This document shows, one piece after another, positions 1 through 64,000 of a stretch of DNA of 64,000 nucleotides. Both the position numbers and the translations under genes were made by a program. Where the stretch lies: NCBI GenBank assembly GCA_028280575.1, contig JANQLN010000057.1, positions 1 through 64,000 on the forward strand, written 5' to 3'. The stretch is from Clostridia bacterium. GTDB lineage: Bacteria > Bacillota > Clostridia > Acetivibrionales > STF1-152. Position 1 is the first letter of the stretch, and every line of letters begins with the position of its first letter. The notes below the pieces were generated by a model. It had not been told where the DNA came from and did not search any database. It saw only the letters and a program-made list of their open reading frames with translations.

Positions 1-1
1 T

Positions 2-532
2 GATCCTGTGGAAATGTGTAGTATGTATTTTGTTTGTAGTTTGATGGTAGATGCATTAACACCACTTTCAGTCGTATGTATTCCAAAGCAGATTGAGAAA
101 GATAACAGCATTATTTGTTATCGTAGTACAGGAGAAGTATCTGCGGAAGACCTTGGAGTATTTATAGATTATGAAGAGTCTATAAGTAAAGTAAAACGCA
201 GAATTTATGCACATATTTGGAGTAATTTGTCAGGTGAAAATGCTGCTCTGCGTGCCATAATTAACGGAATCGTCGTAAGTGTACCAGAGAATTTCTATGA
301 TTTTGCGATTCGAGCAAATATACCTGACGGAGAATTTAAGATTGCACAGTTAATTGGCAAAACATTAAATCAAATACCGGGGGTAGGTGACCGATGGTTA
401 TTTTTGAGGATACAAAACATGATACAATCAGGAGAATTGATTGAGGTTTCAACTGCAAAAGGTGATCATCTTTATCCAGGGGTTTTAAAGCGAAACAGTG
501 AAGTAAAATATAAATTGCAAGGGAATGAATAA
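2..532 (+). CDS. DUF1835/DUF3658-type protein, 5' end cut by window
   Basis: The reading frame is open to the window edge (codons D-P-V precede the listed start), so the GTG at 8 is not a convincing start and the N-terminus is missing. The visible part resembles the end of a DUF1835 domain (STGEVSAEDL, then WSNLSGENAALRAIINGI) followed by the short C-terminal DUF3658 domain (DFAIRANIPDGEFKIAQLIG ... RIQNMIQSGELIEV). Members are cytosolic proteins of unknown biochemical role. No operon partner is seen downstream on the same strand. Family assignment is from motif memory and moderately sure. Confidence 0.6.
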   Translation, partial: DPVEMCSMYFVCSLMVDALTPLSVVCIPKQIEKDNSIICYRSTGEVSAEDLGVFIDYEESISKVKRRIYAHIWSNLSGENAALRAIINGIVVSVPENFYDFAIRANIPDGEFKIAQLIGKTLNQIPGVGDRWLFLRIQNMIQSGELIEVSTAKGDHLYPGVLKRNSEVKYKLQGNE

Positions 533-778
533 TCTTTGGTGTAAATGGGATAATCCACCATTCAAAAGTCAATACTCATATTGCAGCATATTTTTCCGCA
601 TTGCTTAATGAGAGTCGCTGCACTCCACAAAAATTAAGGTACATGATTTTTGAAATAATGAATTATTTCAAAACATGCTGGTCGTCGGATTATTATACAA
701 ATAACAATATACGTACTCTACCACACTGGGCACGAACTTATATGATGCTGAACTTATTTTATCTGTTTTTATGCCCTA

Positions 779-971
779 TTACTTTTTATTTGTTGCTCTT
801 GTTGCTCCTGTTGATATTTCTCCATCAACAAGTATAGTCTGGCCTGTAATATACTTGCTTTCATCAGAAGCAAGAAACACTACTGAACCATAATGGCGCA
901 AGACAATTTACAGTAATTCCATATACTCCCCAATAATCTGCAAGGCTCATCGTAAGCTGTTTTGTACCCCC
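779..971 (-). pseudogene. relic of a short-chain dehydrogenase (SDR), C-terminal part
   Basis: Translating the minus strand gives GGTKQLTMSLADYWGVYGIT and VNCLAP in one frame, then after a frame change and loss of roughly 40 expected residues, VVFLASDESKYITGQTILVD and a stop. These are the helix after the YxxxK motif and the C-terminal signature of classical SDR enzymes such as gluconate 5-dehydrogenase. The Rossmann N-terminus and catalytic residues are gone. It is joined directly to an alcohol dehydrogenase fragment upstream. It was probably a last gene of the inositol/sugar operon. Confidence 0.7.
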
Positions 972-1122
972 TCCCTGTGCTTCCATCCATTCCATGCACA
1001 TCGCTTCCGAAAATAGCACAGGCTCTCACCTTTACGAGTACATTATCAGGTCCTGCCTCAGGTTTCGGCAAGTCCTCATATGTAAACCTTCCGTATTCTT
1101 TTAATAGCAAAGCTTTCATCAT
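972..1122 (-). pseudogene. N-terminal stub of a zinc alcohol dehydrogenase
   Basis: The 80-residue ORF at 880-1122 starts like a medium-chain zinc-dependent dehydrogenase (MKALLLKEYGRF, then VLVKVRACAIFGSDVHGMDG), but the homology ends about residue 50, where GHE and the catalytic zinc site should follow. The remaining codons read out of frame through the SDR relic. The usual Cys of the CGICGSD motif is also changed (CAIFGSD). A ribosome site (GAGGT) is still present before ATGATG. This is the product of a deletion that fused two adjacent dehydrogenase genes; both are dead. Confidence 0.7.
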
Positions 1123-1145
1123 ATACCAACCTCTATAAATATAAA

Positions 1146-2141
1146 TTATGCATAATATTCAGGTATTCTTTGTCTAATACAATCTGCAACCTCAACCGAC
1201 TGCAAACTGGATTTTATATCGTTTACAGGCTTTCTGCCGGCTCTTACATCATTAAAAAAGCATTCATTTTCCGCATAGAAACCACTTTCTTCAAACATCC
1301 GATCCCCATCTGTTATAGTCCTGCCTGTTACGTCGAGCTTCAAGTTGTTTGATTCCAGGTGTATAAGTCTTCCAGGAGAGTCCATAGCACCCCATATGGG
1401 TATGTTCAAAAAGAATGAATGATTGTAACAGTTAACTACCGCCCTTTCAATAATTACACCCGCAACAGGACGAAAATTCAACTGTGCGGCTGCACCTGAC
1501 TTAAAAACACAGTACATATGAATGTTTACAACATTCTCTCCAATATGAGGCAGCTGCTGGTAATAAAATCTTACATATTCATAATCCGAATCTGCCAAAA
1601 ACCTGACAGTATCTATACCATGAATAGCAGTAGCGGAAAAATCCGAATCTTTGCGCCCTACCCTGAAAAAATCATACCTTATGTTATGTATTTGCTTACA
1701 AGTAAAATTTGTTTCAAGTATCTTTTTCAGTTCCCTCACCAGCGGTACAAACCTCCTGTTAAAAGCCACCTGGTTTGCAAGCCCTGAATTGTGAGCCACT
1801 TCAACCATTCGCAGTGTTTCCTCCCTGTTCCTTCCCGGAGGCTTTTCTAAAATCAAAGGAAAACCCAGATTTAAAACTTTTATGGTTATTTCCGAAGTTA
1901 AAATATCAGGGGAAATGACACATACTGCATCAGGCTTTTCTATTTCAAGCATTTCTACATAATCAGTGTAACATCTCTCAAAGCCGAATTTCTTCTGAAA
2001 TATCTTTGACCTTGCTTCATCAATATCACAGCAAGCTCTCAGAATGGTGTCAGGATAATTGCTTTTGTATTTTACATAAGATGGACCGTGAACGCTGTCT
2101 GCTATGGCAGCACATCCGATAGTACATATTTTAAAGCTCAT
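1146..2141 (-). CDS. Gfo/Idh/MocA family oxidoreductase
   Basis: A 331-residue NAD(P)-dependent sugar or cyclitol dehydrogenase. The N-terminal Rossmann fold starts with ICTIGCAAIAD, and the family EKP motif is at LILEKPPG (about residue 118). FNRRFVPLV and the AIHGIDTVRFL segment of the C-terminal substrate domain are also visible. The catalytic lysine is that of EKP; the His in AIHGIDT fits the usual histidine. It sits at the 3' end of the inositol-type operon, after a lipoprotein gene. Substrate cannot be read from sequence; a second cyclitol or uronate dehydrogenase is my inference. Confidence 0.85.
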   Translation of the reverse strand: MSFKICTIGCAAIADSVHGPSYVKYKSNYPDTILRACCDIDEARSKIFQKKFGFERCYTDYVEMLEIEKPDAVCVISPDILTSEITIKVLNLGFPLILEKPPGRNREETLRMVEVAHNSGLANQVAFNRRFVPLVRELKKILETNFTCKQIHNIRYDFFRVGRKDSDFSATAIHGIDTVRFLADSDYEYVRFYYQQLPHIGENVVNIHMYCVFKSGAAAQLNFRPVAGVIIERAVVNCYNHSFFLNIPIWGAMDSPGRLIHLESNNLKLDVTGRTITDGDRMFEESGFYAENECFFNDVRAGRKPVNDIKSSLQSVEVADCIRQRIPEYYA

Positions 2142-2241
2142 ATTTCTCCCTCCGTTGAGTCAACTAATTTTAAGACTACAGCCTGATACTCTTTTAGATT
2201 GTATAGGCCTATCATATAATTGCCACCTGCTTCATTTTTAT

Positions 2242-3222
2242 CTATTCCTCTATGTCTTTTGCTACTCTTTGATTGTCTGTTCCGTCAAGTTTAGCTTTAT
2301 ATGTATATCCATAGCCATATTCATTGTGATCTGCTCCATTAATGTAATACAGCCATCCATTAACAATATTAAGTTCATAACTTTCTACTTTATCAAGCTT
2401 AATTATATTTGACCAGTTATCCAAACTAAATTTATATGCTTTCATATCATTAAAATGTGTAAAGTATACCCATCCGTCATAAACATTAAGGTCCCAGGCA
2501 CTGACATTATTCAATTTGGTTTTACTACTTCCGTCAAACCTTATCCTATATATCCTTTTTTCATCATCATAATTTACAAAATAAATCCATCCGTCATATA
2601 TATTAATTGACTTGCTCTGATTATCTGACAAAAGCATATTGTTACTTCCATCAATATCCATTTTATAAATTCTCCGGCCTGTTCCAAATGGCTCCATAGG
2701 ATCATCATAGTCTATGATATAATATATCTGACCATTATATATTGTAAATTCATTAATTACACTTGCATCACAAAGCTTCTTGCTGTCACTGCCATCAATT
2801 TTACTTCTATATAATTGACGTAAATACATAACTTCTTTATCTGATCTTATGTAGTAAATATAGTCTCCTTCTATTACGTAGGAATAACAGTAATCTAATA
2901 CTTTTTGCTTCTCACTTCCATCTAAGTCCATTTTATACAAAGTAGGACTTGCAAGGTCAATAAAGTACAATTCATCATTGTACACACTTAGATAATTAAC
3001 TCTTTGAATATCAGTATATAGCTTCTTAACTTCATTTGAGGCATTTGTCCGGTATATTCCGTCTACATCAGTAAAATAAATATTCTTTCCAATAGATGTT
3101 GCAAGTCCTTCGTTTACTATATTCCCTAAAGAACTGCTATCCAAATTCTGATTTTCACAGGCAGAAATAAAAACTAAGAGAATAAATAGTAAAAGAAGTG
3201 TCTTTAACACAGCTTTATACAA
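2242..3222 (-). CDS. DUF5050-type beta-propeller lipoprotein
   Basis: The start is a TTG preceded by AAGGAAGG. The N-terminus is a lipoprotein signal peptide (charged start, LLLLFILLVFISAC lipobox), so the mature protein should be anchored to the outer membrane face. The rest is about six repeats of the type IYYI...MDLDGS...KLLSDN, e.g. IYRIRFDGSSKTKLN, which is the DUF5050 repeat that builds a beta-propeller. These proteins are presumed to bind surface ligands but have no known reaction. It lies between iolG and the second Gfo/Idh gene, separated from iolG by a broken membrane-protein gene. Confidence 0.8.
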   Translation of the reverse strand: MYKAVLKTLLLLFILLVFISACENQNLDSSSLGNIVNEGLATSIGKNIYFTDVDGIYRTNASNEVKKLYTDIQRVNYLSVYNDELYFIDLASPTLYKMDLDGSEKQKVLDYCYSYVIEGDYIYYIRSDKEVMYLRQLYRSKIDGSDSKKLCDASVINEFTIYNGQIYYIIDYDDPMEPFGTGRRIYKMDIDGSNNMLLSDNQSKSINIYDGWIYFVNYDDEKRIYRIRFDGSSKTKLNNVSAWDLNVYDGWVYFTHFNDMKAYKFSLDNWSNIIKLDKVESYELNIVNGWLYYINGADHNEYGYGYTYKAKLDGTDNQRVAKDIEE

Positions 3223-3327
3223 CAGCCTTCCTTGATATTGTATTATAATATCACCATCCTTGTATTCTTTTGCTCAAATTATTGCCGTTAATTTTACCAT
3301 AAAATTATAACATATATATTTTATCAT

Positions 3328-3621
3328 TTATAGCTCCAATATCTTATTTTTTCTTAATATTACAAATATACCAATTAAGCTAAGAAAACTTATCAAAATA
3401 TGAGGTAATGAATAAAACCAAGCTTTATCTCATTGTATGTTCTTCCCATAAAATAGTCAAGTACGTAATTGCGCGGGGAGAGAATAAGAATTATTGGAAT
3501 CTCAGCTATAAGTTGAGTTAATGAACTATACGAAGTAAAAAATAGAGTGCTTAAACAAATTATAACAAAATAAATAATAAATTTTAATTTTTTCTAGTGA
3601 TAAACATCTTTTTTTTATCAT
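3328..3621 (-). pseudogene. frameshifted small membrane protein
   Basis: Not in the ORF track. A GGAGGTGAA ribosome site precedes ATG at 3621 (MIKKRCLSLEK). A shift in the run GAAAAAATTAAAA moves coding into another frame that reads KFIIYFVIICLSTLFFTSYS and continues to YNEIKLGFIHYL. A second shift then gives PHILISFLSLIGIFVILRKN and a stop. Two hydrophobic helices are clear. Two frameshifts in 290 bp make it a pseudogene, unless the sequence has errors. No family recognised. The remaining 3223-3327 and 3622-3846 are AT-rich with nothing visible. Confidence 0.55.
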
Positions 3622-3846
3622 TTCACCTCCATATATTATTTTATCTTAAATAATACAGGAATTCATGTTTTTTTAGGTAGAGAAACAAATAATTATTTCT
3701 AATATTTCAAATTAATCGTTATGGGATTATTGAAATTGTAATATATAAACAATGCATCTTAATATACCGATTAAAAATCACTCTATCATCTTAACAACAT
3801 AGTGGGTTATCTGAGGTTTGGCACAAAAAAGAAAACAGGAATATAT

Positions 3847-4851
3847 CTAGATTTTTATGCATTTCCCCTCCTGCCATGACTTTTTGGCAGCAAGACCTAT
3901 AATTAAAGAATTAAGGCCATCTTTTATTGTAACTTCAGGTTTTTTATCATTGACAATACAGTTTACAAATGATTTTATCTCATCAATATAAGACTGCCTG
4001 TACCTTTCAAGAAAAAAATACTTTGGTTTATCCCTGTATACAGCTTCATTGTTTGAAAGTACTGCAGTATTGGGAAAATCATTTGCTACTTCAATACACC
4101 CATCAGATCCAAAGGCTTCAATTCTTTGGTCATATCCGTAAACTGCCTTCCTGCTGTTATCAATAATACCAATAGCACCATTTTCAAATGCAAGTAAAAC
4201 AGCAGCCGTATCAACATCTCCCGCCTTACCGATTTTTTCATCTATTAAAACAGTACCTTTTGCGTATACTTCCTTAACTTCACTTCCACAAATGAATCTT
4301 GCCATATCAAAATCATGGATTGACATATCCAGGAAAATACCTCCGGACACCTTCACATATTCAGCATGAGGAGGTTCAGGATCTCTTGATGTAATTTTGA
4401 TAACATGGGGCCGGCCTATTTTCCCTTCTTCTATAAGCTTCCTGGCCCTGCAAAAATTGTGGTCATACCTCCTGTTAAAACCCACCTGCAGCTTTACTCC
4501 TGCTTTTTCAACAGCATTTTCAACCAGCTTTATTCTTTCTATATCAAGGTCTACGGGTTTTTCGCAGAATATGTGCTTGCCTTTTTGTGCAGCCTCTATA
4601 CAAAACCGGGCATGGGTATTTGTGGATGAACATATAAGCACTGCTTCCACATCAGGGTCATTTATTACATCCCTGTAATCCTTTGAATGGTTTTTTACAC
4701 CAATACTGCTGCACCAATCCCCCAGGTTCTCTGCATATCTGTCACATACCCACCTGATATCAGAATTCGGTACGTTGTTTATAATATTTTCCCCATGCAA
4801 TCTTCCAATCCTTCCGGCCCCAATAATACCTATGCAAATGCCCTTTTCCAT
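3847..4851 (-). CDS. iolG: inositol 2-dehydrogenase (IolG)
   Basis: A 334-residue Gfo/Idh/MocA enzyme, expected to oxidise myo-inositol to scyllo-inosose with NAD. The dinucleotide motif GIIGAGRIGRLHG is at residues 7-19, the catalytic lysine is in CEKPVD near residue 95, and the D-x-x-x-H substrate signature is in GGIFLDMSIHDFDMARF near residue 170-186. Spacing and motifs are those of IolG. It follows the IolO-like gene by about 30 bp, in one minus-strand operon with iolN and iolM. The neighbours that continue the Thermotoga route make inositol the most likely substrate. Confidence 0.88.
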   Translation of the reverse strand: MEKGICIGIIGAGRIGRLHGENIINNVPNSDIRWVCDRYAENLGDWCSSIGVKNHSKDYRDVINDPDVEAVLICSSTNTHARFCIEAAQKGKHIFCEKPVDLDIERIKLVENAVEKAGVKLQVGFNRRYDHNFCRARKLIEEGKIGRPHVIKITSRDPEPPHAEYVKVSGGIFLDMSIHDFDMARFICGSEVKEVYAKGTVLIDEKIGKAGDVDTAAVLLAFENGAIGIIDNSRKAVYGYDQRIEAFGSDGCIEVANDFPNTAVLSNNEAVYRDKPKYFFLERYRQSYIDEIKSFVNCIVNDKKPEVTIKDGLNSLIIGLAAKKSWQEGKCIKI

Positions 4852-4884
4852 TTTGACACCCTTTCTATCAATTGCACATATTAT

Positions 4885-5697
4885 CTATGACTTCTTGTAA
4901 TTTTTAAAAAACTGTATGGAATGCTCTGCACAAATTTCAGGACTGGGAAGTGCCAGGCATTCTACTGCTAAATATCCTTTGTAACCAATTAAATCAAGAC
5001 TTTCAAAAAGTTTATCAAAAGATATATGTCCATGTCCTGGGTACATCCTGTCATTATCTGCAATATGAACATGCCCCAGCATATCCTTGCATTTCATTAT
5101 ACTTTCACACATATCGGCCTCTTCAATGTTCATATGGTATGTATCAATATGAACATTTAAAGCCCTGCTTTTAAATCCTTTTAAAAAGTGAATCATTTCA
5201 TCTATTTTTGTCAGGAAATTGGATTCATACCTGTTTATTGCTTCAAATGCAAGTATCACATCTCTTTTTTCAGCTTCATCAATACATTTATACAAACTTT
5301 GCTTTAGTAATTCTATACACTTATCATATCTTTCTTTTTCAGGAATCAGACCCTTTATAAGTCCGACTATGACAACAGCATCCAACTCTTTTGCAAGGGT
5401 GATATATTCTTTCATTCTTTCAACCGCCTTCAGCCTGTTACCATAATCGCTGCTCATAAGGCTCAATCCGTCAAGCCCATATGAAAGTCCTGTTCCTATG
5501 GACGAAACCCTGATTTTTGATTTTCTGCAGTAATCATTGATTTTAAAAGGATCGATTATGCCGGGCTTCCTTATATGCATCTCTACTGCATCAAAACCAA
5601 GATCGGCAGCTTTTTTAATACTATTTTCATATTCTCCCCTCAAAACAAAGGGCATTTTGTCCGTCCCTTCATCAATTATGCTTATGCTTGTCTTCAT
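4885..5697 (-). CDS. iolO: TIM-barrel sugar epimerase, IolO-like (5-keto-L-gluconate epimerase)
   Basis: A 270-residue xylose-isomerase-like/AP-endonuclease-2 barrel. Metal ligands are in the usual order: FEAINRYES (Glu), HIDTYHMN (Asp, His), LGHVHIADNDR (His), and AVECL (Glu) near the end; GHGHISF is the family loop. The start is supported by GGGAGGG nine bases upstream. In Thermotoga maritima a member of this family, IolO, epimerises 5-keto-L-gluconate to D-tagaturonate. The position between iolN and iolG here suggests the same step. Other epimerase activities (IolE, IolI, Hyi types) cannot be excluded by motifs alone. Confidence 0.75.
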   Translation of the reverse strand: MKTSISIIDEGTDKMPFVLRGEYENSIKKAADLGFDAVEMHIRKPGIIDPFKINDYCRKSKIRVSSIGTGLSYGLDGLSLMSSDYGNRLKAVERMKEYITLAKELDAVVIVGLIKGLIPEKERYDKCIELLKQSLYKCIDEAEKRDVILAFEAINRYESNFLTKIDEMIHFLKGFKSRALNVHIDTYHMNIEEADMCESIMKCKDMLGHVHIADNDRMYPGHGHISFDKLFESLDLIGYKGYLAVECLALPSPEICAEHSIQFFKNYKKS

Positions 5698-5751
5698 AGC
5701 ATTACCCTCCCGTCATAAAGAGGCGCCAAAAGGCACCTCTTGAATAATGTA

Positions 5752-6867
5752 TTAAAGCTTACTAAATACTCCTATTGGATTCAATTCATATACGGACTTC
5801 CAGCCTTCACTGAATGGTTCCATTAAGAAAGGTTTCATTTCTTCCTCTGTCCTGAGTGTGACCTTCTCTACCGGGGGAACTTCTCCAGCAGGAAAAGCTT
5901 CCAGAATCTGATCATGAACAAGTGTAAGGTATTCAAGTATTGCAGCTATGGGTCTTTTAGCCTTTTGAGCCGTAGCAATGCTTGGTTTTCCGACAACGCC
6001 CTCAGGAGTGGCTGCCCTCTCTATCGCCATGTGTCCTTCACCTTCGGACCATCTGTGAGGTCTTCTGAATGGTTCAACGGATTTATCAAAGTGACCGTCA
6101 GGCAGAAATCCTTCTCCCTCTGCGTCCTGCACAACACTCATATCAATCATGTCCTTGAACATCAAAAGCCCTACTGCTGTTTCACTTTCATCTGCATGCA
6201 CAAAATTGGTCTCAAGACTGTCTTCTTTATCAGTTGGATGGAAAAATTCCCTTACAGCCCTGTGCCAGTCAAGCACCTGGAATATCCCAGGAAGCTGGAA
6301 TCTTTTCATGAATTCCTGTATGGCTGACTCAAGCATCCACAAATGTCCATGGTTGTTTACAAGTATTATCTTTCTGAATCCATCGTTCCAGAGTCCCAGC
6401 ATTGCATATATAAGTGTTTCTACAACAACTTCATGTGGCATTATTATTGTACCGGGCATTCCCAAGTGGTGATACGGGTGACCTCCGTAATTAAGGGGAG
6501 GAAATGCCAGGCTGCATTCTCTTCCCTGCTTTTTGGTATACCTTCTTACCCCTTCGAGTATCTGGGTCACCATAAATGTATCAAGTCCGCTGTTGGCATG
6601 AATTCCATGATTCTCAGTACAGCCAACCGGTACAAACACTATGTCATTTTTTCTTCTTTTCTCAATTACCTTGTTCCTGGATGTATTCTGGATATAGCAG
6701 CCTGCCTTTCCAAGCTCTGATTCTGACGGAATACCATATTCTTCAAGAATCTTGTCAATACCTTCCTTATCCATATCCCATATTTCCTTTTTCAATCTTC
6801 CTACAGTATTATCTTCAAACATTATGGTAGGATCTTCGGTAAAAATCCATTTTTTCTTATCCTTCAT
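5752..6867 (-). CDS. iolN: creatininase-family 3-dehydro-scyllo-inosose hydrolase (IolN)
   Basis: A 371-residue metal hydrolase of the creatininase superfamily. Metal-binding signatures are CTENHGIHANSGLDTFM (ENHG, near residue 83), NNHGHLW, and HADESETAVG. The length is well above a typical creatininase (about 250), with an N-terminal extension as in Thermotoga IolN, which opens the ring of 3-dehydro-scyllo-inosose to 5-keto-L-gluconate. It follows iolM by 24 bp, with an operator-like palindrome just before its ribosome site (GGGGAGA). The neighbours iolM and iolG strengthen the call. Confidence 0.8.
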   Translation of the reverse strand: MKDKKKWIFTEDPTIMFEDNTVGRLKKEIWDMDKEGIDKILEEYGIPSESELGKAGCYIQNTSRNKVIEKRRKNDIVFVPVGCTENHGIHANSGLDTFMVTQILEGVRRYTKKQGRECSLAFPPLNYGGHPYHHLGMPGTIIMPHEVVVETLIYAMLGLWNDGFRKIILVNNHGHLWMLESAIQEFMKRFQLPGIFQVLDWHRAVREFFHPTDKEDSLETNFVHADESETAVGLLMFKDMIDMSVVQDAEGEGFLPDGHFDKSVEPFRRPHRWSEGEGHMAIERAATPEGVVGKPSIATAQKAKRPIAAILEYLTLVHDQILEAFPAGEVPPVEKVTLRTEEEMKPFLMEPFSEGWKSVYELNPIGVFSKL

Positions 6868-6878
6868 ATCAATTCTCC

Positions 6879-6898
6879 CCTCTTAAACGTTTACAGAA
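6879..6898. promoter_or_regulatory. LacI-type operator copy, iolM/iolN junction
   Basis: TTAAACGTTTACAG shares the TAAACGTTTA core with the operator before iolM. It overlaps the iolM stop codon and lies just upstream of the iolN ribosome site. It may be a second repressor site or a roadblock; the flanks are less symmetric than the main site. Confidence 0.55.
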
Positions 6899-8087
6899 TG
6901 CATGTAATTTTGCATTCTTTTCTGTCTGCCCTCAGCATTACAATGTTTTCTGGTACTTCATCAAGGGCAATTGTCTTTGTTATCAATGGAAGCATATCCA
7001 TTCCACTTGCCATGCTTTCAATGACCCTGGGGAATGTTCCATGCCCTGAATGCCCCTGGGAGCCAACTATCGTGGCTCTTCTTACCTGCAACACTTCACC
7101 TGTAACAGGTATTTTTGCTTCTGCCCTTGCAACAACAACTACCGTGCTGTTAAGTCTTTTTCCTTCCCAGACAGCCTTTTCAATCCCGGGATAAACTACC
7201 GTTGGCAGGCCTGTAGCCTCAAGATAAAGAGCTGCTCCCATTCCATGGGTATATTCAAGTACCTTTTCTGCAAAATCTTCCTTCAATGGATTGATTACAA
7301 AATCTGCACCCATTTTTCTGCCAAGATCTGCTCTTCCTATTTCAGGTTCAGAAAGAATAACACGTGCTGCTCCCTGCCTCTTCATTATTGCACATGCTGC
7401 CACACCAACAGGACCTCCGCCACATATCACAACATTATCCCCGGGCCTTATACCCCCTCCCCTTTCTACAACCGCATTATAAGCAACACTTGTAGGCTCA
7501 ACAAGACTTCCCGCCATAAAGACTTCCTTTTCAGTCTTATAAACTTTCCTTAAGGGCTCAAGGCTCCACAGCACCTTTGCAGGAAGCACAATGTATTTTG
7601 CAAATGCACCATTTACGTTAAAGCCAATCTCATCAAGTCTTTCACAGTGATTGGGATATCCATCGGCACATGGCTTGCAGCTTCCGCACCAAAGCATCTC
7701 CTCTGCACACACCAATTCTCCACCCCTGTAAGGTTTGTTCGTCTGTTTGTCGTAAGCTTTTTTTCCTGCTTCGACAACAATTCCTCCAAGCTCATGCCCG
7801 AGGATTGACGGAAATCCGGTAAGACCAGGATAATATATATATCCGTCATCATCAGGCTGAGCCATATGAACGTCACTTCCACATATACCGCATGCCTTTA
7901 CCTGGATAAGCACTTCATCAGGTCCTGGCTTTGGAATATCATGCTCTGCAATTTCAATCCTGGGATTTTTCCATACTAAACTGCCAAGATATGTCTGCCT
8001 TTTTTCAATATCCTTTGAACCCAGCTTGAATTCAGGCTTTGGATCCCAGTCGGCATAAAGTGTTACACCTCTCATTTTCCCATCCAT
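6891..8087 (-). CDS. iolM: zinc-dependent scyllo-inosose 3-dehydrogenase (IolM)
   Basis: A medium-chain zinc dehydrogenase of about 398 residues from the preferred ATG at 8087, which has GGAGG nine bases upstream; the tracked start at 8108 lacks a site. Motifs: VKACGICGSDVHMAQ (catalytic zinc Cys), GHELGGIVVEAG, structural zinc cysteines CGSCKPCADGYPNHC, and the NAD fold VVICGGGPVGVAAC. In Thermotoga maritima IolM (TM0412, about 395 residues) oxidises scyllo-inosose at C3, and iolN follows, as here. The early RGVTLYADWDPKPEF stretch is typical of this subgroup. Regulated by the palindrome 38 bp upstream. Confidence 0.82.
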   Translation of the reverse strand: MDGKMRGVTLYADWDPKPEFKLGSKDIEKRQTYLGSLVWKNPRIEIAEHDIPKPGPDEVLIQVKACGICGSDVHMAQPDDDGYIYYPGLTGFPSILGHELGGIVVEAGKKAYDKQTNKPYRGGELVCAEEMLWCGSCKPCADGYPNHCERLDEIGFNVNGAFAKYIVLPAKVLWSLEPLRKVYKTEKEVFMAGSLVEPTSVAYNAVVERGGGIRPGDNVVICGGGPVGVAACAIMKRQGAARVILSEPEIGRADLGRKMGADFVINPLKEDFAEKVLEYTHGMGAALYLEATGLPTVVYPGIEKAVWEGKRLNSTVVVVARAEAKIPVTGEVLQVRRATIVGSQGHSGHGTFPRVIESMASGMDMLPLITKTIALDEVPENIVMLRADRKECKITCIL

Positions 8088-8124
8088 CAGTTTCAACCTC
8101 CAAATCAATATATTCTTGCAGCTA

Positions 8125-8144
8125 ATTCGTAAACGTTTACGAAT
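8125..8144. promoter_or_regulatory. LacI-family operator (20-bp perfect palindrome)
   Basis: ATTCGTAAACGTTTACGAAT is a perfect 20-bp inverted repeat with the central CG typical of LacI-family operators. It lies between lacI and iolM, 38 bp before the iolM start, where bound repressor would block the operon promoter. Two further copies of the core occur at 6884 and 9247. Confidence 0.85.
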
Positions 8145-8229
8145 GGCTGAAAAAAAACTTCACTTTATATTCAACAAAGTTTAATATACCTGCTATGTCT
8201 CATTAAAAAAACTTATGTGTCCTTTCCAA

Positions 8230-9234
8230 TTATCTTTTCCTGCATGTTCCCCTTTTGATAAGGGCAGGCTGTAAAACAATATGATTTCCCGCACCGCTTT
8301 GCCGTGCACCTATTTTCCTGAATACTATGTCGGCTGCCATTGAGCCCATATCATACTTAGGCTGTGCAACAGTTGTAAGGTTTATCTTTGGCAGCGATGC
8401 ATAGGCAATATCATCAAATCCCACAACAGAAACATCTCCGGGCACATTATAAAAATTGCTTTCAAGTGCTTCTATTACACCAAGGGCAATAATATCATTT
8501 GCACAAACAACTGCATGGGGTATTCTGCCTTCTTTTATGGAAGCAGACATCAAATTAAATCCACTTTCCCTGTTAAAACTGCTTCCCTTTACAATATGCA
8601 CTTCTCTTTCAAGCCCATGAATCTTAAGCGCATTTCTATATCCGTTGAATCTTTCCTCATTTGCAACTGAGTTCTCATTTCCTCCAATAAAGGCTATATC
8701 GGTATGACCAAGCTCAATAAGATATTCTGTTGCCATTGATGACGCTTTTTCATTATCTATTATAACAAAACTCATGGACCGGTCATCCGATCTGCTTCCT
8801 ATGTACACAACGGGATTATCCAATTCCAATGACTTCACTTTTTTATATGTATCCGAAGCAGCAGGTGCAATAATTATACCCGCAACTCTTTTATCCCTTA
8901 ATGTTTTTATGTACTGTATTTCCTTTTCTGTATTCCATCCCGTATTGCATAAAAAAATATTATATCCTTCCCTGTTTGCCCTGTCTTCCACTCCCTTTGC
9001 AACCTCTGGAAAATATGGGTTTGAAATATCCGGAACCAAAAGCCCCAGGGTATTTGTATTCTTTTTTACAAGTCCCCTTGCTATTTCATTTGGCGAGTAC
9101 CCGTTTTCTCTTGCAATTTTCTTAATCTGCTCCTTTGTTTCAATACTCACCTCAGGATGGTCATTTAATGCTCTGGATACCGTAGCATAAGATACTCCCG
9201 CTATTTTTGCCAAGTCTTTTATTGTAACTGCCAT
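8230..9234 (-). CDS. LacI-family transcriptional repressor of the inositol operon
   Basis: The real start is most likely ATG at 9234 (MAVTIKDLAKIAGVSYATVS), with GGAGC upstream; the tracked 15-residue extension is unneeded. Residues 3-50 are the LacI helix-turn-helix and hinge helix (VSRALNDHPEVS). The rest is a periplasmic-binding-like effector domain (LGLLVPDISNPYFPEVAKGV, VVGFDDIAYASLPKINLTTV). Length is about 334, normal for the family. The gene is upstream of iolM and carries an operator copy at its own start, so it probably represses both the catabolic genes and itself, released by inositol or an intermediate (inference). Confidence 0.9.
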   Translation of the reverse strand: MAVTIKDLAKIAGVSYATVSRALNDHPEVSIETKEQIKKIARENGYSPNEIARGLVKKNTNTLGLLVPDISNPYFPEVAKGVEDRANREGYNIFLCNTGWNTEKEIQYIKTLRDKRVAGIIIAPAASDTYKKVKSLELDNPVVYIGSRSDDRSMSFVIIDNEKASSMATEYLIELGHTDIAFIGGNENSVANEERFNGYRNALKIHGLEREVHIVKGSSFNRESGFNLMSASIKEGRIPHAVVCANDIIALGVIEALESNFYNVPGDVSVVGFDDIAYASLPKINLTTVAQPKYDMGSMAADIVFRKIGARQSGAGNHIVLQPALIKRGTCRKR

Positions 9235-9242
9235 ATAATTGC

Positions 9243-9259
9243 TCCGTAAACGTTTGTAT
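9243..9259. promoter_or_regulatory. operator copy at lacI start (autoregulation)
   Basis: CCGTAAACGTTTGTAT shares the GTAAACGTTT core with the iolM operator. It abuts the ribosome site of the repressor gene, so bound repressor would block its own transcription or translation start. Confidence 0.65.
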
Positions 9260-9430
9260 TTATAAATATAAAATACCACGTATTTGTGACAATGTCAATA
9301 TTATTTGTTTTGAGTTCCCCCATTTTTTATAATTTAAAATGCTACAATCTTTGAAATAAGAAGAATAGAACAAACCCTCTGTTGTAATTGAGAATTTTTT
9401 TGAGGTAATTAAATCTTTAAAGGAATACCC

Positions 9431-9530
9431 GTGTCATTGCGAACGAAGTGTGGCAATCTCATGCTTCGCAGGACTTACTATAAAAGGATATTTCATTACG
9501 GTCTGAGTCGCTTTGCTCCTTCGCAAGCAA
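9431..9530. repeat. REP-like interspersed element
   Basis: GTCATTGCGAACGAAG followed by GGCAATCTC, and 50 bases later the inverted counterpart CTTTGCTCCTTCGCAAG. The GTCATTGCGA-GCGAAG...GCAATCTC wording is a common palindromic repeat in many bacterial genomes. The gene-free stretch 9280-9638 otherwise shows nothing clear. Confidence 0.5.
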
Positions 9531-9638
9531 AAATCATACCTTCGTAAAAAAAGGGGAACCTCAAAAAATTGGACACTTGATAAAAAATTTCACTCGATGT
9601 ATAATTCAGTTACGATAGAGTACTGATCGATATCGTAA

Positions 9639-9818
9639 GTCTGTTCAATAGAATCCGATACCCACAACTACTTATTTTTATATGTAGATGGCAAAGCTGC
9701 CGGAACAGGAAGAATTAGACGTAGTTCAAGTGAAATCTTAAAAGCTAAAGGGGTTGGCAATTTGGGATATGGTATAGCTAAATCAGAAAGAGGAAAAGGT
9801 TATGGATATACCAATTAA
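9639..9818 (+). pseudogene. GNAT acetyltransferase fragment
   Basis: The plus strand is open from after a TAA at 9636 to the TAA at 9816 and reads LYVDGKAAGTGRIRR then VGNLGYGIAKSERGKGYGYT. The last part is the acetyl-CoA-binding motif A of GNAT enzymes (GYGI.psERGKGYG). Neither a start nor the N-terminal fold is present and the protein stops just after motif A, so it is a remnant. Its end overlaps the start of the P-loop kinase gene by 17 bases, which suggests a recombination joint. Confidence 0.55.
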
Positions 9819-10440
9819 TAGTCAGAAGTTCAATGAATTGATAGCTTTGAAGGAAAAGGTTACGAAGGAAGTAGAGCAAAGTTTAGTGATCCCTGAAAAC
9901 AAAAGGAGAAATAATAATCTGTTCTTATTTTTTGGCATACCAGGAAGTGGTAAGAGTACTCTTGCAAAAGTTATTGCTGAAGTAATTCCATGTGTTTATC
10001 TTTCCAGCGACATGATAGCATTAAATCATAATTTGGATCAAACAAGAAACTATTACTGGACATTTGAGATTATGAATGACTTGGCCAATAAGTACTTACA
10101 TGCAGGATATAATGTAATTGTTGATAGTAACTCTGATAGGTATTCAATAAGAAAAGAATTATATGAAATGGCATTTCGGCATAATGCAAAACCTTTTTGT
10201 TTTTGGGTAAAGACAGATATTAGTACCGTAAAAAGAAGGCAAAATATTAGAAAAATCTATAAATCTACATTAAGAAGCAAGTTTCTTTTTTATGTTAATT
10301 CAAATGAAATAGAAAAGTACCATAAAGACCTTGAAACTCCAAGAGAAGATGAGAATATTTTTACTATAGATGGTACAAAAGGCTTATTGAATCAACTATA
10401 CCCAATTGAGGAGATAAGAGGTTTAATTGATTCTAAATAA
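9802..10440 (+). CDS. P-loop kinase, AAA/zeta-toxin-like
   Basis: A 212-residue protein with a Walker A motif FFGIPGSGKSTLAKVIAE at about 43-60, then YLSSDMIALNHN and a VIVDSNSDRYSIRKELYEMA segment that matches the second strand and lid region of small nucleotide/polynucleotide kinases (TIGR/zeta-toxin/Pnk kinase-like fold). RRQNIRKIYKS is a basic lid. It has an AGGAAAAGG site. Substrate unknown: RNA ends, a nucleotide, or a small molecule are all possible. A highly similar but truncated copy lies inverted at 15284-15556 on the other side of the Pnkp/Hen1 operon, so the pair brackets the RNA-repair genes. Confidence 0.7.
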   Translation: MDIPINSQKFNELIALKEKVTKEVEQSLVIPENKRRNNNLFLFFGIPGSGKSTLAKVIAEVIPCVYLSSDMIALNHNLDQTRNYYWTFEIMNDLANKYLHAGYNVIVDSNSDRYSIRKELYEMAFRHNAKPFCFWVKTDISTVKRRQNIRKIYKSTLRSKFLFYVNSNEIEKYHKDLETPREDENIFTIDGTKGLLNQLYPIEEIRGLIDSK

Positions 10441-10565
10441 TTTTATTTTGGCTTTTTTGATTTGTTCTGGCGTCACCTGCCGTTTTATATCAACTATTAT
10501 TTGCACGGTCACGCCAGAAGATAGTTAATTCCACAGAAGAACATGTATTCCAATTATTAAAATTC

Positions 10566-10712
10566 TTATCGGCTCCAGCCTGATAACTTATCAAATGCCG
10601 GCCATGTTATTTCCAGATAAAAACAGTGCCCTTCATTACCGACAATAAGTGTGCAGTTTTCTGATGCCCCTGCCTTCTGGTAAATACTATTTATTATCTT
10701 AGAGTCTTCCAT
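10566..10712 (-). pseudogene. C-terminal scrap of an alpha/beta-hydrolase (acetyl esterase-like)
   Basis: A 48-codon minus-strand frame, too short for the track, reads MEDSKIINSIYQKAGA then EGHCFYLEITWPAFDKLSGW. The GH-x-FY...WP.F ending is that of acetyl-xylan-esterase-like alpha/beta hydrolases, where the His is catalytic. No upstream body remains because pnkp ends 23 bases before it. Remnant left at an insertion border; assignment is tentative. Between it and the kinase gene, 10466-10518 holds an imperfect inverted repeat TCTGGCGT...ACGCCAGA. Confidence 0.4.
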
Positions 10713-10734
10713 CACATACTCTATATTAGAGTAT

Positions 10735-13344
10735 TTATAACCTTGGGTCTACTGGCTCGCTTTCCAATGCGAGGACACCAAATACACACTCATGCACCCT
10801 ATATAACGGTTCATTCCTTGTAAACCTTTCAAGGGCTTCCACTCCAAGGGCATATTCTCTTAATGCAAGTGAACGCTTTTTACCCAAAGATCGTTTTTTT
10901 AGCTTCTTCATGTTTTTATCTAGCATATATTCCGGTCCGTATATAATTCTGAGGTATTCTCTTCCCCTGCATTTTACAGCAGGCTGAATTAACCCATTTT
11001 CATTTTTTACTGTAAAATCCAATGGCTTTACAACCATTCCTTCTCCACCATTTTGGGTTAATCCGTACCACCAGTCTACCCCACCTTTTATACTGTCATC
11101 ATTAGTTACATCCACCTCCATAAAATTTGTAGCCATTAACAGGTTACTACCTGCTTTACATATCTCATTTATTTCATTCATATGCCACAGATGTTCTTTG
11201 TTTATAAATGTCCTTCCTTCAACTGCCATTATATGAAATGGTGCAAGCTTGTAGCCATGCAATGAATTCACAGGCCAGCAATACTTTCTGTATGCTTCAA
11301 CGTACTTATTAAGCATTTCCATCTTTTCCTGATACCTGGCTGCAAGCTCTTTTATGTCCATATTTTTACCTGAGGTTTCATTTGAAACTTCAAAGCATAT
11401 TAATTCTCTTCCTGCTGCTTCATTCAACAGAGGAACTACCTGCCTTAATGACTGCACCCCTGCTGTACCCACAGCTGAATACTGTTCTTTTAGCAAAAGT
11501 TGTGCCTTGGCAGACCATGGCATCAATTCACAATCAAGACATACCCAATCTGTTTCAAACTTTTCCCAGAATTCTGACTGGGTTAAGGTATCTACTACTT
11601 CATCAATAAAAGCATTTTTCAGGTCTTCTTCTGAAAAAAATTCTCTCCCTGTCCTTGTATAGCAAATCCCCTTTTGTCCATCTGCAGCTTTAAATGTTTT
11701 ACTGGCTGCCTCTTCATCTCTACATGCTATTACAACAGCCCTAGAACCCATATGCTTTTCCTCACACACTACTCTGTCAATTCCTCTTTGCCTGTAATAT
11801 GAAAAAGCTTCTTCAGGATGTTCAAGGTATTCCTGTATACCAGATGTCTCACAGGGAGACATTGTCGGTGGAAGATATATAAGCCAATGAGGGTCTGCAA
11901 CAAACCTGCTCATAACCTCTATAGCCGCAGCAGAATTTTGCTCGGGTATAGTGATATTCCTCCTTAATCTGGTCGATAATATTTTCTTGCCGGATACATC
12001 TGTAATATCAAGCATGTCATTATCCCTGTCAGGTTGTTCATATGCTTTTTCGGTAACAGATTCAAAAGGCTTTACAGGCTCATAATATTTATATAGTGCC
12101 TCTACACTCACGAGTTCCTTTTCTGGATACCTTAATGCTGTCAGTTTCCCTCCAAATACACATCCTGTATCAATATCAATTGTATTATTAATCCACTCTA
12201 TTTCTGTAACAGGCGTATGCCCGTAAACAACGATAGCACTTCCCCTATATTCGTCAGCCCAATTATACCTTACAGGCAGTCCAAACTCATCGGTTTCCCC
12301 GGTAGTCTCACCAAATAAGGCAAATTCCCGAACCTTTCCAGAACCTCTTCCCTGCAAACTCTCTTTCATACCCCCATGTGCAACTACCAGATTACCATCA
12401 TCAAAAATATAATGACTGATAAGAGAGTTAATAAATTCCTTTACATGCCCCAGGAATTTATCAGGCTGCCCTTCAAGCTGTTCTATTGTTCTATCAAGAC
12501 CATGCTTTAGCTCTACATTTTTGCCATTAAGCTTTTTAAGCAGTTTAATATCATGATTTCCAGGAACACAAAATGCTGATTCACTATTTACCATGGACAT
12601 AACAATTTTTAATACCTTTAACGAATCGGGGCCCCTATCAGTAAGGTCTCCAAGAAATACAGCCTTTCTACCTTCTGGATGGGCTATATTATACCCAAAC
12701 CCTTCATAATCAAATTCCTTTTCTTCTATAATATATCCCATTTTTGTAAGAAGCATTTCAAGTTCACCAGCGCACCCATGTATATCTCCAATTATGTCAA
12801 ATGGTCCTTTTATATGCCTTAGGTTATTCCATAATGGCTGCCTCTCAATTTCCAGGTTGCTAACATCTTCTTCATTCGTGAAGGTATAAATATACCTAAA
12901 ACCTTCTTTTTTCAGACCTCTAATTGATTTTCTCAAATATTGCTTATGCTGCTTTATTACATGCTTGCTAAAACTTCTATCTTCTCTTTTTTCATTTCTG
13001 TCCTGGCACAGCCTTTCTGACATATCCAACACTATGGCAACCGGCAGGCAGTGGTACTGTCTTGCCAATTGTATTAGCGGCTTTCTTGCCGATGGCTGTA
13101 CATTGGTTGCATCTATAACAGTAAGTTTACCCGCCTCAAGCCTTTTTGCCGCAATAAAGTGCAATACCTCGAATGCCGCCTTTGTAGCAGTCTGGTCATT
13201 TTCATTATCAGAAACCAATCCTCTGCAAAAATCTGAAGACAATACCTCGGTAGGTCTAAAATATTTCTTTGCAAATGTTGACTTACCTGACCCTGACGGT
13301 CCTATTAAAACAACAAGTGATAATTCAGGTATTTTCAAATTCAT
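10735..13344 (-). CDS. pnkp: polynucleotide kinase-phosphatase-ligase (bacterial Pnkp)
   Basis: An 869-residue three-domain RNA end-healing and sealing enzyme. The 5' kinase domain holds GPSGSGKST at residues 15-23 (K21, S22). The 2',3' phosphatase is a binuclear metallophosphoesterase with GDIHGC (D187, H189), GDLTDRGPDS and PGNHD. The C-terminal domain is a ligase-like adenylyltransferase with the KxxG motif in EEKHMGSRA. Length and residue positions match the studied C. thermocellum Pnkp. It overlaps hen1 by 4 bp (ATGA coupling) and acts with Hen1 to repair RNAs, e.g. tRNAs cut by ribotoxins, with 2'-O-methylation at the break. No truncation seen. Confidence 0.96.
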   Translation of the reverse strand: MNLKIPELSLVVLIGPSGSGKSTFAKKYFRPTEVLSSDFCRGLVSDNENDQTATKAAFEVLHFIAAKRLEAGKLTVIDATNVQPSARKPLIQLARQYHCLPVAIVLDMSERLCQDRNEKREDRSFSKHVIKQHKQYLRKSIRGLKKEGFRYIYTFTNEEDVSNLEIERQPLWNNLRHIKGPFDIIGDIHGCAGELEMLLTKMGYIIEEKEFDYEGFGYNIAHPEGRKAVFLGDLTDRGPDSLKVLKIVMSMVNSESAFCVPGNHDIKLLKKLNGKNVELKHGLDRTIEQLEGQPDKFLGHVKEFINSLISHYIFDDGNLVVAHGGMKESLQGRGSGKVREFALFGETTGETDEFGLPVRYNWADEYRGSAIVVYGHTPVTEIEWINNTIDIDTGCVFGGKLTALRYPEKELVSVEALYKYYEPVKPFESVTEKAYEQPDRDNDMLDITDVSGKKILSTRLRRNITIPEQNSAAAIEVMSRFVADPHWLIYLPPTMSPCETSGIQEYLEHPEEAFSYYRQRGIDRVVCEEKHMGSRAVVIACRDEEAASKTFKAADGQKGICYTRTGREFFSEEDLKNAFIDEVVDTLTQSEFWEKFETDWVCLDCELMPWSAKAQLLLKEQYSAVGTAGVQSLRQVVPLLNEAAGRELICFEVSNETSGKNMDIKELAARYQEKMEMLNKYVEAYRKYCWPVNSLHGYKLAPFHIMAVEGRTFINKEHLWHMNEINEICKAGSNLLMATNFMEVDVTNDDSIKGGVDWWYGLTQNGGEGMVVKPLDFTVKNENGLIQPAVKCRGREYLRIIYGPEYMLDKNMKKLKKRSLGKKRSLALREYALGVEALERFTRNEPLYRVHECVFGVLALESEPVDPRL

Positions 13345-14711
13345 CTCTTAAACACCCCCATTTGTGTTGGAGTTATCTGCCTGCTATCCTTATCCCCAAT
13401 ATCAATAAATCTCACACTATACCTATATTTAATACAAATATCTAAACACCAGTTTTGAAACTGGTCTCCTGTCCATTCAAATCGATGGTCACGGTGCCTC
13501 ATATTACCTTCCATAAGGTTTTCATAGTTCTTGTTATAGTCAAAATTTGGTGTAGTAATAACCACAACCCTTGGTCTCGCATATCCAAAAACAATTTTCT
13601 CAAATGCAGCCAATCTACTAATATCAAAATGTTCTATAACCTCAATAACCGTAGCTGCATCATACCCTGAAAACCTCTTATCCCTGTACATAAGAGAGCC
13701 TTGAAACAGATTTATCCTCTCTCTCTTAAATTCAGGCACATCATCAAGTCTTAGCCTGTCCCTTGCCCTTTCAAGCGCTGTTACCGATACATCCATACCG
13801 GCTATATTGTTAAATTGTCTATCGCTTTGCAGCATTTTTAAAAGCTTGCCTTCACCACAACCCAAATCTATAACTGAGTTTATGCCTTCGCTTTTTAAGA
13901 CTGCCATAACAGTCCCCAGCCTCTGCTGATTCAGATTCAAAGCTTCCTCTGACACAGGCCTTTCTTCCCGCTCTTCTGTTTCTTCCTCTGAAGTCAATAC
14001 ATCAAAGGCTATATTTGCAAAGCTTTTCTTATAGTTTAAATATCTATTTATAATCATACTCTTGTCTGGATGCTCTGCAAGCCACTCCTGACCATGGTTC
14101 AGTAGCTTTTCCACTTCATCTTTGCCTATCCAGTAATGCTTTTTATTGTCCAGTACAGGAAGCAGAATATATACATGGTTGAGTAGCTGTTTCAAAGTAC
14201 AATTATTTTCAAGGTTTATGGTGTAGTATGGGCTTTTGCCCCACTCTTCAAATTTATCATCAAGCATATAGCTTGTAATGGCTATACTATAACCAAGAGG
14301 CTCAAAGAGCTTTCTAATGAACTCTTCCCCTCCTTTACACTTAACCATTGATATAACAGCTTTTAACCTCATTTTTTTATCAACAAGCTCAGGCTTTTTT
14401 TTGCATCTTCCAGCCATAGCAGAACTATAAACCTGTGACAATGCAACACTTAAAAATGAAGATGACACATAGGGTCTATCGTTTACATAATCAAACAATC
14501 CCATGTATGCCTTTTTTCTAGTTCTAGCCAAGTCCAGGGAATTAATATCCAACATAAGCACTGCTGTACATTTTTTATCATTTGCAACAGGATAAAACAC
14601 ATGTGCTTTACCAAATGTCAGTTCATGTGTCTGGGGCCTTTGTGGATTTTTATGGAGCAGATATCCCAAATTTGTAGCCGGTTTCTCTGTAGATGTTACT
14701 GTTAAAAACAT
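13341..14711 (-). CDS. hen1: 3'-terminal RNA ribose 2'-O-methyltransferase Hen1
   Basis: A 456-residue bacterial Hen1. The N-terminal half (about 1-240) is the Pnkp-binding region that helps activate the ligase; the C-terminal half is the methyltransferase. SAM motif: VIDLGCGEGKLLKML near residue 282; the metal/catalytic signature is EVIEHFD with a following MRHRDHRFEWT histidine. It marks the 2'-OH of the repaired 3' end so the same ribotoxin cannot cut again. First gene of the two-gene operon, with GGGGAGG upstream. A terminator-like hairpin lies 34-68 bases before the start codon, so expression may be attenuated. Confidence 0.95.
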   Translation of the reverse strand: MFLTVTSTEKPATNLGYLLHKNPQRPQTHELTFGKAHVFYPVANDKKCTAVLMLDINSLDLARTRKKAYMGLFDYVNDRPYVSSSFLSVALSQVYSSAMAGRCKKKPELVDKKMRLKAVISMVKCKGGEEFIRKLFEPLGYSIAITSYMLDDKFEEWGKSPYYTINLENNCTLKQLLNHVYILLPVLDNKKHYWIGKDEVEKLLNHGQEWLAEHPDKSMIINRYLNYKKSFANIAFDVLTSEEETEEREERPVSEEALNLNQQRLGTVMAVLKSEGINSVIDLGCGEGKLLKMLQSDRQFNNIAGMDVSVTALERARDRLRLDDVPEFKRERINLFQGSLMYRDKRFSGYDAATVIEVIEHFDISRLAAFEKIVFGYARPRVVVITTPNFDYNKNYENLMEGNMRHRDHRFEWTGDQFQNWCLDICIKYRYSVRFIDIGDKDSRQITPTQMGVFKR

Positions 14712-14744
14712 CTTAGTATCCTCCCCTCAAAATAATGATAAAAC

Positions 14745-14779
14745 AAAAGCGGTTGAGCTTTTTTCGGCCCAACCGCTTT
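14745..14779 (-). terminator. terminator-like hairpin upstream of hen1
   Basis: On the minus strand CAAAGCGGTTG ... CAACCGCTTTTGTTTTAT forms a 10-bp perfect stem with a 14-base loop followed by a T-rich tract, placed between a short ORF and hen1. It either terminates an upstream small transcript or attenuates the RNA-repair operon. Confidence 0.7.
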
Positions 14780-14797
14780 GTTATCTTATCATCTCTT

Positions 14798-14920
14798 TTA
14801 ATCGTAAGACGAATTTTGACAACAAATAGTTAAACCAATGCGATTGAAATTTCTCTCCGTATCGGCAAGGTATTCACATTCCAGAATACGATGTTGTATA
14901 TCTATACCTTTTATAAGCAT
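14798..14920 (-). CDS. possible 40-residue ORF before hen1
   Basis: AAGGAG seven bases before ATG at 14920, then MLIKGIDIQHRILECEYLAD and a stop at 14798, 18 bases before the hairpin. Not in the track. No family recognised. It may be a leader peptide, a small protein, or chance. The rest of 14921-15283 shows no gene. Confidence 0.25.
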   Translation of the reverse strand: MLIKGIDIQHRILECEYLADTERNFNRIGLTICCQNSSYD

Positions 14921-15143
14921 CGTCAAACTCCTTAAACTTCTTAACATATTTGCTGATTACATTATCAAACTAAGTATTTGCTGTCAATGATTTTAATAAA
15001 ACTGTAATAATACTCATATGCTTTTGTTAAAATAGCCTGTGAACAGACTCCATCAAAAGTTTTTCTGCACTTTTACTATCCGGGTCATCTAGTTATAATT
15101 TACTTTTTTTGCAAATCAAGCTTTATGCAGCCCCATAAATAAA

Positions 15144-15157
15144 TGTGAGTTCTCATA
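15144..15157 (+). repeat. isolated copy of the Tn7-like left-terminus motif
   Basis: TGTGAGTTCTCATA is identical to the first 14 bases of the two left ends at 17704 and 20832, in the same orientation. No GTTTGAAA sites follow, so it is at most a scar of an older end. Confidence 0.35.
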
Positions 15158-15283
15158 AGGAAACATAAAAATAATAGTACTAACGAAAATATTTCTTATC
15201 TTCAGCGCTTGAAAAAGCGGATATTCTATATTATCTTCATACATAGTATTTTACTTAATTGACAGTGTACCTTCCAGAACAAT

Positions 15284-15556
15284 TTAATTTTCGTCAATAA
15301 TACCTGACTCGAATATGAATGGTTTGTTAGATCTATTATTATTCCCACTAATATTTTGCCTTCTTTTTACAGTACTAATATCTGTCTTTATCCAAAAACA
15401 AAAAGAGGTTGCATTATGCTGAAATGCCATTTCATATAACTCTTTTCTTGTTGAATATCTATCAGAGTTACTATCAACAATTACATTATATCCTTCATAT
15501 AAATACTTATTGGCCAAGTCATTCATAATCTCAAATGTCCATTTCAAACTACACAA
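15284..15556 (-). pseudogene. truncated inverted copy of the P-loop kinase gene
   Basis: The minus-strand ORF reads WTFEIMNDLANKYLYEGYNV then IVDSNSDRYSTRKELYEMAF and VKRRQNI, almost the same as the kinase at 9802-10440 over about 70 residues. The Walker A N-terminus and the C-terminal third are absent; after RRQNI the frame runs into unrelated codons. It is a partial inverted duplicate flanking the RNA-repair operon, and is inactive because the P-loop is missing. Confidence 0.8.
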
Positions 15557-15647
15557 TGGTTAAGTACTTATAATAATAACACAATGCAGTTTATGATTGC
15601 ATTGAGGATTATTTCACTCACCATATAAATTTATTTTACGTTTAGTG

Positions 15648-15675
15648 TTGAAATATTCTGCATTTTTGTCATAAT
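15648..15675 (+). promoter_or_regulatory. possible sigma-A promoter of pepF
   Basis: TTGAAA, 16-base spacer, CATAAT, about 30 bases before the AAGGAGG of pepF. One mismatch in each hexamer. Confidence 0.5.
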
Positions 15676-15705
15676 TATAAGTAGAACAATTAAGGAGGTT
15701 ATTTT

Positions 15706-17508
15706 ATGAAGGAAAGGTTAAATAGAAATGAAGTCAATGAGCAGATGACTTGGAATCTAAAATCACTGTTTGAGACTAAAGAAGACTTTGATAGGTCTTT
15801 AGAAGAAGCAAAAAAAGAAGTAAAGAACCTAAAAGCCTATAAAGGAAAGCTTGGAGAAAGTGCAACTACTCTTTATTATGCACTTAAAGCCTATGAAGAC
15901 TTAAATGTGAAAGTATATGCACTCTACACCTACTCAGGACTGCAAAAAGCTGCTGATGGTACTGACACAAAAATCCAAGAACTTTCTATGGCAGCTGAAG
16001 CTGCAGTTATTGGCATCAATGCTGATCTTACATTTATAAGCAATGAAGTAAAATCTTTATCAGAAGATTTAGTTGCAAAATACTTAAAAGAAGAGCCCAA
16101 ACTGGATGAGTTCAAGGTTTATTTAGAAGATCAACTGGATGAAAAGAAATACAAGCTATCAGATGATACAGAAGAAGCACTTGCTATGCTTGGAGAGATA
16201 ACAAAAGCACCATACAGAACTTACTCAGTTAGTAAAGCAGCTGATATGATCTTCGATTCTTTTGAAGATAGCGAAGGCAACACCCTTCCGAATTCATTTG
16301 CACTATTCGAAGGTAAATATGAATACAGCAAAGACCCTGTACTAAGAGCAAATGCTTATAAGTCATTCAACAAAACACTGAATCAATACAAAAATACTTA
16401 TGCTGCAGTTTATCATACAGAAGTTTACAAACAAGTGAAAATGAGTAAACTAAGAGGTTATGAATCAGTAACCAAGATGCTTTTACAACCTCAAAAAGTT
16501 ACTGAAGAAATGTACCATCGTCAAATCGATGTAATTTACAAAGAGCTAGCGCCACATATGAGAAAATATGCAAAGCTTTTAAAAGAACAGCTTGGACTTG
16601 ATAAACTTCACTTCTATGATTTAAAAGCACCTCTTGATACAACGTTCAATCCTCCTGCTACATATGATGAAGCAAGGGAAACAATCCTTAAATCCCTTGA
16701 AATCATGGGTGAAGATTATCTTCAAATCATGAACAAAGCATTTGATGAAAGATGGATTGATTATGCAGATAACGTTGGTAAGTCTACTGGAGCATTTTGT
16801 GCATCACCTTATGCAGTTCATCCATATATACTTGTTACATTCCAAGACAATATGAGAGATGCATTCACTCTGGCACATGAGCTTGGTCATGCAGGTCACT
16901 TCCACTTGGCAAACAATGCGCAAAACTACTTCAACACTGATGTATCAGTATATAATGTTGAAGCACCATCTACAATGAATGAAATGTTGCTAGGAAGATA
17001 CCTGCTATCAAAAAGTGACGATCCAAAAATGAAAAAATGGGTTATCCTTAAGTTCATGGGAACATACTACCATAACTTTGTGACACATCTTCTTGAAGCT
17101 GCATACCAAAGAAAAGTATACGACTACGCTGAAAAAGGACAACCACTAACAGCTGATCTTCTTACTAATACCAAGCTGGAAGTACTAAGAGGATTCTGGG
17201 GAGACACAGTGGAAATAGATGAAGATGCTGGACTTACATGGATGCGACAGCCACACTACTACATGGGACTTTATCCTTACACTTATTCCGCTGGACTTAC
17301 AGTTTCTACAGCTTGTTCAGAAATGATTTTCGAAGAAGGTCAACCAGCAGTAGACAGATGGATTGAAATGCTTAAAACAGGTGGCAAACTAAGACCACTT
17401 GATTTACTAAAAGTTGCAGGCATGGACTTCACATCAGATGAGCCTGTTCAAAAAGCTGTAGCTTATGTAGGCAACTTAATCGATCAATTAGTTGAACTTT
17501 GTAAATAA
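15706..17508 (+). CDS. pepF: oligoendopeptidase F (M3B)
   Basis: A 600-residue cytosolic zinc metallopeptidase that degrades short peptides. The HEXXH site with the third ligand helix is in LAHELGHAGHFH near residue 390, followed by EAPSTMNEMLL, the M3 Glu-ligand region. The N-terminus (MTWNLKSLFETKEDFD) is typical of PepF. AAGGAGG precedes the ATG by eight bases. Full length for the family. It stands alone in the accessory island between the kinase relic and the first transposon left end, with no same-strand neighbours. Confidence 0.93.
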   Translation: MKERLNRNEVNEQMTWNLKSLFETKEDFDRSLEEAKKEVKNLKAYKGKLGESATTLYYALKAYEDLNVKVYALYTYSGLQKAADGTDTKIQELSMAAEAAVIGINADLTFISNEVKSLSEDLVAKYLKEEPKLDEFKVYLEDQLDEKKYKLSDDTEEALAMLGEITKAPYRTYSVSKAADMIFDSFEDSEGNTLPNSFALFEGKYEYSKDPVLRANAYKSFNKTLNQYKNTYAAVYHTEVYKQVKMSKLRGYESVTKMLLQPQKVTEEMYHRQIDVIYKELAPHMRKYAKLLKEQLGLDKLHFYDLKAPLDTTFNPPATYDEARETILKSLEIMGEDYLQIMNKAFDERWIDYADNVGKSTGAFCASPYAVHPYILVTFQDNMRDAFTLAHELGHAGHFHLANNAQNYFNTDVSVYNVEAPSTMNEMLLGRYLLSKSDDPKMKKWVILKFMGTYYHNFVTHLLEAAYQRKVYDYAEKGQPLTADLLTNTKLEVLRGFWGDTVEIDEDAGLTWMRQPHYYMGLYPYTYSAGLTVSTACSEMIFEEGQPAVDRWIEMLKTGGKLRPLDLLKVAGMDFTSDEPVQKAVAYVGNLIDQLVELCK

Positions 17509-17574
17509 GAACATTACTAAAGCTGAGGTTGTTACTAGTAGTCTGTTAAGTTAATAACTATGGGTGATTGTCGT

Positions 17575-17667
17575 AGATTTTTTCACAAGACAAGGCGGAG
17601 GAGGTGCGTCCGGCACTTATATGTAAGTGCCGGATAATCCGATGACAACGCAGAATTGCGGAAAAAT
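17575..17667. repeat. MITE-like palindromic repeat
   Basis: ATTTTTTCACAAGACAAGGC at one side and GACAACGCAGAATTGCGGAAAAAT at the other are inverted counterparts. The centre is a perfect 10-bp stem CCGGCACTTA-TATG-TAAGTGCCGG (17610-17633). The layout is like small interspersed repeats common in clostridia; it could also act as the pepF terminator. Confidence 0.55.
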
Positions 17668-17703
17668 ATGCAACAAGATAACCATAAAGTTTATGTGTCA
17701 CAA

Positions 17704-17810
17704 TGTGAGTTCTCATATAGTTTGAAATTTTCTGAACGTAAAATCAACGTTTGAGCCTAAATATTCTCAGCAAGTTTGAAAATTTTTCTCAAATAGTTTG
17801 AAAAAAACTT
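17704..17810 (+). repeat. Tn7-like left end, outer copy
   Basis: TGTGAGTTCTCATATAG then repeated AGTTTGAAA sites. The first 52 bases are identical to the left end at 20832 and the last 38 nearly so, while the 16 bases between differ. These are TnsB-type binding sites. No transposase gene follows; cargo-like genes (orf379, merR) occupy the next 3 kb. Bases 17811-18127 are AT-rich with nothing else visible. Confidence 0.8.
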
Positions 17811-18127
17811 CTTGAATTTCTATTGTTTTTTACATGGTACTATTAACAATAATCCTTAAAATAATTATTTTCAATATTATACCATGGTATAATTTACCTG
17901 CCAATAAATTAAATTTTTTTCAGAAAATACAATTTCAAATCACTATTTACATGTAATTCATCTCTTATATATTTATACATACCACAACTTTATAAGATTT
18001 ATTATATCACATGCCTTGTGTAGAGGATAAATGTGTACAGCTGGCACACTAGCCCCTTGGTCTGCAGTTTAATTAGATTTTTGGTTTTTATATATACTGA
18101 GATTTATAGAATCGTATAGGTTACCAT

Positions 18128-19249
18128 TCAAACCTTAGTACAATCAGGTATTTTCTGACCATTCTTCTTTTTTTGCATACTTGCCAGCTCGCTATCCTGC
18201 CATATTTTTATTTCCTGACTTATATCAAGTAATGACTCATTCAAAGAAAAACGAAACCCTTCACAACCTTTTTGACAGTTGCCGTGACCGCTGCCCTTTT
18301 TTCTATCACACCCATATCCTTTAGAGATCTTTTCTTGTAAAAAATCAGGGAATTTCGCGATCACATCAGCATATTTTGAGGTATTCTCTGTTTTAAGTAT
18401 GATACGGTAACCGTTATGCAAAGATGTCGAAAACCTCCATAATGCTTTACGTTTATACGAGTAGATAAAATGAACACATAAAAACCCTAATTCTACATTA
18501 CATTCCATTCCCGAGTCCAGATAATGTTGATGCAATTTTAAGACGAGTTCTTGCAAGGGAGCAGACAAGGGATAGACAAAATCTTGCAAAATAGAGGCAA
18601 CCTCCGTATCCTCGTTTTTCAGCGACCTGTAATCACATCGGAGTAAGATATCGTCATTTTTACGGGTTGATAGTTCATTCTGGGCAATCCCCAAAACCTT
18701 CCAACCTGTTAGCATAATCGGATAATCAGGATATGAAATTTCTACTGCTTCAATTTTTGATATATCAGGTTTTTTTATACTCAAGTCAATACCATGAAAA
18801 TTAATACCGCATTCAGTCAGAAATCTCATACTTTTAATCATTTGCGGAACAGGAATTTTCGCCGTTGAATTTTTATTAAGAGATCTTTTGAGGCTAAGAA
18901 TTTCCCAGTCATTAACCAACAGTGAATCACCTTTCTCCGATAATATACCATGCTGACCTATGTTTATTAATATGCTCCTAATGTTGTTTAAGAATGGAAA
19001 CTCTACCGTTAAAGTTGTTTCGTCTGAAAACTTTTTTTTGCCTTTTTTAGGTACATTACATAAACTGTTATCAGCCATTAAATAATCGCAAAATCGATAT
19101 AGAAAATCTCTAAAAGCGAGGACGCCATCTCGTATGTACTCTTCCTCCGAAATATTTCTAAACATAGAATTGATTGTATATGTTTCAGGAATATTCACTG
19201 GTATTAGTTGCTTCAATAACTTCGCCATATCTCCCATTGTTTTTTCCAT
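18128..19249 (-). CDS. unrecognised protein with C-terminal Cys cluster, next to MerR regulator
   Basis: The start is set at ATG 19249 (MEKTMGDMAKLLKQL) because AAAGGAG lies seven bases upstream; the tracked MKGDFF overlaps that site. About 373 residues, no signal peptide or membrane helix. The C-terminus has CDRKKGSGHGNCQKGCEGFR, a four-element Cys/His cluster that may bind a metal, followed by SLNESLLDISQEIKIWQDSE. I do not recognise the family. It is downstream of, and on the same strand as, a MerR/GyrI-like regulator, and both lie between two transposon left ends, so they look like cargo. Confidence 0.7.
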   Translation of the reverse strand: MEKTMGDMAKLLKQLIPVNIPETYTINSMFRNISEEEYIRDGVLAFRDFLYRFCDYLMADNSLCNVPKKGKKKFSDETTLTVEFPFLNNIRSILINIGQHGILSEKGDSLLVNDWEILSLKRSLNKNSTAKIPVPQMIKSMRFLTECGINFHGIDLSIKKPDISKIEAVEISYPDYPIMLTGWKVLGIAQNELSTRKNDDILLRCDYRSLKNEDTEVASILQDFVYPLSAPLQELVLKLHQHYLDSGMECNVELGFLCVHFIYSYKRKALWRFSTSLHNGYRIILKTENTSKYADVIAKFPDFLQEKISKGYGCDRKKGSGHGNCQKGCEGFRFSLNESLLDISQEIKIWQDSELASMQKKKNGQKIPDCTKV

Positions 19250-19478
19250 AAAAAAATCTCCTTTCATCTAGTTTTTGACTTTACTTTTGGGATCTAGCTT
19301 AGCAATTGATTTCATATTAATTATCCCTACTTTTTTCAAAAAATCCCTAGATCTATTTATAGCATTTGGTGGTAAAATAATAAGTCAATATCGTAATCAT
19401 ATCAATTAATATTCATATTATATGATTTCCAATAAAAGCAAAACCTGTCCCAGGTTCTAGTAAAAGAGGTCAAAGTGC

Positions 19479-20459
19479 TTAAATATCATCTTTCAGCTTT
19501 ATAGGAAAATATCTTTGCATTTGTTTATAGCCAAGTCCCTTTTCTATATCTTTATAGGCAATATCTCTTCCGTCTTCATATAAGTAAGGCATATTGAACA
19601 TAACATTGCGGTCTTTGTCAAACTCAAAATTTGTGTTTTCAATCCATCGACCAACTTTATCTTCCACTTTATTTATACTCTCATTATCTTCGTCTATACT
19701 GACTGCCATAGCGTACAAGCCTCCTGGAAAATCGTATAATTTAAAAGGACTTAAATCCACATTGGCAACACCATCTTTAACGGCGCATATCCATTCAGCT
19801 TTGTCATTTTTAGAAATCAAAAAATCAAAACAATCGAAAATCACATTCTTATACAAATGACAATACTGCCATAGTTGGTACATATATCCGCCTTCTTTAA
19901 ACATTTCCCCCCACGGTTGGTCTCCACACGTTACCGCCTTGAATTCTGGTATCCTAACGACCATTATATCAGGAATTTTTTTATCTAATTTTTCCGTTAT
20001 TTCAATCAAGCGGTTTATATTGGAGGGTTTACCAATATATTCGATGTTTATTAAATGTGTTTCAATCTCTTTAGCCTTATTATACAGCAGTTTTATATCT
20101 GAGTTTTCTGCAAAGTTCACTTGTTCTATTTCGCGTATAAAATCCAGCACGATTTCTTTCAACTCATGCAAAAGCGAAACCTCATCGTCTATACTCTGCA
20201 CTTTTTTCCCCAACACTTCTAATACTACATCGGAACCAGAAGTGTTGAAAACACGTTGAATGTCTTTTATGCTGATATTCAGCTTACGTAAAATTAGTAT
20301 TTGTTCAAGTCGCCTAATAGCATTTTCGTCGTACATTCTATATGCGTAGTCATCACTTCGAGTGCTAGACAGCAATCCCATGTCCTCATAATAACGCAGT
20401 GTACGGGCTGTAATGTCATATTTGCTTGACACATCTTTGATTTTGATTAGGTTGTTCAC
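19479..20459 (-). CDS. MerR-family regulator with GyrI-like effector domain
   Basis: 326 residues. The N-terminal MerR winged helix is clear (IKDVSSKYDITARTLRYYED, then YRMYDENAIRRLEQILILRK), then a coiled linker about 80-130. The rest looks like a GyrI/BmrR small-molecule domain (VVRIPEFKAVTCGDQPWGEM, LYDFPGGLYAMAVS). Such proteins activate efflux or detoxification genes on binding a drug-like ligand. Its promoter has the 19-base spacer and dyad typical of MerR operators. The only same-strand partner is orf379, 230 bp downstream. Confidence 0.88.
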   Translation of the reverse strand: MNNLIKIKDVSSKYDITARTLRYYEDMGLLSSTRSDDYAYRMYDENAIRRLEQILILRKLNISIKDIQRVFNTSGSDVVLEVLGKKVQSIDDEVSLLHELKEIVLDFIREIEQVNFAENSDIKLLYNKAKEIETHLINIEYIGKPSNINRLIEITEKLDKKIPDIMVVRIPEFKAVTCGDQPWGEMFKEGGYMYQLWQYCHLYKNVIFDCFDFLISKNDKAEWICAVKDGVANVDLSPFKLYDFPGGLYAMAVSIDEDNESINKVEDKVGRWIENTNFEFDKDRNVMFNMPYLYEDGRDIAYKDIEKGLGYKQMQRYFPIKLKDDI

Positions 20460-20497
20460 TTGTTTCGACCTCTTTTCTTAATTACAATGATAAACTT

Positions 20498-20528
20498 ATT
20501 ATAAAGTCTTCCCCAAAGGAAGAGTCAA
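20498..20528 (-). promoter_or_regulatory. MerR-type promoter with 19-base spacer and central dyad
   Basis: Minus strand: TTGACT, 19-base spacer, TATAAT, ending about 40 bases before merR. The spacer contains the inverted repeat CTTCCTTTGGGGAAG. A long spacer with the dyad between the hexamers is the hallmark of MerR-activated promoters, so merR is probably autoactivated. Confidence 0.75.
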
Positions 20529-20831
20529 GAGGGTAATACTGCTTTCTATGGAAAATATAAATACTCTTTGTAAGTCATCATTGACAAGTAGCTCCTATTA
20601 TAACATAACTCTCCTCCAAAAAAATATAGTCTATGTCTCTTGGCTTATTTTCCTTTGCAATAACACTATACTTTCACAATAACTCGAGTTGATGCCATTG
20701 ACGTCTTTGGCTGATTTTTTAACCCTTGCATTTGAGGGAACATATCCAATATGATTTTAACAACTTCTTCAGAAATGACGTGCGTGGGAACATGTCAATA
20801 AAAAACCACATTATGTTTTATACTGCAAAAG

Positions 20832-20938
20832 TGTGAGTTCTCATATAGTTTGAAATTTTCTGAACGTAAAATCAACGTTTGAGACCATGTTTTATGACTA
20901 AGTTTGAAAAGTTTTCTCAAATAGTTTGAAAAAAACTT
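20832..20938 (+). repeat. Tn7-like left end, inner copy
   Basis: TGTGAGTTCTCATATAG, then AGTTTGAAA sites at 20848, 20901 and 20923. It is followed within five bases by the tnsB remnant, with no room for tnsA or the 5' part of tnsB. The stretch 20529-20831 before it shows nothing clear. Confidence 0.85.
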
Positions 20939-20942
20939 TTAA

Positions 20943-21629
20943 GGAATTGAACTTTATGGTCTATATTATAACTCTGCAAAGCTTAACAGCGTATGTATAC
21001 AATTCAATGAAGAAAATAATGGAAGCAGAGAAAAATTTAAAGTAAAATATGATCCTCATAATCTCTCAAAAATATATGTTTATGATCATTTAATAAATCA
21101 ACAGTGGATTGAAGTTCCTGCTAAATGCCAGGAATATGCAGATGGCTTAACTGAATGGGAACACAATGAAATAAGAAAGCATGCTAGGATAAAATTTGGT
21201 GAGGTTGATATAATAGGTCTTGCCAAATCAAAATCACTTATAAGAAAAAAAATAGATGCATTTTCCGGATATTCAAAAAAACAAATTGCCAAAGCTAAGA
21301 GGATTGACTCATCAAATGAAATAGCAGATTGTAACTTAACTAATAAGATTGAGTTGAAACTTGTTGATGAAAAAAAAGAACCCTTTAAAAATACAGGTTA
21401 TGTAATATGTGAAAAATCTCAAAACAAAGTTTCAAGTGAGATTTTTAACAAAGAGGATAAGATAATAACTCTTGACTATGTTAATATACCTAAAGACTCT
21501 AAAAAAAGTAAAAAAGGCACCAATAAAAATAAAACTTTAATCGCTGAAAGTTTTATACTGGAAGCTGATCAAGACTTGACTGAAAGTGATTTAAATGGAT
21601 TTAACTTTATCAGCGAGGAGAGAGAATAA
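20943..21629 (+). pseudogene. tnsB: C-terminal remnant of TnsB transposase
   Basis: The frame is open from the TAA at 20940 to 21629 and contains the tracked 91-residue ORF. It begins GIELYGLYYNSAKLNSVC, then VKYDPHNLSKIYVYD, which is the beta-barrel after the DDE domain of Mu/TnsB-type transposases, and ends with the charged tail that contacts TnsC. About 228 residues remain; the DDE catalytic core and DNA-binding domains are lost. There is no start codon or ribosome site for the visible part. The stop abuts the GTG of tnsC, so the original tnsB-tnsC coupling is preserved. Confidence 0.85.
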
Positions 21630-22613
21630 GTGTTTATTGAAGATAATTTTAACATAGAAGCTACATATAAAAAGATGCATTTTTTAAAACACTTGACAAT
21701 AAAATATCCTCTTATGCAATCCATCCATAATTGTCTATACAAATGTCAACTGAGCACCCTTTATTCTGATACTCCTGAATGCATGAGTATTCTAGGCCCT
21801 TCCCGTTCAGGCAAAAGCAAGTTAGTAAAATCCTATTTTAAAAAATTTCCTGATAAGAGAACACCAGAAGGAATAATAAAAAAGATTTTGTATTGCACTG
21901 TTCCAATCCCTGGTGTTAGAGGAGCTTTAGGTCCTGCAATGCTTGAATCTTTAAAAGATCCTTTTTACAAGAAAAAACAATTAAGTGCAGATAGAAATTT
22001 TAGAATAATTGAATTGATAAAAAAATGTAAAGTTGAATTAATTATAATAGATGAAATTCAACACATTGTAGATAGAAATAATAACCGTTTACTTAGAGAA
22101 TCTGCTGATTGGTTTAAATATATACTAGAACAGACCAATGTATCTTTTGTTTTTGTAGGGCTAAAAGAATCTAAAAAAATATTCTGGGGAAATGAACAAT
22201 TGAGAGCAAGAGTACGTAATAACTTTAATACATCAGCCTTTACATATTCTAAAGAATACCGGGCTTTTCTTTATAGCCTTGATTTGTCTTTATCAAAAAT
22301 GGGTCTCAAAATATCCAACTTAGCAGATCCAGATACTGCAAAAAGAATATACTTAGCTTCTCAAGGGCTCATTGGTAACATAATGACTCTAATTAAAGAA
22401 GCTGTATTCATCACTTTACAAAAAAATCAATCTGTATTGACATTTGATAACTTATTTGAGAGCTATGAGAATAAATTAACTGATATCTATTCAAAAAATC
22501 CTTTTGATATCCAGTTTAGTGTTTCCAAAGCAATGCAGGAGTTTACGCCATTGCCAAAAATTGATTCAGAACTATCTGGGCCAATGACAAATAATCGAAT
22601 AAATACAAGATGA
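21630..22613 (+). CDS. tnsC: TnsC/TniB-type AAA+ ATPase
   Basis: 327 residues, GTG start directly after the tnsB stop with GAGGAGAG upstream. Walker A GPSRSGKSKL at about 56-65, Walker B in LIIIDEIQHIVD near 140, sensor region FVFVGLKESKKIF. This is the regulator that links target choice by TniQ/TnsD to the transposase. It looks intact, with no frameshift. With TnsB truncated it may now act only in trans, or provide target immunity for related elements. Confidence 0.9.
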   Translation: MFIEDNFNIEATYKKMHFLKHLTIKYPLMQSIHNCLYKCQLSTLYSDTPECMSILGPSRSGKSKLVKSYFKKFPDKRTPEGIIKKILYCTVPIPGVRGALGPAMLESLKDPFYKKKQLSADRNFRIIELIKKCKVELIIIDEIQHIVDRNNNRLLRESADWFKYILEQTNVSFVFVGLKESKKIFWGNEQLRARVRNNFNTSAFTYSKEYRAFLYSLDLSLSKMGLKISNLADPDTAKRIYLASQGLIGNIMTLIKEAVFITLQKNQSVLTFDNLFESYENKLTDIYSKNPFDIQFSVSKAMQEFTPLPKIDSELSGPMTNNRINTR

Positions 22614-22784
22614 AAATAATTATAAAACTGATTTATAATTATTTGATAAAATATTGATTGGTAATTATTAATCTATTGACTTAAAATTAACAATGATATA
22701 CCATTAATTCACAATGGTAGTATATTACTGACTAAACAATTTATAAATTAATTATGTAATAATAAATCTAAGGAAGTGTAATTG

Positions 22785-23237
22785 ATGAGTAATTGGTATA
22801 ATGTAAATAACCAATCTGATATAGATTATTTAATAAAGATTTATGGTGGGTTTCATGATGCTTGTATAACAGAACTTCGTTATATGAGTGGAGCTGATGT
22901 AAATGAGAATTTATCAATGGGGTTTGGAGAATCTATAGATAGAAAACTATTTGTGATATTTAAAAGGCAATGGAAACCGATAAAAATTGAATTATTGTTT
23001 CAAGGAATGCGTCAAATGAATGTTGCTGGTTGGCAAAATTGCTATTTTTGTGATATATTTGATTGCTATCTTGCGCTACATAATGACTTGATAAAAGGAA
23101 GAGATGATAGATTAATTGTATGGGCAGATAATGCTGGATTTAATCCGAAGGAGCTTTACGAAAGGGATAGTCTTTGTGAGCCAATAACAACATATGTAAT
23201 TTCAGAAAAATTAAAATGGAGGTTACTTGAAAATTAA
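22785..23237 (+). CDS. unrecognised 150-residue transposon cargo protein
   Basis: ATG at 22785 with AAGGAAG six bases upstream. The sequence is acidic and Trp/Cys-rich in the middle (NVAGWQNCYFCDIFDCYLAL), with no signal peptide or membrane segment. IDYLIKIYGGFHDACITELR recalls the opening of several small immunity-like proteins, but I cannot name the family. It sits between tnsC and tniQ inside the element, with its own 170-bp AT-rich upstream region holding inverted repeats (TACCATT...AATGGTA). A lone immunity or defence-related cargo gene is possible. Confidence 0.6.
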   Translation: MSNWYNVNNQSDIDYLIKIYGGFHDACITELRYMSGADVNENLSMGFGESIDRKLFVIFKRQWKPIKIELLFQGMRQMNVAGWQNCYFCDIFDCYLALHNDLIKGRDDRLIVWADNAGFNPKELYERDSLCEPITTYVISEKLKWRLLEN

Positions 23238-23407
23238 CTTGAGTCATAGAGTATAATGTAAAGTAAGTTTGACATACAATCTTTATAAAAAGAAAACTAT
23301 TAATTACAATTATTTCATTTAAATGTAATGTTGATAATATCAATAATTTGGTATATATTGGTTCTTCAGTGAAACTTTTTTTAACAAATAACATTCGTTA
23401 TATATTA

Positions 23408-24718
23408 TTATGTATAACCTATTGCTTTATAGAAATTATTCACCTCAATTTTCCTAATATATATTGACTTGAGTCCAAAATGAGAAATATCAATTTTAAT
23501 ATCTATGCTAAATAAAGATAACCAATGGAGAAAAATGTAAAATGTATTTATATCATAATTTTTAAAATATTCTTTTTTAACTTCAAATAAGTTTACATAA
23601 TTAGAAATATCTTTATCAATTAATAAATCACCTTTATCTATGAACTTCTTAAAAAAAGCAGTTAAATACTCTATTTGAGAATATGCTTTTTCGGTTTTTT
23701 TTATTTTATAATTTATTTTAAGTAATTTGGCCAAATCTATATCAAAGACAAGCCTAGCCCATTTATGTATACTATACCTTCCTCTGTAACTATTATTATA
23801 TTCAAAATTTTTGATGAAATAATATGATGTGAATCGTGCTTTATAAGAAAGCCAGCATTCTTTACTGATGAATTTTAAATCCATAAATTGATTTATTATT
23901 TTAAATTTATACTTTCCAATATAGTTATCTAGAAACATACCAAATTTTGTAGACCAATCATTTATAATTTCATATATATATCTATATGTGTGAAATCTGC
24001 CTTTAATTGTATTATCGTCAATAAGATTATTAAATTTTATAGAACCGTAATTATCATTAATAAGTTTGTCCAAAACTAATACTAATTTTAGAAATTCAAT
24101 ATCATTGCATTTAAAAGGCAGTACAGGTCTCTTTATTTTTTCAGAAATGTTATATGCACTATTAATATATTGCTGTAATTTTATAATGGAAGATATCCTA
24201 CAATATTCTGGTTTGCTAGCTGCTAAATACTTTCTACAATAACAAATCCCACTTGTTAAATTTTTAGAAAAAACCTTATAACCGCAATGTGTACATTTTT
24301 CAATTAAAGTAGTATTATGCTTAACACAGAACTTATTTAAAGCAAGCATCCACGAAAGTCTTTGATAGTTGTTTTCTTTCAAACATAATGGACAAAATTT
24401 TACAGAACAAGAATCAAATCCATTAAATGGATATTGGGATTTTATTTCTTTATTTTTATACCAAGACCCAAAAATGTATTTGTGAATTGTCATGTTATAG
24501 ACTTGCTCCACTTTTAAGTTTGCTATATGTGCTATTCTTTTTATTGTTTCAATGTCCTTAATACGATTAATAGTATGATTATCTGTATTTATACGAATAT
24601 TAACATGACTTTTTATCCAAAAATAAGGTACACTATTCTCAATAGCTAATCTATTTAAATAGCTTGCCAAACTTTCATCTTCATATGGTTTAGGATGAAA
24701 AAGAAGTTTATCACTCAT
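23408..24718 (-). CDS. tniQ: TniQ/TnsD-family target-selection protein
   Basis: 436 residues. The N-terminal TniQ domain (about 1-160) has the start LLFHPKPYEDESLASYLNRL and zinc-finger cysteines CPLC, C-x2-H (KFCVKHN), CTHC and CYC. A further 270 residues with aromatic, basic segments follow, longer than the short TniQ of CRISPR-linked elements and closer to TnsD-like site-specific factors. It is transcribed opposite to tnsC from beside the right end. No CRISPR array or cas genes are nearby. A role in recognising the end of glgD is my inference. Confidence 0.88.
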   Translation of the reverse strand: MSDKLLFHPKPYEDESLASYLNRLAIENSVPYFWIKSHVNIRINTDNHTINRIKDIETIKRIAHIANLKVEQVYNMTIHKYIFGSWYKNKEIKSQYPFNGFDSCSVKFCPLCLKENNYQRLSWMLALNKFCVKHNTTLIEKCTHCGYKVFSKNLTSGICYCRKYLAASKPEYCRISSIIKLQQYINSAYNISEKIKRPVLPFKCNDIEFLKLVLVLDKLINDNYGSIKFNNLIDDNTIKGRFHTYRYIYEIINDWSTKFGMFLDNYIGKYKFKIINQFMDLKFISKECWLSYKARFTSYYFIKNFEYNNSYRGRYSIHKWARLVFDIDLAKLLKINYKIKKTEKAYSQIEYLTAFFKKFIDKGDLLIDKDISNYVNLFEVKKEYFKNYDINTFYIFLHWLSLFSIDIKIDISHFGLKSIYIRKIEVNNFYKAIGYT

Positions 24719-24794
24719 ATTATTCCTCTAGTAAAATTTTATAAGATTATAGAATCTAATCTTATAAAAAAACCGAGGCTGGAAATCAGCCCCA

Positions 24795-24865
24795 ATTATT
24801 TCAAACTTTCTGCAAATTTTTTTCACACTTTTTGCAAATAATTTCAAACTTTTTGCAAACTCACA
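24795..24865 (-). repeat. Tn7-like right end
   Basis: Read on the minus strand it starts TGTGAGTTTGCAAAAAGTTT and holds three copies of the unit TTTGCARAAAGTKTGAAA spaced about 21-23 bases. A GGCTG...CAGCC stem followed by TCGGTTTTTTT lies just inside (24773-24795) and could stop readthrough from glgD. A further palindrome ATAAGATTA...TAATCTTAT is at 24741-24765 before tniQ. Confidence 0.82.
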
Positions 24866-24893
24866 GCAAAAGATAACACCATTATTATATTGC

Positions 24894-26015
24894 TTAAACA
24901 AAACCATTTTTACCTATTATAATGGGCCAGTTGCTATCGCCTTTAAGGTTTTTGCCTCCTGTTATCCTTACATTTTTGTCAAGTATGGCATATTCAAGGT
25001 AGGTTCCTTCCTCAATTACGGAGTCCTGCATTATGATGCTGTCCTTAATTACCACATCCTTGTTTACAGTAACGCCCCTGAAAAGGACACTGTTAATGAC
25101 CTTGCCTTCTATGATGCAGCCATCCGCTACTATGGAATTGGAAACTTCTGCTTCTTGATTATATTTTGCCGGGGTCTCGTCCTTGACTTTTGTGTAAACC
25201 TTTCCTTCCCTTAGAAAAAGTTCATAAATCAAATCAGGCTTGAGAAGCTCCATGTTGCATTTATAATATCCCCTTACTGTGCTTATATTTCTCCAGTAGC
25301 CCTCAAACTTGTATCCGTACACCTTCATGGTTTCCAGTTTCCTTATCAGTATATCCTTGACAAAATCATAGTTCCCGTGAGCTACACATTTTTCAATAAG
25401 TGATATCAAAAGCTCTCTTTCAAGGAAATATATGCCCATGGAACCAAGGTTTGTTTCAGGATTCAAGGGCTTTTCCTGCAGGTCTGTAACTCTTTGATTC
25501 TCGTCAGTTTTAATAATGCCAAGCTGGCTCAGTTCATCCTTAGTGAAATCATCCATTTTTCTGTATGCAATGGTCACATCAGCCTTGTTTTCCATATGAA
25601 ATTCCAGCATTTTTTCAAAATCCATTTTATATACCGAATTCCCCTGTACTATAACGACATATTTTTCATCACTTCTTTTAAGGAAAGTAAGATTATTATA
25701 AAGAGCATCCGCACTTCCTTTATACCAGCCGGAGTCGTCATTTCCCATTGAAGGCGGAAAAATAAATAAGCCGTCCCTTTTTCTGTCTAAATCCCATTCC
25801 TTGCCTGAACCCAGATGATCCATTAATGATCTGAAGCTGAATTGGGTAATCACTCCAACATTTGTTATGCCTGAGTTAACCATATTGGAAAGAGCAAAAT
25901 CTATAGCTCTGTATTTTCCAGCAACCGGTATGGCCGAACTCGATCTTATAGCAGAAAGGTCTTTAAGCTGAGGTTTTTTCCATCCGGTTAATATAATACC
26001 CATCACTGAAATCAT
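24894..26015 (-). CDS. glgD: glucose-1-phosphate adenylyltransferase regulatory subunit GlgD
   Basis: About 373 residues. The start is taken as ATG 26015, overlapping the glgC stop as ATGA; ATG 26021 (MRM) is also possible. The track start at 26069 is too early. Nucleotidyltransferase fold with [20 protein letters not shown], and left-handed beta-helix repeats near the end ([19 protein letters not shown]). The GGQGSR loop of catalytic subunits is degenerate here ([12 protein letters not shown]), as in other GlgD. With GlgC it makes ADP-glucose for glycogen. The 3' flank is the transposon right end. Confidence 0.93.
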
Positions 26016-27289
26016 TCGCATTCTTCCCCCTTCAAAACGCTTTGTCCCGATTCTACAACAAAAGAACAATAGTTATTCTGATTTATTCCGACTTCAATAA
26101 CAACATTTTTCCCAACCTGTAAATTATCAGGCAATGATGCTTTTTCTCCAATAACCGTTATGCCGCAATTATAAAGGTCCGGTCTTTTCTCATTGGCAAT
26201 ATTTTCTCCTATTCCTATTTTAACATTGTCTCCACAAACAACACTCTCGCTGATTATTGCTTTATCAATTATTGAATTCCTACCAATAAAGCTGTTGGAC
26301 ATTACAATTGAGTCCTTAATTACTGCTCCTGAGGAAACATAAACTCCAGGAAACAAAACAGAATTATTAACTTCCCCATAAATCATACATCCCTCAGCAA
26401 CAATTGAAGTTTTTATTCTGCCTTCCGGAGCAACATAATGGGCTGGTTTCACAGGATTGGGAGTATATATTTTCCAATCAGGGTCATAAAGATTAAATTC
26501 AGGCACCCTTTTAACCAGGTCCATATTTGATTCCCAATATGATTGAATTGTGCCGACATCTCTCCAATATCCGTCAAATCTATATGCCCACATGCTTTTA
26601 CCATCGTTAAGCATTTTGGGTATGATATTCTTACCAAAGTCGTGGACGGACGCCTTATCCTGGTCATCATTTATCAGATATTCCCTGAGGATTTTCCAAC
26701 TGAATACATATACCCCCATCGAAGCCAGAGTATTTTTTGGCTGGGCAGGCTTTTCTTCAAATTCAAATATCCTATCCTCATTATCAGTATTCATAATCCC
26801 ATATCTGCAAGCTTCATGCAAAGGCACTCCAATCACGGAAATCGTCGCATCCGCCTGTTTTCCCTTATGGAAACCAATCATCTTTGAATAGTCCATTTTA
26901 TATATGTGGTCTCCTGAAAGAATAATAACATACTTTGGAGATACTTTATCTATGTAGTCAATATTATGAAATATGGCATTTGCAGTTCCAAGATACCATT
27001 GACCTGCGTCCTCAGTCATATAGGGAGAGAGCACCGTAACACCTCCTGTAATTCTGTCCATATCCCAAGGCTTGCCAATACCTATATGTGAATTGAGTTT
27101 TTGAGGACGGTACTGGGTGAGCACACCTACATTATCAATACCGGAATTAATACAATTACTCAAAGAAAAATCAATTATCCTGTACTTGCCTCCATACAAA
27201 ACCGCAGGTTTGGCTATTTTTTTTGTCAATACTCCAAGCCTGCTGCCTTGTCCTCCCGCAAGCAAAAGCGCCATAATTTCCTTTTTCAT
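26012..27289 (-). CDS. glgC: glucose-1-phosphate adenylyltransferase GlgC
   Basis: Catalytic subunit of ADP-glucose pyrophosphorylase, first step of glycogen synthesis. ATG 27289 has GAGGAGG eight bases upstream. Motifs: [14 protein letters not shown] (nucleotide loop), [71 protein letters not shown], then C-terminal hexapeptide repeats. 425 residues, normal for the family. Translationally coupled to glgD. Confidence 0.96.
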
Positions 27290-27459
27290 CAATATTTACC
27301 TCCTCTTAAAAGGATATATCGTCACGCATATTCCACATACAGCCCCCTTATGTGCCTAAAGTGATAAATTGCGTTGTTCCCAGCAAACACTGCTATGCTT
27401 TATTAATACCACATATGAAATATATTATATCATAAATAACTAAAAAGATTGATTTTTCA

Positions 27460-27489
27460 TTGATGACTTTTAATGCCGTATGCTATAAT
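27460..27489 (+). promoter_or_regulatory. possible sigma-A promoter of the DUF4364 gene
   Basis: TTGATG, 18-base spacer, TATAAT, about 50 bases before the ATG at 27540. The intergenic region is divergent with glgC. Confidence 0.5.
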
Positions 27490-27539
27490 AAAATAACATT
27501 AAAACTATAAAGAAAAAGCTTTAGGGAGCATAAAATAAA

Positions 27540-28079
27540 ATGAGTCTTATGGGAACCAACAATGAACTTGCAGAAAGCAAGCTTGTTCTGCTTTACTTGC
27601 TTGAAAAACTGAATATGAAATTAAACAACCTCCAGCTAGTAAAAATAGTTCTTGAAAACAATTTTATGAACTATTTTTTCCTGCAGCAATTTCTAAATGA
27701 GCTTGCAGCTAAAGAAATGATTAAAAGAGTTTCCTCAGAAGGTAAGGCATATTATATGATAACCCAAACAGGCAGGGAAACATTGGGATATTTCATAAAA
27801 ATGATTCCATTAACAATACGCTCAAATATTGACAACTCAATAGCCAAAATTAAAAAAAATCTAAAAAACGAAACCCTGATAAAAGCTGATTACATACCTG
27901 AAAGTGAAAGGGAATTCATTGTAGTGTTATCAATACATGAAGACAGTTTTCCCCTTGTTGAACTGAAATTAACGGTTGGAACAAAAAATGATGCAATCAG
28001 GATATGTGATAATTGGGAAAAAAATTCACAGCTCATTTACTCTGAAATAATCGACAGCCTAATGAAGAGCAGGAATTAG
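27540..28079 (+). CDS. DUF4364 family winged-helix protein
   Basis: 179 residues of the DUF4364 family found in clostridia. The N-terminal part (about 10-80) has a winged-helix pattern (KLVLLYLLEKLNMKLNNLQL, FLQQFLNELAAKEMIKRV, YYMITQTGRETLGYF). The C-terminal half is a mixed sheet (EFIVVLSIHEDSFPLVELKL). Probably a small DNA-binding regulator; target unknown. GGGAGC-type site ten bases before ATG. Its last 47 bases overlap the convergent small gene at 28033-28230. Confidence 0.8.
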   Translation: MSLMGTNNELAESKLVLLYLLEKLNMKLNNLQLVKIVLENNFMNYFFLQQFLNELAAKEMIKRVSSEGKAYYMITQTGRETLGYFIKMIPLTIRSNIDNSIAKIKKNLKNETLIKADYIPESEREFIVVLSIHEDSFPLVELKLTVGTKNDAIRICDNWEKNSQLIYSEIIDSLMKSRN

Positions 28080-28230
28080 CCTTTAATAATTCCTCAAGCT
28101 TTTTTTTAGATTCATCATATTTTATTTGAGCCTGGTTCTTTTTTTCAGCATCGTCTGAGACATTTTTCAGCATTATCTGATTAATCTTATAAAGTTTTAT
28201 TGCTTCTTCCACTTTTTTTATTTCGTCCAT
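28033..28230 (-). CDS. small coiled-coil protein
   Basis: 65 residues from ATG 28230, which has a strong AAAGGAGGAG site. The heptad-rich sequence MDEIKKVEEAIKLYKINQIM and KYDESKKKLEELLKA predicts a helical hairpin or coiled coil, ending with NSCSSLGCRLF. It overlaps the end of the DUF4364 gene on the other strand. No family recognised; the ribosome site argues that it is expressed. Confidence 0.5.
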   Translation of the reverse strand: MDEIKKVEEAIKLYKINQIMLKNVSDDAEKKNQAQIKYDESKKKLEELLKANSCSSLGCRLFQSK

Positions 28231-28339
28231 CAAAAAAACTCCTCCTTTTTAAAAAATTGCCTTAAATATTGTGCACCTGCTTTTTTTATTTTATGCTGAA
28301 CACATAAATAAAATGTTATATTTATGTTAATTATATCTG

Positions 28340-29611
28340 TTACCTTATATAATCGAATTCCAAATCGTATATTTTTACAGTTTCCCCTTCATTAATTCCT
28401 AAATTTTCCAGAGCATCAATAACCCCTCTGCTTTTTAAAGCCCTTTGGAAATACTGCAGGGAATCATGGTTATCCAAATTGGTAGACTCTAAAAGTCTCT
28501 CAATCCAAGCCCCTGTAACAATATAAACGCTGTTTTCCTTATATATGTCAAAAGGCTTTTGTTCTTTAGGCCTGTATACCACTTCTTCCTCAATATCCTC
28601 AGCCAAAGGTACCTCGGGAAGGTCTTTAAGCATTCGGGCAATACTTGACAGCAAAGGCTTTAAACCTTGTTTCGTAACAGATGATATTGGAAAAATTTCG
28701 AATCCTGTATCCGATATTTCCTGCTTAAAAAGCTCTACGGTATCCCCGTCACAGGCATCTGTTTTATTCGCAGCAATAATCTGGGGCTTTTCAGAAAGCC
28801 TTAGGCTGTAATTTTTAAGCTCCCGGTTTATAATATGAAAATCACTTGCAGGATCTCTGCCTTCAGTTCCTGCAACATCTACAACATGAACTATAAGCCT
28901 GGTTCTTTCAATATGTCTTAAAAAATCATGTCCAAGGCCTGTACCTTCACCGGCACCTTCAATGAGACCTGGTATGTCAGCCATCACAAAACTGTCTCCA
29001 TATTGTGTCCTGACAACTCCCAGGTTAGGTGAAAGAGTTGTGAAATGATAATTTGCTATTTTTGGCCTTGCTTCCGTAACAACCGAAAGCAATGTCGACT
29101 TACCCGCATTAGGAAATCCGACCAACCCTACGTCAGCAATAAGCTTAAGCTCTAGGGTCACCCACATTTCCTCCCCATTATACCCGCTTTTGGCAAAAGT
29201 GGGAGCCTGGCGGGTGGGTATAGCAAAATTACTGTTGCCCTTTCCTCCTTTTCCTCCCCTGGCAACTATTCTTCTGTCTCCTCCAGTTGTAAGGTCAGCA
29301 ATTACCCTTTGCGTTTCACTTTCTCTTATAATTGTTCCAGGCGGTACTTTTATAATAATATCTTTACCGTCACTGCCTGTCTTGTTGGCACTGCTTCCAT
29401 CATAACCAAACTCGGCTTTATAGTGGCGCTTGTATCTGAAATCCGAAAGGGTTCTCATACTTGCATCAACCTCAAACACTATATCTCCGCCCTTCCCTCC
29501 GTTTCCTCCGTCGGGTCCGCCTGCCGGGACATACTTTTCTCTCCTGAAAGAAACTGCACCATTTCCTCCCTTACCTGCCTTAATAAAAATTTTCGCAACA
29601 TCAATAAACAT
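28340..29611 (-). CDS. obgE: GTPase Obg/CgtA
   Basis: 423 residues. The glycine-rich Obg fold is at 1-158 (AGKGGNGAVSFRREKYVPAG), the G domain has GFPNAGKSTLL (G1), DIPGLIEGA (G3) and NKTD (G4), and the C-terminal OCT domain starts near 345. Essential ribosome-associated GTPase in large-subunit maturation and stress signalling. It follows rpmA with a terminator-like hairpin between, so it may depend on readthrough or its own promoter. Confidence 0.97.
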   Translation of the reverse strand: MFIDVAKIFIKAGKGGNGAVSFRREKYVPAGGPDGGNGGKGGDIVFEVDASMRTLSDFRYKRHYKAEFGYDGSSANKTGSDGKDIIIKVPPGTIIRESETQRVIADLTTGGDRRIVARGGKGGKGNSNFAIPTRQAPTFAKSGYNGEEMWVTLELKLIADVGLVGFPNAGKSTLLSVVTEARPKIANYHFTTLSPNLGVVRTQYGDSFVMADIPGLIEGAGEGTGLGHDFLRHIERTRLIVHVVDVAGTEGRDPASDFHIINRELKNYSLRLSEKPQIIAANKTDACDGDTVELFKQEISDTGFEIFPISSVTKQGLKPLLSSIARMLKDLPEVPLAEDIEEEVVYRPKEQKPFDIYKENSVYIVTGAWIERLLESTNLDNHDSLQYFQRALKSRGVIDALENLGINEGETVKIYDLEFDYIR

Positions 29612-29673
29612 AACGGTCCTCCAAAAACTACCGTATAAATACTAACCTTTTTTTGACTGCAGCAATGCAAAAA

Positions 29674-29693
29674 AATCCCGGCTGGCCGGGATT
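29674..29693 (-). terminator. terminator after rpmA
   Basis: Minus strand AATCCCGGCCAGCCGGGATT followed by TTTTTTG: a 9-bp GC-rich stem with a two-base centre and T-run, 27 bases past the rpmA stop. Confidence 0.8.
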
Positions 29694-29719
29694 CTTAATG
29701 CACTAATCAATTATGCAAA

Positions 29720-29998
29720 TTACGCCTGCAGAATACTCACCTGCTTTTTATTTTTACCTTTTCTTTGAAATTTTACTCTTCCGTCAGTCAGTGCAAATAA
29801 GGTATCGTCCTTACCTCTTCCCACATTTTCTCCAGGGTGTATTTTTGTTCCTCTCTGCCTTACAAGAATATTACCCGCAAGGACAAACTGCCCGTCACCC
29901 TTTTTAACTCCGAGTCTTTTTGATTCGCTGTCACGTCCGTTCTTGGAACTTCCCACACCTTTTTTATGTGCAAATAGCTGGATATTAATTCTAAACAT
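29720..29998 (-). CDS. rpmA: 50S ribosomal protein L27
   Basis: 92 residues. It carries the Firmicutes N-terminal extension MFRINIQLF before [20 protein letters not shown]. In Staphylococcus aureus this leader is removed by the cysteine protease Prp at the matching F|A bond, which is needed for peptidyl-transfer function of L27. The prp gene is immediately upstream in the same operon (4 bp gap). Confidence 0.97.
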
Positions 29999-30001
29999 AA
30001 A

Positions 30002-30388
30002 CTACACCTCCATTTCTTTCACTTTCACATAATCACAATACTGCTCTTCAATATTTTTTAACGATAAATACATAGTTTCAAGCAGTACACCTGTTTTTTC
30101 AAGCATCTTCGAATCCAGTCCGCCGGGAATAATACATTCCAGATAGCCATCCTCAACTTCCAGTCCCGGATTCAGGCCCAAAACCCCTTTCAGCCCTACA
30201 ATTGCATTTTGGGTTATGCTGGACACCGACGCACATACCGTATCAAAACCGGCGTTTTTATCTTTTCCTGAAAACAGTTTTAAAACTGCCCTGGCAGGCC
30301 CCGGCATCCTGACATAGTTTGCATGCCCGCTAACTATGTATTTGCAAATACTCCCATTCTCATCCCTGTATATACATATTTCAACCAT
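30002..30388 (-). CDS. prp: ribosomal-processing cysteine protease Prp (with insert)
   Basis: 128 residues, DUF464/YsxB family. The catalytic His is in VSGHANY (about residue 22) and the Cys in DTVCASVSSITQNAI. In typical Prp about 11 residues separate GHA from the VCA motif; here the stretch YVRMPGPARAVLKLFSGKDK adds roughly 18, lengthening the loop over the active site. The rest (GLNPGLEVEDGYLECIIPGG) is standard. It cleaves the L27 leader, and lies between rplU and rpmA as in other Firmicutes, overlapping rplU by one base. Confidence 0.92.
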   Translation of the reverse strand: MVEICIYRDENGSICKYIVSGHANYVRMPGPARAVLKLFSGKDKNAGFDTVCASVSSITQNAIVGLKGVLGLNPGLEVEDGYLECIIPGGLDSKMLEKTGVLLETMYLSLKNIEEQYCDYVKVKEMEV

Positions 30389-30699
30389 TATGCCTCAATC
30401 TTTTCAATCTGTACCTTGGTATATGGCTGCCTGTGTCCCTGCTTTCTCCTATAACCCTTTTTGGCTTTGAACTTGAACACAACAATCTTTTTATCCTTGC
30501 CATGTCCGATTACCTTTGCACCCACGCTTGCCCCATCAACATAAGGGGCTCCAAAGTCCACTTTTCCTTCATTGGAAACGGCAAGCACTTTATCAAAGGT
30601 ATAATCCGCACCTGCTTCGGCTTCAACCTTCTCAATGAAGACCACATCACCTTCCTGAACCTTGTACTGCTTGCCACCTGTCTCAATTACAGCATACAT
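30388..30699 (-). CDS. rplU: 50S ribosomal protein L21
   Basis: 103 residues, full length: [20 protein letters not shown] at the start and [20 protein letters not shown] at the end are diagnostic. Start site supported by GAGGAGG. First gene of rplU-prp-rpmA, preceded by a long leader and a good sigma-A promoter. Confidence 0.98.
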
Positions 30700-30905
30700 T
30701 CACCAACACCTCCTCATCCCAGTCTCGCCAGCAATATGCCCGGAAATAGCTGCTTACACATTACTAAACCAGACATATATTAATCCATAAGCCGTCGTTT
30801 GTCACACTTATGTCATTCGGGGGGAATTATTGAATTCCTCTTATAGAAATAAACAAACAATGCTAATCATTTGCCCTTTTCTAAAAACCCTGGCTGAGCG
30901 GCTAC
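30700..30905 (-). promoter_or_regulatory. long 5' leader of rplU, candidate L21 leader
   Basis: About 205 transcribed but untranslated bases lie between the predicted -10 and rplU. Firmicutes rplU transcripts often carry an L21-binding leader; I cannot confirm the fold by eye. Confidence 0.4.
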
Positions 30906-30911
30906 CGATAC

Positions 30912-30941
30912 ATATTACCACAAGGCGGCTTCCTTTGTCAA
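30912..30941 (-). promoter_or_regulatory. sigma-A promoter of the rplU operon
   Basis: Minus strand TTGACA, 18-base spacer, TAATAT, 210 bases upstream of rplU. Confidence 0.65.
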
Positions 30942-30986
30942 TTGATCGGAATTTTTGAGCAAATTGTTTATATTTTGACGTTACTG

Positions 30987-32462
30987 CTATATAGCCTTTG
31001 TTTTACCCTGTCCATTTATTATAATTTCATCTCTGAGCAGCTCATCGTTTGGTATAATCGACATTTTTTTTCTGTATGTTTTTTGAAGCAATTTCAGGTT
31101 TTTCCCTTTTTCACCCTTTAGTATTGCTGCAACCGTGGGATGCACCTCAATTATAATATTACCGCTTCCCTTTATCTTCGCAAATTCTCCTATCTGTTTC
31201 TCAACCTTAAGAGCAATAGATTCAGGCGCAGCTATTTGCCCGGCACCTTCACAGTGGGGACATTCTGTCGTCATAAATGAATTTAAGCCCTGTCTTACCT
31301 TTTTTCTTGTCATTTCGGTAAGTCCCAGACCCGTCATACCAACTACTATAGTTTTGGTTCTATCCTTCTTAAGTGATTGCCTCAATGAGTTAAGCACATG
31401 TTTTCTATTTTTTACATCGGTCATATCAATAAAATCAATAATTATAATCCCGCCAATGTCCCTCAGCCTGATCTGCTTTGCAATTTCAGCGGCAGCCTGT
31501 ATATTTGTTTTGAGAACAGTATTTTCAAGATTCTCCTTACCTACATATTTCCCGGTATTCACATCTATAACCGTAAGGGCTTCTGTCCTGTCAATTACTA
31601 TATATCCACCACATTTTAGCCAAACCTTCCTGTTTAACGCCTGTGTTATTTTTCTGTCTATATTGTAATACTCGAACATATCATACTCTTTATTATACAT
31701 TTGAACCTTATTTTTTAATTTTGGTGAAATCATATCAACCAGTTCAAGAACATTTTTATATTCCTTTTTATCATTGATAATAAATCTGTTGATTTCAGGT
31801 GTAAACGTATCTCTGACTGTTTTGTACACCAAACTCAAGTCCTTGTAAATGCATTTTGGAATACCACCGAACCTCTCTTTTCTTTTTATTTTTTTCCATT
31901 GCTTCATCAAAAAAGAGATATCACTTTCAAACTCTTCCAATGTCCTGCCTTCAGAAGCAGTACGGACAATTAAACCCATTCCTTCCGGCTTGATTGTCTG
32001 GGCAAACTTTTTTAATCTGGTTCTTTCCTTGGCATTATCAATCCTGCGTGATATACCAATATAATCTGCATTGGGAAGCAGGACCAAATGCCTGCCCGGC
32101 AAGGTTATTTGTGCAGTTACTCTAGGTCCTTTCGTACCGATAGGCTCTTTTATAACCTGAACTGTTATTTCCTGCCCCGGCTTCAACAACCTTTCTATAC
32201 TGTATCTTTTCACTTTTTGATTTAATTCTTCATCTTCATATAGAGCATCTCCCACATATAAAAAGGCATTTTTTTCGTATCCTATATCAACAAATGCCGC
32301 TTGCATCCCCGGAAGCACACTGTTTACACTGCCCCTGTAAATATTTCCTACCAATCTTTCCGTATCAGGCCTCTCTATATAAAATTCTACAAGCTCATTG
32401 TTTTCCAAAACAGCAAGTCTCGTTCCTTCCAAAGCAACATCAACAATTATTTCCTTTTTCAT
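30987..32462 (-). CDS. rng: ribonuclease E/G family endoribonuclease (RNase G)
   Basis: 491 residues. N-terminal S1 domain (GNIYRGSVNSVLPGMQAAFV, 40-115), the catalytic DNase-I-like part with ALTVIDVNTGKYVG and IIIIDFIDM supplying the metal-binding Asp residues, and the zinc-link CPHCEGAGQ near residue 405. It lacks the long RNase E tail, so it is RNase G-like. Cleaves single-stranded AU-rich RNA, for rRNA maturation and mRNA decay. Last gene of the TIGR03960-TIGR03936-rng group. Confidence 0.94.
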   Translation of the reverse strand: MKKEIIVDVALEGTRLAVLENNELVEFYIERPDTERLVGNIYRGSVNSVLPGMQAAFVDIGYEKNAFLYVGDALYEDEELNQKVKRYSIERLLKPGQEITVQVIKEPIGTKGPRVTAQITLPGRHLVLLPNADYIGISRRIDNAKERTRLKKFAQTIKPEGMGLIVRTASEGRTLEEFESDISFLMKQWKKIKRKERFGGIPKCIYKDLSLVYKTVRDTFTPEINRFIINDKKEYKNVLELVDMISPKLKNKVQMYNKEYDMFEYYNIDRKITQALNRKVWLKCGGYIVIDRTEALTVIDVNTGKYVGKENLENTVLKTNIQAAAEIAKQIRLRDIGGIIIIDFIDMTDVKNRKHVLNSLRQSLKKDRTKTIVVGMTGLGLTEMTRKKVRQGLNSFMTTECPHCEGAGQIAAPESIALKVEKQIGEFAKIKGSGNIIIEVHPTVAAILKGEKGKNLKLLQKTYRKKMSIIPNDELLRDEIIINGQGKTKAI

Positions 32463-32549
32463 AAATTCACCTCCTTATAAACTGTTATTTAATAATATAC
32501 CATAATATTACATCATTATAAACCAATCATTAATTTGCCTTTAAATATT

Positions 32550-33311
32550 TTAATCTGCAAAGAGCTTCCTCCGATGTATTTCACATATATTTATGTCCTG
32601 TCCCAATACTGATTTCAAAGCCTCTGCAAAGAGCTCAGGCTTTAAATTCCCTCTGCTGCCCGCACGTACCAGCAAAGAAAATATCAAAACGGTGCCCTCA
32701 CAACTTTCAAAAAGATCACTATATTTCTCTTTTGCCAACTTATCCGGGAAATAACTCATATTAGAATTATATCCAAATTCCAGCTCTTTGAATCCTGATT
32801 CACTTAATATTTTTACGCCTATGTCCAATATCATAGGTTTTATATCAATAATACCAACCTTTTTGCGGGTTCTTTTTTCAACGGTTATTTCATCCTGGGA
32901 AATAAGTTTTTTTATTGATTGTTTAATATATTCCTCGGTTTTTCCAAATTGGATTGATACTATCAAATCATACAGGGCCCCTTGTATCGAAGACATTATA
33001 TTGCCTTTGCCCTCAACAGGCGATACCTTTAAAATTTTCAAACCTGCCGGAAGGCTTCCATTCATTTTTTCCATGAAAACATCATTCTTCATTTCCTCAT
33101 CAAGAACTATATCAACATACTCTCCTTCACTTGTTACACCTACGGCAAGTGGCAGCCCAAACACAAGCTTGGGCCTGGGATTGAATCCACACGAGTATGA
33201 AACAGGTATGTGTGAACGTCTCAATGCCCTTTCAAAAACCCTCATCATATCAAGATGGGAAATAAATTTCACCTCTTTACCCCTGGCAAATACAGCTCTT
33301 AAATTGTACAA
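32550..33311 (-). CDS. TIGR03936 (DUF2344) radical-SAM-linked protein
   Basis: 253 residues. The signatures VKFISHLDMMRVFERALRRS and PVSYSCGFNPRPKLVFGLPL identify the family that always accompanies, or is fused to, a TIGR03960 radical-SAM protein. Function unknown, thought to be linked to RNA or ribosome modification because of the constant rng/rplU neighbourhood. Separated from its partner by 20 bp. Confidence 0.9.
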   Translation of the reverse strand: MYNLRAVFARGKEVKFISHLDMMRVFERALRRSHIPVSYSCGFNPRPKLVFGLPLAVGVTSEGEYVDIVLDEEMKNDVFMEKMNGSLPAGLKILKVSPVEGKGNIMSSIQGALYDLIVSIQFGKTEEYIKQSIKKLISQDEITVEKRTRKKVGIIDIKPMILDIGVKILSESGFKELEFGYNSNMSYFPDKLAKEKYSDLFESCEGTVLIFSLLVRAGSRGNLKPELFAEALKSVLGQDINICEIHRRKLFAD

Positions 33312-33331
33312 GATTTACCTCCGTTCTTCTT

Positions 33332-35176
33332 TTATCTGCATATTTCCGAATCAAAAACTGCTGCTCCGCACCCGGAACAGATATCTTTACAGTTGCCGGT
33401 CAATTCACCTTTATAAGCTTTCTCCCGTTCTTTTACCAGAAATTTTTTTGATACTCCTATGTCAATGTGGTCCCATGGCAATAATTCTTCACTGCTTCTC
33501 TTTCTGGACGTATAAAACGCCGGGTCTACACCTGACTCGTCAAAAGCTTCCAGCCATAGGCCGTATCTAAAATGCTCATGCCAGGCGTCAAATTTACATC
33601 CTTTTTTCCATGCCTTCAGCAAAACCTTGCCTGTCCGCCTGTCACCTCTTGCAAATACGGCTTCAAGCATGCTAAGCTCCGGATCATGCCAGTTATAACT
33701 AATATATTTGCTTCTCAATCTGTCTTTTAAATATTCCTGTTTGTCTCTTATTAATAATATATTATCCTGTACTTCCCATTGGAACGGTGTAAAAACCTTT
33801 GGTATGAAACAGGAAGTACTCACCGTTATATTTAATCTGCGATTTGGTTTTCCCTTAACCTCACGATATGCATCCAATACTTTAAATACAAGGTCCACAA
33901 TCCCATCAACATCATCCATGGTTTCACCGGGCAATCCCAGCATGAAATATAATTTTATATTATTCCAACCGCCTTGGAATGCCATTTTAACCGACTTTAT
34001 CAGGTCTTCTTCCGTCACTCCCTTATTAATTACATTCCTCAATCTTTGAGTTCCTGCTTCAGGAGCAAAAGTAAGTCCGCTTTTCCTTACCTTGCTTGCT
34101 TTTTCCATTAGATCAAGTGAAAATGAATCTATTCTTAAAGAGGGAAGTGAAAGGTTCACTCTATTTTTCTCTGTTTCTCCGACAAGCCCGCCGGTCAGCT
34201 TCTCTATTTCAGAATAATCACTTGTACTTAAGGATACAAGTGATATTTCTTCATAACCCGTACTTTCAATTGTTTTGCCTGCAATATCCATAAGCCTGCC
34301 GCTGCTTCTTTCCCTTACAGGCCGGTATACAAATCCTGCCTGGCAAAACCTGCATCCCCTGATGCATCCCCTGTATAGCTCCAGCATAGCCCTGTTGTGT
34401 ACAATATCAATATAAGGTACAATAACATCTTCAGGAAAAAAAGATGTATCCAGATCGTGTACAATTCTTTTCCTTATCTTTTCAGGAAAGGCACTGTCAA
34501 CAGGCATGAATGATTTCAATGTCATGTCACCATTATACCGGGGCAAATACAACGAGGGCACATAAATACCTTCAATTCCTGCAATGCTCTTTAAAAATCC
34601 CTGTTTAGACTCATTACTTCCTCTCCAAACCATATACCTGTCCAGCAGTTCATTTATAACATTTTCTCCCTCTCCAATAATAAAAAAGTCCACAAAATCG
34701 GCCAAAGGCTCCGGATTATAAGCACATGGCCCGCCTGCACATACAAATGGATGCTCTTCTCCCCTATCAGCTGCTAAAACGGGAACCCTGCCCAAATCCA
34801 ACATATTTAAAATATTAGTATAACTCATTTCATATTGAAGGGTAAATCCTATAATATCGAAAATATTTAAAGGGTCTTTCGTTTCAAGAGAAAACAGGGG
34901 TAAATCATTTTCCCTCATTTTATCCTCCATGTCTGTCCATGGAGAAAAAAAACGTTCACAGTAAGTGTCATCTCTTTTATTTATTAAATGATATAATATT
35001 TTCATACCAAGATGGGACATACCTATTTCATACACATCTGGAAAGCAAAATGCAAACCTGGCGGGAATATTCTTTGGGTCTTTTTTCACCATATTCCATT
35101 CATTCCCAGCATACCTTGCAGGCTTCTCAACAGACATTAAAATTTTATTACTTAAGCCAACTGCCAAGCTTTTCAT
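33332..35176 (-). CDS. TIGR03960 B12-binding-type radical SAM protein
   Basis: 614 residues. The N-terminal part resembles a cobalamin-binding domain (FPDVYEIGMSHLGMKILYHL), then a radical SAM core with CIRGCRFCQAGF near 270 for the [4Fe-4S] cluster. LTFAPEAGTQRLRNVINKGV and NIKLYFMLGLPGETMDDVDG are typical of the family. The C-terminus CSGCGAAVFDSEIC is a short cysteine cluster. Reaction unknown. First gene of the group leading to rng. Confidence 0.92.
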   Translation of the reverse strand: MKSLAVGLSNKILMSVEKPARYAGNEWNMVKKDPKNIPARFAFCFPDVYEIGMSHLGMKILYHLINKRDDTYCERFFSPWTDMEDKMRENDLPLFSLETKDPLNIFDIIGFTLQYEMSYTNILNMLDLGRVPVLAADRGEEHPFVCAGGPCAYNPEPLADFVDFFIIGEGENVINELLDRYMVWRGSNESKQGFLKSIAGIEGIYVPSLYLPRYNGDMTLKSFMPVDSAFPEKIRKRIVHDLDTSFFPEDVIVPYIDIVHNRAMLELYRGCIRGCRFCQAGFVYRPVRERSSGRLMDIAGKTIESTGYEEISLVSLSTSDYSEIEKLTGGLVGETEKNRVNLSLPSLRIDSFSLDLMEKASKVRKSGLTFAPEAGTQRLRNVINKGVTEEDLIKSVKMAFQGGWNNIKLYFMLGLPGETMDDVDGIVDLVFKVLDAYREVKGKPNRRLNITVSTSCFIPKVFTPFQWEVQDNILLIRDKQEYLKDRLRSKYISYNWHDPELSMLEAVFARGDRRTGKVLLKAWKKGCKFDAWHEHFRYGLWLEAFDESGVDPAFYTSRKRSSEELLPWDHIDIGVSKKFLVKEREKAYKGELTGNCKDICSGCGAAVFDSEICR

Positions 35177-35286
35177 CCTTTCAAAATCATCCTTAATAAT
35201 GGGAAGGCCATCCTCCCATTACTGTATATACACCAGCAATTAATAATTGCCTATTCTCCATTCTTTATATTTTACCACAAAAAGAA

Positions 35287-35325
35287 TATCCCGTTCAACA
35301 TGCTTTTGGCATATTAAACGGGATA
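35287..35325 (-). terminator. terminator of the GH95-like gene
   Basis: Minus strand TATCCCGTTTAATATGCC ... AACGGGATA with a following ATTCTTTTTG. The 9-bp outer stem is perfect and the inner part is paired with one bulge. It separates the glycosidase from the TIGR03960 gene. Confidence 0.7.
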
Positions 35326-35477
35326 CTCCCCCTGTCTCCCCCTATAACCGAACAAACAATCCATTTTGTCTAATAATATTATACTATCCATTTTGTCGCA
35401 TGTCAAGCGTTTTAAAAAAACTGAAAAGTTGTTCTAAGTATAAGCATAAAGATTTTTATTCCTTATGCTTTATACTA

Positions 35478-37760
35478 TTATGCCTCATATATAATACACT
35501 TTTCATCTCTATTAATACCTATTTTCAAATTCTCTCCAATTTCACAATCAATAATCGTCTTTTGTCCGCTTTTCCCAATAGTTAAAACCCTTTTATCAAA
35601 ACAATTTTCAATTATGTATTCAGCACTCTTCGAAGTCTCTAAACTTATTGAAATAAGCTTGCCTGACTTCATTTTTGCAGAAACCTTTATACCATTCCAT
35701 CCTCTGAAATTTTTAAAACTTACATCCCCCTTTTTCCATTCCTCAGGTATGGCTGGGAAAACCTTTATTACTCCTTGGTCAGTCTTTAAAAGCATTTCCT
35801 GCAATGCATCTGCTGCACACATATTAGCCTCAAGTGTAAATGGTCTATAATGCAAACTGGATACTCCTCTTTTTTTATAATCACCATTAATATGGAAACC
35901 GTTAGGGGAACAAAAATTCTCCCAAAAGAGCTTCAGCTGATAGGCAGCGCCTTCTCCATTACCCTGTACCCCATAGAATTGTGCCATCCATGGAAATGAA
36001 AAACCTACCCACAATCCTGATCCTAATAATTCTAGATTGCTCACTGTTGCATCTATAATTTCCTTATCCTTTTTATTGTTATCATATGAAAGCAGTCTTA
36101 AAGGATAAATCCCCATAGCATGAGAATGATGTCTGTGACTCTCCTTTAGTTCTTCATTTTCATTTAACATCAATACCTTGTGTTCATTTACTGCCATTTC
36201 GTCTAATTTATTAAGGACTTTATCCCATTTAGAATATTCATCATATCCTAAAGTTTTTGCCATTTCTCCAAGGGTCTTAAAAAGGTAAATTAGAAGTGCC
36301 TGGTCATAATTACTGTTTGGTGTAAGCCATGCCTCAAGTTCATCATCATGTATTTCTGGTGAAGAAGATAATGGCAGCTTCAATTTCCCATTTTCGTCTT
36401 TTTCTAACCACCTTGTAATACAAATAGCAGTTTTCTTAAAGTATGGATATGCTTTTTGTTCTAAAAATTTATCATCCCCAGTATAACGCCAATATAGTTC
36501 AAAGTTCTGGCATAGCCATATTTGATTAGTAAGTGTCAAGGAATACATAGGCCATCCCCCAAGAGGTTTGCCCTTAATTGTCATAACTGATGGTAAACAT
36601 AGTCCTTTTGAATCAAAAAAAGTATTTGCGAATTCTCTTGCCTCCGGCACCAGATTCCATAAAAAATCTATAAAGCTTTCTCCTTCTTCCAAGTGATTAG
36701 CCTTAAAATAATGACAATAACTCATTTGTGTATTTAAGTCATTGTGGTAATCTCCCTTCCATGGCGGCAAATTACCTTCATCCGCTGTCCACACACCCTG
36801 AAGCGGCATAGGTGGAGCACCCTTTCTAGAGCATGATCCAAAAAGATAGTTTGTTAGATACCACTGTTTTTCAAACATTTTGTCCGGAAGGCTTATAGAG
36901 CTTTTCTCCCAAAAGTTTTTCCACCATTCACAATGGGTTGCCATCATATTTTCATACCCTTTGCTCATTGCTTCCTTTATTATTTTCTTACTCTGTTTTA
37001 CCCAATCTTCTTCTTCATTACCGCACCCTATATAAAATAGTATATCTTTTCCAGATTTAAACTCATTTTCTAATGTAAATACTCCATATTCAAAATCCTC
37101 TGCTGTTTTCTGAACAAACCATTTTAGATTATTTTCTTCAAACCATTCTTTATGTGGATAGCATAATTTATCTAGAGAACCTACGGAAATATTTCTTTCA
37201 ACAGATCCTTCATCTTGTCTTTCTTCACCTATAACACCAAATGCAGGCATAACTATAGTTATTTCAGGGATAACAATATTCCCTTCAATTCTTATCCATC
37301 CAATTTTCTTTTCAGAATGGAGGTAAGTTTTTACATTAATACACCCATTACTAAAATATAAATCGACCTGTGCCATAGCCTTATCTAATTTTAAGCTACT
37401 TTTTATTTGTTCTGGTTTTTCAGCAAAGTTTAACTCTAACCGTCCTGCAGGAATTTTCGTAGGAGTAGGATTGCTATAACAATTATCAAAGTTTTTTCTA
37501 ATTTTATCCTGGTTTTGTTCCCTTACAAGTTCTATAAGCTTTTTATAATTAAAATCCTTACTTAAAGTTTCTTTTGCAGAACGGTTGTCCCATAGATCTG
37601 CCCTGTCCAAACTAAATTTTAATGGATGTCCATCTCCCCATACAAGGCATCCCAAAAGGCCGTTCCCCAATGGAAGCCCTTCATCCCACTTAGAAATTGA
37701 TTCTTCAAAGTATAAATCACAATATGGTTTTGGTAAACAATTTATTTCATCAATATTCAC
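35478..37760 (-). CDS. GH95-like glycoside hydrolase (alpha-L-fucosidase type)
   Basis: 760 residues with no signal peptide, so probably cytosolic. The GH95 N-terminal opening WDEGLPLGNGLLGCLVWGD is clear, as are the (alpha/alpha)6-barrel signatures DYHNDLNTQMSYCHYFKANH, HHSHAMGIYPLRLL and VGFSFPWMAQFYGVQGNGEG. The Asn-x-Asn acting as base helper and the Glu acid of GH95 cannot be assigned with certainty. GH95 removes alpha-L-fucose or alpha-L-galactose from plant glycans. It stands alone, with its own terminator; GGAGGAT precedes the ATG. Confidence 0.75.
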   Translation of the reverse strand: MNIDEINCLPKPYCDLYFEESISKWDEGLPLGNGLLGCLVWGDGHPLKFSLDRADLWDNRSAKETLSKDFNYKKLIELVREQNQDKIRKNFDNCYSNPTPTKIPAGRLELNFAEKPEQIKSSLKLDKAMAQVDLYFSNGCINVKTYLHSEKKIGWIRIEGNIVIPEITIVMPAFGVIGEERQDEGSVERNISVGSLDKLCYPHKEWFEENNLKWFVQKTAEDFEYGVFTLENEFKSGKDILFYIGCGNEEEDWVKQSKKIIKEAMSKGYENMMATHCEWWKNFWEKSSISLPDKMFEKQWYLTNYLFGSCSRKGAPPMPLQGVWTADEGNLPPWKGDYHNDLNTQMSYCHYFKANHLEEGESFIDFLWNLVPEAREFANTFFDSKGLCLPSVMTIKGKPLGGWPMYSLTLTNQIWLCQNFELYWRYTGDDKFLEQKAYPYFKKTAICITRWLEKDENGKLKLPLSSSPEIHDDELEAWLTPNSNYDQALLIYLFKTLGEMAKTLGYDEYSKWDKVLNKLDEMAVNEHKVLMLNENEELKESHRHHSHAMGIYPLRLLSYDNNKKDKEIIDATVSNLELLGSGLWVGFSFPWMAQFYGVQGNGEGAAYQLKLFWENFCSPNGFHINGDYKKRGVSSLHYRPFTLEANMCAADALQEMLLKTDQGVIKVFPAIPEEWKKGDVSFKNFRGWNGIKVSAKMKSGKLISISLETSKSAEYIIENCFDKRVLTIGKSGQKTIIDCEIGENLKIGINRDEKCIIYEA

Positions 37761-37870
37761 TAATAATCCTCCTTATACTGCTTTGCTATATAACAATTTT
37801 AGATTATATTATTATTTTATAACATAATACTTAAGGGAACAATTATATAAACATATAAACAATAAAATTT

Positions 37871-38059
37871 TTACTCAACAAGTTTATCAATAAATTTTTC
37901 ATATTTGCCATCATTGGCTACCTGATTTTAATAAAACTCTTCAACTACCCTATATAAATTAAAATCAGCATTAAACACCTTGTTTTTTCGAAAAATTAAC
38001 TTCATGTGCCTAAATACCATCCTCAATTTTGAATCAAGTTTCTTATTATTATCATACAT
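37871..38059 (-). pseudogene. short broken ORF, unknown family
   Basis: Minus strand: ATG at 38059 opens a 43-codon frame (MYDNNKKLDSKLRMVFRHMK, later NLYRVVEEFY, stop at 37928). A shifted frame continues with VANDGKYEKFIDKLVE and a stop at 37871. The two pieces read like one protein end broken by a frameshift. No family recognised. The rest of 37761-38265 is AT-rich; the GC rises near 38100 where the next cassette starts. Confidence 0.35.
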
Positions 38060-38265
38060 GATTCATTAAGTTATTTTCAATAGATATTTCTACTTTTCTT
38101 TTAAACAGAAGTTAAGCGCCTCACCACGGCTGATCGGAAAAATCAGCCTTTTGACGTAATTGTATATACATATGCAGTCGGATTGATTATGGGCCGGCCA
38201 ATGATAAGATTAAAATAAGCTTTTTTAAAGCAGGGAAGATGGTCAAGCAGGAGGGGGAGCAATGA

Positions 38266-39180
38266 ATGAAAAGTGTAATTAAGGTCAGTGATTTTCGAAA
38301 AAACTATGGTCAGCTCCAGGCGGTAAAGGGTATTAGTTTTGAAGTAGAACGGGGCGAAATTTTTGGACTTCTCGGTCCGAATGGTGCCGGTAAAACCAGT
38401 ATCCTTGAATGCCTAGAGGGTTTACGAATACCGGATGGTGGTTCAATTCAGGTTTTGGGTTTGAATCCGGCCGGCCAGGCTGAACAGTTATATAATCAGA
38501 TCGGGGTGCAGCTGCAAAGTGCTGGCCTGCCTGATAATTTGCGGGTCGATGAGGCAATGAAGTTCTTTTGCGCCTATCACCGGGTATCCCCTCGTTATGA
38601 CCTGCTTGATCGTTTAGGTCTAACTGCCAAAAGGAATGCCCCGTATTTTCAGCTTTCCTTGGGTCAACAACGTCGGCTGCTCCTGTCTCTGGCCGTTGCC
38701 CATAATCCGGCGGTGCTCTTGCTGGATGAGCCGACAGCGGGGCTTGATGTTGCGGCCCGGGTTGAACTGCATCAAATGGTTAAGGAGATGCAAGCCGTCG
38801 GTACGACGATTATTCTGGCTACCCATGATATGGCCGAAGCTGAAGAACTGGCGGACCGGGTGGCGATCTTACTGGGAGGAGAGATAGCAGCTGCGGGTAC
38901 TCCCCTTGAACTAAGGGCAACCGGGGCCGGCCTGACCAAAGTTTTGGTCCGGACCGAAACGGCTTGCCTGTCTGATACCGGTCTGACTTGGCCGGGGGTA
39001 AAGCAGCATATTACCAAAGGTGAGTATAATATTTTTTATAGCAGTGATATCGCTCCTACCCTTTCGGCAGTAATCGGTTACATTGCCGTCCAACAAGACA
39101 GCTTGATTGATTTGAGGGTTGAATGCCCTTCGCTGGAAGACCGGTTTCTAGAAATCACCAATACAGGAGGTAGTGAGTAA
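38266..39180 (+). CDS. ABC-2 exporter ATP-binding protein
   Basis: 304 residues. Walker A GLLGPNGAGKTSILE at about 34-48, signature LSLGQQRRLLLSLA, Walker B VLLLDEPTAGLD, H-loop ATHDMAEAEELADR. The C-terminal 80 residues are a DrrA/NatA-type extension. The ATG at 38266 is chosen over the one four bases earlier, which stops after six codons; AGGAGGGGGAG precedes. It pairs with the permease that overlaps its stop codon. Drug or peptide export regulated by the following two-component system is likely. Base composition is clearly GC-richer than the flanks. Confidence 0.92.
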   Translation: MKSVIKVSDFRKNYGQLQAVKGISFEVERGEIFGLLGPNGAGKTSILECLEGLRIPDGGSIQVLGLNPAGQAEQLYNQIGVQLQSAGLPDNLRVDEAMKFFCAYHRVSPRYDLLDRLGLTAKRNAPYFQLSLGQQRRLLLSLAVAHNPAVLLLDEPTAGLDVAARVELHQMVKEMQAVGTTIILATHDMAEAEELADRVAILLGGEIAAAGTPLELRATGAGLTKVLVRTETACLSDTGLTWPGVKQHITKGEYNIFYSSDIAPTLSAVIGYIAVQQDSLIDLRVECPSLEDRFLEITNTGGSE

Positions 39181-39989
39181 TGAATGCATTTCTAAATCAT
39201 TTTTTATTTGAATTTAAGACTGGTATCCGCAATAAGACATTGCTGTTAATGAACTATTTGTTTCCATTCGGTTTTTACTTAATGCTCGGGGTTTTGATGA
39301 CCGAGATTTATCCTTTTTTCCGCGAGGTGATGATTTCGTCAATGGTGACTTTTGCGATTATTGCCGCGGCCTTGCTGGGATTACCGGATCCGCTGGTAAC
39401 AGCCCGGGAAGCCGGAATTTTTCGCAGCTATAAGATTAACGGTATACCAGCCCGTTCGATCTTATTGATCCCGGTTTTGACCACTATTTTTCATCTGTTG
39501 ATAATGGCAGTTGTCATCATAAGTACAGCTCCGCTTTTTTTTGCCGCACCACTACCGGTAAATTGGCCGGTTTTCTTTTTAATCTTCTTGCTGGCCGCTT
39601 TTGCCTGTTCCGGGCTCGGGGTCTTGATCGGGGTGATTTCGTCCAGTTCGCGGATGACAGTGTTATGGTCACAGATTATTTTTATTCCATCAATGATGCT
39701 GAGCGGATTGGTAATGCCGCTGGAAATTTTACCTGAAGTAATGCGTAGAGTCGCCCAATTGTTACCGGCAACTCATGCAATCAATGCCTTCCGTGGATTG
39801 ACCCAGCAGTTGAGCGTTGATTTTAATCCGATTGCCTCAATCCTCATCCTGCTGACCGGGGGGTTATTGGCCTTTTTTCTAGCCCTATACCTCTTTAACT
39901 GGGATCAGCGTAACCCGGTAACTAAGCATCGCTATTTAGCAATACTGGCCCTGCTCCCTTATCTGATTGGAGTATTCCTGTTTTCGTAA
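39180..39989 (+). CDS. ABC-2 type permease
   Basis: 269 residues with six membrane segments (near 20-40, 55-75, 100-125, 135-155, 165-190, 240-265). Family landmarks are FFREVMISSMVTFAIIAAAL and MLSGLVMPLEILPEVMRRVA, with the post-MLSG sequence typical of ABC-2 exporters. It shares bases with the ATPase stop (TAATG). Partner of the preceding ATPase; substrate unknown. Confidence 0.9.
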   Translation: MNAFLNHFLFEFKTGIRNKTLLLMNYLFPFGFYLMLGVLMTEIYPFFREVMISSMVTFAIIAAALLGLPDPLVTAREAGIFRSYKINGIPARSILLIPVLTTIFHLLIMAVVIISTAPLFFAAPLPVNWPVFFLIFLLAAFACSGLGVLIGVISSSSRMTVLWSQIIFIPSMMLSGLVMPLEILPEVMRRVAQLLPATHAINAFRGLTQQLSVDFNPIASILILLTGGLLAFFLALYLFNWDQRNPVTKHRYLAILALLPYLIGVFLFS

Positions 39990-40080
39990 CAATAAGGTCA
40001 CCAGTTGGCAATCAAAGGGGTGCTTTGTGATATAATGGAGAGAGAAATTGAAGGACAGCAATAAAAAAGGGAGCGATAGT

Positions 40081-40728
40081 ATGTCTGAACAACTGGTCCG
40101 ATTGCTGATCGTTGATGATCACCCCTTTTTCCGCCAGGGAGTCAGCTTGTTTCTGGATGGTGTTGAGTGGGTGGAAGTGGTTGGTGACGCCGCTAACGGG
40201 AAGGAAGCCCTCAATATTTTGCATTATCAACCGGTCGATTTGGTTTTAATGGATTTGCAGATGCCGCAGATAAACGGCATTGAAACGACCAGACAGATCC
40301 TGGAACAATGGCCGACGGTAAAAGTGCTGGTCTTAACCAGCTTTAACACCTGGGATCAGGTTTATCAGGCCCTGCAAGCCGGGGCAAGCGGGTATTTGCT
40401 TAAAAATGCCAAACCAGAGCAATTGCTCGCTGCAATCAGGGCAGTTGCCGCTGGCGGAAGTTATTTGGGGACACATCTTGCCCGGGAACTGCTGGAAAGG
40501 GTAACGCGTGATCCGGCAGAAGAGAGTCAAGGATTATCACCCTTGACCGAGCGGGAAGTTGATGTACTGAAATTAATCGGTCGTGGACTGGGGAATAAAG
40601 AGATTGCCGGAGAATTATTCCTGAGTGTGAAGACTGTTAAGACCCATATCGCCAATATATTTACCAAGCTGGAACTAAGCAACAGGACACAAGCAGCGAT
40701 TTATGCTATTCGTCACGGTATGGTTTAG
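40081..40728 (+). CDS. NarL/FixJ-family response regulator
   Basis: Start moved to ATG 40081 (MSEQLVRLLIVDDHPFFRQG), since the upstream 11 codons overlap an AAGGGAG site. Receiver domain with phospho-acceptor Asp in DLVLMDLQMPQING (about 55) and Lys in YLLKNAKPEQL. The C-terminal LuxR helix-turn-helix is LTEREVDVLKLIGRGLGNKE. It should be phosphorylated by the next gene product and control the ABC genes upstream. Confidence 0.94.
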   Translation: MSEQLVRLLIVDDHPFFRQGVSLFLDGVEWVEVVGDAANGKEALNILHYQPVDLVLMDLQMPQINGIETTRQILEQWPTVKVLVLTSFNTWDQVYQALQAGASGYLLKNAKPEQLLAAIRAVAAGGSYLGTHLARELLERVTRDPAEESQGLSPLTEREVDVLKLIGRGLGNKEIAGELFLSVKTVKTHIANIFTKLELSNRTQAAIYAIRHGMV

Positions 40729-40737
40729 GGGGGAATA

Positions 40738-41904
40738 ATGAATAAAAATCGATTGAAGGAAACAACCCGGGACAGGATTGATTTAAATTCCGGGGAAGCC
40801 AGCTATTTTAAAAGCTTGGTGATCAGTTCGTTATTAGGCTTTTCTTTTGGGATAATCGTACTGAGCCTGGTCCTCCTGGGTGGGGAAAGACCTGCATTGT
40901 TCCTCTTTACAATTCCTGTTTTTTGCGGAGTTTTATCAGGAGTAGCCGGTATGAGTAGTGATTTCCTCGACCGGCAGTTGTCGAAACGGGGAATGGAAGG
41001 CCCGCTGAAACGCCGATTGCTCAGCTTTGGGAGCAGCTTGTTGCTAGTTCTGGTAATCACAGTTTTTTTAAGCAGCAATTTTATAGGTCTTTTCTATGCC
41101 AGGCAGGAAAGAATGCTCTGGGGTATTTTGGGGGGAGTTATCTTTGGGGCGGTAGTAGTGGTAGTGGAGTATAATTACTGGAAACTAAAGCAAAAGATGT
41201 TGGTTTTGCAATTAGAAAACAAGTACCTGGAAGAGCTGGCCAGCAAGGATATGATCCTGAAAGAAGCCACTAAAAAGCTGGTCTTGACCCGGGAAAGAAA
41301 CCGGATGGCCCGGGAACTCCATGACTCAATTTGCCAGGGGATGCACGGAATAATCTACTGTATCAGTTCATTACGCCAGCAGTTAAAGCGGAGCGAGGGG
41401 CAGGAAGACAAGCTGATTGAAATCATCGACCAGTTGGAAAAAACGGCGGAAGGGAGCATGGGGGAACTTCGCTCCATGATCAAAGAGTTAAAACCTGCTT
41501 TGCTGGAAAAAAACAGTCTGGGAGAAGCCCTGTACAGCCACTGTCAATTATTTTCCCGCCGTCAGCAAATTCAGGTTGAGCTGGAGTTGTCCGAAATCGA
41601 ATTTCTTTCCCCAGAGCAGGAATTTGCTATTTTCCGAATAATCCAGGAAGCCCTGGCCAATGTTCAAAAACATGCTGGGGCCAGCCGGATCGATATAACC
41701 TTGCACCGGGAAGTGACAAGTGAGCAAAAGGCCAGGGCAGTTTTGACGGTTAAAGATAATGGCCGGGGTTTTGACCTGAAGCAGGTACTAAAGGGGAATG
41801 GCCTTGACAATATGGCGCTGCGGAGTCAAGAAAGCGGAGGGATTTTTGATTTATTTGCTGCTCCGGGGAAAGGGACAGTGCTCAGAGTCATTTTTAATCA
41901 ATAG
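40738..41904 (+). CDS. NarL-partner sensor histidine kinase (HisKA_3)
   Basis: 388 residues. Four N-terminal membrane helices (about 27-145) with very short loops, so it senses within or at the membrane. A coiled linker leads to the HisKA_3 site ARELHDSICQGMHG. The HATPase has the N box QEALANVQKHA and G boxes DNGRGFDLK and GNGLDNMALR. This membrane-embedded architecture is like kinases that sense antibiotics with an ABC exporter. Last gene of the GC-rich cassette. Confidence 0.92.
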   Translation: MNKNRLKETTRDRIDLNSGEASYFKSLVISSLLGFSFGIIVLSLVLLGGERPALFLFTIPVFCGVLSGVAGMSSDFLDRQLSKRGMEGPLKRRLLSFGSSLLLVLVITVFLSSNFIGLFYARQERMLWGILGGVIFGAVVVVVEYNYWKLKQKMLVLQLENKYLEELASKDMILKEATKKLVLTRERNRMARELHDSICQGMHGIIYCISSLRQQLKRSEGQEDKLIEIIDQLEKTAEGSMGELRSMIKELKPALLEKNSLGEALYSHCQLFSRRQQIQVELELSEIEFLSPEQEFAIFRIIQEALANVQKHAGASRIDITLHREVTSEQKARAVLTVKDNGRGFDLKQVLKGNGLDNMALRSQESGGIFDLFAAPGKGTVLRVIFNQ

Positions 41905-42133
41905 GCAGTAAAAGCTGTGGATTTAAAAGTTTTACAAAGTAAATTAAATATGTTAAAATATATATCATATATAGCATTATCAACTGCTATATTTGTTTGT
42001 AGGTTTGCCTTGAAGGATTTTTCCACAGGACAGCCGGAAGGTTTTAGCAATGGATTTTTTTCGTGGGAACATAATTGACAGACGGTTAAAACAGCTGCAT
42101 ATGCAGTATTAAATTAACATGAAGGGGTTTAAA

Positions 42134-43585
42134 ATGTATAATAATCCAAACATAGTTTTTATTCTTACAGATGATATGGGGTATGGAGACGCGAGCTGCT
42201 ATGGTGCTACAAAAATAAACACCCCCAATATCGACAAGCTTGCCCGGGAAGGAATGCAGTTTATGGACGCACACTCATCCTCCGCAGTCTGCACGCCTTC
42301 ACGCTATAGTGTACTGACAGGACGCTACTGCTGGAGAAGCCGCCTCAAGCGCGGTGTTCTCAGCGGACATGGACCTGCACTCATAGAGCCTGGCAGAATG
42401 ACAGTTGCCGGCATGCTGAAACAAAATGGCTATGTTACTGGAGCATTCGGCAAATGGCATTTGGGTTTGAATTGGGTTAAAAAGGATAGTTCAAAGGAGC
42501 CTGCAAGGATAAATGATTTCAATAAAAATGAAAATCCGGAAGATTATGATTACAGCAAGCCTTTAACCGGAGGGCCTTTAGACCATGGTTTTGATTATTT
42601 TTACGGTATTTCAGGTTCATTGGATATGCCTCCCTACTGTTATATAGAAAACGACCATACTGTAGGAATACCTGACAGGGAAAAAAGCCCTTATATGTTT
42701 CAGCAGAGAAGAGGGTATATGGTCGAAGGCTGGAAAGATGATGAAGTAGATTTGAAATTTACTGAAAAAGCAATAGAATTTATAAAAAGCAATGTTAAGA
42801 GCACTCCCGGCAGGCCGTTCTTTGCTTATATCCCTTTTGCAGCTCCGCACAGGCCCTGTGTACCGCCGGACTTCATAAAGGGTAAAAGCCAGGCAGGACT
42901 GCGTGGCGACATGGTTGCCCTGGTTGACTGGTGTGTGGGTAAAATCACAAATACTCTTGATGAATTGGGCATAACAGAAAATACCTTGATAATATTCACC
43001 TCGGATAATGGGGCCCGGGCATGTGATATAGATGGAAACATGTATGGCCACAGGTCATGCGGAGATTGGAGAGGATACAAGTCTGATATATGGGAAGGCG
43101 GGCACAGGGTTCCATTTGTTGCAAAATGGCCTAAAGCTGTTCGGGCAGGAATTAAGACATATGAAACTGTTTCTCTAATGGATTTTATGGCAACATGTGC
43201 TGAAATCACAGGAGTTGATCTGCCCAGTGATGCCGGTGAAGATTCATTCAGCTTAATGCCGGTATTCAGTCAGGCAGGAGAATCTCTACCGGTACGTGAC
43301 TGTTTGGTGCACCATTCACTCAATGGGATGTTTTCCATTCGCAAAGAAAACTGGAAATTTATTGACGGGATAGGTTCGGGCGGTTTTGCAACGCGTCCTG
43401 ACGGCTGCCTGGTTAAAAATCCCATAGCAGCAAGTGAAGGAATCAAAGGTCAATTATACGACATGGCAAACGACCCCTGGGAAGTAAGCAACCTGTATGC
43501 AAAAGAATCAAAGGTAGCTGATGAGCTTATGGAGACACTCAGCAATATTAAAGAGAAGGGAACAAGCAAGTTCAAAGAACGGTAA
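42134..43585 (+). CDS. sulfatase, Cys-type formylglycine
   Basis: The start is ATG 42134 (MYNNPNIVFILTDDMGYGDA) with AAGGGG seven bases upstream; the tracked start includes the ribosome site. 483 residues. The sulfatase signature CTPSRYSVLTGRY carries Cys53 as the residue converted to formylglycine by an anaerobic SAM-type maturase, which is not in this window. Metal site DD near the start and FTSDNGARACDIDGN later. No signal peptide, so it acts inside the cell on sulfated glycan fragments or small sulfate esters. A 12-bp palindrome CTGCATATGCAG is 27 bases before the start. The rest of 41905-42133 shows nothing clear. Confidence 0.92.
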   Translation: MYNNPNIVFILTDDMGYGDASCYGATKINTPNIDKLAREGMQFMDAHSSSAVCTPSRYSVLTGRYCWRSRLKRGVLSGHGPALIEPGRMTVAGMLKQNGYVTGAFGKWHLGLNWVKKDSSKEPARINDFNKNENPEDYDYSKPLTGGPLDHGFDYFYGISGSLDMPPYCYIENDHTVGIPDREKSPYMFQQRRGYMVEGWKDDEVDLKFTEKAIEFIKSNVKSTPGRPFFAYIPFAAPHRPCVPPDFIKGKSQAGLRGDMVALVDWCVGKITNTLDELGITENTLIIFTSDNGARACDIDGNMYGHRSCGDWRGYKSDIWEGGHRVPFVAKWPKAVRAGIKTYETVSLMDFMATCAEITGVDLPSDAGEDSFSLMPVFSQAGESLPVRDCLVHHSLNGMFSIRKENWKFIDGIGSGGFATRPDGCLVKNPIAASEGIKGQLYDMANDPWEVSNLYAKESKVADELMETLSNIKEKGTSKFKER

Positions 43586-43754
43586 TTGATTAACCGTTAA
43601 AAAGAATCAGCCTATGTCTCTTTTGTAAAATATATATTAAAAAATTTACGCCCCATTAATATAAAGGCTGGTTGGACTCTTATGACAAGGTGAAGAATCT
43701 GATGAATTTGCGGAAAAAATAAAAACATTACCCACTTTCTAAACACCTGCAAAA

Positions 43755-43800
43755 GTTTGAAATCCTTATAACTCAAGGAGTTTCAAGCTTTTTCTTTTTA
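43755..43800 (+). terminator. terminator after the sulfatase gene
   Basis: GTTTGAAATCCTT ... AAGGAGTTTCAAGC followed by TTTTTCTTTTTA. One bulge in a 11-bp stem. The rest of 43586-43934 shows no gene. Confidence 0.7.
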
Positions 43801-43934
43801 ACAGGTGCCAAAAACGAATTTATTTCAAATCAAGTATTTTAAAAAAAATTTATAAATTTCATACATAAGTTTACTAATCTTTACATTGCGTGAAACGATA
43901 GATGTAGTTATAATTATACGGGGGTAGGTAAAAA

Positions 43935-44555
43935 ATGTCTATTTTTGGTTTGCGATTAAAGGAACTCAGAGATGAAACAGGAAGAACACAGGGTGATATA
44001 GGCAAGCTGCTTGGCAAATCGGCAGCAGCCATCTCAAAATATGAGATGGGTGACCGCCAGCCCGGTCTTTCCGATATATCAAATCTGGCAAAATATTTCA
44101 ATACAACATCAGACTATATGCTTGGTTTGTCAAATCACAAAATCAGTCTGGCAAACATTGCTGCACAATTGCGCAGTATAATAGGTGAAAAGTCAATTAG
44201 GGCCTTTATAGCTGATGTAAAAAGTAAAACCGGCCACGAGTTAAACAGTACTGATATTGAAGATTGTTTAAATGCTTCAGCCTTTCCGTCAAATGAATTA
44301 TTAAATATCCTGTGCAATTATTCAGGAGTGAATAAGGATTTTTTTCTGGAATATACGGAGTCAATAAAAAAGGGCAGATACTCTTCTCCACAATTCGAAG
44401 AGCTTGAAGCTTATCTATCTCATCCTCAATTTAAAGCCGCTGTTAAATTGATTATAAAATTACTTAAAAACCAATTGGATATAATTATATTTGATAAGCT
44501 TGCAGACAGCATGATAAAGCTTAAAGAAAAAAGTGGTAATGAAGACAGCCGTTAA
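43935..44555 (+). CDS. XRE-family transcriptional regulator
   Basis: 206 residues. The Cro/C1 helix-turn-helix covers 5-62 (RLKELRDETGRTQGDIGKLL, AAAISKYEMGDRQPGLSDIS, TSDYMLGL). The rest (70-206) is helical with no recognised domain; a repeated-helix dimerisation or effector domain is likely. GGGGGTAGG precedes the ATG. It stands alone with a membrane-protein gene convergent to it; targets unknown. Confidence 0.85.
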   Translation: MSIFGLRLKELRDETGRTQGDIGKLLGKSAAAISKYEMGDRQPGLSDISNLAKYFNTTSDYMLGLSNHKISLANIAAQLRSIIGEKSIRAFIADVKSKTGHELNSTDIEDCLNASAFPSNELLNILCNYSGVNKDFFLEYTESIKKGRYSSPQFEELEAYLSHPQFKAAVKLIIKLLKNQLDIIIFDKLADSMIKLKEKSGNEDSR

Positions 44556-44627
44556 AAGTAATGCTTTATAACAAAACCAGCAGTAAAAATCAAGGCAGCT
44601 TTCCTTTTGCCCGCGTGTTCCCTTACA

Positions 44628-45452
44628 TTAATCCAGTTTATCCTTCAGTCTTGATATTAATAATTTGGCTTCATCGGTATTGTTGCTTTGCAGCAGGCCG
44701 TCAATTTTAAAAAACAGCCATTTCGCATCACTTTCAAGATCATGGTACTGCTTTGATCCGCTTTCTATTGTCCATTTGGTTATTTCAAATACAAGCTTTA
44801 AAACCATAAAATTAAATAATGTAATAATTATCATGACCACAAAGCACATGATCCGGTGAAAAACCGTCATTAAATTAAAATATTCATGAAAAATGACTAC
44901 TATAATACAATCTGTCAAAGTTATGCTCATCAAAATAGAAGTGAGTATAATATTTATTTTCCGGTTCAGCTTGGTCGAAACAAAAACTATATAATATTTA
45001 AAAAGAAAAACTATCAAAGCAATCTGCAGCAATCTCAACGGCAATATTGCAAAAAATTTAGGCCATTGGCTCAAAAGAAAGTCATCTAACCCTTCAAAAA
45101 CATAGGTTATCAAAAAAAGTGTATACATATTTTCCATTGTAATACTTATTAATAATACAATTGCTATTGAAAACATTGCCCTGTATAATTCAATTTTATA
45201 AACAAACACCAGCATCAATAAATATACAATTGTCAATATAAGCATATTAAAAACAAAGTTAGGAACAAAAGGCCGCTCTATTATCATTACAATAAGTAAA
45301 ACACAAATTGAAAGAACAAATTTGAAAAGGTTGGTTTTTTTCCTCACATCCAGGAATTTTTTTTCTCCTGCAACCAAAAGCATCAGAGTCAGATAAATTG
45401 CCAAATCAGGTAACCATACCAAAAAAACGTTTATAAAAGTCGGTTTATCCAT
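44628..45452 (-). CDS. unrecognised membrane protein, seven helices
   Basis: Start at ATG 45452 (MDKPTFINVFLVWLPDLAIY), which has GAGGTGAGGGGG upstream; the 44 tracked codons before it look unlikely. 274 residues with about seven hydrophobic segments, then a soluble tail with SKQYHDLESDAKWLFFKIDG and SRLKDKLD. The layout resembles the membrane sensor half of AgrC/GHKL-type kinases without a kinase domain. Function unknown. Confidence 0.65.
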   Translation of the reverse strand: MDKPTFINVFLVWLPDLAIYLTLMLLVAGEKKFLDVRKKTNLFKFVLSICVLLIVMIIERPFVPNFVFNMLILTIVYLLMLVFVYKIELYRAMFSIAIVLLISITMENMYTLFLITYVFEGLDDFLLSQWPKFFAILPLRLLQIALIVFLFKYYIVFVSTKLNRKINIILTSILMSITLTDCIIVVIFHEYFNLMTVFHRIMCFVVMIIITLFNFMVLKLVFEITKWTIESGSKQYHDLESDAKWLFFKIDGLLQSNNTDEAKLLISRLKDKLD

Positions 45453-45618
45453 AAAAGTAAACCCCCTCACCTCAATTTTAACCCAATAACTATCCAAAGT
45501 AAATAGACTGCAGCGAAAAATTCTACTATATAATGTCATGTAAGCTATCCTAAAATTACATCGGAATTCTTGCATTAAAGCCATATTATATAGAATTGTT
45601 GTGTTGCATATTGAATGG

Positions 45619-45692
45619 TCGGGGCGACAGGATTTGAACCTGCGACCCCATCGTCCCGAACGATGTGCGCTACCAAACTGCGCTACGCCCCG
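45619..45692 (-). tRNA. tRNA-Pro (anticodon CGG)
   Basis: The minus strand folds as a cloverleaf: acceptor CGGGGCG/CGCCCCG, D arm GCGC...GCGC, anticodon stem CATCG/CGATG with loop TTCGGGA (anticodon CGG), T arm GCAGG-TTCAAAT-CCTGT. The discriminator is A, and CCA is not encoded (ACC follows). 74 bases. Confidence 0.95.
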
Positions 45693-45753
45693 ATACCAAA
45701 TATAATTCTAACAGCATTTAATAAAAATTGCAATAATTAAAAAGATTGAGTTT

Positions 45754-46860
45754 CTAGTGCATAAAGAAACTTTTGAATTTAGAAGCAAAACTTGAAAATA
45801 TATAAGCTTGTGTTGTTTTTTTATTTAAAACCTCATTTTCAGCAATACATTCAACTGTCCTTGCAATATCCGAATTCTGATAAGAGATGATAAATGGGCT
45901 CTGTTTCCTTATTGACTTTGATACTATACGGGTTTCGGGCAGAAATCCAATTGAAGTAAGATTATAATCCAAAAACCTTTTAACAACATTTATTATCTTA
46001 TCCGAAACAAATTTGCCTTCATTACTGCTTTCGCACCTGTTTATAAGAAGCGCCAGCTTTACATTTCTATTGCTGTCAAGTATCACCTTGATTATTGAAT
46101 AGGCATCTGTTATGGCATGGGGCTCGGGAGTCGTCATAATAATTGTCTCATCGGACGAAAAAATAAAATTTGTTATATTGGTAGACAATCCGGCTCCCGT
46201 ATCTATCAAAACATAATCAAAATTCTTCTCAAGGTATTCAAAACCGGAGATTATCCTATTAAACTGCAAGGAGGATAGATTAGATAATCCCTGAATACCA
46301 CTGCCTCCGGGCACAAATTTAATTCCCTCAGGCCCATCGATTAAAATGCTGCTCAGCTTTCTTGATCCGTCAATTACATCAACAAGATTATACCTTGGAC
46401 ATAATTTAAGCAAAACATCCACATTGGCCATACCTAAATCTGCGTCAAGCAGCGCTACCTTTTTGCCTTTTCTTGCAAGGGAAATAGCATAGTTAATAAT
46501 AAATGCAGTTTTGCCGACTCCACCCTTGCCGCTTGTAACTGTTATAAACTTGCATTTATTAAAATTGCTTTGAGTTTTAAGCGCACCTGAATTAAAGATG
46601 TCCACTTTCAACGTATGTTTACTTATATTCCTGTCTACAATTTTGCCTGTTACCTGAATCTGTCCAAAAGCAGATGATACCGTCATATTAAGCTTGCAAT
46701 CAATGTTGAGTGGAATATAAAAACCATTTTTATAAGGTGACCTGATTTCCAGGACACTGTTGTGTACTGAAAGGATTGTTGACTCATATGTGTCTCTGTA
46801 AAATGGAGAACGGGTTGTCATACTTATTGCCTGACCCGTCTGAAATCCATAAGTATCCAT
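45754..46860 (-). CDS. MinD/FlhG-like ATPase with N-terminal PilZN-like domain
   Basis: Start at ATG 46860 (MDTYGFQTGQAISM) with GAGGT five bases before; the TTG at 46872 lies in that site. 368 residues. Residues 1-95 look like the PilZN/flagellar-brake domain (IRSPYKNGFYIPLN, VTGKIVDRNI). From about 105 there is a deviant Walker A VTSGKGGVGKTAFIINYAIS, then ALLDADLGMANVDVLL and LIDTGAGLS, as in MinD/FlhG, and an amphipathic C-terminal end (FASKFKSFFMH) for membrane contact. FlhG proteins set flagellar number and place. The fusion is unusual; no other flagellar gene is in the window. Confidence 0.8.
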   Translation of the reverse strand: MDTYGFQTGQAISMTTRSPFYRDTYESTILSVHNSVLEIRSPYKNGFYIPLNIDCKLNMTVSSAFGQIQVTGKIVDRNISKHTLKVDIFNSGALKTQSNFNKCKFITVTSGKGGVGKTAFIINYAISLARKGKKVALLDADLGMANVDVLLKLCPRYNLVDVIDGSRKLSSILIDGPEGIKFVPGGSGIQGLSNLSSLQFNRIISGFEYLEKNFDYVLIDTGAGLSTNITNFIFSSDETIIMTTPEPHAITDAYSIIKVILDSNRNVKLALLINRCESSNEGKFVSDKIINVVKRFLDYNLTSIGFLPETRIVSKSIRKQSPFIISYQNSDIARTVECIAENEVLNKKTTQAYIFSSFASKFKSFFMH

Positions 46861-46969
46861 AACATACCTCAATTTTTATTTTTACACCGTTCATTTTATA
46901 TTACAACACTTTTCGTGTCAATATGACAATAATTTGAGCACTTTGCTTATGTTACGATTTTTAAAATAG

Positions 46970-47000
46970 AGCATACCAAATATGAATAATTCAGTATGCT
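46970..47000 (-). terminator. terminator of the rubredoxin-like gene
   Basis: AGCATAC ... GTATGCT with a 17-base loop, followed on the minus strand by CTATTTTAAA. Weak T-run; on the 3' side of the rubredoxin-like gene. Confidence 0.45.
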
Positions 47001-47074
47001 CCATTCTTGAAGCTCATTAAGGTGCAAAATACTAAGATGTAAGTCTTGCCTGACAATATGGTTTAAAAAAAATA

Positions 47075-47419
47075 TTACCACTTACCCTTTTTCATATGAG
47101 TTTCCAGTTCTGCTTTGCATCTTTGCTTAATAACCCATCCTTCATCCTTTGCCTTTTCAAATGTGGAAACGCATCCGGGATCAAGGTCAATTTCAATTCC
47201 TTCTTTACATAATTCAATCATCTCATCCGCAAGATTTATAATTTTCATATGAATGTCATTAGTCCTGTCTGAATTATATATTTTCTTTGCATCATCCTCA
47301 TAAATTTCTATGAATTTTTCTTTTGGCGCTCCACACTTGGGACATTTGTCAGGAGCCTGGTCTCCCTCATGGACGTAACCACAAACACTGCATCTCCATA
47401 GCTTGTTCAAAATCATCAT
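47075..47419 (-). CDS. rubredoxin-like iron protein with helical tail
   Basis: 114 residues. The N-terminal 40 form a rubredoxin-type centre as in the C-terminus of rubrerythrin: WRCSVCGYVHEG and CPKCGAPKEKF, four cysteines for one iron. The remaining 70 are helical (MKIINLADEMIELCKEGIEI). Probably an electron carrier in oxidative stress defence. It may start at the second ATG. Standalone, with a terminator behind it. Confidence 0.85.
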   Translation of the reverse strand: MMILNKLWRCSVCGYVHEGDQAPDKCPKCGAPKEKFIEIYEDDAKKIYNSDRTNDIHMKIINLADEMIELCKEGIEIDLDPGCVSTFEKAKDEGWVIKQRCKAELETHMKKGKW

Positions 47420-47477
47420 CCTTCCATAATTTTATGCTATAAATATACCCCAACAAATACATTTATAACAAAATAAA

Positions 47478-48587
47478 TCAGCGGATTGTTACCTTGCCGT
47501 TAACAGGTACAATCTGCACCCAGGTCTGGCCGGGATTAAGCAAAATAAAGTTTCCGTCAGAATCGCGGTATTCCGTAGCTGAAAACCTTGACTGTTTTGA
47601 CCATGTTATGTCTATTGCCTTTCCACCCGTAATATAATAACCTTTTCCGCTCCCTACATTCAAAACCTCCTGCCTGCCTGCGGCATCACCTTTAATTGTA
47701 TGACTCTTTACATATTGAATTATTATATTTTTTGCTTTAAGCTGCTCACCGCTCACCCTTTCAATTTGGGGCTTGCCTTTTCTGAACCTTAAGTAAAGCT
47801 CTGTTTTTTCATCATACTCATATCCGCATGTATAATATGAATACTTTATTTGAATATTGCCGGCCTGTTTACCGTCGCCCAGCGGGACATCCCTTTCGTT
47901 GTAGCCGAAAACCAAAGGTTTATCAGTGGTCTTTCCATAGCCGGCCCTATCCACATATTTCAAAATTCTCTCCATTGATGTATAAGAATCCTGCCAATTT
48001 GTCCTATCCTTTGTAATATCCCAGAAAATTTCTCCTCCATTTTGTACTCCATTTGCATTATTAATTTTATATTTTGCTATATCCCTTTTTGCTTGAGGGC
48101 TCCATCCAAAATGTATATATATTGCGTCATGTTCCATTGCGTAATCTATAAAATAATGGCGCGCGCTGCGTACAGGGCCAATCATAGCAGGATTTTTACC
48201 CCAGAATACCGGCATCAAACGCGTCTCTCCGCCTTCTACAATTATTTCATATATAACCTGGGCTTTATCCAGTCCTCCCTGGGGAAGGGACTTTGTACCT
48301 TCATTATCAATCATAACCGCATAGGGCCTCATACCCTTTTGTGGGAATTCAAAATCAATTGCCTCATACGGTTTTTCATTTTTGTCTTTTTCATTATTGT
48401 CATTTGCCCTGGTTTCTTCAGCAACATCTTGCCCGATTTCCTTTACAACCTCCCCCTGGGTAATTTTAATAATTTTATTTATGTCTTCCGTTGTTTCCTC
48501 AACCATTGTTTCCTTACTATCGCCGCATGAAGCAATTACAAAAACTGAAAAAAAAGCCAGCGCAGCTATTAGTAATTTTTTATGCAT
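47478..48587 (-). CDS. DUF3048 lipoprotein (YerB-like)
   Basis: 369 residues. Lipoprotein signal ALAFFSVFVIASC gives acylation at Cys20. An acidic linker follows, then two DUF3048 domains: PYAVMIDNEGTKSLPQGGLD, MPVFWGKNPAMIGPVRSARH, and the C-terminal NIIIQYVKSHTI ... GQTWVQIVPVNGKV. Found on the surface of Gram-positive cells; function unknown, possibly cell-wall associated. GGAGGAA precedes the ATG. Confidence 0.92.
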   Translation of the reverse strand: MHKKLLIAALAFFSVFVIASCGDSKETMVEETTEDINKIIKITQGEVVKEIGQDVAEETRANDNNEKDKNEKPYEAIDFEFPQKGMRPYAVMIDNEGTKSLPQGGLDKAQVIYEIIVEGGETRLMPVFWGKNPAMIGPVRSARHYFIDYAMEHDAIYIHFGWSPQAKRDIAKYKINNANGVQNGGEIFWDITKDRTNWQDSYTSMERILKYVDRAGYGKTTDKPLVFGYNERDVPLGDGKQAGNIQIKYSYYTCGYEYDEKTELYLRFRKGKPQIERVSGEQLKAKNIIIQYVKSHTIKGDAAGRQEVLNVGSGKGYYITGGKAIDITWSKQSRFSATEYRDSDGNFILLNPGQTWVQIVPVNGKVTIR

Positions 48588-48708
48588 AATATTCCTCCAA
48601 CATTTTTTCCTGTATAATTAAATTCTGCAAAATAAGAAAGAATTCCTTCATTCGCTGCTTACATGAACGTTTTTAATTCTATTTTAGCAGGAAAGCAAAA
48701 TCTTGTAC

Positions 48709-48993
48709 TCATTCTTCTTCCATAAAATCAAATTCATCTTCCATTTGCATTTTAAAAGCTTCATATACCTGGCTTAATTCATCATCATCGTGGACATTAA
48801 CAAGGCATTCGTCACCGCCGTCGTGTTCAATTTTCAATATAACAAATTCCTCTTCAACCGCTTGTCCATTATCATCATATGGCAATAAAACCACATATTC
48901 TCCGCTTTCCATTTCTATAGTCCCGACGTACTCAAACTCTTGTTCCTCTCCTTCTTCATCAATCAAAACTAAAACATCATCTCTATCTTCCAT
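48709..48993 (-). CDS. DUF1292 acidic protein (YrzB-like)
   Basis: Start set at ATG 48993 (MEDRDDVLVLIDEEGEEQEF), preceded by AGGAGG. 94 residues, strongly acidic, with EYVVLLPYDDNGQAVEEEFV typical of DUF1292. In Firmicutes this gene follows ireB-ruvX, as here (ruvX 76 bp upstream). Function unknown. Confidence 0.9.
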   Translation of the reverse strand: MEDRDDVLVLIDEEGEEQEFEYVGTIEMESGEYVVLLPYDDNGQAVEEEFVILKIEHDGGDECLVNVHDDDELSQVYEAFKMQMEDEFDFMEEE

Positions 48994-49069
48994 TTCCAAA
49001 AACCTCCTGCAGATATTAAAATATTCTCCAAAAATGAACCACTTATGCCTCATATGCATTTCTTACAGA

Positions 49070-49501
49070 TTACAAATCCAACGGCCTGTCTTTTTTATAT
49101 CTATCCAAATAACCCTGGAGTATGTAAATCGCGGATAATTTGTCAACCATGCCTTTCTTTTTTGACCTTTTAAGACCTGTTTCAATCATAGTCCGGCCGG
49201 CGGCAGCAGTCGTAAGTCTTTCATCCCACTCTTCAACCATTATATCAAGCTTATTTTCAAGCACTGCCTTGAATAGAATTGTCCTTTCCGCCCTTTCACC
49301 TAATGAGCCATCCATATTTTTAGGTAAACCCAATACTATCTTTTCCACATCATATTGATCAATAATTTTAGCCAATTCGTCAATTACATGATTATTTCCT
49401 TTATTTCTTATTGTTTTCAAACCCTGTGCCGTCCAGCCCATAGGATCGCTGACCGCAACTCCTATTCTGCTGTCCCCATAATCCAAACCAAGTATCCTCA
49501 T
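49070..49501 (-). CDS. ruvX: RuvX/YqgF putative Holliday junction resolvase
   Basis: Start at ATG 49501 (MRILGLDYGDSRIGVAVSDP) with GAGGT upstream; the track start adds 24 unsupported residues. 143 residues, RNase H fold. Acidic metal residues are in LDYGDSRIG, EKIVLGLPKNMDGS and EWDERLTT. Probable nuclease in 16S rRNA 5'-end processing or recombination. Confidence 0.94.
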   Translation of the reverse strand: MRILGLDYGDSRIGVAVSDPMGWTAQGLKTIRNKGNNHVIDELAKIIDQYDVEKIVLGLPKNMDGSLGERAERTILFKAVLENKLDIMVEEWDERLTTAAAGRTMIETGLKRSKKKGMVDKLSAIYILQGYLDRYKKDRPLDL

Positions 49502-49609
49502 CCCATACCTCTTCTGCAAAGTCTTTCCCCATAATAATCTACCATACTGCTTTGCATCCAGCATTGCTCCCATTAGGGCATTCCTTCCCTAAATCATCCC
49601 TTTAGCAGC

Positions 49610-50557
49610 TTAAATCACCTTTATGCAAAATTGGGGACAGCTGGTCCCGCAATATCCACAAAGCAAGCATTTATCCATATCAACTGTTACTATTTTGTCA
49701 TTTATGCTCAATGCCGACTGTGCGCATCTGGCTACACATTTCCCACAGCCTGTACACCATTCATGTATATGGAGTTTCCTCTTTTTTGCCCTGACTTCCT
49801 TAAGTAAACCTCCGGGAACTTTAATTCCGCTAAAAACACGTACGTTCATCTCCACTTCCATAACTGTCTGCATGCCAATTGCAACGGAATGCAGACAGGG
49901 CAGTCCTAATACAAATTCAATACATTCATCGTAATTTGACAGAAGGTTTCCGCCTCCTAAAGGCTTCATGCCATATATACCCTTACCCGAATCATAGCAT
50001 TGCTTTATAGCTTTTAACATATCACCAATGCTGCCGTCTCCAATACCTGTTCCATTAATATTGACAATGGGATGTACAACATCAATTTCAGGCATATCCG
50101 CACAGGCTTCCACTACCTCCACATTGTGGGTTGACACTCCTACGGCACGTAATATACCTTTTTCCCTGTTTTCCAAATATGTTGAAAGAGCGTCTTTATG
50201 GCCTTTTAATGTCAGCCTGCTTTCCTGCTCGTGCATAAGGAAAATATCTATTACATCCCTGTCCAGTTCCTTTCGGGCTTTTTCAATACTGTTAAGTGCA
50301 CCCTGCCTTGAATATGCATAAGATTTAGTAGCAATCACAGGATTGCAGCCCGATATTTCAATAGCTTTCCTTATATATCCATACGTACCATAAAGCTCAG
50401 CCGTATCAATAAAATTAACTCCCAGTTCCAGGGCCCTGGAAATTACTTTTGCCCCTTCATCCGGAGGCATATTTGCCTGCAGCGGGCCTACTGTCAAAGC
50501 TCCAAAACATAATTTTGACACATATATTCCAGTATTCCCTAAAGATTGATAATTCAT
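49610..50557 (-). CDS. aldo/keto reductase with C-terminal 2[4Fe-4S] ferredoxin domain
   Basis: 315 residues. AKR barrel at 1-255 with the tetrad DTAELYG (Asp, Tyr), ATKSY (Lys) and LMHEQE (His). A ferredoxin domain follows with CTGCGKCVARC and CLLCGYCGTSC, eight cysteines for two clusters. Such fusions occur in anaerobes and probably couple reduction of an aldehyde or ketone to ferredoxin. It lies between ireB and ruvX on the same strand. Confidence 0.92.
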   Translation of the reverse strand: MNYQSLGNTGIYVSKLCFGALTVGPLQANMPPDEGAKVISRALELGVNFIDTAELYGTYGYIRKAIEISGCNPVIATKSYAYSRQGALNSIEKARKELDRDVIDIFLMHEQESRLTLKGHKDALSTYLENREKGILRAVGVSTHNVEVVEACADMPEIDVVHPIVNINGTGIGDGSIGDMLKAIKQCYDSGKGIYGMKPLGGGNLLSNYDECIEFVLGLPCLHSVAIGMQTVMEVEMNVRVFSGIKVPGGLLKEVRAKKRKLHIHEWCTGCGKCVARCAQSALSINDKIVTVDMDKCLLCGYCGTSCPQFCIKVI

Positions 50558-50568
50558 ATCAAATAATT

Positions 50569-50841
50569 CTACCTGTCCTTTTCGGGTGAAGCCTGTCTAT
50601 CAAGATAAAACCTGACTATTTCTTCCAAGAGCTCATCCCTTTCAAGCTTTCTTACCATGCTTCTGGCATTATTATAGTTGGTTATGTAAGTAGGATCTCC
50701 AGACATTATGTAACCGACAATCTGATTAATCGGATTATATCCTTTTTCCTTTAAAGCATGATAAATTGATAAAAGTATATCTTTTGCTTCATTCACATTA
50801 TCTTTTTCTACCTTGAACATCATTGTTTCATTATCAGCCAT
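50569..50841 (-). CDS. ireB: IreB family regulatory phosphoprotein, copy 1
   Basis: 90 residues (UPF0297). [20 protein letters not shown] and [20 protein letters not shown] are diagnostic. In Enterococcus faecalis IreB is phosphorylated by the Ser/Thr kinase IreK and affects cephalosporin resistance. It ends 12 bp from the AKR gene. A near-identical copy is 125 bp upstream. C-terminus ([10 protein letters not shown]) differs from copy 2. Confidence 0.95.
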
Positions 50842-50966
50842 AACTGTCTTTCACCCTTTCCCAATATATTAAGCAAATTGCTCATATTACCTAACATTAT
50901 TATTGCATATACGAATATATTAATACAATACATGTAATTGTGCAACAAATCATCGTTAAAACGAGT

Positions 50967-51239
50967 TTATTTTTCTTTATTTAAATTTTCCTGATTATCA
51001 AGATAAAACCGGATTACCTCTTCCAGAAGCTCATCTCTTTCAAGACGCCTTATTATACTTCTTGCATTATTATAATTGGTAATGTAAGTAGGGTCTCCAG
51101 ACATTATATAGCCGACAATCTGATTAATCGGATTGTAACCTTTTTCTTTCAGGGCCTGGTAAATTGATAAAAGAATATCCCTTGCCTCATTCACATTATC
51201 CTTTTCAACCTTAAACATCATTGTTTCGTTATCAGCCAT
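50967..51239 (-). CDS. ireB: IreB family regulatory phosphoprotein, copy 2
   Basis: 90 residues from ATG 51239 ([15 protein letters not shown]), with GGAGAAA upstream; the tracked five extra residues are not needed. It differs from copy 1 at few positions (e.g. [18 protein letters not shown]) and at the tail (NQENLNKEK). Both copies have the upstream sequence ATATATTAATACAATA, so the duplicated unit of about 395 bp includes promoter-side DNA. Confidence 0.95.
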
Positions 51240-51328
51240 AACTATTTCTCCCACCCTGCTTTTAAAACTTGAATACTCTATCTGTTTTTCAACTGTCTGC
51301 CCCGTGTATATTTATATATTAATACAAT

Positions 51329-51368
51329 AAATTCATTTATGCAATAGGCATATAGCATAAATGAATTT
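51329..51368 (-). terminator. 14-bp stem-loop between mtaB and ireB
   Basis: AAATTCATTTATGC ... GCATAAATGAATTT, perfect 14-bp stem and 12-base loop, 36 bases past mtaB on the minus strand. AT-rich and with only a short T tract, so terminator or processing site is uncertain. Confidence 0.55.
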
Positions 51369-51403
51369 AATAATTCTTGTTATGCTTTTTATTTTATTAA
51401 ATC

Positions 51404-52699
51404 TTATAAAACATAGCCCTTTATATAATCAGCGAAGGGTTTTAAAAGCTTTGTTTTTCTGATTTCCCCTTCACCAATATTACCCTTTTCAGCCGTAACC
51501 TTAATATAATTAACGGTTCTTCCCTCCATGTAACCTGTCTCTTCTCTTTCAAAAAGAACATTCATTATCCTGCCGACATATTTTTTTAAATACCCTTCAA
51601 GCTTTTGTTCCGAAAGCTTTATAAGTATTTTACTGCGCCCGTCTTTAATTTCAGGTGCTACCTGATTTGGAAGCTTTGCCGCCGGCGTTCCCATGCGGGG
51701 TGAATACTTAAAAACATGCATTTGCATCAATGGCAAGCTTTCAAGGTATTGGTAAGTTTTTTTAAACTCTTCGTCTGTTTCCCCCGGAAAACCAACCATA
51801 ATATCGGTGGTTACTGAAACATCGTAAAGGTTTAGGAATAATCTATCCAATCCTGTTTTATATTCACTGGAATTATATTTCCGGTTCATCCTTTTTAAGG
51901 TCTCGTCACATCCGCTTTGCAAGGAAACATGAAAATGCGGGCAAACTCTCGGCAGCTTCCCAATAATATCTATAAACTCATTATTTATTGTCGTCGGTTC
52001 TATTGAACCCAATCTTATCCTTTCAATGGAGGTCTTGTTATGAACCATCTCTAAAAGGTCGATAAGCTTGATATTTCCCAAATCCCTGCCATATGAAGCA
52101 ATATGTATTCCGGTAATAACCACTTCTTTAAAACCTGCCTCAGCCAGCCTTTTTATTTCCTTAATCACATTTCCCGGATTTCTGCTTCTTACCGGCCCAC
52201 GGGCATATGGTATGATACAATATGCACAGAAATTTGTGCATCCTTCCTGAACCTTGACATATGCTCGTGTCCGTTCCGTAAAATTACTTATATCCAGCTC
52301 CTCAAAAATCCTATATTCCATTATGTCATCAATAAACACCAGCTTTTCCCTTTTGCTCCGGAGCCTGTTAACGTATTCTACAATTTTTGAGCGCTCTGCC
52401 GTACCAAGTATCAAATCAATTCCTTCAATCCGGCTCACTTCTCCTGGAGATGCTTGAGGATAACACCCTACTGCGACTACAATAGAATCCCTATTCTGAT
52501 TTCTGGCTCTTCTAATCATCTGTCTTGATTTTCTGGCACTTAAGCCTGTTACTGTACATGTATTTATTACATAAACATCTGCTGCATCGTCAAAAGCGGC
52601 CATTCTATACCCATCTTTTTTAAACAATTCTGCCATAGCCTCTGTTTCATACTGGTTGACCTTACAGCCCAATGTTTGAAACGCCACTATTTTGCCCAT
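51404..52699 (-). CDS. mtaB: tRNA t6A37 methylthiotransferase MtaB
   Basis: 431 residues from ATG 52699 (MGKIVAFQTLGCKVNQYETE), with GAGGAGG five bases before. N-terminal UPF0004 domain with its cysteines (GCKVNQ, NTCTVTGLSARKSRQ, AVGCYPQ), radical SAM core CTNFCAYCIIP, and a C-terminal TRAM domain (near 370-431). It converts t6A to ms2t6A in tRNAs reading ANN codons. First gene of the minus-strand group. Confidence 0.95.
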   Translation of the reverse strand: MGKIVAFQTLGCKVNQYETEAMAELFKKDGYRMAAFDDAADVYVINTCTVTGLSARKSRQMIRRARNQNRDSIVVAVGCYPQASPGEVSRIEGIDLILGTAERSKIVEYVNRLRSKREKLVFIDDIMEYRIFEELDISNFTERTRAYVKVQEGCTNFCAYCIIPYARGPVRSRNPGNVIKEIKRLAEAGFKEVVITGIHIASYGRDLGNIKLIDLLEMVHNKTSIERIRLGSIEPTTINNEFIDIIGKLPRVCPHFHVSLQSGCDETLKRMNRKYNSSEYKTGLDRLFLNLYDVSVTTDIMVGFPGETDEEFKKTYQYLESLPLMQMHVFKYSPRMGTPAAKLPNQVAPEIKDGRSKILIKLSEQKLEGYLKKYVGRIMNVLFEREETGYMEGRTVNYIKVTAEKGNIGEGEIRKTKLLKPFADYIKGYVL

Positions 52700-52915
52700 C
52701 AAAGCCTCCTCGTAAAAATTCAATCCATGCTATGTATAACGTCATAATTCTATACAATACGACTTTAGAATTAATAGTGTATTTCAAAAACCCTATTGCA
52801 AAAATTAAAGCCGTTTCCTTATAATATTTTCTCAAAATAACTATTATATATCAAGCAATTCTTTGATTTAATTCAAGTGGCTTAATCTGGTAATAAAAAC
52901 TTAACAATTTTAAAA

Positions 52916-52943
52916 TTGACAAGTAACCAATTTTGAATATAAT
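52916..52943 (+). promoter_or_regulatory. consensus sigma-A promoter of the HPr-like gene
   Basis: TTGACA, 16-base spacer, TATAAT: both hexamers perfect, about 65 bases before the start at 53010. The rest of 52724-53000 shows nothing clear. Confidence 0.8.
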
Positions 52944-53009
52944 AATAGATGTAACGTCAAATGCAAGAATTAAAGTCGTTTCAAACAGATAAAGAAGGAG
53001 GTGGATGAG

Positions 53010-53237
53010 ATGAAAACATTTAATATAGCTCTTAAGACTATTAATGATGTAAAAGATTTTGTCAATATGGTAAACAAATACGATTTTGATGTTGACCTTT
53101 CTACAGGACGCTATGTAGTTGATGCAAAGTCAATAATGGGGATATTCAGTCTTGATCTGAGCAAATCAATCAAGGTAGAGGTCCATACCGACGATTGCGA
53201 TAAGTTTATCGAAGAGGTAACGCCTTTCATGATTTGA
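53010..53237 (+). CDS. HPr-like protein lacking the active-site histidine
   Basis: ATG 53010 (MKTFNIALKTINDVKDFVNM) with AAGGAGG nine bases upstream; the GTG at 53001 lies inside that site. 75 residues with the HPr fold: VVDAKSIMGIFSLDLSKSIK matches the Ser46 region of HPr (KSIMG). The GIHARPA segment with phospho-acceptor His15 is replaced by LKTINDVKDFVNM, so it cannot relay PTS phosphate. Crh-like regulatory role is possible. Own promoter and terminator. Confidence 0.8.
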   Translation: MKTFNIALKTINDVKDFVNMVNKYDFDVDLSTGRYVVDAKSIMGIFSLDLSKSIKVEVHTDDCDKFIEEVTPFMI

Positions 53238-53242
53238 GCGTG

Positions 53243-53279
53243 AAAAGCCTTTCGAGTAAAGCTCTAAGGCTTTTTTTTA
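53243..53279 (+). terminator. terminator of the HPr-like gene
   Basis: AAAAGCCTT ... AAGGCTTTTTTTT: 9-bp stem, 14-base loop and T-run right after the stop codon. Confidence 0.9.
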
Positions 53280-53329
53280 TCCTTGCTGACATATCAAAAA
53301 TATGAGTTAAAGCTATTCCAATATTATTT

Positions 53330-53737
53330 TCAGAAAGCGACAATATCAATTTCATTATCCTTTAAAAGTGCGGCAGTCACGCCTATTGGTTTCCCGTCTT
53401 TCCCGCATCCGCACGATGGGCTTCTGCTTTTCAATATTGCCTTTTCAGCCCTAATCATCCGGGCAATTTTTAGAGTTTCCCTGGCCCCTTTAATAAACCG
53501 GCTTGAAATATCATCGCTGTTACCATCTATAACAGCCGCTTTTCCAGTGAGTACATCATTGCCGCTGCCTCCTTTGATATCAGCCGGCATCCTGGGTGTC
53601 GCAAGTCCGCCAAGCTGTTCGGGACAAACAGGTACAGCCCTGCCTTTTTCAACAAGCTCTCGAACTTCTTCATTCAAGCAGTTTGTTCCGTCATATCTAC
53701 AGTTAATACCGGCAAGACATGCGCTGACAATAATCAT
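53330..53737 (-). CDS. DUF523 family protein
   Basis: 135 residues. The family cysteines are all present: SACLAGINCRYDG, VPVCPEQLGGLATPR, and SRSPSCGCGKDG. They suggest an iron-sulfur or metal site. Function unknown in this family. It overlaps the rnr stop by 4 bp, so it is translationally coupled, in the place where smpB often follows rnr. Confidence 0.9.
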   Translation of the reverse strand: MIIVSACLAGINCRYDGTNCLNEEVRELVEKGRAVPVCPEQLGGLATPRMPADIKGGSGNDVLTGKAAVIDGNSDDISSRFIKGARETLKIARMIRAEKAILKSRSPSCGCGKDGKPIGVTAALLKDNEIDIVAF

Positions 53738-55947
53738 GCTTTCACCTTTCGCTTCCTTTTTTGTTTAGGCCTTGCTTTCCTTACAGGCTTGCTGCTTTTT
53801 GAGCCGTTTATCTTGTCGTTGTCCTTAACAAGTACAAAATCAATCTGCCTTGTATCAAGATCGGCCCTGGCAACCAAAACTTTAACCTGTCCCCCTATAC
53901 GGTAAGCTTTCTTTGTCCTTTCACCAATCAGGCTATACTGCTTCTCGTTATATATGTAATAGTCATCATCCAGGTCCCCTACTCTTACAAGTCCTTCTAT
54001 GGTGTTGTCCAATTCTATGAACATGCCAAAGGAGGTAACACTTGATATTACTCCGTCAAATTCTTCTCCGACTTTATCCCGCATGAACTCAACCTTTTTC
54101 AAGTCAACGGTGGCTCTTTCAGCTTCTTCGGCATCTTTTTCCCTTTCGGAGCAAATGCGTGTAATTTCAGCCAGTCTGGTTTTTAATTCATCTATTCTAT
54201 CCTCATCCATATCACCCTTTAAATATTCTTTCATTATTCGATGTATTACAAGATCGGGATACCTTCTTATGGGTGATGTAAAGTGGCAATAAAACCTGGC
54301 CGCCAGCCCAAAATGCCCGTCATTTAAATGGCTGTACCTTGCCTTTTGCAAGGAACGCAGCATAACCGTACTGACTATCATTTCTTCCTTTGTTCCCTTA
54401 ACCTTTTCCAACAGCTCCTGGAGCATCCCTGGATGGATGCTATTAATACCTTTAAGAGGATAACCAAGGTTATATGTAAACTCACTGAATTTTTCCATTT
54501 TTTCCTGTTCAGGCTCTTCATGGACCCTGTAAACAAAAGGAATACCAATCCAGTAGAACTGTTCTGCAACAGTTTCATTGCAAACAAGCATAAATTCTTC
54601 AATTATTTTATTTGCAATAGTAATTTCATACCTTTTAACTTCCACAGGCTTACCCTCATCATCAAGGATAACTTTTGCTTCATCAAAATCAAAATCTATA
54701 GCGCCTCTTGACATTCTCTTTTTCCTTAGAATAACTGCAAGCTCCTTCATTAAATAAAACTTGTCAATTAATCCGTCATATCTTTTAAAAAGATACTCTT
54801 CATTTTTTTCCAATATTTTATATACATCGGTATAGGTCATTCTTTCATTAATGTTTATAACACTTTCAAATATTTCATTATCAAGTACCCTGCCGCTGTG
54901 GTCTATTTCCATCATAACAGTGAACGCCAACCTGTCAACTCCAGGATTAAGACTGCATATCCCGTTTGAAAGGCTTTTTGGAAGCATAGGAATAACCCTG
55001 TCAACAAGATAAACACTCGTACCTCTTTCCAGGGCCTCTATATCCAATGGTTCATTTTCTTTTACATAATAGCTTACATCAGCAATATGAACACCCAGCC
55101 TGTAATTCCCGTTCTCAAGTTTCTGGATGGAAACAGCATCATCCAGATCCTTTGCATCTTCTCCATCAATTGTTACCATTGTAATATTTCTTAAGTCTTT
55201 CCTGCCCTCAGCCATTTCCCCGGTAACTTCCTGTACAGCTTCACCGGCCTGCTTCAATACTTCCCCGGGAAATACTTCTTTTAGCTTAAATGCCCTTAAA
55301 ATAGATAATATGTCGGCACCCGGCTCGTCCTTATGACCAAGTATTTCAATTATCCTTCCCTCCGCATTACGTCTCTTCTCAGGCCAGAGTGTAATCTCAA
55401 CCACAACCTTTTGGCCTGTCTTTGCTCCTTTTATCTCTTCCTTTGGAATAAAAATATCCCTGACCAGCTTCTTATCATCCGGAATTACAAATCCAAAATG
55501 CCTGCTCAGTTCAAATGTACCCACAATTGTCTTATTGGCTCTTTCCAGTATTCTTATAACTTCGCCTTCAGGCCTTTTTTCCCGGACACCTGCAGTATTG
55601 ATTCTCACCAATACCCTATCGTTATGCATTGCACCGTTTAACATTTCACCAGGTATGAAAATATCCTTGAACCCTTCCTCATCATGTATAAAGAAAGCAT
55701 ATCCCCTTTCATTGGCCTGAATCTTTCCTGAGTACAAGCTCATCCTGCCGGATGCTCCATATCTGCCTTTACGGGTTTTATGAATCTTTCCTTCACGGAC
55801 AAGCTCCAAAAGTAAGCTTTCAAAAATATCAATATCCTCCTGAGGAACATCCAGAACAATTGCAAGCTCTTGAAATTTAAGCGGCCTATAAGAATCCTCC
55901 TTCATAAACCGTAAGATTTTCGCTTTTCTGCGGGCAATAATATCCAT
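53734..55947 (-). CDS. rnr: ribonuclease R
   Basis: Start at ATG 55947 (MDIIARRKAKILRFMKEDSY), with AAGGCGG upstream; the track extends 19 codons too far. 737 residues: winged helix (1-70), two cold-shock domains (70-220), RNB catalytic domain with TIDGEDAKDLDDAVSI and YRLGVHIADVSYYV, an S1 domain (near 630-710), and a basic tail KARPKQKRKRKVKA. Processive 3'-5' exoribonuclease for structured RNA and ribosome rescue. Downstream of secG, after a terminator. Confidence 0.96.
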   Translation of the reverse strand: MDIIARRKAKILRFMKEDSYRPLKFQELAIVLDVPQEDIDIFESLLLELVREGKIHKTRKGRYGASGRMSLYSGKIQANERGYAFFIHDEEGFKDIFIPGEMLNGAMHNDRVLVRINTAGVREKRPEGEVIRILERANKTIVGTFELSRHFGFVIPDDKKLVRDIFIPKEEIKGAKTGQKVVVEITLWPEKRRNAEGRIIEILGHKDEPGADILSILRAFKLKEVFPGEVLKQAGEAVQEVTGEMAEGRKDLRNITMVTIDGEDAKDLDDAVSIQKLENGNYRLGVHIADVSYYVKENEPLDIEALERGTSVYLVDRVIPMLPKSLSNGICSLNPGVDRLAFTVMMEIDHSGRVLDNEIFESVININERMTYTDVYKILEKNEEYLFKRYDGLIDKFYLMKELAVILRKKRMSRGAIDFDFDEAKVILDDEGKPVEVKRYEITIANKIIEEFMLVCNETVAEQFYWIGIPFVYRVHEEPEQEKMEKFSEFTYNLGYPLKGINSIHPGMLQELLEKVKGTKEEMIVSTVMLRSLQKARYSHLNDGHFGLAARFYCHFTSPIRRYPDLVIHRIMKEYLKGDMDEDRIDELKTRLAEITRICSEREKDAEEAERATVDLKKVEFMRDKVGEEFDGVISSVTSFGMFIELDNTIEGLVRVGDLDDDYYIYNEKQYSLIGERTKKAYRIGGQVKVLVARADLDTRQIDFVLVKDNDKINGSKSSKPVRKARPKQKRKRKVKA

Positions 55948-56044
55948 TTTAAAACCGCCTTTTTTTAATAAATACCTATCCGATAATAGTATTATTACAT
56001 ACATCCTATTAATCTATCCCATAAGTTTGTTGCCGTATTTCCAA

Positions 56045-56087
56045 GCATATAAAAAAACAGGCCTGCGCCTGTTTTTTATATGCTTTT
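56045..56087. terminator. bidirectional terminator between secG and rnr
   Basis: GCATATAAAAAAACAGGC-ctgc-GCCTGTTTTTTATATGC: 17-bp stem with one bulge and T-runs on both strands. Confidence 0.85.
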
Positions 56088-56091
56088 ATCC

Positions 56092-56337
56092 TTACCCTTT
56101 TATTACTAAATACAAAACTATGGAAGTTATCAAAAATGCAACCGCCGCAAATGTAGTATATTTTCCAAGCAGTGCATCAACCGTCCTTCCCTTGTTCTTC
56201 CCGAAAAATGTCTCTGCCCCGCCTGTAATTGAACCGGAAAGACCTGCCGACTTGCCGGATTGCAATAAGACTATAACAATTATAGATACCGCAAAAATTA
56301 TATGGATTAAGTTTAATATTATTCTCCCTGCACCCAA
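56092..56337 (-). CDS. secG: preprotein translocase subunit SecG
   Basis: A TTG start at 56337 (GGGTGCAGGG...: MGAGRIILNLIHIIFAVSII) is preferred because GGAGG lies eight bases before; the track start is not backed by a site. 81 residues with two membrane helices flanking VLLQSGKSAGLSGSITGGAE, the SecG signature. Part of SecYEG in the membrane. In many Firmicutes it follows eno; here eno is 7 kb away with a sugar-transport cassette between. Confidence 0.93.
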   Translation of the reverse strand: MGAGRIILNLIHIIFAVSIIVIVLLQSGKSAGLSGSITGGAETFFGKNKGRTVDALLGKYTTFAAVAFLITSIVLYLVIKG

Positions 56338-56413
56338 ATCATACACCTCCACTATACTAAGTGCTCGCAGTCCATATTTTAACACAGTAAAAAATAAAAA
56401 ACAAGTCCGAAAT

Positions 56414-56556
56414 TTGAGAGTTTCCCCATTTTTTTAGAATAAGTATAAATTTATGAGTATAATGAAACATTTATCAGTCCAATCATTAAGAAAATGTAAG
56501 TGTCTAGAACCTTATACACATAAATCTTTTCAATGTTAAAAATGGGGAAACTCAAA
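56414..56556. repeat. small element with near-perfect inverted termini
   Basis: TTGAGAGTTTCCCCATTTTT at 56414 and its inverse AAAAATGGGGAAACTCAA ending at 56554 enclose about 105 AT-rich bases; a 2-base bulge is the only mismatch over 18 bp. MITE-like or the remnant of an insertion sequence, located at the border of the transport cassette. The ORF 56533-56754 that overlaps it is not convincing. Confidence 0.5.
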
Positions 56557-56650
56557 CGAATTAAAATAAAAAAGCCTGGCCATTATGGTATACATAGATT
56601 TATGGCAGGGGATATAAAACTTGACTTGCCCTATTTAAAACCTGCGGGCA

Positions 56651-57475
56651 CTATCCCTTCACACCTCCGGCGGCAACTCCCTCAAGAATTTTTCTTGAGA
56701 ACAAAAAGAAAGCAAACAGAATGGGAACTGTTGCAATTACTGAGCTTGCCATAGCTATATCAACTGTATACATAAGATTTTGCGTGTATTTCATAATTCC
56801 AAGAGGGATGGTTTTTTTCACTTCACTCTGCAAGAATATAAGCGGCATGAAAAACTTGTTCCATATTTGTACGGACATGATAATGCAGATGCTGAATATA
56901 ACAGGACTTGCCATGGGAAACATGATGCTTTGAAATATTCTCCACTCTGACGCTCCGTCTATCTTTGCCGACTCATATATATCCCTGGAAAGGTTTTGAA
57001 AGAAAACAGTAAGGAGCAGGACGGGCATGGATATTCCGGCAGCATATACCAGTATAACTCCGGTATGGGTATCAAGGAGTCCCCAGCTCCTGATTATCAG
57101 GAATATCGGAACAATACCCAGCTGCACGGGAAACATAAGACCCATTAGGAAATAGAGCAAAAGCCCTTTTCTTAATCTGAAGTTAAACCTGCCGATGCCG
57201 TAAGCCACCATAGACGAGAGCATTACAATCAAGGCCAGTGAAAACACCAATATAATTATACTTCCCAGAATAAAATATGGAAACTTTGAACCAGTAAATA
57301 AATTTATATAGGTTTCAAGGGTCAGTCTCCTTGGTATCCCCAGTGTATTGGAAAGTAAATCCGCCTTGGGACGGAAGGAATTATAAGTCATGTATATAAG
57401 AATAAAGGCAGCAAACATCGAGTATATCCGTAGAATTAGAGAATCTGCCGTAACTTTCCTTTTTATGCGATACAT
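56651..57475 (-). CDS. CUT1 sugar ABC transporter permease (MalG-like)
   Basis: 274 residues, six membrane helices. The ATPase-docking EAA motif is YESAKIDGASEWRIFQSIMF near 170-190. The first helix (LRIYSMFAAFILIYMTYNSF) and the cytoplasmic KKTIPLGIMKYTQ are typical. Partner of the next permease; gap 4 bp. No ATPase gene follows, so a shared MsmX-type ATPase is expected. Confidence 0.93.
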   Translation of the reverse strand: MYRIKRKVTADSLILRIYSMFAAFILIYMTYNSFRPKADLLSNTLGIPRRLTLETYINLFTGSKFPYFILGSIIILVFSLALIVMLSSMVAYGIGRFNFRLRKGLLLYFLMGLMFPVQLGIVPIFLIIRSWGLLDTHTGVILVYAAGISMPVLLLTVFFQNLSRDIYESAKIDGASEWRIFQSIMFPMASPVIFSICIIMSVQIWNKFFMPLIFLQSEVKKTIPLGIMKYTQNLMYTVDIAMASSVIATVPILFAFFLFSRKILEGVAAGGVKG

Positions 57476-57479
57476 CTTT

Positions 57480-58406
57480 TTACTCCACCTCCGACTTTCT
57501 ATAACTGAAATAAAGCTGCAATAATGCCATTATAAGGATAAAACAGAACATGACGCAGGCAATGGTTGTCCCCATACCCATGGCATTCCTGTCTAAGGTG
57601 CCGCCAATCTCTCCATCAGATCCGAAAGCTACCCTGTAGAAAAACAGGGACATCACGTCCAAGCTGTAATTAATTCCTCCGGCTACACCTCCCAGCAGAA
57701 AACTGAAATCAAAGGAAGTCATGGAGAAGATATAAGTAAGAATCAACAAATTAAAAATCGTGGTCCTGATCTGGGGAAGTATGATACTGAATAAACGGCG
57801 CCAGTACCCCGCTCCGTCAATTATTGCCGCTTCCATATTCTCTTCGGGGATCATCTTCATTGCCCCTACCAAAAACATCATTCCTACACCAACTCCTGCC
57901 CAGGCAGCTAAAAGCCATACGATATATATGCCGTATTGGGGAAGTCCTAACCATGGCCTGACCCACCCGGTTAACCCGATCCACTCCAGAATCCTGTTAA
58001 ATATGCCAATATTCATATCCAGTACAAGCGTACCCATAAAAACAATTACAGTGGACGAAATGAACTGGGGAGCAAATATCATTGACTGAAAAAACCGGTA
58101 TCCTCTTATACCATTATAAATTGTATAGGCCATGTATATTTGAACAGGTAAAACCACTCCTGTATTTAAAGCAAATATGATTAAATTATGCTTAAGAGCA
58201 TTTGTCAACTGGGTGAAAAACTGCTTGTTTTTAAACAGCTCAATATAGTTATCGAAACCTACAAAGCTTTTGGGACCTATTCCCGACCATTCGGTCAGAC
58301 TGGTAAAAAACGCCGAAAATATAGGGTATACAACAAATAATGAATATAATAAAAAGCCGGGTAAAATGAAAAAAATGTACGGCCGCTTTTTTAACCGGTC
58401 AATCAT
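57480..58406 (-). CDS. CUT1 sugar ABC transporter permease (MalF-like)
   Basis: Start at ATG 58406 (MIDRLKKRPYIFFILPGFLL) with GGAG eight bases upstream. 308 residues, six helices. EAA loop: EENMEAAIIDGAGYWRRLFS. FLLYSLFVVYPIFSAFFTSL and WSGIGPKSFVGFDNYIELFK are MalF-like. Forms the membrane channel with the MalG-like partner. Confidence 0.93.
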   Translation of the reverse strand: MIDRLKKRPYIFFILPGFLLYSLFVVYPIFSAFFTSLTEWSGIGPKSFVGFDNYIELFKNKQFFTQLTNALKHNLIIFALNTGVVLPVQIYMAYTIYNGIRGYRFFQSMIFAPQFISSTVIVFMGTLVLDMNIGIFNRILEWIGLTGWVRPWLGLPQYGIYIVWLLAAWAGVGVGMMFLVGAMKMIPEENMEAAIIDGAGYWRRLFSIILPQIRTTIFNLLILTYIFSMTSFDFSFLLGGVAGGINYSLDVMSLFFYRVAFGSDGEIGGTLDRNAMGMGTTIACVMFCFILIMALLQLYFSYRKSEVE

Positions 58407-58570
58407 CTGCATTTCTCCTCTCAAACCATATAATTCAGGATATTATACCCTTTTTGCCTATAACCGTCCAATTTACCGGCAGCCGGCGCCAAACCCACAC
58501 CGGCCGCTGGCAAGTCAACACTTTTAAAGCTTTTTCTTTCTAAGTTTGCTCTTTTTAAAAATTACTTAAA

Positions 58571-59884
58571 TTAATTGTAGGTTGCCATTTCGTGAAGTAT
58601 CTTTGCAGCTTCTTCCGCAGTAATATCAGATGTCATCAGCTTTGGTATAACTTCCTTCATAAGTTTTTCCGAAACGTTGGAATTGTCGGTTGAAAGAGAA
58701 GACAAAACCGCATACAGGTTCCATCCGGCCACATCAAACCTTGCCATTTCCTTTACGCCTTCATCCTTGGGCACTATATCATTTATTGTCGGAACCAATC
58801 CTATATTGTCCTCCAGAATCTGCTGTGCCTCAAGACCGGAAAGAAAATCAATATACCTGGCGGCTTCTTCCGGGTGCTTTGTATTTGCCGATACGGCATA
58901 GGTCATAAAATTACTGAAGCTGGACTGTACAATTCTGATTCCGTCCTTGTTTGGAATTGAAAAACGTCCCAGATTGAGCCCGGACTCAGAATATGCAGCA
59001 TTATTCCAGGTACCGTCGACAATCATGGCACATTTCCCATTGGTGAAGGACAGCTTCCACCCTGATTTGTCAACAGCCACAAAGTCCTTTCCAAAATAGC
59101 CTTTTTCTGCAAAATCCCTGTAATATTTGAATGCCTGGATTATTTCCGGCTGCATAAGGTCGCCTTTGCCGTCCATTATAGCCTGCAGGGCATCATTTGC
59201 ATGGGCGGGCATAAATGCAAATACGGGCCACGAGCGGTTCCATTCGCTGACTCCGGGAAAACCTATGGGTGTAATCCCTTTTTCCAGCAGGGTTTCGTTC
59301 AGTGCGATAAACTCGTCCCATGTACCGGGTAACGATAAGCCATGCTCATTAAAAATATCCTTGTTGTAATAAACAATATTTGTATCAAAAAAGGATGGCG
59401 GTGAACAATACAATTTTCCGTCTACCGTAGCATAACGGATTTCAGCCTCGGAATACCTGCTCAAATCTATATTGTACTCATCCAGAGGAAGCAGCATGCC
59501 AATCTTTACATACTCTTTCATTTTAGGTGTCTTGTCTCCCTGGACCATGAAACAATCTGGAAGCTCATTAGCCTGTATGGCCACACTCAGGCTCTGTTCG
59601 CTTTGGGCAAAATCAAACTCAAGCTTGATATGAGGATATTTTTCTGTAAATGCTTTGTTAATCATTTCATATGACTTCTCCAGAACGGCCTGGTTTGACA
59701 GATCTCCCCACACCTTGATTAAAGCAGGTTTCTTTCCCTCTTGCCCCTGTCCTTCTTTTGCAGCCTCTTTTGATGTGGGGCCGTCAGCTTGACCGCCGTT
59801 TTTTTCCGAACCGCATCCGGCCAGAAGTACTGCTCCCAGCATTACAAAAACAAGCAGGGTACAGATAATTTTCCTGGTTTTCAT
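58571..59884 (-). CDS. extracellular sugar-binding lipoprotein
   Basis: 437 residues, SBP family 1. Lipobox VMLGAVLLAGCGS gives Cys24. A Gly/Lys linker follows, then the binding-protein fold with IKVWGDLSNQAVLE, YYNKDIFNEHGLSLPGTWDE and GKCAMIVDGTWNNAAYSESG. It delivers a sugar to the two permeases; ligand unknown (an oligosaccharide is usual for the CUT1 type). Highly expressed position after the regulators, with a 165-bp gap that may hold the regulated promoter. Confidence 0.93.
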   Translation of the reverse strand: MKTRKIICTLLVFVMLGAVLLAGCGSEKNGGQADGPTSKEAAKEGQGQEGKKPALIKVWGDLSNQAVLEKSYEMINKAFTEKYPHIKLEFDFAQSEQSLSVAIQANELPDCFMVQGDKTPKMKEYVKIGMLLPLDEYNIDLSRYSEAEIRYATVDGKLYCSPPSFFDTNIVYYNKDIFNEHGLSLPGTWDEFIALNETLLEKGITPIGFPGVSEWNRSWPVFAFMPAHANDALQAIMDGKGDLMQPEIIQAFKYYRDFAEKGYFGKDFVAVDKSGWKLSFTNGKCAMIVDGTWNNAAYSESGLNLGRFSIPNKDGIRIVQSSFSNFMTYAVSANTKHPEEAARYIDFLSGLEAQQILEDNIGLVPTINDIVPKDEGVKEMARFDVAGWNLYAVLSSLSTDNSNVSEKLMKEVIPKLMTSDITAEEAAKILHEMATYN

Positions 59885-60056
59885 AGAAATTCCTCCCTAA
59901 AATTAGTGATATGGCACGTACCGTAAATAATTTTATATTCGTTGGCGGATACATTCAATGTACTTTTTTCTTCTCTTGATTCCATATCTTCACATATTAA
60001 AAAAACGATATACAAATACCGGAAAACAATGTTCTTTTTTTTTACACCATATTCCT

Positions 60057-61622
60057 TTATTTATCCCTTTTAAATTCCGATACTGTTTTCCCGGTTATTC
60101 TTTTAAATACCTTAACAAAGTAATTTGGATTGTTATATCCCACCTTTACGGCGATTTCGTCGGTGGACAGGCCGGTTTCAGTATAAAGCTCCATTGCCTT
60201 TTGAACTCTCACGCGGGAAAGGTATTCCGAAAAAGAACAGCCGGTCTCTTCGTGAAAGCGCCGGCTCAAATAACCCTCGCTGAAGTTAGTAAGATTTGAG
60301 ACATCCTCCAGGTGTATATTGCTTGAATAGTTGCCGTGAATATAATCTACAATTTGGTTTATCCATCTCTTGTTAAAGGCGTTTTGGCACAAAATCTCCT
60401 TGAGCCTTACAATAAAATCCCTGGTGGAATTAAAGAGTATATCGCAGCTGTATGATTTTTCAGGAAGCTCGGTCAGAGGCCACATATTTTCAAAATGCCT
60501 TTTTATTTCTTGAGAGTCTAACTTGTACTTTTCAATCATCAAATCCGTTGACCTGTAAATAATTGTACGGCAAAGCTGTATTAAATCTTCAGGCTGTATC
60601 CTCATCCGGGCTTTTTCCTGAACTGTGTCCAGCCAGCATATTAATCCGTCCATATCACTGTTCCAGACAAGCTCTTTTATCTTTCTGTAAAGGTTCATCC
60701 ATTCCATTTCTGAAAAACCCTTTAACCCGGTGCCGGGGCTATGGATATAAATTCCGCTGCCTTTATAAAAAGACAGCTGCACTGCTGTTTCCGCACTGCT
60801 GCGCAGCGCCGGAAAAAGGCTTGAAGTTTCAAAGGTCCTGCTTATGCCGATTACCGGATATATGTTGAGCTTTTCCTTTAAAGCAACATAGAGCTCATTC
60901 GCTATTTCATTTGTTGTTTTATGTGCATTTGACCCATTGCCAAAGCATATTATACCGTGCAGGAATTTCCGGCTGCATCCCAAAAAAACTGTTTCCTTCA
61001 GACGATTAAACAGCTCTTCCATGGTAAATACCAGGGCCTTATCCAGCGAAGCCTGATAGGCCTTTTCCCTTGTCAATGTCCTTAAAACAGCCCAGCAGTA
61101 CACAGACCCTTTGGAATACAGCAGCTGCTTAAGGTTTGGGAATTTCTCCATATTACGGGCAAACTCACTCTTGCTGCCGGAACCGGTTGCTTTCAAAAAC
61201 TGCTCTTTCTCCTGATTAACAGGGTTGAGTAACTCTCCGTACTCCCTGGAAGTACCGTAGTTAAACGAATCCAGAATATTTAAAAGCTCATCTGCTTCAA
61301 CCTGGTATTTAGGTATAAAATCATTTACCCCAAGCTGTATTGCCTTACGTGTGTATTCAAACTCATTATAGCTGCTCAATATTACAATATTCAGCCTGGA
61401 ATACAGTCCCTTTGCCCTCTTTATTAATTCAAAGCCATCCATTACAGGCATTTTTATATCTGTGAGCAGCACATCCGGCGGACAATCCCTTACAGCTACA
61501 AAGGCCTCTTCCCCGTTTTGATATACACCTGCTATCCTATAACCATGATTCTCCCAATCAACAATAGACTGCAGCCCAACTCTTACCAACGATTCATCAT
61601 CAACAATCATTACTGTTCTCAT
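60057..61622 (-). CDS. AraC-type response regulator (YesN-like)
   Basis: Start at ATG 61622 (MRTVMIVDDESLVRVGLQSI), with AAGGAGGAGG before it; overlaps the kinase stop by 23 bp. 521 residues: receiver 1-125 with Asp in DVLLTDIKMPVMDG and Lys in FIPKYQV, a middle region of about 280 residues, and an AraC helix-turn-helix pair at the end (VSNLTNFSEGYLSRRFHEET, IAVKVGYNNPNYFVKVFKRI). Should activate the downstream transporter genes when its partner kinase senses sugar. Confidence 0.94.
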   Translation of the reverse strand: MRTVMIVDDESLVRVGLQSIVDWENHGYRIAGVYQNGEEAFVAVRDCPPDVLLTDIKMPVMDGFELIKRAKGLYSRLNIVILSSYNEFEYTRKAIQLGVNDFIPKYQVEADELLNILDSFNYGTSREYGELLNPVNQEKEQFLKATGSGSKSEFARNMEKFPNLKQLLYSKGSVYCWAVLRTLTREKAYQASLDKALVFTMEELFNRLKETVFLGCSRKFLHGIICFGNGSNAHKTTNEIANELYVALKEKLNIYPVIGISRTFETSSLFPALRSSAETAVQLSFYKGSGIYIHSPGTGLKGFSEMEWMNLYRKIKELVWNSDMDGLICWLDTVQEKARMRIQPEDLIQLCRTIIYRSTDLMIEKYKLDSQEIKRHFENMWPLTELPEKSYSCDILFNSTRDFIVRLKEILCQNAFNKRWINQIVDYIHGNYSSNIHLEDVSNLTNFSEGYLSRRFHEETGCSFSEYLSRVRVQKAMELYTETGLSTDEIAVKVGYNNPNYFVKVFKRITGKTVSEFKRDK

Positions 61623-63345
61623 CCGGGGCCTCCTCCTTAAAATACTTTTCAAACGGAAGTATCATGTGCACACATGTTCCTTCACCGGGCTCGCTTTTTA
61701 TAGAAATACCATAAGCCTTGCCATAGTTTAACTGTATTCTCTCATGCACGCTTCTCAAGCCTATATGATTTTTGTCATCGCACCTTTGCGATAGGATTTC
61801 ATTTACCTTCTTCAAATCCTCCCTGCTCATACCAATTCCATTATCTTTGACGGCAATATGGATATCCTGGTCCTTCAAATTGCCTGTAATAATTATTTCC
61901 CAGGTGCGGTCGGTTTCTGCCAGTCCATGAACAATGGAATTTTCTATCAATGGCTGTAAAAGGAACTTTAATATCCGGGCGCCGTACAATTCCTTCTTTA
62001 TATCAATAAGCATGGAAAAATTGTGGTACCGGACCTTCTGGATTTTCACGTAGTCTTTCAGTATTTCAAGCTCATCCTTTAAAGAGGCAGGTTCTCCCAT
62101 ATCCCGGATGGAATATGTAAATAAGCGCATCAGTGAATCAGTCATGTCTTTGATATTGTCCTGCCTTTGTATCATTGCCATCCAGCGGATGGAATTCAGT
62201 GTATTATATAAAAAGTGGGGGGAAAGCTGGTTTTGGAGAACTCTTATTTCAGCTTCCTGCTTTTTTTTCTGGTTAGCGATTACCTCCTGGGCAAGATGGT
62301 GAATTTGCTTTACCATATTGACAAAGGTATTGTTAATCTCCACAACCTCAATTGTACCGCTTACTTCCTGGAATTGTCCGGAATTGTCCGCTCCCCTTTT
62401 GATGTTTTCCAAGAGCTTTCGCATGGGAATGATGAGATTTATGGCAATAACATATGTTCCTGTTATACCCAACAGTATGAAAACCAGAATGATTATGAGG
62501 GAAAGCCGGGTCATTTTCCCTATAGGTTCATTTAGAAGCTTTAAAGGATAAAATGCAGACAGGTTCCACCCATTGTAGGAGCTTCGCACTATAAAATTCA
62601 GGGAATTTTCCTGGGTGTTCTCTTTGGTTTTACCATAACTGAGTATGGGCAAGTTATCGTCATCATACAGGTACAGCCCCATGTTGTAGTAAAGGCCAAC
62701 CTGTTCAAATATATCGGTGATAGCGCTTTCATCAATGACAATAGTAAGCCTGGCAACTTCGTTAAGCTTCTTATCACGTATAACACGGGCCAGCCTAAAG
62801 GCTGTAAAGCTTTTTTCGCTGTTTTGGAATTTGCGGGGTATAAACCATATGAATGCACCCTCACGTGATTTCACTTTTTCTTTATAATCCGGATCATCAA
62901 CACCAAAATCTTTTTCATCGCCCTCCCCATATACATAACGGTTGCCGGGAGTAGTCAAAACAACACTTTCCACATAATTGTTCTGTTCATCTCCCAATAG
63001 AATCAAACCAACCCTGTCCAGCACATTCTTTTGAGTGTCAAACCTGTCAAACTCTGTTTCGGGGCTGCTGCTTAAAAACTCGCAAAGCTGTTCGTCAGCA
63101 AGGAATTGCTTGCTTAGCTTTTCATATCCTATAACTCGCTCATTGATTTTTTTAACTGTAAGATTAAGCATATTCATAGAATATTGTGTTATCGTCTTGC
63201 GGCTAAAGGTACTAAATGTGTTTGTTATCAGAAACATACCCAGTACAGCGGGCAAAATAATCAAAGGAATATATATGATTAACAGCTTGTAGTGAAGCCT
63301 GAGCCTGCTCCATTTAAATACGACGTGCAGCTTTTTTAGCACCAT
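61600..63345 (-). CDS. YesM-type sensor histidine kinase
   Basis: 581 residues. A membrane helix at about 20-45, an extracellular dCache-like sensor (50-285), a second helix near 290-315, HAMP, then the His_kinase domain with the site LQNQLSPHFLYNTLNSIRWM and a HATPase_c with DNGIGMSREDL and HIGLRSVHERIQL. It senses an outside signal, probably the sugar, and phosphorylates the AraC-type regulator. First gene of the cassette. Confidence 0.94.
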   Translation of the reverse strand: MVLKKLHVVFKWSRLRLHYKLLIIYIPLIILPAVLGMFLITNTFSTFSRKTITQYSMNMLNLTVKKINERVIGYEKLSKQFLADEQLCEFLSSSPETEFDRFDTQKNVLDRVGLILLGDEQNNYVESVVLTTPGNRYVYGEGDEKDFGVDDPDYKEKVKSREGAFIWFIPRKFQNSEKSFTAFRLARVIRDKKLNEVARLTIVIDESAITDIFEQVGLYYNMGLYLYDDDNLPILSYGKTKENTQENSLNFIVRSSYNGWNLSAFYPLKLLNEPIGKMTRLSLIIILVFILLGITGTYVIAINLIIPMRKLLENIKRGADNSGQFQEVSGTIEVVEINNTFVNMVKQIHHLAQEVIANQKKKQEAEIRVLQNQLSPHFLYNTLNSIRWMAMIQRQDNIKDMTDSLMRLFTYSIRDMGEPASLKDELEILKDYVKIQKVRYHNFSMLIDIKKELYGARILKFLLQPLIENSIVHGLAETDRTWEIIITGNLKDQDIHIAVKDNGIGMSREDLKKVNEILSQRCDDKNHIGLRSVHERIQLNYGKAYGISIKSEPGEGTCVHMILPFEKYFKEEAPDENSNDC

Positions 63346-63450
63346 ACTCCTATTTCACCAACCAGTATAAAGGCATTAGTCCGCTACCAACAGTATAACA
63401 TAATCCATAAAGACTTTCTATAAAAAAACTATCCCGGTCAAAAAACAAAT

Positions 63451-63489
63451 ATGCCAAGGGGACGGTTCTGCGACCCGTCCCCTTGGCAT
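63451..63489 (-). terminator. terminator of eno
   Basis: ATGCCAAGGGGACGG ... CCGTCCCCTTGGCAT, perfect 15-bp stem, then ATTTGTTTTTT on the minus strand, about 33 bases past the eno stop. The AAGGGGACGGTTCTG wording is also common as an interspersed clostridial repeat. Confidence 0.85.
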
Positions 63490-63521
63490 TAATTTATCTT
63501 GATTATACGGTGAAAAAATGC

Positions 63522-64000
<479 letters not shown>

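Follow-up and report, generated by a model that had tools for sequence, protein, structure and literature searches.

The window, a 64,000-nucleotide stretch, carries at positions 20832–24865 the remains of what was very probably a glgD-homing Tn7-like transposon, inserted at the 3′ end of that gene, which lost tnsA and most of tnsB and is now a recent fossil beside the debris of at least one older element. The anatomy of this unit, which we call the inner unit because a second left end lies outside it, can be read directly. Between its ends lie, in order, a 3′ fragment of tnsB (20943–21629, forward strand), tnsC (21630–22613, forward), which begins right after the tnsB stop codon, a cargo open reading frame of 151 amino acids (22782–23237, forward) and, in reverse, a tniQ/tnsD-like target selector (23408–24718, reverse; 436 amino acids), which is convergent with tnsC and adjoins the right end. 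Beyond the right end is glgD (24894–26069, reverse; TIGR02092), whose 3′ end would be the attachment site. TnsC and TniQ/TnsD, both expected of a Tn7-like transposon, are present, as are arrays of approximately 22-bp repeats in inverse orientation with TGT termini, the repeats being predicted TnsB-binding sites. Of the expected TnsB-type DDE transposase there is the C-terminal part alone, and TnsA is missing. We conclude that the inner unit is a defective derivative of a Tn7-like transposon and not an autonomous member. It does not qualify as a CAST: only four gene-sized frames lie between the ends, none matching a cas family, and the element's direct repeats include no CRISPR-like array. On the simplest account, a Tn7-like transposon would have inserted at the glgD 3′ end, with TniQ as a TnsD-type site reader, next to what was left of one or more older elements with nearly the same left end. 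A later internal deletion would then have removed tnsA together with roughly the 5′ three quarters of tnsB, and the remainder (the ends, tnsC, tniQ and one cargo gene), incapable of self-transposition, could be a substrate for TnsA and TnsB acting in trans. This deletion is judged against distant homologues (TnsC about 32% identical), the full-length ones, in other phyla, carrying tnsA-tnsB-tnsC-tniQ.

Both ends are intact, as a preliminary description of this DNA had held. The inner left end (20832–20938, forward) begins TGTGAGTTCTCATATAGTTTGAAA, with TGTGAG at 20832, and carries TnsB-site-like repeats in several copies, two of them lying at about 20838 and 20914 and a degenerate one at about 20891. 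The right end (24793–24865, reverse) has three sites of the same type, spaced by 21 and 22 bp, and a TGTGAG terminus reading inward. The window holds seven matches to the site against 0.63 expected, and none of 100 shuffles reached seven. The right-end sites (24799–24859) read TTTGCA... and the clear left-end sites (20838–20931) TTCTCA..., the subtypes being consistent within each end. A second, outer left end lies at 17704–17810 (forward) in the same orientation as the inner one and is 91% identical to it over 107 bp. The first 52 bp are identical, and the differences, about 10 in 107 positions, concentrate in the spacer before the inner repeats, a distribution between repeats that would fit constraint on the binding sites. 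The element can be viewed as a natural mini-Tn7 that shows which end sequences stay constant while the spacer between them changes.

The junction of the left end with tnsB is abrupt. The likeness of the two left ends ceases at 20938, a stop codon occupies 20940–20942 and the TnsB frame opens immediately after it at GGA (20943), leaving five or fewer bases between the left end and the TnsB part, in agreement with the five reported before. A TnsB profile covers only its positions 488–613 of 678, from 20940 on, and the Pfam Mu-transpos_C match (2.3e-6) starts only at profile position 17 of 61, so the cut falls within the beta-barrel domain rather than at its edge. Missing from the element are tnsA, all of tnsB up to and including the DDE core, and the start of the beta-barrel. 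What had been called the beta-barrel part is indeed a C-terminal piece of tnsB, but it is a truncated beta-barrel with the C-terminal part, and no clean domain. The reported loss of tnsA and the DDE core was likewise confirmed, although to call it precise was slightly strong: no full-length parent is known, so the exact breakpoint and any further losses are unreadable. It is very unlikely that the cell has tnsA and the 5′ part of tnsB and that these were collapsed or lost in the assembly. The genome (4.35 Mb, completeness 99.09%) is a draft of 143 contigs, and two left ends so alike and 3.1 kb apart can confuse assemblers, but the junction is internal to a 97-kb contig, the two ends can be told apart by their differences, the tnsB side has no repeat and no piece of TnsB occurs on any other contig.

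The deletion is probably recent, since the tnsB fragment lacks a start for 137 codons and yet runs through 228 codons without a stop. Its first in-frame ATG, GTG or TTG is codon 138 (TTG at 21354), and translation of the fragment is unlikely. By composition, the probability that 227 random codons contain no stop is ~3e-10, and approximately 7% neutral substitution would introduce a stop into the fragment with 95% probability, counting substitutions only. Relative to homologues, conserved columns are kept at 13 of 14 positions in the tnsB fragment, 15 of 15 in tnsC and 13 of 14 in tniQ. The tnsC gene is a full-length open frame for a TniB/TnsC AAA+ ATPase of 327 amino acids (TniB match 5e-21) with intact Walker A and B motifs, and the closest solved structure is the Vibrio cholerae TnsC of the Tn6677 transposon (1e-25). 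The tniQ frame is also open over its full length (Pfam TniQ 1.2e-19) and matches the TniQ of a solved CAST complex (6e-8); at 436 amino acids it exceeds the 400 above which the protein is thought to choose targets directly in dual TniQ-TnsD loci (PMC10293859). The 151-amino-acid cargo frame (FHDACITELRY...) has no Pfam, NCBIfam or PADLOC match.

The preliminary description was therefore right that tnsC and tniQ are intact. Its reading of these retained genes as a sign of use did not survive: the tnsB fragment, which is unlikely to be translated, is equally open and conserved, so that the state of tnsC and tniQ calls for no selection. Their intactness is no evidence of selection or of a kept immunity function, and the collections searched held no sequence near enough to either gene for dN/dS. 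Target immunity in Tn7 is a TnsB–TnsC interaction triggered by TnsB bound to the ends. With no full TnsB left in the genome, immunity of the Tn7 type is not available, and the earlier idea that the retained genes might serve target immunity is not upheld. It is highly improbable that tnsC and tniQ, alone or along with the TnsB tail, were kept to shield the glgD site by immunity or by occupying it. Both genes are intact and the extra left ends suggest repeated insertion, which makes a blocking pressure conceivable, whereas TniQ and TnsC at the site ought to recruit a transposase arriving there, and a tnsB fragment with no usable start is preserved just as well, so no selection need be invoked. 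The fragment does keep the C-terminal part of TnsB, whose C-terminal extension contacts TnsC in ShCAST (PMC11406308); in the same source, immunity belongs to the complete element. A working transposase-free module, in which TniQ and TnsC mark glgD, a short peptide from the TnsB tail, with translation starting at 21354, governs the TnsC filament and the locus attracts or repels related elements, is barely credible.

Nothing found in the genome could move the element today. The preliminary description had proposed looking for a full-length relative in the same genome, and none was found: in this ~99%-complete genome the only TnsB is the present fragment, TnsC and TniQ occur once each, and a PF08722 search found no TnsA above the Pfam cut-off (one sub-threshold match lies in a 798-codon frame on another contig). 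Lacking TnsA and the TnsB core, the element would undergo neither excision nor joining; TniQ could still load TnsC after binding near glgD, but transposition is not to be expected in this cell. Because the ends are complete, movement in trans is possible in principle, and related TnsA and TnsB entering the cell may mobilise them. The complete left and right ends and the probable target-site repeat also agree with an evolved non-autonomous mini-Tn7-like element that brings its own targeting genes but relies on the TnsA and TnsB of related elements for movement, as do ends of the same type in other Clostridia, some with no detectable transposase nearby. We nevertheless consider such an origin unlikely, as the element is single-copy in a genome with no source of TnsB, the left-end/tnsB junction was not found at any other locus, and a non-autonomous element would have no need of a tnsB remnant.

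The position of the unit points to glgD as a likely attachment gene for Tn7-like elements. In Tn7 at glmS, the right end adjoins glmS and the duplication has its centre about 25 bp downstream of the stop codon. Here, the right terminus lies 28 bp beyond the glgD stop codon, with tniQ adjoining the same end, which corresponds to the insertion expected of a Tn7-like element, approximately 25 bp downstream of a conserved gene with the right end proximal. Among relatives, glgD is well conserved in its final codons, which suits the need of a TnsD-type reader, and the location of the insertion suggests that TniQ reads glgD. A search of the open literature returned no paper naming Tn7-like and glgD together, and the main texts of two extensive Tn7 surveys (PMC10293859, PMC8649781) contain no word starting with 'glg'; glgD is thus added as a likely Tn7-like attachment gene for which we found no earlier description. 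A 7-bp direct repeat, GCAAAAG, abuts the inner left end (20825–20831, forward) and the right end (24866–24872, forward). With 15 occurrences in the 64,000 nucleotides, its chance at a given position is ~2e-4, and it is a probable target-site duplication. The immediate flanking 5-mers differ (AAAAG and GCAAA), and a 5-bp duplication, CAAAA, fits only with an element one base longer at each end. The empty glgD site would be predicted to read ...TACTGCAAAAGATAACACC...; gene order past glgD is not common to relatives, so no empty site can be named.

The glgD site was probably struck more than once. The outer left end has no right end of its own, either at 17810–20832 or, convincingly, elsewhere in the genome. 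A third, 14-bp exact copy of the left-end terminus (TGTGAGTTCTCATA) at 15144–15157 (forward) is a possible scar of a third, oldest left end; allowing up to one mismatch, the window contains three copies of this terminus against 0.02 expected. A stack of old insertions beside glgD is possible. The left ends and terminus copies are spaced by about 3.1 and 2.6 kb in one orientation, and the extra ones lack right ends. If GCAAAAG was duplicated by insertion of the inner unit itself, the sequence on the left of the repeat adjoined glgD before that insertion. The simplest order would then begin with an older element at the glgD site, followed by loss of its right part and insertion of the inner unit; the timing of the tnsB deletion relative to the inner insertion cannot be told. 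We rejected the composite of the outer left end and the sole right end as a single insertion, as the outer flank, GTCACAA, does not match the right flank, GCAAAAG, although this pair could be usable together. Between the two left ends, a gene for 379 amino acids at 18128 is matched in 4 of 60 genomes, this one included, and two of the other three matches are broken pieces, which marks it as accessory. Positions 15348–15541 repeat 10057–10250 in inverted orientation (194 bp, 94% identity), a gene fragment whose source is an ATP-binding kinase-like gene (9802–10440).

Relatives of the element are distant. TnsC searches of 58 genomes of the order at 1e-20 and 391 of the class at 1e-25 revealed no full-length close relative. 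A single-protein search of genome and viral contigs gave no close TnsC relative, and with a TnsC profile the best match in genome contigs was 34% identical, the class giving only weaker ones. The left end was not found in plasmids, nor the end patterns in viral contigs. The best TnsC relatives, ~32% identical, belong to tnsA-tnsB-tnsC-tniQ elements of cyanobacteria, Acidobacteria and others. In the plasmid collection, the best TnsC matches (32–33%) are to elements of Nostoc N6 (pNPM2) and Allocoleopsis PCC 7113 (pMIC7113.04), whose TnsB matches the C-terminal fragment at 41–42%. Unlike the unit described here, these elements have a complete tnsA-tnsB-tnsC-tniQ set with tniQ codirectional with tnsC, and no similar end repeats were found at their loci.

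Closer in their ends are remnants in three other clostridial genomes (G136, G397 and G185), which carry end arrays of the same site type, TTCTCAAATAGTTTGAAA, with 21–22-bp spacing in G136 and G397. Their attachment genes are other than glgD (glmS in G136, an esterase gene in G397), and no tnsC or tnsB was detected near any of the three. The G136 end is 20 bp downstream of glmS and is accompanied by a decayed tniQ pseudogene, oriented as in the inner unit, indicating that decay around an attachment site is not peculiar to this window. The G136 locus (L146, C71; 9579–9992) holds, directly past glmS, this pseudogene together with two termini resembling right ends (about 9851 and 9971). In G397 (L145, C3), the array lies at 9520–9694 at the 3′ end of the esterase gene, and a hairpin beside it (TTAGTTCTCATTGAAAAAG...) repeats part of the end sequence. 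Set against Tn7 and Tn7-like elements at glmS/attTn7, the inner unit lacks tnsA and most of tnsB and adjoins glgD, and it departs from Tn7 itself in its 7-bp flanking repeat, instead of the usual 5 bp, and in a tniQ opposite to tnsC. It shares with these elements arrays of ~20–22-bp TnsB sites at both ends, TGT termini, the tnsB-tnsC order, a TniQ and a right end that follows the stop codon of a conserved gene by ~25 bp.
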